Assembly: GCA_023245195.1 (NCBI GenBank)
Contig: JAHFKU010000003.1
Span: 1 to 43,914, forward strand
Length of the DNA stretch: 43,914 nucleotides
Reading direction: 5' to 3'
Origin: Candidatus Staskawiczbacteria bacterium
GTDB lineage: Bacteria; Patescibacteriota; Minisyncoccia; Minisyncoccales; Staskawiczbacteraceae
Positions 1-43,914 of this stretch are shown one piece after another (within the stretch, counting starts at the first letter, position 1; each line of letters begins with the position of its first letter). The notes below the pieces were generated by a model. That model was given only the letters and a program-made list of their open reading frames with translations, was not told where the DNA came from and ran no database searches. Made by a program: the position numbers and the translations under genes.

Positions 1-698
1 GAAAGCAAATACAGCGCATTATCCCCGCCATCTAAGTGTTTGTGTAAAAAAACTAGCGCTTGTTTTTTGTTTTTTTCGGCTAAAGCATCTATGGTTTTAA
101 AAATATCACTTTGGATATTCGGCTTTACGAGCAGTTCAACATCGGCTTTTTGAATTACTCCTCCCTGTTTGAAATTTGCCAGCTTGTTAATTTCTCCTGA
201 AAGCTGCCATAAATTATTGCCAACATAATTTACCAATAAATCCAGCGCATCGTTGTTAATTCTTTGCTCGTTTTTTTCTCCGCCTTTAGTGGAAAATTCT
301 TTTTGCGCCCAGTTTTTTAAATTCTTGCTTTCCAAGGGCGCGAATTCCTGGCATTTGCAATCCTTAATGAGTGCTTTATATAATTTCAGGCGCTGATCGG
401 GCGCGTCTTCTTCATAGAGCACCACCACATCTTTTAATCCCTGCAATATTTTTAATTCTTCAAAAAAATCTTCTTGGAATTTTTTGTTTGAAAATACCTT
501 TTTTACAATGATTAATTTCGTTTCTGCAAACATTGAAGAAACTTTAATATGTTGATAAAAATCACTAAAATCTGCTTGACTTGCATCAACATACATCAAA
601 TTCAACCCGCTTTTGCGGAGCTCTTTATAATGCGCAACAATTTCATCTAGCTTCTGTTTTGACCGATATGAATCTTGTCCGTATAAAAATATAACCAT
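1..698 (-). CDS. holA: DNA polymerase III delta subunit, 3' end cut by window
   Basis: Manual reverse-strand translation from ATG at 698: MVIFLYGQDSYRSKQKLDEIVAHYKELRKSGLNLMYVDAS..., typical HolA N-terminus; open to the window edge, absent from the ORF track because it has no stop. Confidence 0.85.
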   Translation of the reverse strand, partial: MVIFLYGQDSYRSKQKLDEIVAHYKELRKSGLNLMYVDASQADFSDFYQHIKVSSMFAETKLIIVKKVFSNKKFQEDFFEELKILQGLKDVVVLYEEDAPDQRLKLYKALIKDCKCQEFAPLESKNLKNWAQKEFSTKGGEKNEQRINNDALDLLVNYVGNNLWQLSGEINKLANFKQGGVIQKADVELLVKPNIQSDIFKTIDALAEKNKKQALVFLHKHLDGGDNALYLL

Positions 699-735
699 AC
701 GTTTATAATATAATTAATGCAACCACAAAAACTCA

Positions 736-771
736 ATACCCTAAATTGTAAAGCTTTACAATTTAGGGTAT
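736..771. repeat. 36-bp perfect palindrome, copy 1 (ATACCCTAAATTGTAAAGCTTTACAATTTAGGGTAT)
   Basis: Read directly; same 36 bp recurs at 1328-1363. Confidence 0.97.
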
Positions 772-772
772 G

Positions 773-1303
773 TCATATTTCTTCTATTAAAAATACTTTT
801 ACAAATTTCTCTAGCGAGTAAAATTGGATTAATTTTTCTGTTTCCTCTGAAACATCATAAGGCGTTACCCAAATACTTTGTTGAAACATTTTATACTCAA
901 GACTATGCAAAATACTTCTTAGTAATTGTCGAGATTTTTTATATTTTTGAGGAATATCAAAAGTCAACATAATCCATTTTCCATCTTTTCGTTTTTTCTT
1001 TTCCCCTTTTGCAAAACTTGCCTTCAATGCCTTACCCAAACCATCTTTGGTCAAAACAATAGCTCTATTTCCCTTTAAATCTAAACTTCTTATAAGGCCT
1101 CTCTTTTTGAGAGAATATACTAATTTATTAAACTTTGCCTTATTTTTCTCGTCTTTGTATTTTTGAAAAATAGGATTTTTAGTTTGCCACAAAATTGCCC
1201 ACTTTGCAGCGCGGGGATTTAACATAAAAGCCGCAACATTTTCTGTTTCCATGAGAATACTATACATATCCCACAAGAATTCTTCGGTAACCCGTAATTT
1301 CAT
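773..1303 (-). CDS. PaaX-like protein: winged-helix N-terminus plus Cas2-like central domain
   Basis: KWIMLTFDIPQKYKKSRQLLRSILHSLEYKMFQQSIWVTPYDV resembles the PaaX central/Cas2-like ferredoxin fold; N-terminus resembles wHTH. Confidence 0.7.
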   Translation of the reverse strand: MKLRVTEEFLWDMYSILMETENVAAFMLNPRAAKWAILWQTKNPIFQKYKDEKNKAKFNKLVYSLKKRGLIRSLDLKGNRAIVLTKDGLGKALKASFAKGEKKKRKDGKWIMLTFDIPQKYKKSRQLLRSILHSLEYKMFQQSIWVTPYDVSEETEKLIQFYSLEKFVKVFLIEEI

Positions 1304-1323
1304 GATTACTTTTTCTTTAGTTT

Positions 1324-1367
1324 AATAATACCCTAAATTGTAAAGCTTTACAATTTAGGGTATTATT
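1324..1367. repeat. 44-bp perfect palindrome, copy 2, containing the same 36-bp palindrome (1328-1363)
   Basis: Read directly: AATAATACCCTAAATTGTAAAGCTTTACAATTTAGGGTATTATT. Confidence 0.97.
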
Positions 1368-1383
1368 TTCACGTGGTGGATTT

Positions 1384-2301
1384 TCATAACTTTTGACAAG
1401 TTGGACAAAAAAAGGCGCTTCGGGCGGTAATAACTTCCCGCACTATTTTTGATTTGCATCTTGTGCAAGGCTCGCCCTCTCTTTGATAAGCTTTTTTGTG
1501 GCCCTCAAAATTACCTTTTTTACCATCCACATCCCGATAATCAGAAAAACTGTCGCCCCCAAAATCAATTCCAGCCTTAAGTACTTTTTTTATCGCGCTA
1601 TATAATGCTTTTAGCTCTGCTCTGCTCAATTTCAAAACACTTTTTTTAGGGTGGATTTTCGCCCACCACAGCGCCTCGCTGGCATAAATATTGCCGATGC
1701 CGGCAATAACCTTTGGCTCCATAATAACCTGTTTTACCTTGCCTTTTTTATTCTTTAAAGCGGTTTGGAATTTTTCAAACGTAAAACTCTTTTCCAGGGG
1801 CTCCGGGCCCCAGCCCAAAAATTCTGGTGATACCAAAAATTCTTCTGTTTTCCATAATTCTACTTTGGCAAATTTACGAAGATCAGACAAGGCGATCATT
1901 TTTCCGTTATCTAAAAAAAAGATGATATGCAAATAGCCATTAATTTTCTCTTGCAACACACTGTCTTTAGCGGCCGTCCATGTTTCACGTTTCATGCTCC
2001 ATGTTCCATAAAGTAAGTGCCCCGTCATTTTCATGTGCACTAGCAAAGAATATCCACCTGATAAATCGAAAATGACATTTTTTGCGCGCCGCCAAACGTT
2101 AATAATTTTTCTGCCTTTTAATTCTTTTTTAAAAATTTCAAAATCGTGCGGCTTTTTTACCCGCCCCACCAGAGTCCCAGAAAAATCAGAGCGAAGGCGA
2201 ACCATTTTTTTCCAATCCGACCAAACATCAACAAAGGTCCTTTTAAGGACCTTTGTATTCAAACCATTTACGGTTGTTTGGACTTCTGGTAATTCTGGCA
2301 T
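1384..2301 (-). CDS. mutM: Formamidopyrimidine-DNA glycosylase
   Basis: MPELPEVQTTVNGL start, C-terminal zinc finger CTRCKSKIVRE...FFCPTCQ. Confidence 0.95.
   Translation of the reverse strand: MPELPEVQTTVNGLNTKVLKRTFVDVWSDWKKMVRLRSDFSGTLVGRVKKPHDFEIFKKELKGRKIINVWRRAKNVIFDLSGGYSLLVHMKMTGHLLYGTWSMKRETWTAAKDSVLQEKINGYLHIIFFLDNGKMIALSDLRKFAKVELWKTEEFLVSPEFLGWGPEPLEKSFTFEKFQTALKNKKGKVKQVIMEPKVIAGIGNIYASEALWWAKIHPKKSVLKLSRAELKALYSAIKKVLKAGIDFGGDSFSDYRDVDGKKGNFEGHKKAYQREGEPCTRCKSKIVREVITARSAFFCPTCQKL
2231..2256. repeat. 26-bp near-perfect palindrome inside mutM (ACAAAGGTCCTTTTAAGGACCTTTGT)
   Basis: Read directly; 12-bp arms; encodes part of NTKVLKRTFVD. Confidence 0.9.
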
Positions 2302-2307
2302 CTTGCT

Positions 2308-2916
2308 TTAAATAGCGCTATTTTCTTGCACCTCCAAATCCTCATCTTTATTTTTCTTAGCACCGGGGCGCTTATCTAATTTTTCTTTTAATTCCGCTAG
2401 CTCGCTTTTTAATGCCGCTGATTCTTCTTCTCGTGCTTTTAAATTTTCTTTTAATTTTTCCATATCTAAAACCATTTTTTGCATTTCCAGCGTCCTGTTT
2501 TGCACTTTTTGCTCAAGCGCGCCGATGGTTTCTCTTAATGAGCGCGTTTCGGCTTCAACCTTAATTCCCACCGATCTTTTGGTTTTTTCATTATTAAAAC
2601 TGCCTTCTTCAAGCTGGTCGGCTATCCGGTTAAACACATTGGCCAGTTGGCCCATTTCATCTTTGCTTTCCAAATAAAACCGGCTCTTTAAATCTCCTTT
2701 GCTTAGGCTGTCGGCTTTTTGCAACAATTTTCTTACCGGAGCAGTAAAATTCTGGCCGATGGCAAACCCAAACAAAAATACATAGGCAGTAAGAAGCAAA
2801 AACATAATATAAAAACTCGGGCTCAAATTGTCATAATTTAAGGCAATAAACGAAACGATAACAAAAAGCCCTGTAATAATAATCGGAAACGCTACTTTGC
2901 GAGAAAGTTTTGACAT
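2308..2916 (-). CDS. HAMP-domain membrane protein with coiled coil, no kinase or MCP output domain
   Basis: Two N-terminal TM segments, HAMP-like PVRKLLQKADSLSKGDLKSRFYLESKDEMGQLANVFNRIADQL, then coiled coil. Confidence 0.75.
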   Translation of the reverse strand: MSKLSRKVAFPIIITGLFVIVSFIALNYDNLSPSFYIMFLLLTAYVFLFGFAIGQNFTAPVRKLLQKADSLSKGDLKSRFYLESKDEMGQLANVFNRIADQLEEGSFNNEKTKRSVGIKVEAETRSLRETIGALEQKVQNRTLEMQKMVLDMEKLKENLKAREEESAALKSELAELKEKLDKRPGAKKNKDEDLEVQENSAI

Positions 2917-3011
2917 TGAAATTGAAAGCTATAAGGTCTGCCAGAACTGCCAATGCAAACGTTATAACCTGATAATATGTATCTAATACTATTTTAACTC
3001 AAATATTTTTT

Positions 3012-3905
3012 TTAATCAAAACCATCTGATAAGCCCTGCACCTTATCCATTATGGTATTAAAATTTAATTTTTCAAAAATAGCCGCCAGTTTTGCCTGGT
3101 CAAAATTTCCAAATTTACAGTCTTCTAAATTAAAATCAAGTTCCATATCTTGCACGGTTTTTACTAGCTCCAATGACAAAAAGGCTTTTTCTTTATTGGC
3201 CTTCAAGGCCTCTTTTATTTTCGGCTTCAAAATAGCGGTGTCGGTAGAAATTTCATCGTACAAATTTTTAATGCTGCCAAACCGCTGGATTAAATCGGCC
3301 GCCGTGGTTTTTCCAATTCCTGGCACCCCCGGCACATTATCTGAATTATCTCCCGTCAGCGCCTTAAAATCATTCATTTGTGTTGGTGTTACGCCAAAGC
3401 GCTCAATCACCCTGTCTTTGTCATATAAAATGGTTTCTTTAATGCTTTTGCCGGGCGTATAAACTGTAATATTTTCATCAACTAATTGCAGGTTATCTAA
3501 ATCTCCGCTGACAATAAACACTTTTGCATCGCCAGCATATTTTTTGGCGATCGTGGCAATCAAATCATCGGCTTCAAAGCCTTCTTTTTCAAATAAGGGA
3601 ATATTAAAAGCTCCGAGCACCTCTTTTAGTATAGGAAATTGGGAAATAATTCCATCGGGGGTTGGGGCCCGGCCAGCCTTATATTCATCAAATTTTTCGT
3701 GGCGGAAGGTTGGTTTTTTAGTATCAAAACAAGCCACCACATAATTAGCTTTTAAATCTTTTATGGCTTTAAAAAAAATCAGCAAAAATCCATATACGCC
3801 ATTGGTGAGCTGTCCCTTACTATTACTTAACGGAGGCAAAGCATGAAACGCCCGATATAATAGAGAAGAGGAATCAATAATAATTAACCGTTTTTCGTTT
3901 TCCAT
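3012..3905 (-). CDS. Stand-alone 5'-3' exonuclease (PolA N-terminal/FEN-like)
   Basis: IIDSSSLLYRAFHALPPL, ACFDTKKPTFRHEKFDEYKAGRAPTP, GDNSDNVPGVPGIGKTTA. Confidence 0.9.
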   Translation of the reverse strand: MENEKRLIIIDSSSLLYRAFHALPPLSNSKGQLTNGVYGFLLIFFKAIKDLKANYVVACFDTKKPTFRHEKFDEYKAGRAPTPDGIISQFPILKEVLGAFNIPLFEKEGFEADDLIATIAKKYAGDAKVFIVSGDLDNLQLVDENITVYTPGKSIKETILYDKDRVIERFGVTPTQMNDFKALTGDNSDNVPGVPGIGKTTAADLIQRFGSIKNLYDEISTDTAILKPKIKEALKANKEKAFLSLELVKTVQDMELDFNLEDCKFGNFDQAKLAAIFEKLNFNTIMDKVQGLSDGFD

Positions 3906-3923
3906 GATTGAATTATATCATTT

Positions 3924-4436
3924 TTAGAAAAAAGACGCATCGATAGTGATTTCTCTTTTGACTTCTTGCAAATGATTAAATGTAATCGAGATTAGATTGC
4001 TTCGCTTCGCTCGCAATGACGTTACGATTTTTTCCGGCCATTCAATAGCTACAATATTTTCTGGATTTGAAATAATTTCATCAAAATGCAAAAATTCCAC
4101 GTCTTTTTCATTTTCCAATCGATACAGATCAAAGTGGTAAAAATACTGGTAGAACAAATTACCAACGTTCGTAATTTGTTCTACTTTTTTATTTTTGGGA
4201 ATTTGGAATTTCTTCATCACAATGAAGGTTGGACTGTTAACCACCTCCTTGATCCCCAAACCTTTTGCAAAACCTTGTAAAAAGGTAGTTTTGCCGGCCC
4301 CCAAATCTCCCCGCAATGCCAAAACGACTGCCGTTTTTTGCGGCTTTGCGGCCAAAATTTCGCGCGCGAAATTTTGGCCCACCATCTGCGTCTCTTCAAA
4401 ACTATTTGTGTGGATTACTTTCATTGACTTTTGCAT
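3924..4436 (-). CDS. tsaE: tRNA threonylcarbamoyladenosine biosynthesis ATPase TsaE, carrying several palindromic inserts
   Basis: LRGDLGAGKTTFLQGFAKGLG, SPTFIVM, YHFDLYRL, IEWPE motifs. Confidence 0.9.
   Translation of the reverse strand: MQKSMKVIHTNSFEETQMVGQNFAREILAAKPQKTAVVLALRGDLGAGKTTFLQGFAKGLGIKEVVNSPTFIVMKKFQIPKNKKVEQITNVGNLFYQYFYHFDLYRLENEKDVEFLHFDEIISNPENIVAIEWPEKIVTSLRAKRSNLISITFNHLQEVKREITIDASFF
3994..4020. repeat. AGATTGC...GCAATGAC dispersed palindromic repeat, in frame within tsaE
   Basis: agattgcttcgcttcgctcgcaatgac; encodes SLRAKRSNL; 26/27 identical to 33091-33117. Confidence 0.92.
4149..4184. repeat. 36-nt near-perfect palindrome inside tsaE (GTAGAACAAATTACCAACGTTCGTAATTTGTTCTAC)
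   Basis: Read directly; one mismatched pair. Confidence 0.92.
4350..4379. repeat. 30-bp perfect palindrome inside tsaE (GGCCAAAATTTCGCGCGCGAAATTTTGGCC)
   Basis: Read directly; all 15 pairs match. Confidence 0.93.
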
Positions 4437-4461
4437 TTAAATGAATTAGTTTGAATTTACC

Positions 4462-5271
4462 ATGCAAGAAGAAATCAAAAAACTTATCAGTGAAGCCAAG
4501 AATATTTGTGTAATTCCGAGTCCATCAAATGAGCCAGAAAGCTTAACCGTTGCCTTGGCTCTTTTTTATATTCTAAAGGACGCGGGCAAGAATGTAAATC
4601 TCATTATGGATCACCTCCCAGAAACCTTGGCTTTTTTAACCCCATCGCTTGATTTTATCACCCAACCCAAAAATTTTGTTATTTCAATTCCTAAAAACAT
4701 AGCCGAAGTTTCCCAGGTCTACTACGAAAAAAATGAAGAGAATTTAAAAATACACCTAACTATTGAAAAGGGCGCCATCAAAAAAGACAATATTTCTTTT
4801 TATTTTTCTGATGCAAAACCGGATTTAACCATAACCCTGGGCATCATGGACTTTAAGAAAGAACTGGAAAATAAATTGGACTCTTTCGGATTTTTACTAG
4901 ATTCGCCCATTATAAATATTGATAACCATAGCGCCAACACCAGGTTTGGCAAAATAAACATCGTCGAAGAAGAAACATCGCTATCGGAAATACTGTTTGA
5001 AATTACCAGATCCCTTAGCCAACATCCTATATCCTCACCAGAGGTGGGTTCGCCTTTGGCGAAAAAACATAGCGCAACTTCTCTTTTAACCGGATTAACG
5101 TTGTATTATGACAACTTTCAGAGCCAAAAAACAACTCCGGAAGTATTTGAACTTTGCGCAATATTAATGAAAGAGGGAGCCAATCGGCAAGAAATACTAT
5201 CAAACATATATAAAACAGAAATCCTGGGTCCGGGCCTTAAAAAAAGCGAAGAGGTAATTATAACATCTTAA
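4462..5271 (+). CDS. DHH-family phosphoesterase-like protein
   Basis: Layout resembling NrnA/DHH N-terminal domains (SPSNEPESLTVALALFYILKDAGKNVNLIMD; PIINIDNHSANTRFG). Confidence 0.6.
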   Translation: MQEEIKKLISEAKNICVIPSPSNEPESLTVALALFYILKDAGKNVNLIMDHLPETLAFLTPSLDFITQPKNFVISIPKNIAEVSQVYYEKNEENLKIHLTIEKGAIKKDNISFYFSDAKPDLTITLGIMDFKKELENKLDSFGFLLDSPIINIDNHSANTRFGKINIVEEETSLSEILFEITRSLSQHPISSPEVGSPLAKKHSATSLLTGLTLYYDNFQSQKTTPEVFELCAILMKEGANRQEILSNIYKTEILGPGLKKSEEVIITS

Positions 5272-5276
5272 GATAT

Positions 5277-6596
5277 ATGGAAAAATTATTAGGAGCCGTA
5301 GAAATTCCAAAAGACATTATCAAAAACATCAAAGATTCTGCCACTAATCTTTCTGATTTTGGCAAAAAAATTGATGAATACGCGAGCCAAAACACCACAA
5401 ATTTGTTGGATGTTGTTTTGTTTGGCGCCATCAACCTTGAATCTTCCGACATCCATATTGAACCCCAAAGCGACCACATAAAATTACGCATCAGAATTGA
5501 TGGTATTTTACATGATGTTATTTCTTTTCAGCAAGACATTTACCAGCATTTGTTATCTCGCTTAAAGTTGTTGTCAAAAATAAAATTAAATATTAACGAT
5601 AAGCCCCAAGATGGCCGGTTTACCATAACCATAGAAAAAGCGCCAATTGAGATAAGAACTTCCACTCTTCCAGCCGAATATGGAGAATCTATTGTAATGA
5701 GAATTTTAAATCCCAAAAATTTAATGCAACTGGAAACCCTGGGATTAAGAAAAGATATCCATGATATTTTTGAGCAAGAAATAAAAAGGCCCAATGGCAT
5801 GATTGTGGTCACCGGCCCCACTGGTTCTGGAAAAACCACCACCCTTTACGCTTTTTTAATGAAAGTCCAAAACCCGGAAATTAAAATTATCACCATTGAA
5901 GATCCGATTGAATACCACATCCAGGGAGTTTCACAAACTCAAGTAGCGCCCGAAAAAGGATACACCTTTTCCGAAGGCTTAAAATCGATTGTGCGCCAAG
6001 ATCCGGATATTATTTTAGTCGGAGAAATCCGAGATTCTCAAACCGCCAAAATCGCCCTACAAGCATCGTTGACGGGACATTTGGTATTTTCTACCTTGCA
6101 CACTAATGATGCTGCCGGCACCATTCCAAGATTGGTTGATTTGGGAGCCAGCGAATCATCAATAGCTTCGGCCATTAAAATGATCGTCAGCGAACGGTTA
6201 ATCAGGAAAGTCTGCAAAAAGTGCGCGGTTGCCAAAAAGCCCAGCGCAGAAGATTTAGCAGAAATAAAAAAGGGCTTGCACCATATTCCAAAAACCCTAA
6301 CTAAAAACATTGGCTTGGCGGAAGATTTGGATAATATCAAAACGATGCAGATTTCAAAAAAAGGGTGCGTGGCCTGCAATTTTATTGGATACAAAGGCAG
6401 AAAGGGCATTTTTGAAGTATTTTTAATTGATGACCAAATGGAAAAGTTTATTTTAACCAACCCACCTGTTTCTTCTATTAAAGAATTATTGGTAAAAAAC
6501 GGGATGATAACCATTTATCAATCAGGATTAATTGAAGTGGTGCTGGGGGAAACGACGCTCGAGGAAGTGAAGAAAGTGGTGGGAGAAGAGGAGTAG
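5277..6596 (+). CDS. GspE/PilB-family type II/IV pilus assembly ATPase
   Basis: SSDIHIEPQ, VTGPTGSGKTTTLYAFL, IEDPIEYHIQGVSQTQV, RQDPDIILVGEIRDSQTAKIALQASLTGHLVFSTLHTNDA; CxxC...CxxC. Confidence 0.95.
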   Translation: MEKLLGAVEIPKDIIKNIKDSATNLSDFGKKIDEYASQNTTNLLDVVLFGAINLESSDIHIEPQSDHIKLRIRIDGILHDVISFQQDIYQHLLSRLKLLSKIKLNINDKPQDGRFTITIEKAPIEIRTSTLPAEYGESIVMRILNPKNLMQLETLGLRKDIHDIFEQEIKRPNGMIVVTGPTGSGKTTTLYAFLMKVQNPEIKIITIEDPIEYHIQGVSQTQVAPEKGYTFSEGLKSIVRQDPDIILVGEIRDSQTAKIALQASLTGHLVFSTLHTNDAAGTIPRLVDLGASESSIASAIKMIVSERLIRKVCKKCAVAKKPSAEDLAEIKKGLHHIPKTLTKNIGLAEDLDNIKTMQISKKGCVACNFIGYKGRKGIFEVFLIDDQMEKFILTNPPVSSIKELLVKNGMITIYQSGLIEVVLGETTLEEVKKVVGEEE

Positions 6597-6644
6597 GGGC
6601 GCTAGTACACATATTTTAAAGTACCGGGCGTGTCGCTTCGCTCC

Positions 6645-6954
6645 TTCAAAACCCTCGGTTTTGAATAATTTTCTACACGGGGAAATACCCAATTTCCCCG
6701 ACCCCCTTTGTGCGGCCTACACTCTCGGCAAAAAAGTCGTCTTCGGGGCGACACCAATCTTTTTTGCCTCCGAGAGTTACTTTTCATATCGGCGGCTCGC
6801 TTAAGTAGCTTAAACAACTAAAAACAGCTCTGGAGTTGGAGGCGCATTGTATCTGGGATACAAGTAAAAGCGTGTTTAGGGAATAGTTGAGCCGGAGCAA
6901 AACTATCCAATCTAAAACATGCCCATATAAACCTCCAACTCCAGAGCTGTTTTT
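6645..6954 (+). ncRNA. Candidate structured non-coding RNA/DNA region: three hairpins plus a 3-way-junction-like element
   Basis: Hairpins 6645-6665, 6679-6699, 6721-6777; perfect 23-bp stem 6820-6842/6932-6954 enclosing further hairpins; G-T pairs consistent with + strand transcript. Confidence 0.5.
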
Positions 6955-7045
6955 GTCTCTGTAAGTTTTCTGTAATTATAGTACGATAAAGATACAAAAA
7001 TGGGTGTTTCACCCAATGTCGTAATCATAGCATAAATATAAATCC

Positions 7046-8056
7046 ATGTCAAGTATTTTACATAAAACTCCTGATGCCCAAGATCAAATCCTCGATTCTT
7101 CGTTAAGGCCGAAAAATTGGGCTGATTATGTTGGCCAAGAAAAAATCAAGGAAAATATCCAGATTATTTTAATGGCCGCCAAAAAGCGCGGTCAATCCCC
7201 CGACCACTTGCTGCTCTATGGCAATTCTGGATTAGGAAAAACCACCCTGGCCCAACTAGTGGCCCTGGAAATGGGCAAAAAAATCCGTATCACTTCGGGC
7301 CCAGCCATAGAAAGAGCTGGGGATCTGGCCGCCATTTTGACTAATCTACAAGAAGGAGATGTGCTATTTTTAGATGAAATCCACAGGATGCACAAAACCA
7401 TTGAAGAATATATTTATCCAGCCATGGAAGACTATAAATTAAACTTGATATTGGGCAAAGGGCCGATGGCTCGAACCATGGAATTACACTTGCCTCGCTT
7501 TACCTTAATTGGAGCCACCACCAGGCCCGGACTACTATCTACCCCACTAAGAAATCGCTTTGGCGGCACCTTCCAGTTGAATTTTTACAAACCCGAAGAC
7601 ATTGAAAAAATTATTGAACGATCAGCTCGGCTTTTGGGAATATCTATCCACCCTGATGCGGTGCAAATTATCGCCAAGCGATCGCGATTTACTCCGCGGG
7701 TAGCCAATCGCCTCTTAAAAAGAGTCAGAGATTTTGCCCAAGTAAAAAATCAAGGCGTAGTAACTAAAGAAATCGCAAAACTTGCCTTAGAATCTTTAGA
7801 AGTTGATCACCAAGGACTTGAACCAGGCGATATTAAAATTTTATTGGCCTTAATTGAAAAATTTGACGGCGGACCAGTAGGGCTTCAATCGCTAGCCGCG
7901 GCCGCCCTTGAAGAAGAAGACACTATTTTGGACATGTACGAACCTTATTTAATGCAACTGGGATTTTTAGAAAGAACGCCCAAGGGCCGCGTGGCTTCAA
8001 AACTGGCCTACGAACATTTGGGATTGAAATACAATAAAACAAATAACCTAATTTGA
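7046..8056 (+). CDS. ruvB: Holliday junction branch migration helicase RuvB
   Basis: LRPKNWADYVGQEKIKENI, LLYGNSGLGKTTLA, FLDEIHRM, IGATTRPGLLSTPLRNRFG. Confidence 0.96.
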   Translation: MSSILHKTPDAQDQILDSSLRPKNWADYVGQEKIKENIQIILMAAKKRGQSPDHLLLYGNSGLGKTTLAQLVALEMGKKIRITSGPAIERAGDLAAILTNLQEGDVLFLDEIHRMHKTIEEYIYPAMEDYKLNLILGKGPMARTMELHLPRFTLIGATTRPGLLSTPLRNRFGGTFQLNFYKPEDIEKIIERSARLLGISIHPDAVQIIAKRSRFTPRVANRLLKRVRDFAQVKNQGVVTKEIAKLALESLEVDHQGLEPGDIKILLALIEKFDGGPVGLQSLAAAALEEEDTILDMYEPYLMQLGFLERTPKGRVASKLAYEHLGLKYNKTNNLI

Positions 8057-8085
8057 AATTTACAATTTACAATTTGAAATCAATT

Positions 8086-8105
8086 CCTGCCTGCCGGCAG
8101 GCAGG
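8086..8105. repeat. 20-bp GC-rich perfect palindrome CCTGCCTGCCGGCAGGCAGG within AT-rich intergenic repeat
   Basis: Read directly. Confidence 0.95.
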
Positions 8106-8213
8106 TGAAAAGAATATGAATTTGAAATGATTAAAACCGTCAAAATTTCGCTTTGTCGAAATTTTGACACTTACTTTTTCAAATTTAAAATTTCAAATTT
8201 CAAATTCACTATT

Positions 8214-8930
8214 ATGTCAGGACATAGTCACTTTAAAACCGTCGCGGCCACTAAAAACGCCAACGACGCTAAAAAAGGAAAAATATTTTCTAAAATGGCT
8301 CGAGTCATTACGATTGCCGTAAAAGACAAGGGGCCAGATATTTCAAGCAACATCCAACTAAAAGCTGCCATAGAAAAAGCCAAAGAGTTTAACATGCCCA
8401 AAGAAAATATTGAACGGGCAATTAAAAAGGGTACCGGAGAATTAGCCGGGGAATCTTTGGAAGAAGTGGCTTTTGAAGGGTTTGGCCCCGGAGGCATCGC
8501 CCTTATCATGGAAGGCATTACCGATAACAAAAACCGGACTCTTGGCGAAATAAAGGGAATTTTAGGGCAATACGATGGCAAGATAGCCGGAGAAGGAGCG
8601 GTGCGATGGATGTTTGAAAGAAAGGGGTTTTTGGTAATACCATCTGAAGGAAAATCAAAAGAAGACTGGGAAATGACGGTGATTGAAATCGGGGGCGACG
8701 ATATTAGATGGACCCAAGAAACTACTGAAATTTACACCAAACCCGAAGATTTTGAAGCGGTCAAAAAAGCTGCAAAGGAACGTGGCATAATAATTGACCA
8801 TGCTGCCCTAAGCTGGATTCCAAAAGAAGAAATTTCTATTAACGAAAAAGACATTGAAAAAGCTAAAAAATTATTTGAAGCTTTGGATGAAAACGATGCC
8901 GTTCAGGATGTTTACTCGAATTTGAAATAG
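8214..8930 (+). CDS. yebC: YebC/PmpR family protein
   Basis: MSGHSHFKTVAATKNANDAKKGKIFSKMARVI; ORF track begins 87 nt upstream inside a repeat. Confidence 0.92.
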   Translation: MSGHSHFKTVAATKNANDAKKGKIFSKMARVITIAVKDKGPDISSNIQLKAAIEKAKEFNMPKENIERAIKKGTGELAGESLEEVAFEGFGPGGIALIMEGITDNKNRTLGEIKGILGQYDGKIAGEGAVRWMFERKGFLVIPSEGKSKEDWEMTVIEIGGDDIRWTQETTEIYTKPEDFEAVKKAAKERGIIIDHAALSWIPKEEISINEKDIEKAKKLFEALDENDAVQDVYSNLK

Positions 8931-9021
8931 TTGAAGGTTTAAAGTTTAAAGTTTTAGTTTAAAGTTTCTAGTTGACTTTAAGCTAATAACTAAAACCAAT
9001 AACTTAAAACTAGAAACTATT

Positions 9022-9537
9022 ATGATTATTTTAGGCATTGACCCAGGAACAGCTCTGGTAGGCTATGCGATTATTTCAACTAAAAAACCAAAGGGCCAAA
9101 AACAAGACCGAAACGAAAAACCCAAGGTTTTGGATTTTGGCTGCATTACCACCAGCAAATCATCTTTAATGGGCAGAAGGCTGGAAATAATATACGACCA
9201 GGTTTGCCTATTAATTAAAAAACACCAACCAGACGTAGTTTCAATTGAAAATCTTTTTTTCTTTAAAAACCTAAAAACCGTCATGCCCGTCAGCCAGGCC
9301 AGGGGAGTTATTTTGCTGGCGGCGGCAAAAAGCAATGTTCCTGTTTTGGAATTTACCCCCCTGCAAATGAAAATGACAATTGTGGGATATGGCAAAGCTG
9401 AAAAAAAACAGGTTCAAGAAATGACAAAACAACTTCTAGATTTAAGTGGTTTTGATTTAAAAGAAAAAGACCGGAAAAAAGATGACGCTTTTGATGCGCT
9501 AGGCATAGCGCTTTGCGCTTTTTTGAAGCCTACTTAA
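9022..9537 (+). CDS. ruvC: Crossover junction endodeoxyribonuclease RuvC
   Basis: MIILGIDPGTALVGYAII, SIENLFFFKN, DAFDALGIALC. Confidence 0.94.
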   Translation: MIILGIDPGTALVGYAIISTKKPKGQKQDRNEKPKVLDFGCITTSKSSLMGRRLEIIYDQVCLLIKKHQPDVVSIENLFFFKNLKTVMPVSQARGVILLAAAKSNVPVLEFTPLQMKMTIVGYGKAEKKQVQEMTKQLLDLSGFDLKEKDRKKDDAFDALGIALCAFLKPT

Positions 9538-9614
9538 AGAGGTTTTTATAGCCTGTGGAGAGGGAAAAGCTTGACAATAGTGCGTGAAAAAATATAATAG
9601 GGAAAGATAAAATA

Positions 9615-9758
9615 ATTTACAATTTGAAATTTACAATTTGAAATCAATTTAAAAATATTACAATTTGAAATACTAAAATACGTTGCCTTTTCAAATTAAA
9701 ATATTGTAAGATTTAGTATTGAATTCAAATTTCAAATTACAAATTTAAAATTCAAAAC
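9615..9758. repeat. Intergenic repeat of AATTTGAAATTTACAATTTGAAAT words in inverted arms
   Basis: Similar words at 8050-8210, 31590-31672 and 41144-41230. Confidence 0.75.
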
Positions 9759-9923
9759 ATGGAGGATGATTTTTTAAACATCTTAAATCAGTCTGACGAT
9801 TTAGACGATGACACTATGGACGACGATGAAGACGAAGAAGAAGATGACGAAAAAAAGGTTGACGACGAAGAAGATCTTGACGATGACGAAGAAGAGTTAA
9901 GTATGGCAGACGACGAAGAATAG
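9759..9923 (+). CDS. Hyper-acidic 54-aa protein
   Basis: Manual translation MEDDFLNILNQSDDLDDDTMDDDEDEEEDDEKKVDDEEDLDDDEEELSMADDEE*; followed by a terminator-like hairpin; below the ORF-track length. Confidence 0.55.
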   Translation: MEDDFLNILNQSDDLDDDTMDDDEDEEEDDEKKVDDEEDLDDDEEELSMADDEE

Positions 9924-9953
9924 CTAGATATTTAATATAAAACATACCGCAAC

Positions 9954-9983
9954 CCAAAAACCAGCCCTCAAGCTGGTTTTTGG
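9954..9983 (+). terminator. Intrinsic terminator-like hairpin
   Basis: CCAAAAACCAGC-cctcaa-GCTGGTTTTTGG. Confidence 0.75.
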
Positions 9984-10048
9984 TTTGTTGGAAAAAAGAG
10001 TCGTATTGATTTTTAATAAAAATGTTGTAGAATACGCGTATTACTGTG

Positions 10049-10207
10049 GACCTCTTGCAAAATAAGGCTTTACTGCAAATAAAGCCTTTGGACGAAAAAT
10101 ACGCAATAATTTTTTAGCTTACCGCAGAGGGTAAACTAAAAAATTCTATCGTATTTTTCGTCTGCAAAGTCTGTATTTTCGCACGAAGCCTAATTTTGCA
10201 AGAGGTC
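10049..10207. mobile_element. MITE-like 159-bp imperfect hairpin with terminal IR GACCTCTTGCAAAAT
   Basis: Perfect 15-bp terminal IRs and internal arms ggacgaaaaatacgcaataattttttagcttacc / ggtaaactaaaaaattctatcgtatttttcgtc. Confidence 0.7.
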
Positions 10208-10209
10208 TT

Positions 10210-12420
10210 ATGAAACACTTTTTAGATTCGGTTAAAAAAATCCTAAAAAAGATAAAAAATTACGACAACAAGTGGGGTGTCGCCAAAACCATCGGCAAAT
10301 ATGTATTGTTTGCCTTTTTGGCTTTCTGTATTTTTATACTATTTCTCTTTTTTTACTATACCTACGACTTGCCCCGACCCGAAAAATTCGGCGAAAGCCC
10401 CATTATTCAGTCAACCAAAATTTATGATCGAACCGGAAAAGTGCTTTTGTATGACATTTACGGAGAAGAAAAAAGAGAGATTGTTTCTTTTGACAAAATT
10501 TCAGACAATTTAAAACATGCTGTTTTGGCATCTGAAGACGCCAGGTTTTACCAGCATGGCGGCATAGACTTTGAATCAATTATGCGGTCCATCCTCATTG
10601 ATTTAAAACTGCAATCAGCAAGCCAGGGAGCCTCCACTATTACCCAGCAATTAATTAGATCAGTCTATTTAACCAACCAAAAAACACTGTCCCGAAAGAT
10701 ACGGGAAATTGTATTGAGCATAGAATTAGAAAGAAGGTATTCCAAAGACCAAATTTTCAATTGGTACTTAAATCAAATACCCTTTGGCAAAAATGCTTAT
10801 GGCGCCGAAGCGGCAACGCAAACGTATTTTAACAAACCAGCTTCTGACTTATCGTTGGCAGAAGCTGCGGTTTTAACTGCTCTAATTCCCGCCCCAAGTT
10901 ATTATTCGCCCTATGGTTCCCACAAAGACCAGCTTTTGCAAAAAAAGAACTATATTTTGGAGCGAGAAAAACAACTTGGGTATATTAATCAAACACAATT
11001 AAAAGAAGCCAAAGATGAGATTTTGAATTTTGCCACCATCACTTCTCCCATAAAAGCTCCCCACTTTGTTATGTATGTCCAGCAATATTTGGAAGACCAA
11101 TATGGAGATGAGTTTTTAAAACAAAAGGGGTTAAAAGTGTATACCAGCCTTGATTGGGACCTACAAGATTATGCCGAGCAAGTGGTTAAGGATGCTGATA
11201 AAACAAATTTGAAATTTAAAGCCAACAACACCGCCCTGGTGGTTATTGATCCAAAAACCGGCGAAATTTTATCGCTTATTGGTTCAAAAGATTATTTTGG
11301 AACATCGTATCCAAAAGGGTGCGACCAGAAAGCCAGTGGCAGTTGTCTATTTGACCCGCAATACGACGTGGCCACTATTGGTCAGCGCCAACCAGGATCT
11401 TCTTTTAAGCCGTTTGTGTATGCGACCGCATTTAAAAAGGGGTATACTCCCAGCACCCTGGTGTGGGATGTAAAAACAGAATTTAATCCAAATTGCAGTA
11501 TGGATGGCAACCAAGAAAAAGACCAATACGGCTTAAAGTGTTATCACCCCCAAGATTATGATGGCAGATACCGGGGAATTATTTCTCTAAGAAATGCGCT
11601 CGACCAATCACTTAACATACCCGCCGTACAAGTCCTATACTTAGCTGGGTTGCGCGACAGCATCCAAACCGCCCACGAGATGGGAATTACCACCTTAAAT
11701 GATCCTGATAGCTATGGATTGTCTTTGGTGCTTGGCGGGGGCGAAGTAAACCTACTCGATATGACATCGGCTTATGGAGTTTTTGCAACCGAGGGCCAAA
11801 AAATACCTCCCGTAAGTATTTTAAAAATAGAAGACAGCCAAGGCAACATTATTGAAGAAAACAAAAGACAATCCACCAAGGTGCTCGACACTCAGGTAGC
11901 GCGACAAATAAATAACGTATTATCAGACAACAATGCCAGAGCCCCAATATTTGGCGTAAACAACCCACTGCATTTTGACAAATATCAGGTTGCCGCTAAA
12001 ACGGGTACCACTCAATATTTTAACGATGGTTGGACGATGGGATACACCCCATTTGCCTCCCTTGGAGTATGGGTTGGAAATAACGATAACTCTTCAACCA
12101 CCAACGAAGGCATTGGCCTGGCCGCTCCTATTTGGCACAAGGTGATGCAAAAATTACTAGAAACACATCCGGCAGAAAATTTTACGCCACCAAGCTTAGT
12201 AGAAAATCTAAACCCTATTTTACTAGGCCAATTACCAGCTGATCCTGCGCCCCACAGCATTTTATACTACATCGATAAAAACAATCCACTAAACACCTCG
12301 TATCCAAATCCCAACACCGACCCGATGTATCCTTTTTGGGAAGCCGCTGTGCAAAATTACACCAACTACACAAACCCCACAACACCCCCAGCAACGCCTC
12401 CAGCAAACCCCACACCCTAA
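10210..12420 (+). CDS. Penicillin-binding protein 1A family (transglycosylase/transpeptidase)
   Basis: ASEDARFYQHGGIDFESIMRS, GASTITQQLIR, QRQPGSSFKPFVYATAF, KTGTTQYFNDGWTMGYTP; Thr/Pro-rich C-terminus. Confidence 0.95.
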   Translation: MKHFLDSVKKILKKIKNYDNKWGVAKTIGKYVLFAFLAFCIFILFLFFYYTYDLPRPEKFGESPIIQSTKIYDRTGKVLLYDIYGEEKREIVSFDKISDNLKHAVLASEDARFYQHGGIDFESIMRSILIDLKLQSASQGASTITQQLIRSVYLTNQKTLSRKIREIVLSIELERRYSKDQIFNWYLNQIPFGKNAYGAEAATQTYFNKPASDLSLAEAAVLTALIPAPSYYSPYGSHKDQLLQKKNYILEREKQLGYINQTQLKEAKDEILNFATITSPIKAPHFVMYVQQYLEDQYGDEFLKQKGLKVYTSLDWDLQDYAEQVVKDADKTNLKFKANNTALVVIDPKTGEILSLIGSKDYFGTSYPKGCDQKASGSCLFDPQYDVATIGQRQPGSSFKPFVYATAFKKGYTPSTLVWDVKTEFNPNCSMDGNQEKDQYGLKCYHPQDYDGRYRGIISLRNALDQSLNIPAVQVLYLAGLRDSIQTAHEMGITTLNDPDSYGLSLVLGGGEVNLLDMTSAYGVFATEGQKIPPVSILKIEDSQGNIIEENKRQSTKVLDTQVARQINNVLSDNNARAPIFGVNNPLHFDKYQVAAKTGTTQYFNDGWTMGYTPFASLGVWVGNNDNSSTTNEGIGLAAPIWHKVMQKLLETHPAENFTPPSLVENLNPILLGQLPADPAPHSILYYIDKNNPLNTSYPNPNTDPMYPFWEAAVQNYTNYTNPTTPPATPPANPTP

Positions 12421-12421
12421 A

Positions 12422-12469
12422 GTTCAACAAAAAAACCACAAACATATGTTTGTGGTTTTTTTGTTGAAC
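12422..12469. terminator. 48-bp perfectly palindromic bidirectional terminator between convergent genes
   Basis: GTTCAACAAAAAAACCACAAACATATGTTTGTGGTTTTTTTGTTGAAC. Confidence 0.85.
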
Positions 12470-12483
12470 AAAGTATTGCAATA

Positions 12484-13620
12484 CTACATTGATTTGATCG
12501 GCATCACCACATAAATATAACTAGAATCTCCCACGGGCTTTAAAATACACGGACCCTCTTCTTTACTAATATCAAAAATTATTTCAGAGCTTTTAATATT
12601 TAACAACCCATCTATAAGGTATTTATAATTAAAAGAAACGTCTATTGAATCTCCTTCCACTTTAACGGGCAAACTTGACCTATTTTCTCCCACATCGCCA
12701 CTTTTAGCAAAAACTTCAATTTCTTGTTTTTCTTTGTTTATTGAAATTTTCACCTCATTAACCTTGCCAGAAAAGAGTGATGCGGTTTTGATTTGATTTA
12801 AAAATTCGTCTTTTTTCAACACCACATGGGTTTTAAATTTGGTAGGAATAATATCCTGGTAATTAGGATATTCTCCCTCAATTAAACGAGATGTAATCTG
12901 CACCTGGGGATGCGCCGCCTCTTTCATGGGAAGCTCAAATAACACCTGATTGGATGAAAAATAAATCCTCATCAAACCCTCTTTGTTTTCTAAAATATTC
13001 ATAACTTCCCTAGCCGATTTTTGAGGCAAGATAAAAGAATAGTCTTTTTCTTTTATGTTTTTTAACGGTTCTTCCAAGTGGATATTTTTTTCTCCCAGCC
13101 TAAAACTATCGGTGGCTACCATTTTAATTGCATTTTTAGAAAAAGAAAAGTAAACACCGGAAATTTCAGGCCTTGATTGGGAGGTTGAAGCAATGTCAAT
13201 GATTTGAGCCAATCCCATGCAAAGCTTTTTACTATCTAATTCTATGTATTCAGCATTTTTAAATTCCGGTATTATGGGAAAATCCTCTGAACTATATCCC
13301 TGGATTTGGGTTTTAATATTCTTGCATTCAATATATAGATTCTGGTCTTTTACCTCCATGGTGATTTTTTCATTCGGTAAAGAAGAAATAAAGGCTGATA
13401 AAAACTTGGCTGGAACAACGATATTTCCATTTTTAATAATCTTAACTAATATCCATAATTTAATCGCTATTTCTAGGTCAGTAGAAACTAAACTTAAAAA
13501 ATTATTATCAGTGGTTATTAATACATTATTTAAAATTGGCAGTGATAAATTTTTCCCCACAATCCGTTCAGTAATATTAAGATTTGTTTTTAAATTTTCT
13601 TTTAACACTTCTATTTTCAT
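12484..13620 (-). CDS. dnaN: DNA polymerase III beta subunit (sliding clamp)
   Basis: MKIEVLKENLKTNLNITERIVGKNLSLPILNNVLI..., C-terminal YVVMPIKS. Confidence 0.95.
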   Translation of the reverse strand: MKIEVLKENLKTNLNITERIVGKNLSLPILNNVLITTDNNFLSLVSTDLEIAIKLWILVKIIKNGNIVVPAKFLSAFISSLPNEKITMEVKDQNLYIECKNIKTQIQGYSSEDFPIIPEFKNAEYIELDSKKLCMGLAQIIDIASTSQSRPEISGVYFSFSKNAIKMVATDSFRLGEKNIHLEEPLKNIKEKDYSFILPQKSAREVMNILENKEGLMRIYFSSNQVLFELPMKEAAHPQVQITSRLIEGEYPNYQDIIPTKFKTHVVLKKDEFLNQIKTASLFSGKVNEVKISINKEKQEIEVFAKSGDVGENRSSLPVKVEGDSIDVSFNYKYLIDGLLNIKSSEIIFDISKEEGPCILKPVGDSSYIYVVMPIKSM

Positions 13621-13836
13621 AAGCGATATTGTTAGCAATTAAATTAATTTTTAAATAATATGTTTATAGTTGTTAGTGGATGCGTCTTTCTGATTTTTTT
13701 AAATATGGGTATGTTATTTTAACTATAAATTAATAATAAATAACCTGTTGATAAGTGGGTGGGAAAAACCTGAGGATAAAACGGATAAATTTTTTGTATA
13801 ATTTTTTAAATCAAATATTACCAGTTTTTCACGCAC

Positions 13837-15204
13837 TTATCCACTATATACTCTTTGTTTTATTAGGTTTAATTCTTCGGTTAATTTGTTGTTTTGCTCA
13901 TTCTCTTTTTGGATTTTTTTATAAGCATATATTACCGTGGTGTGGTCTTTGCCGCCAAATTTGCGGGCGATAGCTGGGAAAGAATATTTTAACTCTTCTC
14001 GCAGTAAAAACATAGCTATTTGCCGTGGTTTTACTACTTCTTTGCGCCTCGTGGGATTAAAAATATTTTTTTCTTCCAGGTTGTAAAACTTAGCGACCGT
14101 TTCAACGATTTTCTTAAAACTGGCCACATTAAAAGGGGAAAAAACAAAATTTTTCAACAGTTTTTTGGTGGTTTCTAGGTTGGGAATATTGCCATTGGTT
14201 TTATAGTAAATAAGCAAACTATTTAAAGCTCCTTCTAGTTCCCTAATATTCTTTTTTACATTAGAGGCTATGTATTCTAAAACATCTTCTGGCAGTGCCA
14301 GGCTCTTTTCTTGAAGCTTTGTTTTAAGAATAGCTAGTCGCGTTTCATAATCAGGCAAGCTGATATCAATAATCATTCCGCCTTCAAAGCGGGATCGCAG
14401 CCGTTCTTCTAATTCCGCTATGGCGTTTGGGGGTTTGTCGGAAGAGAGGATTATTTGCTTGTTTTTTTCGTATAGCGAATTAAAGGTGTGAAAAAACTCT
14501 TCCTGGGTTTTATTTTTTCCGGCTAAAAACTGGATGTCGTCTATAATTAACACATCAATAGAAGATAGGCTGGCCTTGAAAACATCAATATTGTGGTTTC
14601 TAATTCCAGAAATAATGTTTGAAACGAACTTTTCAGAAGAAATATATTTTACCTTCTTTTTTTTAGGGCCATCGCTGATTTTGTTCCCAATAGCTTGTAT
14701 TAAATGTGTTTTACCAAGCCCGACTCCGCCATAAATAAAAAGCGGATTATAGGTATTGCCAACGTTTTCTGAAACCGCCAAGGCTGCTGCATAAGCCAAT
14801 TCATTAAATGATCCTACCACAAAGTTTTCAAATACATAGCGAGGATTAAGATTGGTTTCTTTATTAACCTTAAATTCGTCAAATTTTAATTGTTCTACGT
14901 CAATTTTGTTGCTTTCGGTGTTTTCTTTTACTTCTTTTATTTCCTTTTTCTCTAGGGATCTTGGATTTATGACAAATTCTAGCCCCTTAATGGAATTATC
15001 CTGATCAAAGATGGTTTTAAGGATTAGTTTGTAGTACTTGTTGTTTAACCACTCTTTAGAAAAAGCGTTGGGAACCGAAATAATCACCTTTTCTTCTTCT
15101 TTTGAAATAATTTGGGTGTTTTGGAACCAGGTTGCAAAATTAGCCTTGGATATATTGAGCTGCATTTGAGCTAAAACTGATTGCCAAAGTTCATGATTGT
15201 CCAT
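13837..15204 (-). CDS. dnaA: Chromosomal replication initiator DnaA
   Basis: NPRYVFENFVVGSFNELAYAAA, FIYGGVGLGKTHL, IDDIQFLAGK, FGGKDHTTVIYAYKKI. Confidence 0.97.
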   Translation of the reverse strand: MDNHELWQSVLAQMQLNISKANFATWFQNTQIISKEEEKVIISVPNAFSKEWLNNKYYKLILKTIFDQDNSIKGLEFVINPRSLEKKEIKEVKENTESNKIDVEQLKFDEFKVNKETNLNPRYVFENFVVGSFNELAYAAALAVSENVGNTYNPLFIYGGVGLGKTHLIQAIGNKISDGPKKKKVKYISSEKFVSNIISGIRNHNIDVFKASLSSIDVLIIDDIQFLAGKNKTQEEFFHTFNSLYEKNKQIILSSDKPPNAIAELEERLRSRFEGGMIIDISLPDYETRLAILKTKLQEKSLALPEDVLEYIASNVKKNIRELEGALNSLLIYYKTNGNIPNLETTKKLLKNFVFSPFNVASFKKIVETVAKFYNLEEKNIFNPTRRKEVVKPRQIAMFLLREELKYSFPAIARKFGGKDHTTVIYAYKKIQKENEQNNKLTEELNLIKQRVYSG

Positions 15205-15562
15205 AATAATGAGATTTTGCGCAATTACGCCAAAATTGGCACAAGGTCACGCCGAAACTTTATAATAATTAAAATACTCTGAATCACGAAACTCTTTTGT
15301 AGTTCAGAATAACTATATAAAAAATATCAAGCTTATTAATGAGAGTCAAATAAGTATAAAATAAGGTCAATTGTTAATAAAGTGTGGATAAGGTGTGTTT
15401 TGGGTTAAACCTTAGACGCACAATAATGTTAAATTGACCAATGCGTTCTTTTATACTATACTAACCATAATATATTAACCTAGAAAATTATACAACTTTA
15501 CATCGCAAAATTCCTGAAACCCGTTTTTATTGAGTATTTTGCGATTTAAAGTTTACAAATAC
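15205..15562. other. Candidate oriC/regulatory region between divergent dnaA and rpmH
   Basis: 358-bp AT-rich gap at conserved dnaA-rpmH boundary; one perfect DnaA box TGTGGATAA at 15383-15391. Confidence 0.45.
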
Positions 15563-15697
15563 ATGAGCTTTACTTATAAGCCAAAAAAGAAAAAAAGGAA
15601 AAGAACCCATGGTTTTTTGGTTCGCATGCAGACCAAAAAGGGCAAGCAGGTTATCCAAAGGAGAAGAGCCAAAGGAAGAAAGAAGCTCTCAGTATAG
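15563..15697 (+). CDS. rpmH: Ribosomal protein bL34
   Basis: Manual translation [44 protein letters not shown]; too short for ORF track. Confidence 0.95.
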
Positions 15698-15701
15698 TTA
15701 T

Positions 15702-15822
15702 TAATTTTCAATTTCTAATTTTCAATTTTCATTAAATTTTTAATACACTAATTTTCAAATACGTTTAGAAATTAAAGCAATTAGATATTTAATAGAAATT
15801 AGAAATTATGAATTAGAAATTC
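15702..15822. repeat. Intergenic inverted-arm repeat, family B (gene-less copy)
   Basis: Arms aattttcaatttctaatttt...attaaat / atttaatagaaattagaaatt...; homologous to 36527-36652. Confidence 0.8.
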
Positions 15823-15829
15823 AGGGAAG

Positions 15830-16168
15830 GTGTTGCCAAAACCAAACCGTTTAACCAAAAAAAAGGATTTTGATCTGGTCTTTAAAAAAGGGGAAAGCGT
15901 AAAAAACGGCTTTTTAATATTTAAAATGTTAAAAAGTAATTTGCCAGAAAGCCGTTTTGGATTTGTGGTGAGCCGCAAGGTTTCTGGCAAGGCGACGGTA
16001 AGAAATAAGGTTAAAAGAAGATTGCGAGACGCAATCTTTCTTAGATTAAAAGAATTGAAAGGGGTTATAGATGTTGTTGTTATCACGTTACCGGGAATTG
16101 AAAAAAAAGAGTTTTTAGAAATACAAAACATGGTGGGAGGCGGGCTTAAAAAGTTAAAAATAATATAG
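15830..16168 (+). CDS. rnpA: Ribonuclease P protein component
   Basis: RLTKKKDFDLVFKKGESVKNGFL, SRKVSGKATVRNKVKRRLRDA. Confidence 0.92.
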   Translation: MLPKPNRLTKKKDFDLVFKKGESVKNGFLIFKMLKSNLPESRFGFVVSRKVSGKATVRNKVKRRLRDAIFLRLKELKGVIDVVVITLPGIEKKEFLEIQNMVGGGLKKLKII

Positions 16169-16173
16169 GGAGT

Positions 16174-16330
16174 AATCACGAATATACTAATACGTTCAAA
16201 TATACCAATCTTACAAATATACGAATACGAGATTGCTTTTGCGCCTGCGGGCGCCTCGCAATGACGGCGGCAAGATTTGTATATTTGTAAAATTCGTATA
16301 TTATCGTAAATTTGTATATTCGCGACTACT
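16174..16330. repeat. Intergenic inverted-arm repeat with central AGATTGC...GCAATGAC element (16229-16264)
   Basis: Arms of acgaatatac/caaatatac words; GC-rich core cgcctgcgggcgcctcgc. Confidence 0.75.
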
Positions 16331-16338
16331 CCAATTAA

Positions 16339-17052
16339 ATGTTTGGATTTATAGTTAATTTTTTTAAAATCTTCTTATACTTTCCGCTTTTTAATGCGCT
16401 GGTTTTAATATACGACTATTTTCCCGGGCACGACTTTGGCATAGCCATTATTGTTCTTACGATTATTATAAGAGTTATTATTTATCCCCTTTCGGTAAAA
16501 GCCCTACAATCCCAAAAAGCCCTTTCAAGCCTTCAACCTCAATTAAAAGAGATTCAGGAAAAATACAAAAACGACAAAGAAAAACAAGCCAAAGAAACCC
16601 TAGAACTGTATCGCAAAGAAAAAATCAACCCTTTTAGTGGGCTACTGTTGGCTTTAATCCAGCTTCCCATATTAATTGCCCTTTATAATGTGTTTTGGAA
16701 CGGCTTAAAGCCCGAACAGCTTAGTAATTTATATGGCTTTGTCGTAAATCCGGGGCATATTAATCCAGTATTTCTTGGTCTTGCAGATTTGTCTAAGCCA
16801 AACGTGATTTTTGCTATTTTGGCCGGTATTTTGCAGTTTTTCCAGACAAAAATGTTAACACCTAGCCCCACCAAGGGCTTGGCGGCCAATGACATGTCTT
16901 CGATGATGCAAAAGCAAATGCTGTACTTTTTCCCAATCATAACCATAGTCATTCTTTTAAAACTGCCTTCAGCGCTAGGATTGTACTGGATAGCAAGCGG
17001 AATATTTTCTATAATCCAGCAGTATTTCATCCTTAAAAAGAATAAAAAATAA
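16339..17052 (+). CDS. yidC: Membrane protein insertase YidC/Oxa1
   Basis: DFGIAIIVLTIIIRVIIYPLSVKALQSQKALSSLQPQLKEIQEKYKNDKEKQ; C-terminal GLYWIASGIFSIIQQYF. Confidence 0.94.
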   Translation: MFGFIVNFFKIFLYFPLFNALVLIYDYFPGHDFGIAIIVLTIIIRVIIYPLSVKALQSQKALSSLQPQLKEIQEKYKNDKEKQAKETLELYRKEKINPFSGLLLALIQLPILIALYNVFWNGLKPEQLSNLYGFVVNPGHINPVFLGLADLSKPNVIFAILAGILQFFQTKMLTPSPTKGLAANDMSSMMQKQMLYFFPIITIVILLKLPSALGLYWIASGIFSIIQQYFILKKNKK

Positions 17053-17519
17053 TGGAGGAACAAGAATTAAAAACAATTAAAGAAACCATAGAAAAGTTCC
17101 TGCAGAAAATGACGGTGGATGTTTTGACGGTGGAATTAAACTCATCATTGGTAAACAATAAAGAATGTGTGAATGTGGATATTCACATAAAAGAGCCGCA
17201 GGTTTTAATTGGGCAAAGCGGCCAAACATTGTTTGAATTGGGGCGCCTGTTAAGGATTATTTTAAATAAAAAGCTCCAGAAAGATTTTTATGTGGATTTA
17301 GATATTAACGATTATAAAAAACAAAAATTATTGTATTTGAAAAAAATGGCGGCGGATTTGGCGCGCGAAGTGGTGGTAACCCAAAAAGAAAAAATATTGC
17401 CTCCCATGCCTTCTTATGAAAGAAGAATTATTCATAGCGAACTTGCCGGCCGGCAAGATATTATTACCCAAAGCCATGGGGAGGGGGTAGATAGGTCGGT
17501 GATTATTAGTCCCAAATAA
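17052..17519 (+). CDS. Jag/KhpB-like KH-R3H RNA-binding protein
   Basis: KH-like LIGQSGQTLFELGRLLRIILN; R3H-like PPMPSYERRIIHSEL...SHGEGVDRSVIISPK. Confidence 0.85.
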   Translation: MEEQELKTIKETIEKFLQKMTVDVLTVELNSSLVNNKECVNVDIHIKEPQVLIGQSGQTLFELGRLLRIILNKKLQKDFYVDLDINDYKKQKLLYLKKMAADLAREVVVTQKEKILPPMPSYERRIIHSELAGRQDIITQSHGEGVDRSVIISPK

Positions 17520-17524
17520 TTTTT

Positions 17525-17642
17525 TGGTCATTGCGAGCGGCGGCCGTAAGGCCGCCGCAAGGCAATCTGCACACCGTCATTGCGAGACTCGTCCGCAGAC
17601 GAGGCGTGGCAATCTAGATTACTTCGTAAAAACTCGCAATGA
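17525..17642. repeat. Tandem cluster of AGATTGC/GCAATGAC-family repeats with different internal palindromes
   Basis: Three copies: attgcgagcggcggccgtaaggccgccgcaaggcaatct; gtcattgcgagactcgtccgcagacgaggcgtggcaatct; agattacttcgtaaaaactcgcaatgac. Confidence 0.88.
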
Positions 17643-17660
17643 CGAATAATTATGAAATCC

Positions 17661-17694
17661 ATCCCAAATTACTACGATCGTAGTAATTTGGGAT
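17661..17694. repeat. 34-bp perfect palindrome (ATCCCAAATTACTACGATCGTAGTAATTTGGGAT)
   Basis: Read directly. Confidence 0.96.
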
Positions 17695-17707
17695 AGAGAT
17701 GATGACC

Positions 17708-17739
17708 AAAAAGACAAGCTTACTTAAGCTTGTCTTTTT
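17708..17739. terminator. Bidirectional terminator, 15-bp stem
   Basis: AAAAAGACAAGCTTA-ct-TAAGCTTGTCTTTTT. Confidence 0.85.
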
Positions 17740-17763
17740 GTTTGTGCGAAACTTATCAAAGAT

Positions 17764-20700
17764 TTACGGTACGATCGGGAAAATGTCCATTCTGAATATT
17801 TTTCTATTTTGGTCTACAATGTCATAATTGGCTAAATCTTGTATTTTGCCTGGGGAAATATAGCATTGGGCACCATCAGGGAGCCCGTTTTTACTATAAA
17901 GAATGGTTAAAAAGTTGCCACTAGGCTCTATAGCTCGGGTGCATGGATAGGCAGCACCAGTGGGATCGCAATTTCTGTCTGCTAAACAAGCGTCACCGTG
18001 GGAAGAATTTGGAAAAGAACATATTCCACTGGTGGGACTAGTCCCTGGACCTAGTAATTGCACTTCTTTATTGCATTCACCTTTAATGCCATTAATACTG
18101 CACTCAGTATCTAGTTCGCAAGGTTTCTGTGCGGGAAGAATAACGCATTTTTTAGTTTCAGAACACCATCCAGATGGCGCGCCACAATCAGCATTGGTGC
18201 CATTAGCATTATTATCAACCGAACTGCAGGGTGTATTAGAGAAAATTGGTATTTTGTAAGCCGTTATACATTTTAGGGTTTTTTTATTGCAATAACCAGA
18301 ATTTTGAGTATTAGGAAGTTGCGCGCAAGTGTCTTTTCCTGCAGCCGCCTTATCTGTGCCATAGTATTTTGGGTCAGTTAACAAGTCATCAGGCCCACCA
18401 TTATATTTAAAATGTTCTCCGGGGACACCATTATTGTATTCCCCGTTCTCTGTCATATAATATCTGCCAATAAAGGCAAATTTTGGGCCAACTAGCCTAT
18501 TTCCTTGGACTCGTGGTTCGCCCTGTGTTGCTGGGCCACCATCTTCATATATGCTTACCCCACTTCCAGAAAAGTCTGAATTATTAGCTTCAGCGGATTT
18601 TGAATTCAATCCTTTTATAATATAAATTGACGTAGCGGGGAACTGTTCGCATTGGCTGGTGTTTCCAGTGCCACCTGATCCACCGCCTCCACTACTACCC
18701 GAACCACCACTGCCTCCTCCAGAACCACTGCCGCAATCTGCAGGACAATTTGTTGAATCTTCATCGGGGTAATCACATGTACCATCGCCACATGTTACAC
18801 CAGGAACATCTTCTGCCAATATTGCTCCATTAAATCCGCTTAATATTGATGCAGGGTACAAGACTGCACCCTGCTTCGCTTCACTTGCTAAAACGAGGGG
18901 CAGATTATTTTTTATGCTAACCTCATTGTTTGGAGCTTGTTCATTTTCGGGGTATAAGCTCGTGCCCTGGTTCGTAAATGGTAGGATTCCTAAAAATGAA
19001 GCCAGTGGAGGGTTTTGGTTATTAAATGGCAGGGCGCCAGTATCAATTATGCTACAAGGTTGATCAAGCCGGCATTCGTCAAGTTCGGCTACCCCCGGTC
19101 TTTTATTTGCAACTAACATACACCTATTACCCGAAATATCTGGATCTGTTGATGCCTTGCAAATGGTGTGGAAGTTTGGATTAGAATTAACTTGGCAATC
19201 CGGGAAATAAGTGCACTGGTCGGTACCTGGTCCAAATACTAAGTCGCACGTATGATCCATAAAATTACATTCACTATGAAGGTAACCTGTTCCACATCCT
19301 CCAGAGGAAGGATTGCAATATCCATATCCATGGTAACCAGCTAAACATTGACCATCGATGTCGCAAGAGAATCCGCAATCACTGGCGCTAGTACAAGCTA
19401 CTCCACCATTATTATTTCCAAGCCGACATTGATTAGTTGCAATGTCACAAGAATAACTAGTGGTAAATTGTTGTGGGCAATCAGTGTCAAATTCGCACCA
19501 GGGCAGTTGTGGGCCTACTGCGCCCGGAACACAGGTTCCAGCCAAACAATGAGATGTACTAGTATCTATTTGACCAGAACAAGTTTGCGCGTCACAGCTA
19601 GTTCCCGATAATCCAGGAACACATTTTTGTGTGCTGGTGTCACAAGTTATTCCTGTTTTATTTGAAAGGAAACAGGTTGCTGGATCGCAAGTAAGTCCGG
19701 GTAATCCAGGAACACATTGTTTTAAATTAGTATCACAGGTCATTCCCGATCCTACTACTGCAGTAGAACATTGTTGGGCATCACAAGTCAGCCCAGGTAA
19801 CCCAGGAACACATTGTTTCGTGCTAGCATTGCATGTTATTCCCCCTGCCACTGCAGTAGAACATTGTTGGGCATCACAAGTCAGTCCAGGTAATCCAAGA
19901 ACACATTGTTTTGTAGCGGTGTTACAGGTCATGCCTCCTGTTGGAGGTGGCGGCGGCGGTGGAACCGGGACATTGCAAGGGTCGCCGCTTTTTGAGGTGC
20001 TACTACAGCCGTCATTGGTGTATGAACTTGTTCCAGCGGGTCCGCAAATACCACCACTGCCACCCTTTGGCGCACTGCACTTAAAGCCAGTTGAGGGTGG
20101 TAGCTCACAAGGACTTCCTAGTAAGCATGGATATCCATTTTGGAAATAAAACTTGTCGGTAGTACATTGATTATTTGAGAAATTACAATAACCTTTAGGG
20201 CCATTGCAATCAGTCACTCCAGGAGTACATTTTATTCCACTAGTTCCAGTTTCCGAGCATTGAGAATATGGGTTAAATAGGCTTGTAGTAGTGCAATAGC
20301 TTTCGGGTTCGGGTGGTGTGCAGGCGGGATTGCCTATTCCACCATTCGCATTGTTATTGCTGAAGTTGCAAGGAATGCAGTCTTCAAGGGCGGGATCACA
20401 ACTTTCATATACGCATTGCTGGGTGTCGGGGTCGCAGTAGCCGCCGCATTCGGTATCGCTCGTGCAATCTGCGCCAGTGCCGTTGGGGCTGCAACTAGGT
20501 GTAGGGCTAAATTCATCGCATTTGCTACCGGCACAGTCGATATTGTTAGTGCAAGATTGTTCGCCAACACCATAAGGACTACAGGTGGGCTCAGGGGCAA
20601 AGGGGTCGCAGTGGGCGCCACTGTCGATATTGCAATCATCGTCGTTGTTGCAACTTATACAGTCTTCTGTTTCGGGATCACAAGTGGATTCCGCCTCGCA

Positions 20701-21981
20701 AGTATGACTTTCGGTGTCACAATAGCCTCCTCGATTGTCTGGTGGAAGGGGGCAGTCGTTTACATCTTTGCAGGGTTCGCCAGTACCTTCGGGTCCACAA
20801 AATGCGTTACCATTATCGTCCACACCACACTTAGAGGGCTCTTCACAACTACTACCGACGTTAGTGCAAGAAGCAAGTTCTGTATAAGATTTGCAGTGTC
20901 CGACGGTTTGGCTTTCTGCACTTGCACCATCGCAATAATAATCACTGCCACCACCACAGTCGCTGTGCTCAATGCAGTATTGACCAGTGTAATCTTGAAT
21001 ACATTTATTGTTTAGGCTATCGCAAACTCCGGAATTTGGTTGATCTATTGGTGGCAAAGTGTTGGTGGGTTTGCAACCAGGGCCGGTGATAGACACGTTA
21101 ATGCATTGGTCTTCGGCACTAAAATTATTAAATGGCTCACTGCAGGTTCCTTGATTATTTGGGTCGGCGGTTAAGACAAATCCATAATGAGGGTCATTGT
21201 CGCCGGCTCCATTAACAATTAAGGCTGAAGTTACTTTTCTTTCAAATTCTTTGGGCAGGGTGCCGGTGTTGGTGATGACTTCGGTGCTAATGCCAGTACA
21301 GCCCGCTCCTTTAAAAAGGTATACACCTGGCTGTTTATAGGCTGTTTTGTAAGAGTATGTGCCAAAGATGTCTGTTGATTTTCCGCACTGCAATGTCACA
21401 ACGTCTGCATCTGGATCATTGTCATCTAGGCCTGGCAGCGAATATCTATAAACTAAAAGATCCGGGCTGTTTGTCGGGTTTTTGCAGATATAAACAAGTT
21501 TATTAAATCCTTCTAGTAAATTTGAGGTATCGGCCTGGTAAGGAGGGGCTACAATAAAATTATCAGAGCTATTAACCAAATAAAGTCCCGCTCCTACGGT
21601 TGTTGTGAGTGCGGGCTGGTTTGGATCTATAAGTTGGGGGTTAATCGTACTTAACAGAGTTATCGAAAACATCAAAAGTACAATGCCTAAAATGGAGCCG
21701 AAAATTCTTTCTCGCGCTGCGCCTTGCGAGGCCGGATTTCCCGCTGATGCCAAAAGCGTAATGCCGGCAATGACGATAGAAAGTACGCCTACGATTCCGG
21801 CAAATCCCACGGCTAAGTAAAAGAAGTAGGCGATAAAATCAGGTAATGTGGAATTTTTGTCTAGTTTAATGCCGCCAATAGTCGGATAGTCATTTTCAAG
21901 CGCGAAAACCGTTTGACTAACAGTCAAAAACAATACAAGAACAGCCAGAAATAATAGCGGGTATTTGAGTTTTTTGGGCAT
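17764..21981 (-). CDS. 1405-aa protein: VirB2/TrbC-like two-TM pilin N-terminus fused to a giant Cys-rich repeat ectodomain
   Basis: Signal/TM N-terminus (FFYLAVGFAGIVGVLSIVIAGITLLASAGNP...IFGSILGIVLLMFSITLLSTINP) then >1200 aa with many Cys repeats. Confidence 0.8.
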   Translation of the reverse strand: MPKKLKYPLLFLAVLVLFLTVSQTVFALENDYPTIGGIKLDKNSTLPDFIAYFFYLAVGFAGIVGVLSIVIAGITLLASAGNPASQGAARERIFGSILGIVLLMFSITLLSTINPQLIDPNQPALTTTVGAGLYLVNSSDNFIVAPPYQADTSNLLEGFNKLVYICKNPTNSPDLLVYRYSLPGLDDNDPDADVVTLQCGKSTDIFGTYSYKTAYKQPGVYLFKGAGCTGISTEVITNTGTLPKEFERKVTSALIVNGAGDNDPHYGFVLTADPNNQGTCSEPFNNFSAEDQCINVSITGPGCKPTNTLPPIDQPNSGVCDSLNNKCIQDYTGQYCIEHSDCGGGSDYYCDGASAESQTVGHCKSYTELASCTNVGSSCEEPSKCGVDDNGNAFCGPEGTGEPCKDVNDCPLPPDNRGGYCDTESHTCEAESTCDPETEDCISCNNDDDCNIDSGAHCDPFAPEPTCSPYGVGEQSCTNNIDCAGSKCDEFSPTPSCSPNGTGADCTSDTECGGYCDPDTQQCVYESCDPALEDCIPCNFSNNNANGGIGNPACTPPEPESYCTTTSLFNPYSQCSETGTSGIKCTPGVTDCNGPKGYCNFSNNQCTTDKFYFQNGYPCLLGSPCELPPSTGFKCSAPKGGSGGICGPAGTSSYTNDGCSSTSKSGDPCNVPVPPPPPPPTGGMTCNTATKQCVLGLPGLTCDAQQCSTAVAGGITCNASTKQCVPGLPGLTCDAQQCSTAVVGSGMTCDTNLKQCVPGLPGLTCDPATCFLSNKTGITCDTSTQKCVPGLSGTSCDAQTCSGQIDTSTSHCLAGTCVPGAVGPQLPWCEFDTDCPQQFTTSYSCDIATNQCRLGNNNGGVACTSASDCGFSCDIDGQCLAGYHGYGYCNPSSGGCGTGYLHSECNFMDHTCDLVFGPGTDQCTYFPDCQVNSNPNFHTICKASTDPDISGNRCMLVANKRPGVAELDECRLDQPCSIIDTGALPFNNQNPPLASFLGILPFTNQGTSLYPENEQAPNNEVSIKNNLPLVLASEAKQGAVLYPASILSGFNGAILAEDVPGVTCGDGTCDYPDEDSTNCPADCGSGSGGGSGGSGSSGGGGSGGTGNTSQCEQFPATSIYIIKGLNSKSAEANNSDFSGSGVSIYEDGGPATQGEPRVQGNRLVGPKFAFIGRYYMTENGEYNNGVPGEHFKYNGGPDDLLTDPKYYGTDKAAAGKDTCAQLPNTQNSGYCNKKTLKCITAYKIPIFSNTPCSSVDNNANGTNADCGAPSGWCSETKKCVILPAQKPCELDTECSINGIKGECNKEVQLLGPGTSPTSGICSFPNSSHGDACLADRNCDPTGAAYPCTRAIEPSGNFLTILYSKNGLPDGAQCYISPGKIQDLANYDIVDQNRKIFRMDIFPIVP
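19590..19950 (-). repeat. Coding tandem repeat (TCDAQQCSTAV...QCVPGLPGL)
   Basis: About 31-32 aa unit, roughly 3-4 copies, with strong nucleotide identity between adjacent units. Confidence 0.85.
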
Positions 21982-22049
21982 AACGCTAATTTAAAATTAA
22001 ATTAGTTAATAATAGCATAATTCATTTTCTAATAAGATGTGGATAACTC

Positions 22050-22478
22050 TTATTTTTTAGTTGTTGCCGGCTTGGTTGAAGTTTTCGCTGACCCTTCTTT
22101 TGGTGATTCTTTAGTTCCCTCTTCTGCAGGCTTTGAACTGCTTTCTTGGGTTGCTGTTCCTCCACCATAACCTCTGGTGTATACCCAGGTGACAAAAAAC
22201 CCGTCAATTGCCCATGTAATTAATGTGGTAAAAATTCCGCCGTCAAACCAAATTTCAAGAATACCCATGCTCAAAGTGACTATATAGCAAGACCCGGCGA
22301 TGGTCAGCATTAACATCCCTTCCGGTCCCATTAAATTTCCTTTCATGGTCTTCCAAACAAGTATAATATTTCCGGGCCATAAAAAACCAATGCCTGGCGT
22401 CCATTGGGGCAATGACCAGCCAAGTCTTTTTATTATTCCTCTTGCGACTTTTTGTATTGTGCCCTGTGATTCTGCCAT
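22050..22478 (-). CDS. Membrane protein of T4SS-like cluster
   Basis: MAESQGTIQKVARGIIKRLGWSLPQW...; hydrophobic segments; ORF-track extension is encoded by a GC palindrome. Confidence 0.55.
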   Translation of the reverse strand: MAESQGTIQKVARGIIKRLGWSLPQWTPGIGFLWPGNIILVWKTMKGNLMGPEGMLMLTIAGSCYIVTLSMGILEIWFDGGIFTTLITWAIDGFFVTWVYTRGYGGGTATQESSSKPAEEGTKESPKEGSAKTSTKPATTKK

Positions 22479-22501
22479 GTTCTCGAATTTTAAATTATCA
22501 A

Positions 22502-22527
22502 GCCGCGCGCCCCGCGGGGCGCGCGGC
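22502..22527. repeat. 26-bp GC-only perfect palindrome GCCGCGCGCCCCGCGGGGCGCGCGGC
   Basis: Read directly. Confidence 0.96.
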
Positions 22528-22532
22528 AAAAA

Positions 22533-24341
22533 TTAGCCATTCTCTTTTAATCTCTTCCTCGCCTCCTTAATTTTCTCCACTTCCCCGGGGCTGGTCGTAA
22601 TAATCTGATCTTCGGTGTAGCTGGCTTTGACGGCAATGGCCACGTGTTTTTTGCCGGCAAAAAAGAGGCCCTCTCCCACGCTGGCTGACAACAATAATTC
22701 CTTTTCTTGTTCGGTTAAATTAAATACTTTTTCTACGGCTTCAATGCTGGCGGTAGATTGTTTTAATAATAATTGCAATGATGAATTGGTGATAATGGCT
22801 TTGCCATAGCTTGACCCCATAAAATCTTCCACGTCTTGAGTAATAGTGGTAACTCCCAGCCAGTATTTGCGGCCCCGTTTTACCAGGCCGAATAAAAACG
22901 AAGCGCCATCGGGAGTTTGCATGAGCCACCAAGCTTCGTCAACAACTAAAATTCTCTTTTTGATGTTGGTCCGAATAATATTCCAAATGTAGCGCATAAC
23001 AATAAACAAAGCTATCGGTCTTAGTGATTCTTCCATGTCGCGGATGCCAAAGACAATAAAGGGTTTATCCATGACAATGTTGGTTTTTTGGTTAAAAAAA
23101 CTAGAAAAAGTCCCGGTCGTAAATTTTTTAAGTCGTGTGGCCATGGATTCAGCTCCGGTGATGTTTTCTAAAATTTCGGCAAAATCAGATAAGAGCGGAA
23201 TATTTTCCTGCCACGAAGCCGGATTTGACTGGGCGGTAATATCGCGCACGGCGTAAGTTTCAGTTAGGGCTTGGTCTAAAATGCTGTCTTCTTCGGCGGT
23301 CAATCCCCCAAGCATAATTCTTAACAGTCCCACTAGGTTAATAATGTTTGAGCGTAAAATGTCTTGCGGATCTTCTTCGGGGCCCGGGGTTGGCAAATCA
23401 AACGGATTAATATGGATGTCCGAAGTCAAAGAAATTTTGAAAAAATCCCCGCCAACTCCATTGGCTAAAAATTCATATTCGTTTTCCGGGTCAACGACAA
23501 TCACATCAATCCCCCGCATCAAATAGCGCAGGATTTCTAATTTTATGGCATAAGATTTGCCCGCGCCGGATTTAGCAAAGACCACCATGTTATAGTTTTC
23601 CAACGTAAACCGGTCAAATAAAATAAGGGAATTGTTGTGCCGATTGATGCCGTATAAAATTCCTTGGTTTGAACTTAGGTCAAAAGAAATAAACGGAAAG
23701 GCGGTGGAAAGCGGTTCGGTGTCCATGGGGGTGTTGACCTGCAGTAAATCTAGGGCATAGGGGCTGGTAGAAATAAAGCCCTCTTTTTGTTTAAATAGGG
23801 CCGGTTTGATGTAAATCAAGCGCGATTCAAAAATGGATCGCAACGTAGTTTCAGTTTCTTTGATGGCTTCGGGGGTTTGTTCAAAAATGGTAATATACAA
23901 GCTAAATCGAAATATTTTTTCTTGGGCGGTGATGATTTTGTCGCGCAGGTTTTCAATGTCTTGGTAAGAAGTTTCAAGGGCCGGGTCGCGGATGAGGCCC
24001 TTTTCCTCCCGTTCCATTAATTCAGAAGAAACTTGAGTGACTTTAGATCGGAGCTTTTTTAAAATCATGGTGCTGTTAATGGGCTGGATGAAAAATGAGA
24101 TGTCCATGGGAACATTTAAATTGATGGCAGGCGAAAGCCACCCGGTGTTTAAATACCGCGGATAGGAAAAAATAAAAAAGGATTTGGCAATTTTTTCTCC
24201 TAGTTTTATATAGTCTTGGGTGATGCCAATGTAGGGAGGAGCAATGATATCTTTGATATTAATATCATCTGATGCAAATATTTTTTCATCAACATCCTCC
24301 ACCTTTTTTTTGTTACTGAATAAATTAAAATCAAAAACCAT
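22533..24341 (-). CDS. VirB4/TraC-family conjugative ATPase
   Basis: MVVFAKSGAGKSYAIKLEILRYLMRGIDVIVVDPENEYEFLA; RILVVDEAWWLMQ; TITQDVEDFMGSSYGKAIITNSSLQLLLKQS. Confidence 0.92.
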   Translation of the reverse strand: MVFDFNLFSNKKKVEDVDEKIFASDDINIKDIIAPPYIGITQDYIKLGEKIAKSFFIFSYPRYLNTGWLSPAINLNVPMDISFFIQPINSTMILKKLRSKVTQVSSELMEREEKGLIRDPALETSYQDIENLRDKIITAQEKIFRFSLYITIFEQTPEAIKETETTLRSIFESRLIYIKPALFKQKEGFISTSPYALDLLQVNTPMDTEPLSTAFPFISFDLSSNQGILYGINRHNNSLILFDRFTLENYNMVVFAKSGAGKSYAIKLEILRYLMRGIDVIVVDPENEYEFLANGVGGDFFKISLTSDIHINPFDLPTPGPEEDPQDILRSNIINLVGLLRIMLGGLTAEEDSILDQALTETYAVRDITAQSNPASWQENIPLLSDFAEILENITGAESMATRLKKFTTGTFSSFFNQKTNIVMDKPFIVFGIRDMEESLRPIALFIVMRYIWNIIRTNIKKRILVVDEAWWLMQTPDGASFLFGLVKRGRKYWLGVTTITQDVEDFMGSSYGKAIITNSSLQLLLKQSTASIEAVEKVFNLTEQEKELLLSASVGEGLFFAGKKHVAIAVKASYTEDQIITTSPGEVEKIKEARKRLKENG

Positions 24342-24348
24342 GTTTGTT

Positions 24349-24816
24349 AATTTCTAATTTTCAATTTCTAATTTCTATTAAATGTATAATTTCTAATTTT
24401 CAAAAACTTTCTTGGCATCAATAGTATTAGTAATTTTTTGGAATATAAGATGAAATTCATGAGCTTCCTGCCAAAGATTTCTTATAGGCTCTTTTAGTTC
24501 TGTGTTATTTTTAGCTAACATTCTTAACCAATATTTTGTCTCATTCGCCTCTTTCTTTGAAATATATATTTTATTTCTAAAGTCCTTTTTAGAACTTGAA
24601 GCGTTTGCTTCGTAGTAATTTGCACCAACAGACGTGGCAGCTCTCGTCAATTGGATAATAATATTTCTATTAATATCATCCCTTTTTATATTTTTAACAA
24701 ATTCTATGATATTCTCGGCAAAGACTGCGGATCTTTCTTCTAGGTCGTAAGCTTTTTTGTTTTGAAATTGGTTCATTTAAAATTTAATAGAAATTAGAAA
24801 TTAGAAATTGAAAATT
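24349..24816. mobile_element. Candidate inverted-repeat cassette carrying a four-helix-bundle gene
   Basis: Arms 24349-24383 and 24782-24816 are inverted copies of the family B arm. Confidence 0.65.
24393..24776 (-). CDS. Four-helix-bundle protein (23S rRNA intervening-sequence/S23-like)
   Basis: FQNKKAYDLEERSAVFAENIIEFVK...NRNIIIQLTRAATSVGANYYEANASSSKKDFRNKIYISKKEANETKYWLRML. Confidence 0.88.
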   Translation of the reverse strand: MNQFQNKKAYDLEERSAVFAENIIEFVKNIKRDDINRNIIIQLTRAATSVGANYYEANASSSKKDFRNKIYISKKEANETKYWLRMLAKNNTELKEPIRNLWQEAHEFHLIFQKITNTIDAKKVFEN

Positions 24817-24821
24817 CGTAG

Positions 24822-25496
24822 CTATTTCAGTAGTTCCGGTGAAATCTCCGGGCTGTATCCTATTTCCGCCTGATCCGGGTGGTGCAGTGACCAAAAGAGT
24901 TCAATTAATTCAGGGGTGGTCAGTGGAATGCTGTCTAAGCCGCATCGCTTAAGCCCCAGCGCTAAAAATTCCATTCTTTGCCAAAGCTGGTTTTTGCATT
25001 TTTCAAATTCTTCATCGGTTATTTGTGATTTTTGGCCCGGGTTTTCAGATTTCTTACCGCCGAATAATCCTGAAAAATTAAATTGGCGGGTTACGGCTCC
25101 CATTCCCAGCACCGCGGTTAAAGCATAGGGCACGACAATGTAAAAGTTTTTGGTCATCACGGCATCGCCCTGCACCAAATCTTGAATGAACTGGATGTAA
25201 GAATTAGTCTGTATTTTTAGCAATTCATTCGTTTGCTGTTGTTGCAGGCTTTTAAGATCGTCTAAGTAGGGGGTGATGTTGATTTTCCTTGATTGGACAA
25301 TAATCTGGCAGGGAAAATCCAGCGAATTTAAAAAATTCTGGAAGGCGTAAATAATGGCTGATTGGTCGTCGTTTGACTGTAATGCAAAATTCACCGAAGA
25401 GATCATTAAAACCCCGCGGATGTCGTTGTTTTTTAATATCAAAACCCCTTCTTTGATGTCTTTGAGTTCTAAAAATTCTTGAGTGGTTAGATCCAT
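24822..25496 (-). CDS. TraC-like N-domain protein of T4SS cluster
   Basis: LTTQEFLELKDIKEGVLILKNNDIRGVLMISSVNFALQSNDDQSAIIYAFQNFLNSLDFPCQIIVQSRK; adjacent to VirB4-like ATPase. Confidence 0.65.
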   Translation of the reverse strand: MDLTTQEFLELKDIKEGVLILKNNDIRGVLMISSVNFALQSNDDQSAIIYAFQNFLNSLDFPCQIIVQSRKINITPYLDDLKSLQQQQTNELLKIQTNSYIQFIQDLVQGDAVMTKNFYIVVPYALTAVLGMGAVTRQFNFSGLFGGKKSENPGQKSQITDEEFEKCKNQLWQRMEFLALGLKRCGLDSIPLTTPELIELFWSLHHPDQAEIGYSPEISPELLK

Positions 25497-25527
25497 TGTT
25501 TTGAACGAATTAACACAAATATGTTTA

Positions 25528-25728
25528 ACGAATCAACACGAATCACGAATTACGCTTTTTGTATCAAGGGTATCCCACTTTTTCTAAACTCTTCCTCTAA
25601 AGCTTTTTGATAAATTTGCTCTTTTAGTCCCCTGCCGTATTTGTTAAACACATTATAAACTGCTCCCTGAATTTTATAAGAAAGCTCTGCTTCTAAAAAG
25701 TTTTTATTCGTGATTCGTGTTGATTCGT
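25528..25728. mobile_element. Inverted-repeat cassette around truncated GxxExxY ORF
   Basis: Perfect 23-bp IR ACGAATCAACACGAATCACGAAT (25528-25550) / ATTCGTGATTCGTGTTGATTCGT (25706-25728). Confidence 0.7.
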
Positions 25729-25732
25729 ACAT
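25550..25732 (-). pseudogene. GxxExxY-family protein, truncated to the N-terminal 60 aa
   Basis: ELSYKIQGAVYNVFNKYGRGLKEQIYQKALEEEFRKSGIPLIQKA*; family members are about twice this length. Confidence 0.75.
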
Positions 25733-25750
25733 TGTGTGGAAATTCGTTAT

Positions 25751-26140
25751 TTATTTCTTCCGGTATTCCACCATCCCCTTTACGCTCTGTAATTTGCTAT
25801 CCTCGGGTTTGGGCGGACCAGCAGTTATGGTGTCCTTCGTCTTAAACGGATATTCTGTTTGTTTTTTCTTCCAGACATAATTTTTTGATTTTGTCGAAAA
25901 CATCATATAGTTTAAGAGCAGCGCAATGACCGACATGTCGTCAATTTTGATAAACGCTACCAGAGCCACAAATAATGCTACGAGCGCCGATAAAATGATA
26001 AACAGCCAGAAAGGCAGCAGATAATAGCTTCCAATGCAAATAACACCGCCCCCAACCAGCCAAAAAAACTGTCGGAAGGTTAAAAAGGAAACAATCTTTC
26101 CTTCGGCTTCTATGAATTGTGGAATGGGATATTGAGCCAT
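25751..26140 (-). CDS. PrgI-family (VirB3-like) membrane protein
   Basis: MAQYPIPQFIEAEGKIVSFLTFRQFFWLVGGGVICIGSYYLLPFW. Confidence 0.8.
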   Translation of the reverse strand: MAQYPIPQFIEAEGKIVSFLTFRQFFWLVGGGVICIGSYYLLPFWLFIILSALVALFVALVAFIKIDDMSVIALLLNYMMFSTKSKNYVWKKKQTEYPFKTKDTITAGPPKPEDSKLQSVKGMVEYRKK

Positions 26141-26144
26141 GTTT

Positions 26145-26335
26145 TTAAGCTCTGAACTGTGAAACTCTCGTTTTAAAAATTACTTTTCGGGTCTTTTCTC
26201 CAAATCTGGGCTGGAAATTCGCAATAATTTTAAGCCAGAAGCCTCCGGCTAAGCCTAAAAATTCTATCACATTTCTATCTCCAAATTTGGACAAAATACC
26301 TCCGAGGGGTTTGCTAATTCACAGCTTCTAGACGT
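26145..26335. mobile_element. Second hairpin element sharing its core with 10049-10207
   Basis: Arms cgcaataattttaagccagaagcc...ggctaagcctaaaaattctatc; outer arms imperfectly complementary; boundaries approximate. Confidence 0.5.
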
Positions 26336-26446
26336 TTATCTGATATATTTGTCTATTATATCACATTAGAAATCAAGTAAATAATCGAGATATTAACAAC
26401 TGTATAAGTATTTTGTAATTTGAGGATTTTGTGCTACAATAAAGAC

Positions 26447-26692
26447 ATGAAACAAGCAATAAAACCGATGAAATTTAGACAGACGCTATTTTGGGATGTT
26501 AACCCTAAAAACATAGACGTTAAAAAAAACGCCCGATATATTATTGAGCGTGTTTTAGAGTTTGGAGAACCAGGCGAAGTAGGATGGGTTTTGCGTTATT
26601 ATCCAAAACACACTATTAAAAAAGTTATTGGTCTTCCGCGCGTTCAATTGAGTCCCAAATCAAAAGCCCTATGGTCTCTGATTTTGAAATAA
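26447..26692 (+). CDS. DUF6922-like/AbiEi-position small protein, putative antitoxin
   Basis: MKQAIKPMKFRQTLFWDVNPKNIDVKKNARYIIERVLEFGEPGEVGWVLRYYP; overlaps the next gene by 22 bp. Confidence 0.65.
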   Translation: MKQAIKPMKFRQTLFWDVNPKNIDVKKNARYIIERVLEFGEPGEVGWVLRYYPKHTIKKVIGLPRVQLSPKSKALWSLILK

Positions 26693-27351
26693 AACAAAAT
26701 ACTGCTAAGCTTTTTTTTAATACTTTGCCAAAAGATGCTGTCTTAGCGTTAAAAAAGTGTTCACAGATGGATTTTCTTTTGCGCGATAAATGGTATTTAG
26801 CAGGAGGCACCGCATTGGCTCTGCAGTCTGGGCATCGCCGGTCTTACGATTTAGATTTTTTTACAGAAAACAAAACTTTTGATGAAAAGGGCGTTGAAAA
26901 AATATTATATGAGCAAGGAGAGTGGATTACCAATAACATAAGTGAAGGAACAGTATTTGGCATACTTTCAAAAACAAAAATGAGTTTTATTGCTTATCCC
27001 TTTTTTACGCCAGCTGAGAAAATATGTAAGTTTGGCACAGTTTCTTTGTTGGCTATTCCCGATATTGCTGTGATGAAAATCATAGCAATATCTCAGCGAG
27101 GCAAAAAACGGGATTTTTTTGATTTATATTGGATATGCCAAAATATAGTACCGTTGCACGAGAGTATTTTGAAAATAGATAAGCAGTACAATATACGTCA
27201 AAATCTTACCCATATTTTAAAAAGCTTGGTATATTTTGATGACGCAGAAACGGATCCGGAACCCGAAATTTATTTTAAAGCAACCTGGAAAGAGGTTAAA
27301 AAGTTTTTTATTAAAGAAATTCCGCAAATTGCAAAAAAAATAATAAAGTAA
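26671..27351 (+). CDS. AbiEii/AbiGii-family nucleotidyltransferase toxin
   Basis: WYLAGGTALALQSGHRRSYDLDFFTE; PDIAVMKIIAISQRGKKRDFFDLYWI. Confidence 0.88.
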   Translation: MVSDFEIKQNTAKLFFNTLPKDAVLALKKCSQMDFLLRDKWYLAGGTALALQSGHRRSYDLDFFTENKTFDEKGVEKILYEQGEWITNNISEGTVFGILSKTKMSFIAYPFFTPAEKICKFGTVSLLAIPDIAVMKIIAISQRGKKRDFFDLYWICQNIVPLHESILKIDKQYNIRQNLTHILKSLVYFDDAETDPEPEIYFKATWKEVKKFFIKEIPQIAKKIIK

Positions 27352-27372
27352 GTGTTTTGCTTGTGAATTCAA

Positions 27373-27411
27373 CCACGAAAAAATCGCTTCAAAAAAGCGA
27401 TTTTTTTGTGG
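27373..27411. terminator. Terminator-like hairpin
   Basis: CCACGAAAAAATCGCTT-caaa-AAGCGATTTTTTTGTGG. Confidence 0.8.
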
Positions 27412-27432
27412 AGTAGCACATTTTAATTTATG

Positions 27433-27464
27433 CTCTACGGCGGCCCCGCGGGGCCGCCGTAGAG
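27433..27464. repeat. 32-bp perfect GC-rich palindrome CTCTACGGCGGCCCCGCGGGGCCGCCGTAGAG
   Basis: Read directly. Confidence 0.96.
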
Positions 27465-27696
27465 GAATGGGTTATTAAACTGTCCACTACCGTCATTGCG
27501 CGGCAATCTCTTTTTCGCATTAGGATCATTCGGATGCGATTTGCGTATTAGGATCGCGTGGGAAAAATTTGACAAGAAAACATTATCATGATAGTGTATT
27601 GATAGTAACTTGGACGTTCCAAGTGGCCCTTTGACAATTTGCCTGTTAGAATCCGCTTGTTGCGGCATTAAAACGGGTATTCTAAGAGGAGTGAGG

Positions 27697-28860
27697 ATGG
27701 AGATTCTACTTACTAATGTAGAAGAAGGAACTGCAAAAGCAGTAAAAAGATTCAAGGGATTTCTGAAAATCATCATGAAGTGGGAAGGTCACAAATTAGC
27801 TGAGAGTGACGAGGTAGATGCAGCAGGCAACGTAGTTGTTGATGGGTATAAAAAGGGAGATGTTATTCCCATAAAAGATTCATCGTCTTTTTGGGGAGGA
27901 TTAAGGTATATCGGCATACCTTTTATTGATACTATTCATCATTACAAGTTTCGTTGGAGAGGAATTCAGCTTGTAAAGGGAAAAGAAGAAATCAGGTTTG
28001 AAGAAAAGATAATAAATTACATTCTTGTTAGGCCGGATGTCTATGCAACAGAAATCGAAAAAGCCGAAACCAGGCCACCGGAAAGAATTCCCTTAACTAT
28101 ACGATTTTTGGTAACTATGCGAGTTTTAAACCCTGAAAAAGCGCTCTTTAAAGCGCCTTCAAACTGGTTTGAGAACGTCATGACCAAGCTAAATGCTCTC
28201 CTTGGAGCGTGGATTAGAAACTTGACTTTGGATGACATTCTGAAGCGAGAAGATTCCAATAAAGATTTGTGGGATGGGTTTACCATTAAAAGTGAAAATG
28301 GCCACCCAGACATAAAAATTGCTGGCATCGGCAGTGATCCCTTACTGAAAATGTTCAAGGATGAATGGGGTATTCTCATAGAGCCTCACGGGATCGAAAT
28401 CAGAGACATTAGTCCTCCTGACGACATCCAAGAAGCCGCTAATGCGGAAAGAAAACAGCAGTTTGTCGCCAAAGGTTTTGCGGCAGAGACTACGGGGCGC
28501 TTAGTGGCAATGATTGCTAATCTAACGGGCGCCAAATTTGAAGTGGTTCAGAAAGAATTTCAAGACAACTTGGACGGGGCTTTGTTAAAATACAAATCAA
28601 TTATCGAAATGAATCTTGATATTATAAAAAGAAGACTGGGTTTGGGAACAGGTATCCAAGAGATTCACGTCTCAAGTCCAGAAGGATATGTTGCCATGTT
28701 GGCGAAAATTCTTCATGGAGGCTTGAGTGGCGGTTCTGGCGGAGGACAAGCTTCTGATGGAACCAGTGATAGTGGTGGAAAAAAGAAGAAGAAAAAAACA
28801 AAGTCATCTGACGACGACAATGATGACGACGATCCCGATGAGGGATGGGAAATTAAGTAA
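27697..28860 (+). CDS. SPFH/Band 7 domain protein with Gly/Lys/Asp-rich tail
   Basis: SPFH-like core with ERIPLTIRFLVTMRVLNPEKAL...GIEIRDISPPDDIQEAANAERKQQFVAKGFAAET; likely start MEILLTNVEEG after AGGAG-like RBS. Confidence 0.7.
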   Translation: MEILLTNVEEGTAKAVKRFKGFLKIIMKWEGHKLAESDEVDAAGNVVVDGYKKGDVIPIKDSSSFWGGLRYIGIPFIDTIHHYKFRWRGIQLVKGKEEIRFEEKIINYILVRPDVYATEIEKAETRPPERIPLTIRFLVTMRVLNPEKALFKAPSNWFENVMTKLNALLGAWIRNLTLDDILKREDSNKDLWDGFTIKSENGHPDIKIAGIGSDPLLKMFKDEWGILIEPHGIEIRDISPPDDIQEAANAERKQQFVAKGFAAETTGRLVAMIANLTGAKFEVVQKEFQDNLDGALLKYKSIIEMNLDIIKRRLGLGTGIQEIHVSSPEGYVAMLAKILHGGLSGGSGGGQASDGTSDSGGKKKKKKTKSSDDDNDDDDPDEGWEIK

Positions 28861-28867
28861 TAGATAG

Positions 28868-28907
28868 AAAGGGTTAGATCTTTATAGATTTAAACCCTCT
28901 TTTTTTG
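28868..28907. terminator. Terminator-like hairpin with T-tract
   Basis: aagggttagatctttatagatttaaaccctctttttttg. Confidence 0.7.
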
Positions 28908-28912
28908 CAAAA

Positions 28913-29596
28913 TTATTCAATCGGTTCTTTATATGGATCTGGTTTTGTTTCTTCTTCGGGTGTTTTACTATCCTCATTTTTTTTGGAGAATTTATTTTTT
29001 TCCTGTGTAGTTATATTTTTTCCTTCTTTTTCCATGTTCTCTGCATTTTTTTCTACATTCGTAATGGGTGTTATTTTAAGGTGCGCCAATTCTGAATCGT
29101 TCTTTTTTATTCCATTATAATCTTGTATTTCGCTAGGCTTTTTATTTATCGTAGATATGGGATTATTTTTGTTAGTCATTATTTTTTCTATTAATTCTTT
29201 TGTTTCACTTTCTATTTCTGATTTACCGTCTTCAATGCCAAAAACTTTTTTAGAAATTTCTTCTCTAAAAACTTTGTCATTAAATTTTTCATCGGGGTAG
29301 ATTAATAATAATGGCAAGAGTTTGTTTTTTATGTCTTCTACTATTTTCTTTATAGTATATTCGGGAGCTTTGAGATGTTTTTGCAAAAGTTCAATTAAAT
29401 TCTTCTCGGGAATTAGGCCATTTGCAATAGTAATTGTAGCGTCCCTTATAATTTTCGCTTTTGACTCCACATCCTTGTCGAGTTCATTAAAGAAATCTTC
29501 GTCACTTTCTTCGAAGCCGTTATTCTTTAAAATATCAGAAAAAACAGATTCCGCATTTTGATCGAATATTACTCTTATTTTTTTTTGTTCTTTCAT
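28913..29596 (-). CDS. Hypothetical charged protein of T4SS-like cluster
   Basis: Intact ORF directly downstream of the VirB6-like gene. Confidence 0.5.
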   Translation of the reverse strand: MKEQKKIRVIFDQNAESVFSDILKNNGFEESDEDFFNELDKDVESKAKIIRDATITIANGLIPEKNLIELLQKHLKAPEYTIKKIVEDIKNKLLPLLLIYPDEKFNDKVFREEISKKVFGIEDGKSEIESETKELIEKIMTNKNNPISTINKKPSEIQDYNGIKKNDSELAHLKITPITNVEKNAENMEKEGKNITTQEKNKFSKKNEDSKTPEEETKPDPYKEPIE

Positions 29597-29609
29597 TGTT
29601 TGTGATTTA

Positions 29610-31589
29610 TTATGGTAGGTCTCTAATTTCTTTTCTTATATTTTTTAACCTATTTACTTCTGCTTTATTGCCAGCAGCTTTCGCAGCAGCAATCTGATCT
29701 TTTAATGCTTTTCTAATTGCAGGGTCTCTAAGAGCATTGATATGTGCGCGATCTGCTGTCTTGAATTTTCTTGCTATATTTGCGGTAAATGATTTACTTG
29801 TTACAAGGTCAGCTGTAATATCTTCTTTATCGATATTTCTTATTTGCTCACCAGACATGCTTGGTAGGCTTGCCTCAAGCTGTTCTTGTCTTGCTGCTGC
29901 TTTTGCTTGAGCCAATGTAAGTCTTGGATTTGTTGCTCGAATTCTATCAATAGTCTTTTTATCAAATTCCGCATAACGATAATCTGCTTCTGCAAACTTG
30001 CTAGTGTCAATACCATGCTTTTCTGCATTGTTTATAGCTTCTTGGCGCTTTGATGGATCGATCTTGCTTAGTTTCTTTCTGTCAGACAACACCTTAGTGT
30101 ATGCCGCCCTTTCAGCAGCGCTTTTTCCATTTTGTGCTCTATCTGCAATAACATCAGAATTTTTCTCAGCTTCTGCCAATTCTGTATAAGGTTTGATTTT
30201 TGCTGCTTGTCTATCCTGAAAGTTCTTATTTGCGGTTCCTGCTTTGGTTAGCCCAGCTTTTTCTCCAAATCTTCCTATGCCATATCTTATTTGACCATAT
30301 AATTCTCCAAAACTATCTTTAAATCCTTGTGCCCCAACTATGTTACCAGCGACGCCGCCAGCTGCTTTGCCCGTTGCAAGTCCAGCCTTAAGCGATCCTT
30401 TGGCAAGACCTTTTGCTGCTCCAATAGCTTTGCTATTTATCCATCTACTGGCTTTAAGCGCTCCGCTAGCCCCCATGGCCGATATCTGCATGGAAGCAAT
30501 AAATCCCATGACCAAAAACATCCCCGGTACGAGAAAAGCAAGGATTCCGCCAATGGCCTTATCGGGACCATTAAGTAATTCCCTAAATCCTGGATAAGTC
30601 CCAATGCCAGCGTGCACTTGGTTTCCGATATAAATAAACATGGCACCAATTCCTCCAATAAAACACCATTGTAAAAAGTTATTGATCCACTTGTCAAAAA
30701 TCATGCTTTTTGTTTGGGGCAAAACAACAGAGGCAAAAGCCAAAGGGGATAAAATAACTAAAATCCAAAGGGCGAAGATCCTGAATAAAAATAGAAAGGC
30801 AAAAAGAAAAGAAATGGCGCCTTTCATGGCAAAAAAGAATGTAGTGCCGGCTGCTCTTGCGATAGAATCAAGGGTGGATGGATTGCTACCTGCCTTTCCA
30901 AGCAACTCTTTGAAGGTTTCTAGTTCGTTTTTAGATATAAAATCTGCCACGGTAGTACCGCCACTTTTTTGGCCGCCATACAAAGCATATTTCATAAAAA
31001 TATTTGAAGCGTCAATAACTATTCCGCAGATTACCAAAGAAAAATTAATTAAAAGGGCGGCGATGATTAACTTGACCAGAGCCTTTTTTCTGTCTCCAAA
31101 CATTTCTAAACGCAAAATCATGGCTAGCGCTATTGCAATAAGCGAAATAACAATAACCATATTAGCTAGGCCTCTTACGATAGGCCATCCTATATTCACG
31201 GCGCCATTTTTTGTGTATTCGGTATTGCTTATTGCTAGAGTTATGACGGCGTTAAGTAGCGTTGTCCCAAGAAAAGAAAAAAATCCACTAAGACCAATAG
31301 GAATAGATAATAGGGCACTAACAACAGCATCTCCAGTTGCCCCTGCAACTTCGCTCACCTTGTCTTTTGCCGACTGACTAAGGTTGTTATATGCTTTGCT
31401 TCCTTGTTTATAGGCTCCGTAGGGAGGAACTACTATTTGGAGGCCTGCGTCAGCTATACTGGTAATAGTTTCCAATCCATAATCTGCTTTGGCGATGGTT
31501 GGAGCAACAATTCCCCCCAACATAAAAACCAAAACCACCAAAGAGATGATCTTTTTTTCTTTAAAAATATGGGATAAAAAATGGGGCAC
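29610..31589 (-). CDS. VirB6/TrbL-like polytopic membrane protein with long charged C-terminus
   Basis: Multiple TM segments in the first ~380 aa; Ala/Lys-rich soluble tail; in T4SS cluster. Confidence 0.7.
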   Translation of the reverse strand: MPHFLSHIFKEKKIISLVVLVFMLGGIVAPTIAKADYGLETITSIADAGLQIVVPPYGAYKQGSKAYNNLSQSAKDKVSEVAGATGDAVVSALLSIPIGLSGFFSFLGTTLLNAVITLAISNTEYTKNGAVNIGWPIVRGLANMVIVISLIAIALAMILRLEMFGDRKKALVKLIIAALLINFSLVICGIVIDASNIFMKYALYGGQKSGGTTVADFISKNELETFKELLGKAGSNPSTLDSIARAAGTTFFFAMKGAISFLFAFLFLFRIFALWILVILSPLAFASVVLPQTKSMIFDKWINNFLQWCFIGGIGAMFIYIGNQVHAGIGTYPGFRELLNGPDKAIGGILAFLVPGMFLVMGFIASMQISAMGASGALKASRWINSKAIGAAKGLAKGSLKAGLATGKAAGGVAGNIVGAQGFKDSFGELYGQIRYGIGRFGEKAGLTKAGTANKNFQDRQAAKIKPYTELAEAEKNSDVIADRAQNGKSAAERAAYTKVLSDRKKLSKIDPSKRQEAINNAEKHGIDTSKFAEADYRYAEFDKKTIDRIRATNPRLTLAQAKAAARQEQLEASLPSMSGEQIRNIDKEDITADLVTSKSFTANIARKFKTADRAHINALRDPAIRKALKDQIAAAKAAGNKAEVNRLKNIRKEIRDLP

Positions 31590-31797
31590 TGGTTTAATTT
31601 GAAATTTACAATTTGAAATTTGAAATCAATTTGAAATGTGTAAATTTGAAATTTGAAAAATTTGAGACTGTTTCTGTCCCGCGCGCCCGCGGGCGCGGGG
31701 GATCACACGGATTCTAAATTCAGTCATTGTACCATGTTTTGCATTTTTGGTAATAAATTTTGGCTGTTGATAACTTTTTGTTAAAAACGTGGCATAC

Positions 31798-31833
31798 AAA
31801 CAAGCGGGTTCGCTTTCGCGAACCCACTTGTTT
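31798..31833. terminator. Hairpin between HepT-like and VirB6-like genes
   Basis: aaacaagcgggttcgctttcgcgaacccacttgttt. Confidence 0.6.
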
Positions 31834-31852
31834 AATCTTTTTAAGATTTCAT

Positions 31853-32185
31853 TTAGATAGAAATTTTCTGCAATTCCTCTTTTAATGGTGGTAGATCAAT
31901 GATAATAGTATTCCAAACTACATCTAGATTAATATCAAAATAATTATGAATAGCTTTGTCTCGGAAACCGGCAATTTCTTTCCATGGCAAATTTACCTTT
32001 TCTTTTAAGTCATCAGAAACTTTCTTCGAAACTTCTCCAATCAGAGTAAGTTGCATAATTACCGCACTTTGGACCAAAGAGTTTTTGGAGAAATTATCCT
32101 TATCAATTCCATCCACAAACGATTCAATTTTTCTGATTGAATCAAGTATTTGATCTACATATACTTTATCATTCTTTATCGTCAT
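31853..32185 (-). CDS. HepT-like HEPN toxin (DUF86)
   Basis: Rx4HxY motif in GFRDKAIHNYF; overlaps the nucleotidyltransferase gene. Confidence 0.88.
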   Translation of the reverse strand: MTIKNDKVYVDQILDSIRKIESFVDGIDKDNFSKNSLVQSAVIMQLTLIGEVSKKVSDDLKEKVNLPWKEIAGFRDKAIHNYFDINLDVVWNTIIIDLPPLKEELQKISI

Positions 32186-32462
32186 ATATATTTTTTAAAT
32201 CTGGCAAAATATAAGGTTTTATAAATTTATTTACGCCACCTTCTGTTACTAAGTCAACTTTTCGTCCAAGCACTTTTTCCATTTCAGTTACTAATTCCAC
32301 AAATCCAACTAGTCCCATAGGTTTGCCAAGTCTTACCATAACATCAACATCGCTTTCTGGATTATCGTCGCCCCTAGATACAGATCCAAAAACCGCGGCA
32401 TGCTTAATGCCATAATGACGAAATATGGGAGCTAATTTAGTTTGTAAATCTTTTACGCTCAT
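32169..32462 (-). CDS. MntA-like minimal nucleotidyltransferase antitoxin
   Basis: GSx10DxD motif: FGSVSRGDDNPESDVDVMVRL. Confidence 0.9.
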   Translation of the reverse strand: MSVKDLQTKLAPIFRHYGIKHAAVFGSVSRGDDNPESDVDVMVRLGKPMGLVGFVELVTEMEKVLGRKVDLVTEGGVNKFIKPYILPDLKNIYDDKE

Positions 32463-32541
32463 ATGGTAATTGTAAAATAGAAATACGGAAGATGCAAGAG
32501 GGCCAACCTATACATTTTAGCCCATTTATACGGTTTCTGCA

Positions 32542-33474
32542 CTAGAGGCTGTTTGTTAAATTTATCCAATTTTGAATGGAGAGGGTTTCTGCTCTTTGAT
32601 TGGATTTTATGTCGTTTTTTGAAAGCCAGACTTCAACTTCTTTCCGGTCTTTTTTTAGAATCACCGAAAAGTTATTTGCTAGTTGTTTTCGGGGATGGGA
32701 AAACCCGGCTTTTACGATTTGAAAGAATTTTTCGACAAATGCAGGATTGTTAGATTGCCACAGCGCGACGCCCGCGGGCGCCGCGCTTCGCAATGACGAA
32801 TTAGAATATGGCGTTATTTTTATAATTGCCGAATCAACTTTTGGCGAGGGCCAGAACTTTTCTTTTCCAACATAAGAAATAATTTCTGCTTTGGCATAAA
32901 ATTGCACCGAAACTGCTAGAATGCTCATATGGGGCGGCTTTGCACAGATTCTTTGCGCCACCTCTTTTTGGACCATTAGCACCATGGATTCGGGAGGATT
33001 GCCTGACTCTAAAAACATTCTAATTAAGGGCGAGGTCAAATAATAAGGTATATTGGCTACGATTTTATATTTTTTAGGTAATTGAGTATTAGATTGCTTC
33101 GCTTTGCTCGCAATGACGATATTTTTCGTTAATTGGTCATTGGCTATTGGGATTTGGGGTTTCATTTTAAGAATATCTCCATGAATTACATTTATATTCT
33201 TAAAATGCGCAAGGGTTTCTTTTAGGATTTCTACCATATTCTTGTCCTTTTCTATAGCAAGGACAGTTTTTGCCAAAGGTGCTAATGCTTGGGTTAGGGT
33301 GCCTATGCCTGGGCCTACTTCTAAAATAGTATCTGTGGGCTTGAGATCTGCGGCTTCAACGATTTTTTTGAGAGTTGCTTGGTCTATTAAAAAATTCTGG
33401 CCCAACCCTTTTAGGGGCTTGGTACTGTGTTTAGCTAGTAATTCTTTAATGGTTTTTGGAGAAGTTAAATCCAT
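32542..33474 (-). CDS. rsmA: 16S rRNA dimethyladenosine transferase with two repeat-derived insertions
   Basis: KGLGQNFLIDQATLKKIVEAADL, ILEVGPGIGTLTQAL, VANIPYYLTSPLI, FSHPRKQLANNF. Confidence 0.94.
   Translation of the reverse strand: MDLTSPKTIKELLAKHSTKPLKGLGQNFLIDQATLKKIVEAADLKPTDTILEVGPGIGTLTQALAPLAKTVLAIEKDKNMVEILKETLAHFKNINVIHGDILKMKPQIPIANDQLTKNIVIASKAKQSNTQLPKKYKIVANIPYYLTSPLIRMFLESGNPPESMVLMVQKEVAQRICAKPPHMSILAVSVQFYAKAEIISYVGKEKFWPSPKVDSAIIKITPYSNSSLRSAAPAGVALWQSNNPAFVEKFFQIVKAGFSHPRKQLANNFSVILKKDRKEVEVWLSKNDIKSNQRAETLSIQNWINLTNSL
32752..32797. repeat. AGATTGC...GCAATGAC repeat with GC-rich internal palindrome, in frame within rsmA
   Basis: agattgccacagcgcgacgcccgcgggcgccgcgcttcgcaatgac. 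Confidence 0.9.
33091..33117. repeat. AGATTGC...GCAATGAC repeat, in frame within rsmA
   Basis: agattgcttcgctttgctcgcaatgac; encodes IASKAKQSN. Confidence 0.92.
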
Positions 33475-33478
33475 AATA

Positions 33479-33576
33479 GTTAAACTCTAAACCCAAAACT
33501 CTAAATCCTAAACAAATCCAAAATTCTAAATACCAAATCACAAACACGTTTAGATAGAGTTTAGGATTTAGAATTT
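33479..33576. repeat. Intergenic inverted-arm repeat (CTAAACTCTAAAT words)
   Basis: taaactctaaacccaaaactctaaatcctaaac ... gtttagatagagtttaggatttagaatttc. Confidence 0.75.
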
Positions 33577-33580
33577 CTTT

Positions 33581-33606
33581 TTATTATGCTAATCATAGCA
33601 TAATAA
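33581..33606. repeat. Inverted repeat TTATTATGCTA-atca-TAGCATAATAA in divergent promoter region
   Basis: 11-bp perfect arms between rsmA and the M23 gene. Confidence 0.85.
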
Positions 33607-33665
33607 AAGGCTGTGGATAACTGCTTGACTGACCTGCTTAAAATTGCTAAACTTAAAGCAACACC

Positions 33666-34892
33666 TTGCTTACATTTTTTAATAGAAAATTCACCCGGTT
33701 AAACAGCTTTTACCTTAAGGCAAAAGCTAAAATCCAAAGGATTTTGTTTAACTGGGTAAACAGCATCTATGAAAAGGGATTCTCAAAAAACCCCTTCTTT
33801 TGTTTTTTACGGCGGAAAACAAAACTTCTCTTTGGTAAAGAGGCTCTGCGCCTGAAAAATGGCAATTTCTATTTTGGATTGATGTCAATTGTCTTGCTGG
33901 GGTCGCTGTTTATCAGTTCTGATAGCTTGGCCCAAGACACTTATGCCAACAACAGTAATGTGATCTTTTTTAATTCATTTTTCAAAAATACAGATAATTT
34001 AACCAATAACGACCTCTTTTTCAGCCAAAACAAAGAATTGGCCCTTGAAACCCCGGATTTAAAGATTATCCAAGATAATTCTATTTATGCCGTCAGCACC
34101 CCCTCTATTTTAACCACCCAGACGTTGGGAGACATTTTTGGCGGATCAGACGAACAGAGGAAAGAAATTGTAGAATACCAGGTGCAAATTGGCGATACAA
34201 TTGCCAAGCTTGCCAATGATTACAATATTACGCCCGAAACCATTGCTTCTGCCAATGGCATTTCAAAAAATGCGGCCCTTAAGGTTGGCCAAACGATTGT
34301 TATTTTACCCGTTTCCGGAGTGGTGCACATTGTAAAACCCGGAGATGTGATAAGCCAAATTGCTAAAACCTATAAAGCGAAAGCCGATGATATTGTCGCC
34401 TTTAATAATCTTGCTGGAGAGGGCGATATTTTTATTGGAGATTCTTTGATTATTCCAAATGGAGTGATGCCGGCAAAACCCGTGCCGTCTTTCATCACGG
34501 TTCCCTTGGCTGATAATTTCTTTATCTATCCTGCAGAGGGTCTTATTACCCAAGGTTTGCACTATTACAATGGCGTGGATTTGGCAAACAAAGTTGGAAC
34601 GCCTATTTATGCCGCCGCTTCTGGCGTGGTTCAAAGAGCAGTAGCTGACGGATTTTACCACGGAGGCATGGGAAACCATATTTCCATTTTACATTCCAAT
34701 GGCACGGTTACCTATTATGGCCACCTTCAGACGGTTTTTGTTAAATCCGGCGATAGAGTTGGCACGGGAGATAGAATTGGATTAATGGGCCAAACCGGCC
34801 GGGCAACTGGCCCCCATGTGCACTTTGAGGTTATTGGAGCCCAAAATCCTTTGGCCAAGTTCTTGGTTGGATCGGTGATTAAATATAAATAA
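33666..34892 (+). CDS. Membrane-anchored M23 peptidase with two LysM domains
   Basis: LysM: VEYQVQIGDTIAKLANDYNITPETIASANGI and HIVKPGDVISQIAKTYKAKADDIVAFNNL; M23: HISILHSNGTVTYYGHL...GRATGPHVHFEV. Confidence 0.93.
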   Translation: MLTFFNRKFTRLNSFYLKAKAKIQRILFNWVNSIYEKGFSKNPFFCFLRRKTKLLFGKEALRLKNGNFYFGLMSIVLLGSLFISSDSLAQDTYANNSNVIFFNSFFKNTDNLTNNDLFFSQNKELALETPDLKIIQDNSIYAVSTPSILTTQTLGDIFGGSDEQRKEIVEYQVQIGDTIAKLANDYNITPETIASANGISKNAALKVGQTIVILPVSGVVHIVKPGDVISQIAKTYKAKADDIVAFNNLAGEGDIFIGDSLIIPNGVMPAKPVPSFITVPLADNFFIYPAEGLITQGLHYYNGVDLANKVGTPIYAAASGVVQRAVADGFYHGGMGNHISILHSNGTVTYYGHLQTVFVKSGDRVGTGDRIGLMGQTGRATGPHVHFEVIGAQNPLAKFLVGSVIKYK

Positions 34893-34903
34893 AAATTCTT
34901 GTT

Positions 34904-34940
34904 AAAAAACAGCGGCGCCCGAAGGCGCCGCTGTTTTTTT
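34904..34940. terminator. Terminator hairpin
   Basis: AAAAAACAGCGGCGCC-cgaa-GGCGCCGCTGTTTTTTT. Confidence 0.88.
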
Positions 34941-34986
34941 GTAATCCGCGTAAATTCAGCGTAATAATCAGCGTTGTATTAGCGGA

Positions 34987-36519
34987 TTATCTTGCATACT
35001 CCACCACCCTGTTTTCTCTGATAACCGTTACCTTAATTTCTCCTGGATATTTTAATTCTTCTTCAATGTTGGCGGCGATTTGGCGGGCCATTTTTGAAAC
35101 GCCCAAATCATCTACTTTGTCAGCTTTCACAAATACTCTAATTTCTCTACCAGCCTGAATAGCATAAGCTTTTTCTACCCCTTCAAATTTATTAGCAATG
35201 CTTTCCAACGCACTTAATCGTTGCAGATAGTTTTCCAAGGTGTCTTTACGGGCTCCCGGGCGCGAAGCCGAAATAGAATCAGCCACAATCACAATAGCGC
35301 CTTCCAGTGAATCCACCGGAAAATCTCCGTGGTGGCTTCTCATGGCATGGATAATTTCTTCTTTTTCACCGAATTTTTCCAAAATCTTAATACCAATATC
35401 AATGTGGCTTCCTTCCATTTGCTGGTCAAGCGCCTTTCCAATATCATGAAATAATCCTGCTCGCTTGGCGACTGGCGCATTAGCTCCTATTTCTTCAGCA
35501 ATCGTTTCGGCAATTAAGGCTACTTCCATGGAATGTTGAAGTACGTTTTGGCCGTAGCTGGTCCGATAGTATAATCTGCCCAAAATCTGCACTAGCTTTT
35601 CGTTAACTCCCAAGATATTCATGTCATACAGCGTTTTTTCTCCGGCGTCTTTGATGACTTTGGAAATTTCTTGCTTGGCTTCTTCTACTTTTTCTTCAAT
35701 TTTGGCAGGCTGGATTCGGCCATCCTGAATTAATTTATCCAAAGCCATTTTGGCAATCTGGCGCCGCACGGGATTAAAGCAGGAAATAACGACTGAATCG
35801 GGCGTATCATCAACAATCAATTCAACGCCCGTGATTTTTTCGAAAGCCTTAATATTACGTCCCTCTTTGCCGATGATTCGGCCCTTAATATCTTCACTGG
35901 CAAGGTGAAGAGTAGTCGTGGAAAGCTCTAGCGTATGATTTACCGCGCATTTTTGGATAGCGAGCGTGACAATTTCACGAGCTTTGGTGGCCAAAGCGTC
36001 CTGCCCGGCCTGTTCTACTTTTCTCATCCTTTCCAAAATGTCTTTTTCGGAGTCTTTTTCTACTAAACTCAATAATTCTTTTTTAGCGTCTTCCCGCGAA
36101 AGATTGGCGACTTTTTCGAGCTTGGTTTCAGCTTCAAGGCGCAATTTGTCTAGATCTTCTTTAACCGTTTTTAGTTTTTCTACGTTTTTGCCTAACTCAT
36201 CTTCTTTTTTCTCAAAAGCGCCGATTTTTTCTTCCAGTAATTTTTCTCGATCTAAAATAAGCTGCTGGGCTTTTAAAAATTCCCTTCTTCGTTCATCAAT
36301 TTCTTTTTGGGATTCGGCCAGAATTTTTGAAGACTGGGTTTTGGCATCTTTGACCAATTTTTCAGTTTCTTCTTTGGTTTCCTGAACCTTTTTTACCAGT
36401 TTTGCTTCCAGTGAGCCGGCCCGCTGCTTGGCCAGTGATTGGCGGGTGTAATAGCCGATAATGCACCCCAGCGCTAATGATATAAATCCAGCGATAGCGA
36501 TAATAATGATTTGATCCAT
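34987..36519 (-). CDS. rny: Ribonuclease Y
   Basis: N-terminal TM and coiled coil, KH (GRIIGKEGRNIKAFEKITGVELIVDDTP), HD domain (HSMEVALIAE...AGLFHDIGKALD). Confidence 0.95.
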   Translation of the reverse strand: MDQIIIIAIAGFISLALGCIIGYYTRQSLAKQRAGSLEAKLVKKVQETKEETEKLVKDAKTQSSKILAESQKEIDERRREFLKAQQLILDREKLLEEKIGAFEKKEDELGKNVEKLKTVKEDLDKLRLEAETKLEKVANLSREDAKKELLSLVEKDSEKDILERMRKVEQAGQDALATKAREIVTLAIQKCAVNHTLELSTTTLHLASEDIKGRIIGKEGRNIKAFEKITGVELIVDDTPDSVVISCFNPVRRQIAKMALDKLIQDGRIQPAKIEEKVEEAKQEISKVIKDAGEKTLYDMNILGVNEKLVQILGRLYYRTSYGQNVLQHSMEVALIAETIAEEIGANAPVAKRAGLFHDIGKALDQQMEGSHIDIGIKILEKFGEKEEIIHAMRSHHGDFPVDSLEGAIVIVADSISASRPGARKDTLENYLQRLSALESIANKFEGVEKAYAIQAGREIRVFVKADKVDDLGVSKMARQIAANIEEELKYPGEIKVTVIRENRVVEYAR

Positions 36520-36526
36520 GTTCGTG

Positions 36527-36652
36527 AATTTCTAATTCTTAATTTCTAATTTCTATTAAATATCTAATCGCTTTAATTTCCAAACACCATGGTTTTAGAA
36601 ATTAGCAGGATTAAAAATTTAATGAAAATTGAAAATTAGAAATTGAAAATTT
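36527..36652. repeat. Intergenic inverted-arm repeat, family B (gene-less copy)
   Basis: Inverted homolog of 15702-15822, including core tttaatttc/gaaattaaagc. Confidence 0.8.
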
Positions 36653-36669
36653 AATAAATTTATTAAGAC

Positions 36670-36712
36670 TTTTTGTTTGCGTACAAATTTCTTTATTCGC
36701 AAACAAAAAAAC
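36670..36712 (-). terminator. Terminator-like inverted repeat downstream of clpP
   Basis: ctttttgtttgcg...cgcaaacaaaaaaa. Confidence 0.6.
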
Positions 36713-36770
36713 TCATCCAACATGGTGAGTTGCTCGCATAAAACATATTTTCTCGGATTTTAGAGAATGG

Positions 36771-37376
36771 TTACTTGGCTCCGGTTATGACTTCATCAAT
36801 TAAGCCGTATTTTTGGGCTTCCAAAGCGGTCATATAAAAATCCCGGTCGGTATCTTTTTCAACCATGCTCATTGACTGGCCGGTGTGGCTAGCCAAAATC
36901 TCGTTGATCTTACCTTTGATTTTTATAATCTGCTTGGCAGTAATTTCAATGTCTGCGGCTTGCCCTTGCATGCCGCCGGCAACTTGGTGGAGCATGATTT
37001 CGGCGTTGGGCAAAGCAAAACGCTTGCCTTTGGTGCCACAAGCCAAAATAACCGCTCCCATCGAAGCTGCCAGGCCGATGCAAATGGTAGAAACCGGGCA
37101 TTTAATAAACTGCATGGTGTCATAGATAGCCAGTCCCGCTGTAACCGAACCTCCAGGGCTGTTAATATAAAGCTTTATGTCTCTTTTTGGGTCTTTTGAG
37201 ACCAAGTACAGCATTTGGGCAATTACCACATTAGCATTCATATCGGTAACCGGCCCAGCCAAAAAGATAATACGCTCTTCTAAAAGCCTAGAAAATATGT
37301 CATATACGCGCTCACCGCGTTGTGATTTTTCGATAATCGTTGGTACGATAGGCACAATTGTTAATTCAAAATGCAA
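36771..37376 (-). CDS. clpP: ATP-dependent Clp protease proteolytic subunit
   Basis: [59 protein letters not shown]. Confidence 0.96.
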
Positions 37377-37462
37377 ATATCAAACTGCAAAATAACAGTT
37401 TAAAATTTAAAATATCGCGAAGCGATAACAAAATTTTGAATTTTGATCTTTTAATTTTACAT

Positions 37463-38731
37463 TTAACGAGATAAATTTTCTAGAAACTGGAAAATTTTCT
37501 CGTTAAATATCGCTCCTTTACTATACTCCGTTAATTGGTTGATGTCAATTTGTTTTAGTTGGTCCTGGGTGTAATTTTTCATCAATTTTTGTAGATCTTT
37601 TGCTATTTCTTCTGGAGTTACCTCAATGTGTTCTGCTTTCCCGATTTCGCGCAGCACCAAAAAGTTTTTGATCCTTTTTTCAGCCTCCAATTTATAGGTG
37701 TTTTTAATCTCTTCTTCGGTTTTATTGACCGAAGCCAGATATTTTTCAAACGACATGTTGAATTGATTGTTGACTTGCACTTTTAAATCTTCCAGTAATC
37801 GCTCTTTTTCAAATTCCACCATTTTTTCAGGAATATCAAAGGTAATTTGCATGGAAATTTTTTCTAACACCTCACCGCGTGTTCGTTGCTTTTCTGATTC
37901 TTGTTTTTCCAGGGTAATTCCCTCTTTTAAATTTTCTTTCAATGCCACCAAGCTATCAAAAGCACCTAGGCTCTTGGCAAATTCATCGTTAATTTCGGCC
38001 AGTTCCATTTTTTGAACCGAAAGCATTTTTACCTTAAATAAGGCTGGTTTTCCGGCCAAATCTTTGCGCGGCATATTCTCCGGGAACTTGGCCGTAAATT
38101 CTTTTTGGTCGCCGGCTTTCATGCCAATAACATTTTCTTCAAAGTCTTTTAAAAACCCGCCCTGGCCTAAAATAAACCGGTCTTTTACGGTTTTGTTATC
38201 ATTGATTGCTTCGTTGGAATATTCAATTTCTACAAAATCCTTATCTTGCGCTGGCCGATTTTCAGTCGTAAATTTAGCCCGAGATTTTTGCAGATAATCT
38301 ATCGTGTCTTGAATTTCTTTTTCATCCACCGAAATTTCTTTGCCTTTTATATGGCTGGCGATTTCTTTATAATTAGGCAGTTTTATTTCCGGTAACACGG
38401 AAACTGTTACGGTAAATAAAAATTCGTTTCCTTTAGCAATTTTTTTAATTTGGACTTCGGGGTCGCCAATCGGTTCTAATTTTTGTTCTTCCACAAACTT
38501 TGGATAGGTTGCCTTAACTGCCAAGTCACCCGCTTCCATAAGCAATTCTTCAGGTTTTATCTTTTCTTCCACCATTTTTAACGGCACTTGGCCCTTGCGA
38601 AATCCATCTATTTTGACATGTTCCTTCAATGCCAAAAGCGCCTTGTCAAAATATTTGCCAAATTCTTCAGCCGTCAACTCGAATTCTATTTCTATTTGTG
38701 ATTGGGGTAATTTTTTAATTTCGGTTTTCAT
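37463..38731 (-). CDS. tig: Trigger factor
   Basis: FRKGQVPLKMVEEK, PPIase-like KDFVEIEYS...GQGGFLKDFEENVIGMKAGDQKEF. Confidence 0.93.
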   Translation of the reverse strand: MKTEIKKLPQSQIEIEFELTAEEFGKYFDKALLALKEHVKIDGFRKGQVPLKMVEEKIKPEELLMEAGDLAVKATYPKFVEEQKLEPIGDPEVQIKKIAKGNEFLFTVTVSVLPEIKLPNYKEIASHIKGKEISVDEKEIQDTIDYLQKSRAKFTTENRPAQDKDFVEIEYSNEAINDNKTVKDRFILGQGGFLKDFEENVIGMKAGDQKEFTAKFPENMPRKDLAGKPALFKVKMLSVQKMELAEINDEFAKSLGAFDSLVALKENLKEGITLEKQESEKQRTRGEVLEKISMQITFDIPEKMVEFEKERLLEDLKVQVNNQFNMSFEKYLASVNKTEEEIKNTYKLEAEKRIKNFLVLREIGKAEHIEVTPEEIAKDLQKLMKNYTQDQLKQIDINQLTEYSKGAIFNEKIFQFLENLSR

Positions 38732-39150
38732 TTACCTGAAAAATATTTTTGTAGAGCGATAAAACCGTCATTTCCTTTATCAAATTTTTGGAAATTATTT
38801 TGATCTGCCCACTCAAATTTATTATGTTCTTCGCTTAGTTTTAAATCTCCTGAAATATATTTAGTACGAAAAAGTATAATATACACTTTCTTTCCGTACA
38901 AGGGGTGAGTTTTTTTAGAAATTTCAAAAAACCAAACAGCAAAAGGATTTTTAACTTCAATCTCAAAGCCTGTTTCTTCTCTAACCTCCCGTTTTAAAGA
39001 AAGTTCTAGGTCACCAGGTTTTTGAATTTCATCTTCTTGAATTTTTCCACCAGGAAAATCCAATCCAAATATTGGATCAAAAACTATAAGTACCTTTCCG
39101 TCCTTTTCAATTAGTGCTTTTTGTCCGACGTAAAATAGTGCTTCCTCCAT
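38728..39150 (-). CDS. NUDIX hydrolase
   Basis: DFPGGKIQEDE...SLKREVREETGFEI Nudix box. Confidence 0.92.
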   Translation of the reverse strand: MEEALFYVGQKALIEKDGKVLIVFDPIFGLDFPGGKIQEDEIQKPGDLELSLKREVREETGFEIEVKNPFAVWFFEISKKTHPLYGKKVYIILFRTKYISGDLKLSEEHNKFEWADQNNFQKFDKGNDGFIALQKYFSGK

Positions 39151-39153
39151 AAA

Positions 39154-41139
39154 TTACACTAAGAAAGCAACGATCAAGAGAGCCACGATGTTGAGTACCT
39201 TAATCATTGGGTTAATTGCTGGGCCGGCGGTGTCTTTGTATGGGTCTCCAACGGTGTCGCCAGTTACAGCGGCTTGGTGGGCAAATGATCCTTTTCCGCC
39301 GAATGCGCCTCCTTCAATATATTTTTTAGCATTGTCCCAAGCGGCGCCTCCGGTGGTCATGGAAATTCCTACAAAGAGTCCCGTAACCGTGGCTCCAATT
39401 AACAATCCCCCCAGTGCCTCTACTCCCAAAAATACGCCTACCAAAATCGGTGCAGCCACCGGAATTAAGGCCGGGATCATCATTTCTTTAATGGCGGCTT
39501 TGGTTACAATGTCCACGCATTTTCCGTATTCTGGTTTGGCCGTGCCTTCCATTAAACCTTTAATTTCTTTAAATTGTCTTCGAACTTCTTCAACCACTTT
39601 GCCGGCGGTTTTTCCAACCGCGCCCATTAAAAAGCTGGCAAATAAATATGGTAATAGGCCTCCAATCAAAAGACCGGCAATCACTCTTGGATTTGATAAA
39701 TCAAAAATGGCATGAGAGCCTAATCGATTAGTAATTTCTTGGGTGTAGGCAGAAAATAATACTAGGGCCGCCAATCCCGCTGAAGCAATAGCATAACCTT
39801 TGGTAACGGCTTTGGTGGTATTTCCCACGGCGTCTAATTCATCGGTAATTTTTCTAACTTCCGGAGCCATGCCCGACATTTCGGCAATTCCGCCGGCGTT
39901 ATCGGTAATCGGGCCATAGGCATCAACTCCAACCACAATGCCTCCAATAGAAAGCATAGAAACCACCGCTAGCGCTACTCCATAAATTCCGGCCAGCCAA
40001 AAGCTTGCAATAGTACCGGCAGCGATTAACAGTACCGGAAGGGCGGTTGATTGCATGCCAATTCCCAAACCGCGGATAATATTGGTTCCATGACCCGTTT
40101 CAGAAGCCTTAGCAATGGATTTTACGGGGCTCCATTTTTTGTCGGTGTAGTATTCGGTAATAACAAACATTAAAGCGGCAACTGCTAAGCCGATTAGGCA
40201 TGACAAAAAGAGATTATCGGTTGGCACGATTTGCCCAGCCATCATTTTTGAAATGACAAAATAAAAGACAACGGCTGATAAAATAATGGAAGCCGCCACG
40301 CCTTTATACATGGCTCCCATGATTGATTTGTTGGCGCCCAATTTTACAAAAAAGCTCCCAATAATAGAAGTTAGCATAGAAACGCTTCCCAGCATCAGCG
40401 GAAGTAAAACAAACTTGTCTGAATTTGGGTACAAAAGGGCCCCGAGGATCATGGTGGCAACCATGGTGACTGAATAGGTTTCAAAAATATCGGCGGCCAT
40501 GCCAGCGCAGTCTCCCACGTTGTCGCCCACTTGGTCGGCAATCACTCCTGGGTTTCGAGGATCATCTTCAGGAATATTCTTTTCAATTTTTCCGACCATG
40601 TCGGTTCCCACATCAGCAGCTTTGGTGTAAATTCCGCCGCCAACCCTGGCAAAAACCGAAATTAAGCTGGCGCCAAAGCCCAAGCCAATAAGTCCTTCAA
40701 TTCCGGTGGTATAATAATATCCCGATACGGCCAAAAGCCCGAGCGACACCACTAAGAGTCCAGTAACTAATCCGCCTTTAAATGATAAATCTAGGCCTTG
40801 TGCCAAGCCTCGTTTTGAGGCTTCGGCAACTCGGGTATTGGTTTGAGTGGAAACTAACATGCCGATAAATCCTGAAACTCCCGATAATACTGCTCCGATT
40901 AAAAACCCAATCGCAATTTTCCAGCCCAAAAACAGTAGCCCGACAAAGATAATAATTGCAACGATGCTGACAGTTTTATACTGTCTTTTTAAAAAAGACA
41001 TGGCGCCTTCTTTTATGGCTTCAGTGATAGCAATGGCTTTGTCTTTTGCCGCCGGAGCTTTGTTAATTTTTGAAATTAAAAAAAACACAAACGCAACGGT
41101 AAAGAGCGAAACGATGATGGGATAAAAGATGATAGACAT
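39154..41139 (-). CDS. hppA: Membrane-bound proton-pumping pyrophosphatase, K+-independent subtype likely
   Basis: [71 protein letters not shown]. Confidence 0.96.
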
Positions 41140-41176
41140 GACTAATTTGAAATTTGAAATTTAAAATTTAAAATCA

Positions 41177-41204
41177 ATCCGCGGCACCCGCGGGTGCCGC
41201 GGAT
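41177..41204. repeat. 28-bp GC-rich perfect palindrome ATCCGCGGCACCCGCGGGTGCCGCGGAT in AT-rich intergenic repeat
   Basis: Read directly. Confidence 0.96.
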
Positions 41205-41276
41205 GAATAATTCGAAATGATTAAAAATCTGAAATTGCAAACTCGGCTTTTATTTTATAAATTTAAAACTAAATAT

Positions 41277-42797
41277 CTAATTTTGAATATATCTAATGCT
41301 AGGATAATGATCGGAAAAAAGTGTCTGGTTTTTAATTATTTGACCATTATTTACAATAATTTCATTAATTCTGTTGAGTTGACCTTTAAGACTATTTTCT
41401 ACTATTTTTATTTTTTGATCTTCTGTGGGATTTGAGGATCCATCCATACTGTAATTTGCTGTGGCCACTAAGTTAACTTCATTGGTATTAAAATCATATT
41501 CTGTAATTGATTGTGAGGCAAAGCCCGCATCTCCAAAGGCCCATCTCATATACAATTTATTTAAAACAGGATCATAGCCTACAATAGACGGAGAATCAAT
41601 ATTTTTTGCTAGCATTTTACTTTGTTCGGAGGCCAAGTCGTATTGTTGAAGAGTTAAGTTGCATTTTGCCATATAGTAATTACAATTTTCTCCAAAAAGG
41701 TAGTACAGATTATTTTTGTAAATGAAAAAGTCATTTACTACATTATTTGGTAAGGGGGCTTTTTGGGCAAGTCCAACTTCTGGCAAATTAATGTCCTCAA
41801 TTTGTTTTGACAAAAGATCAATAGAAGAAAGTTGCCCTCTCAAACCCACGAAGTAAATCTTATTTCCCGCAAGCTGCATTTGGGGGGCGGAATTACTGTA
41901 CAAGTCGAGGTAAGCCAAAACTTGTTCATTTCCGTTCCGATCCCTAAAAACTAACACTGTTTTTGTGTTTTCCCACTGAGGATCCATGCCTACGGAATTA
42001 AAACTTACATTTCTTTCAATCGTACCATTTGAACTGGGGCTAATAATATATAAAGAGTCACGCAAACTAATTCCACTAGTTAATAATGTAAGAAAATCGT
42101 TTACGCAATCATTATCAATAGTTGATCCATTTGAATATAGTACTAAACTATTCTGGCTATCTGTTTGAGGGAAATGATTTACATATACGCCGATATATTT
42201 AGTTCCTCCACCATTTTGATTTCTTTGCCAGAAAGAGATTATTTTAAAATGACTGCTCTGTAAATAGATGTCTTTTGTTTCTTTTTCCCAAAAATCTCGA
42301 GTAATTTCATTGAATTGGTAACTATTATATTTACTACTTAATGCTTCAGTGTCTATTTTTCCATAAGAAAGAATACAACCAGAAGAGTGCTTTAACTGCA
42401 AATTTATATTTTTGTCAGTCGTGGCTATAGCAGACCACTTTCCATTATAATTTATTTTAAATCCATACTCGCTATCTGTATAAGTTTCCCGATGAGAAAC
42501 GATTTTGCTAGTCCTATAGTCTTGGTATATAAAAACTCCAACCACTAAAACAGGCAATAAGATGATGGCGAGCGCCAAAATAGGAAAAATTCTTCTTTCA
42601 CTCTCCCGTCGTAATGCGAAAATTGAGAGGACGAAAACACTGACTAGAAGAAGAATAAAAAAAGCAATAAATACCAAGTAAGTAGAACTTTTTACAGGAA
42701 CAGTGGGACTTAGCGGGAAAACAAAAGGGAGAATAAAAAACAAAACGATAGGTAAAAGAGCAATAACCAGTGCTATGATTCCTAATTTATTTTTCAT
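41277..42797 (-). CDS. Hypothetical membrane-anchored protein
   Basis: About three N-terminal TM segments followed by a large ectodomain with SEYGFKINYNGKWSA-like motif. Confidence 0.55.
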   Translation of the reverse strand: MKNKLGIIALVIALLPIVLFFILPFVFPLSPTVPVKSSTYLVFIAFFILLLVSVFVLSIFALRRESERRIFPILALAIILLPVLVVGVFIYQDYRTSKIVSHRETYTDSEYGFKINYNGKWSAIATTDKNINLQLKHSSGCILSYGKIDTEALSSKYNSYQFNEITRDFWEKETKDIYLQSSHFKIISFWQRNQNGGGTKYIGVYVNHFPQTDSQNSLVLYSNGSTIDNDCVNDFLTLLTSGISLRDSLYIISPSSNGTIERNVSFNSVGMDPQWENTKTVLVFRDRNGNEQVLAYLDLYSNSAPQMQLAGNKIYFVGLRGQLSSIDLLSKQIEDINLPEVGLAQKAPLPNNVVNDFFIYKNNLYYLFGENCNYYMAKCNLTLQQYDLASEQSKMLAKNIDSPSIVGYDPVLNKLYMRWAFGDAGFASQSITEYDFNTNEVNLVATANYSMDGSSNPTEDQKIKIVENSLKGQLNRINEIIVNNGQIIKNQTLFSDHYPSIRYIQN

Positions 42798-42814
42798 AAA
42801 TTATAATTTATTCT

Positions 42815-43914
42815 TTATTCTGCCGAATCTTCTTTTTTAACTTTTTTAGTTTTTTTCTTGGGTTTTTCTTCCTTTGCCTCGCCGGAGCTTTCAGCGGCGG
42901 TGGGTTCTGTTTCTTTTATGGCTTCTGCGGGTTTTTTCTCATCTGGCTTGATATCTATTTTCCAGCCCGTTAGTTGAGCTGCCAGTCTTACGTTTCGGCC
43001 GTCTTTGCCAATAGCCAAAGAAAGTTGGTCGGCGCCCACAAAAACTGTAGCCGTATTATTGCCCTCAATTTTTACGCCAGAAATTTTGGCTGGCGACAAG
43101 GCGTTGGGAATATACTTAGCTGGATCTTCATTCCATTCAATCACATCAATTTTTTCTCCGCCTAATTCGTTGATGACTGCCATAATGCGGGTTCCGCGCT
43201 GGCCAACGCAACTGCCAATTGGGTCAATACCCTGTTCGGTTGAAGTTACCGCAATTTTTGTCCGGTAGCCGGGCTCACGGGCGATGGATTTTATTACCAC
43301 CGTGCCCGAAGAAATTTCTGGAACTTCTAGTTCAAAAAGCCGGGATACCAATTTTGGATATGCCCGTGAAAGCAAAACCACCGAGCCCTTCGGCCCGTCT
43401 TCCACCTTTAAAATATACAGTTTTAATCGTTGGGCTTGGCGGTAAAATTCACCGGGAATTTGTTCTTCCCTGTTTAAAATACCCAGAGTCTTTCCAATGT
43501 CAATTAAAATGGTACTGCCTTCTATTCGCTGAACAACTCCAGAAATAATTTCACCTTCTTTGCTTCGGTATTCAGAGGCAATGACATCTTTTTCGGCTTC
43601 CCGTATTTTTTGCAAAATAACTTGTTTGGCGGTTTGGGCGGCAATTCGGCCGTAATCTTGTTTTGAGGTTAAGGGAATTTCTAGTTCTTCGCCCAGCTGG
43701 ATTTTTGGGTTTTTTTGGCGGGCCTCATCAAGCATGACGTGTTTTTCAGGATTGAAAACCACTTTTTTGGGTGCTTCTTCACCCTCTGCGACTCTATCAA
43801 AATCTTCGGCTGGCATGATTTTTTGCTCTTTTAGTGCATCAATTTCTTCTTGGGTGTAGAGCATGGAATCGTCTACCACCAATTTTAATTGCCAAAACTT
43901 AACATCGCCCGAAA
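42815..43914 (-). CDS. nusA: Transcription termination/antitermination protein NusA, 5' end cut by window
   Basis: S1/KH regions: IGSCVGQRGTRIMAVINELGGEKIDVIEW; LSLAIGKDGRNVRLAAQLTGWKIDI; frame stays open to window end (SGDVKFWQLKLVVDDSMLY), so the track's start at 43882 is probably not real. Confidence 0.93.
   Translation of the reverse strand, partial: SGDVKFWQLKLVVDDSMLYTQEEIDALKEQKIMPAEDFDRVAEGEEAPKKVVFNPEKHVMLDEARQKNPKIQLGEELEIPLTSKQDYGRIAAQTAKQVILQKIREAEKDVIASEYRSKEGEIISGVVQRIEGSTILIDIGKTLGILNREEQIPGEFYRQAQRLKLYILKVEDGPKGSVVLLSRAYPKLVSRLFELEVPEISSGTVVIKSIAREPGYRTKIAVTSTEQGIDPIGSCVGQRGTRIMAVINELGGEKIDVIEWNEDPAKYIPNALSPAKISGVKIEGNNTATVFVGADQLSLAIGKDGRNVRLAAQLTGWKIDIKPDEKKPAEAIKETEPTAAESSGEAKEEKPKKKTKKVKKEDSAE

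Follow-up and report, generated by a model that had tools for sequence, protein, structure and literature searches.

The stretch of DNA analysed here (43,914 nucleotides in full, hereafter the window) represents a single contig from a genome of 787 kb (G000) and harbours a short PaaX-like gene whose nearest named relatives are found in Candidatus Staskawiczbacteria and Parcubacteria records. The gene is bracketed by two exact copies of the 36-bp palindrome ATACCCTAAATTGTAAAGCTTTACAATTTAGGGTAT, located at 736-771 and 1328-1363, and both these palindromes and the PaaX/Cas2-like open reading frame are borne out by the sequence as they had been reported in a preliminary description (Table 1). Copy 2 ends 20 bp 5' of the ATG at 1303. 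The promoter-like match inside this upstream palindrome, which is directed at the PaaX-like gene, is repeated by symmetry on the other strand, where it points toward mutM. Originally, the unit had been placed between mutM and holA: the upstream neighbour is mutM according to its PF06831/PF01149 matches, while the name holA for the downstream neighbour is likely by inspection of the sequence; no Pfam model matched the fragment present in the window at 1e-5.

Table 1 Features of the PaaX-like locus and further palindromes in the window
Feature	Position	Strand	Description	Basis
PaaX-like/Cas2-fold open reading frame, 176 aa	773..1303	-	winged helix ~44-99, Cas2-like ferredoxin domain ~110-173, without PaaX_C	
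Downstream palindrome (copy 1)	736..771		perfect over 36 bp; separated from the stop codon by one base	sequence
Upstream palindrome (copy 2)	1324..1367		44-bp symmetry; 36-bp core 1328-1363 identical to copy 1	sequence
Promoter-like TTGTAA-N17-TATTAT	1325..1353	-	inside upstream palindrome, toward PaaX-like gene	sequence; inferred
tsaE gene with related in-frame palindrome	3924..4436	-	TsaE PF02367, E=1e-30	
Solo palindrome, AACGTT-centred	4149..4184		36 bp, one mispair, in frame inside tsaE	sequence
Solo palindrome, CGATCG-centred	17661..17694		34 bp, perfect, between convergent genes	sequence

The protein of the window matches PaaX_M (PF20803) with E=3.3e-17 and 62.8 bits against a cut-off of 24. 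A PaaX_C domain was not found in it using Pfam models, and the scores for both TIGR02277, the PaaX equivalog (16.9 bits, cut-off 264.55), and TIGR01573 for cas2 (20 bits, cut-off 24.5) lie below threshold. The family is generally prone to match Cas2 models weakly, and one distant relative (L130) scores above the Pfam Cas2 cut-off. For an AlphaFold2 model of the window protein (mean pLDDT 77, pTM 0.59), the best match in the PDB is E. coli PaaX (E=1.9e-3), followed by Cas2 proteins, with none at E<=0.001. The predicted winged-helix and Cas2-fold assignment is based on sequence models and structure together, and the earlier call of a Cas2/PaaX family member is upheld by the PaaX_M match and by the structural resemblance to E. 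coli PaaX and Cas2 proteins (E>0.001). Membership among the IS200/IS605-type (HUH Y1) transposases was not found, only PaaX_M/Cas2-type models scoring above noise. Asp116 of the FDIP motif, which we take to be the Cas2 active-site position after the first strand, is present in all 101 short forms and in five of eight long forms, and Arg125 and Ser143 are likewise present in 101 of 101 short forms. The aligned stretch of E. coli PaaX has no counterpart of Asp116. From these residues, catalytic activity may be predicted.

PaaX_M genes were detected in 122 of 380 Patescibacteria genomes, about a third of a sample holding one genome per species, with 1-11 genes each; the window's genome has three and the 13 genomes of its genus have 0-7 each. 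Flanks were read for 109 distinct PaaX_M genes, and the repeat was defined by the match between upstream and downstream region, since a strict palindrome pattern missed imperfect ones. A matching repeat occurs on both sides of 83 of the 109 genes versus 2 of 200 null pairs, in which upstream and downstream regions of different loci were combined, and with one genus over-represented in the sample these counts do not stand for independent events. The link between protein and palindrome that had been suggested holds. The window locus belongs to a family found throughout the Patescibacteria, whose units have just one gene each and are composed of a palindrome, a short PaaX/Cas2-fold gene and a second palindrome. 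Longer forms, two of which from Patescibacteria were shown to contain PaaX_C, mostly lack flanking repeats and are a natural control for the bracketing; absence of the palindrome beside homologous proteins, which had been named as an argument against a functional link, applies mainly to these longer, PaaX_C-bearing forms. No relative of the protein was present in the viral contigs or phages searched, on which ground phage carriage was rejected, and a plasmid search gave three weak matches, all to classical PaaX proteins.

Across loci, arm pairing and identity between upstream and downstream copy reach approximately ±18 bp from the dyad and are at background by ±22, with the palindrome signal peaking at positions 1-4 and 13-17 counted from the dyad. 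The repeat centre is an RCGR/YCGY dyad, mostly CGATCG, CGGCCG or AAGCTT. Each locus has its private palindrome sequence (half-site distance 0.16 within a locus vs 0.55 between loci), and copies of one locus agree even where the symmetry is broken: symmetry-breaking bases are common to both copies at 0.55, compared to 0.34 in the null (maximum 0.41 in 300 draws). Additionally, protein distances correlate with palindrome distances (Mantel r=0.25, p<=0.0005). Asymmetric flanking pairs comprise 26 direct and 13 inverted ones, so that simple terminal inverted repeats, as a full account, and likewise simple target-site duplication were rejected. The outer boxes, 13-17 bp away from the dyad, almost coincide in position with the half-sites recognised by E. 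coli PaaX (TGATTC-N27-GAATCA, PMC9493321). This suggests that the protein binds as a dimer in the manner of PaaX, its Cas2 domains lying over the central box, which is new.

A genome-wide search for the window's palindrome, as had been recommended, was carried out with its 34-bp core and returned five sites with at most three mismatches in 787 kb, compared to 0 for the reversed control. Besides the bracketing pair, these are an identical solo copy between ftsH and tRNA-Ile, an intergenic solo copy carrying two changes and still palindromic, and an in-frame copy in comEC. Another solo in the same genome, of which about 240 kb were scanned base by base, copies the palindrome beside the C32 PaaX gene, and the centre of the palindrome at 17661-17694 resembles those beside a PaaX gene of G003 (L034). 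In sampled stretches, five genomes with the gene yielded 14 solos of this class at a distance from it over 1.03 Mb, one of them looking like an ordinary terminator. Two genomes lacking the gene yielded 0 over 0.6 Mb, for which about 8 would be expected at the rate of the first group; assuming independent sites, the Poisson probability of zero is near 0.0003. Palindromes with other centres were present in all sampled genomes, irrespective of the gene. One perfect 48-bp AT-rich palindrome of the window, located between convergent genes at 12422-12469 and with a centre outside the PaaX class, is probably a bidirectional terminator.

In relative G005, the tsaE loop that contains a solo in the window has a CGGCCG palindrome of 38 bp, which is perfect; in others, the loop is short or different. 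Among the loci read for it (L188-L201, with L192 from G005), palindromes in this loop differ between G000, G005 and G009, while it is occupied by a TCATTGCGAG-type repeat in G004 and, in G002, by a long insert bearing repeats. Judging from these sequences, unrelated repeats have been inserted in frame with particular frequency in this one loop, which makes it a hotspot within the genus.

The mutM-holA junction is filled in G000, G002 and G012, while mutM and holA are directly adjacent in G004, G007 and G009. Hence, mutM-holA junctions without the unit, proposed as a sign of a mobile cassette, do exist, and the case named against mobility, in which relatives always carry the gene at this locus, does not apply; filled and unfilled relatives are too divergent to define unit ends or a target-site duplication. 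Five gene positions are syntenic between species (mutM-holA in G000, G002 and G012, plus four others) and paralogues within one genome of the genus share at most 68% protein identity, which does not support frequent gene transposition; any gene movement appears to be rare, because several loci are syntenic between species. Of the mobile-cassette hypothesis, the part concerning the palindromes is supported by the solos, the in-frame comEC and tsaE copies and the copied asymmetries, and presence or absence of the unit at mutM-holA is in its favour as well, whereas frequent jumping of the gene is not supported in view of the five shared positions.

At syntenic gene positions, palindromes differ between species and agree within each, so copies of one genome change together, which could result from selection by one changing protein or from copying between sites. 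Symmetry-breaking bases shared in either orientation indicate that copying contributes to this concerted change, at least in part. At the same position in comEC, the sequences of G000 and G004 differ and each is palindromic, with the former matching the mutM-holA type of its own genome and the latter that of G002; the palindrome is decayed in G012, other palindromes are present in G005 and G001, and several others have none. Length differences among the variants of comEC amount to 9-12 codons instead of a clean 12, and most relatives are about 50-60% identical, so that the comparison yielded no exact insertion junction in comEC or tsaE. Different palindromes are found in the same N-terminal loop of comEC in several species of the genus (L005 1500-1535, L065, L069, L072). 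Between ftsH and tRNA-Ile, a palindrome corresponding to the type of the genome's own gene is present in both G000 and G001, and no palindrome of this class was found at this junction in G008 and G010, which are without the gene.

Promoter-like scores of at least 9 were obtained for 30 of 71 upstream copies versus 11 of 73 downstream copies. The mean score of upstream copies is 8.64 compared to 7.92 for shuffled palindromes, and their -10 element is most often positioned at +15/+16 from the dyad, at the gene-proximal end. Autorepression would follow naturally from an upstream copy that overlaps the putative promoter. At no fewer than 17 loci, the bracketed gene has a convergent downstream neighbour and the downstream copy is still there, which makes it the end of a unit rather than the neighbour's operator; as a general role, an operator of the next gene was therefore rejected. 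Of the autoregulatory repressor suggested initially, with an operator preceding both itself and holA, the upstream half is supported by the promoter-like signals, while the next-gene half does not hold as a general role.

We read the observed architecture, its recurrence, the covariation and the dispersed copies tied to gene presence as an autoregulated REP/RAYT-like unit, in which a Cas2/PaaX-fold protein binds its palindrome and drives palindrome copying. The chances of this reading we judge to be about even, and we favour it over the alternative of an ordinary repressor governing a small regulon. Binding of the protein to its own palindrome of about 36 bp is well supported and most likely involves a dimer, whose winged helices would contact the outer boxes (13-17 bp away from the dyad) while the Cas2 folds, paired with each other, would lie over the central RCGR/YCGY box. 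With the upstream copy overlapping the gene's promoter, the protein would repress itself. The conserved Cas2 aspartate would probably serve to nick or cleave the palindrome or its possible hairpin, upon which palindromes could be copied between sites by repair or transposition-like steps. Such copying, which is indirectly supported, would keep the copies of one genome alike and now and then seed solo palindromes, as proposed for RAYT/REPs; binding geometry, repression, cleavage and transposition are what we infer for this unit. In a bolder version, put forward tentatively and at somewhat less than even chances, the protein would be a Cas1-free, winged-helix Cas2-fold nuclease specific for palindromes, which spreads copies of its cognate 36-bp palindrome around the genome and maintains their likeness through break-and-repair conversion. 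The REP/RAYT way of life would then have been invented a second time, independently, and the unit might illustrate the roles of Cas2-like proteins outside CRISPR.

Counted against the REP/RAYT-like reading are the five syntenic gene positions with no recent gene jump seen, the comEC and ftsH-tRNA palindromes, which match the lineage's own type and fit conserved operators too, and the promoter overlap, which is equally expected of a plain repressor. Alternatively, the protein could simply be an autorepressor of the PaaX type that controls a small regulon, with the palindromes being operators at its own promoter, the next gene and a few targets such as comEC and the ftsH-tRNA-Ile junction, and protein-palindrome co-evolution serving to avoid cross-talk between paralogues. 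Homology to PaaX, the operator-like spacing of the repeat boxes, the promoter within the upstream copy, the comEC and ftsH-tRNA positions with genome-specific palindromes in several species and the syntenic inheritance of gene positions are all in line with such a repressor. It accounts poorly, however, for a downstream copy that is present whatever the direction of the next gene, for solos between convergent genes and within coding regions, for asymmetries common to both copies in either orientation, and for an invariant Cas2 aspartate that E. coli PaaX lacks. Overall, we consider this repressor reading possible, though less likely than not.

That the palindromes are transcription terminators or neutral hairpins flanking the gene by chance would suit the downstream copies and several solos, which lie just past stop codons. 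Yet the gene-specific sequence is common to the upstream copy, which also contains promoter signals, the RCGR/YCGY centre is conserved, the palindrome covaries with the protein, and 0.6 Mb of genomes without the gene contained no such palindromes, making this explanation very unlikely. Even less probable is a degenerate remnant of CRISPR adaptation, composed of a Cas2 and two leftover repeats, as the Cas2-like fold and a repeat of CRISPR-like length might suggest. The best family is PaaX_M and not Cas2, a winged helix precedes the Cas2 domain and the repeats differ from locus to locus. The lack of Cas1 noted for the window extends to its whole genome, in which PF01867 was not found (matches occur in 3 of 13 genomes of the genus); with the Cas2 model below cut-off, the remnant was rejected.

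The nearest way of life to the REP/RAYT-like unit proposed here is that of REP/RAYT units themselves, while by homology it is closest to PaaX repressors. RAYTs, which are related to IS200/IS605 transposases, have inverted flanking REPs, often present in more than 100 copies per genome (PMC2817692). Shared with these REPtrons are a gene located between two cognate palindromes, gene-palindrome co-evolution and dispersed cognate palindromes that depend on the gene, whereas the protein here is of winged-helix/Cas2 fold, solos are few and flanking copies are direct or inverted depending on the locus. E. coli PaaX (PDB 8a39; PF20803/PF08223) likewise combines a winged helix with a Cas2-like domain and is autoregulated, as predicted here, at an inverted repeat of similar span (PMC9493321). 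Unlike E. coli PaaX, the present protein has no PaaX_C and an invariant Cas2 aspartate, and its site is a full palindrome with a conserved centre, found on both sides of the gene and as solos. With Cas2 and VapD nucleases, it has in common the ferredoxin-like fold, the aspartate after the first strand and a Q-x-S motif, but a winged helix is added, Cas1 is absent from the window's genome and private palindromes take the place of an array. Rickettsia palindromic elements, of about 150 bp, also reside in frame inside unrelated housekeeping genes (reviewed in PMC10969869), whereas the palindromes here measure 36 bp and the same palindrome brackets a gene unit.

In the open-access literature searched, no paper pairing PaaX with the candidate phyla radiation was found, none among the hits listed paired it with Patescibacteria, and nothing matching turned up on Cas2-like proteins with mobile palindromes. 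The locus has the look of a gene unit not described before, which regulates itself, spreads its repeat and has no tie to CRISPR. To our knowledge, the spreading of Rickettsia-type coding palindromes is unsolved, and the unit offers a candidate for the protein responsible when short palindromes enter genes in frame. A PaaX/Cas2-like family of about a third of the sampled Patescibacteria gains a defined partner on the DNA, for which there are now a consensus and a minimal unit as well as residues open to testing, and a non-CRISPR role is offered for a Cas2 fold. If nuclease-driven palindrome copying is true, this would be a new kind of machinery, and the many natural protein-palindrome pairs lend themselves to studying the evolution of DNA specificity.

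In several relatives, runs of N occur at or near palindrome sites, namely near the PaaX gene (L063, L009) and at the ftsH-tRNA junction (L256). Palindromes may thus break assemblies or be masked, and palindrome counts are probably low. In-frame stop codons within the PaaX_M frame are present in search matches from three single-contig genomes, at L104, L109 (G230), L113 (G036) and L145 (G072), which suggests decaying copies.
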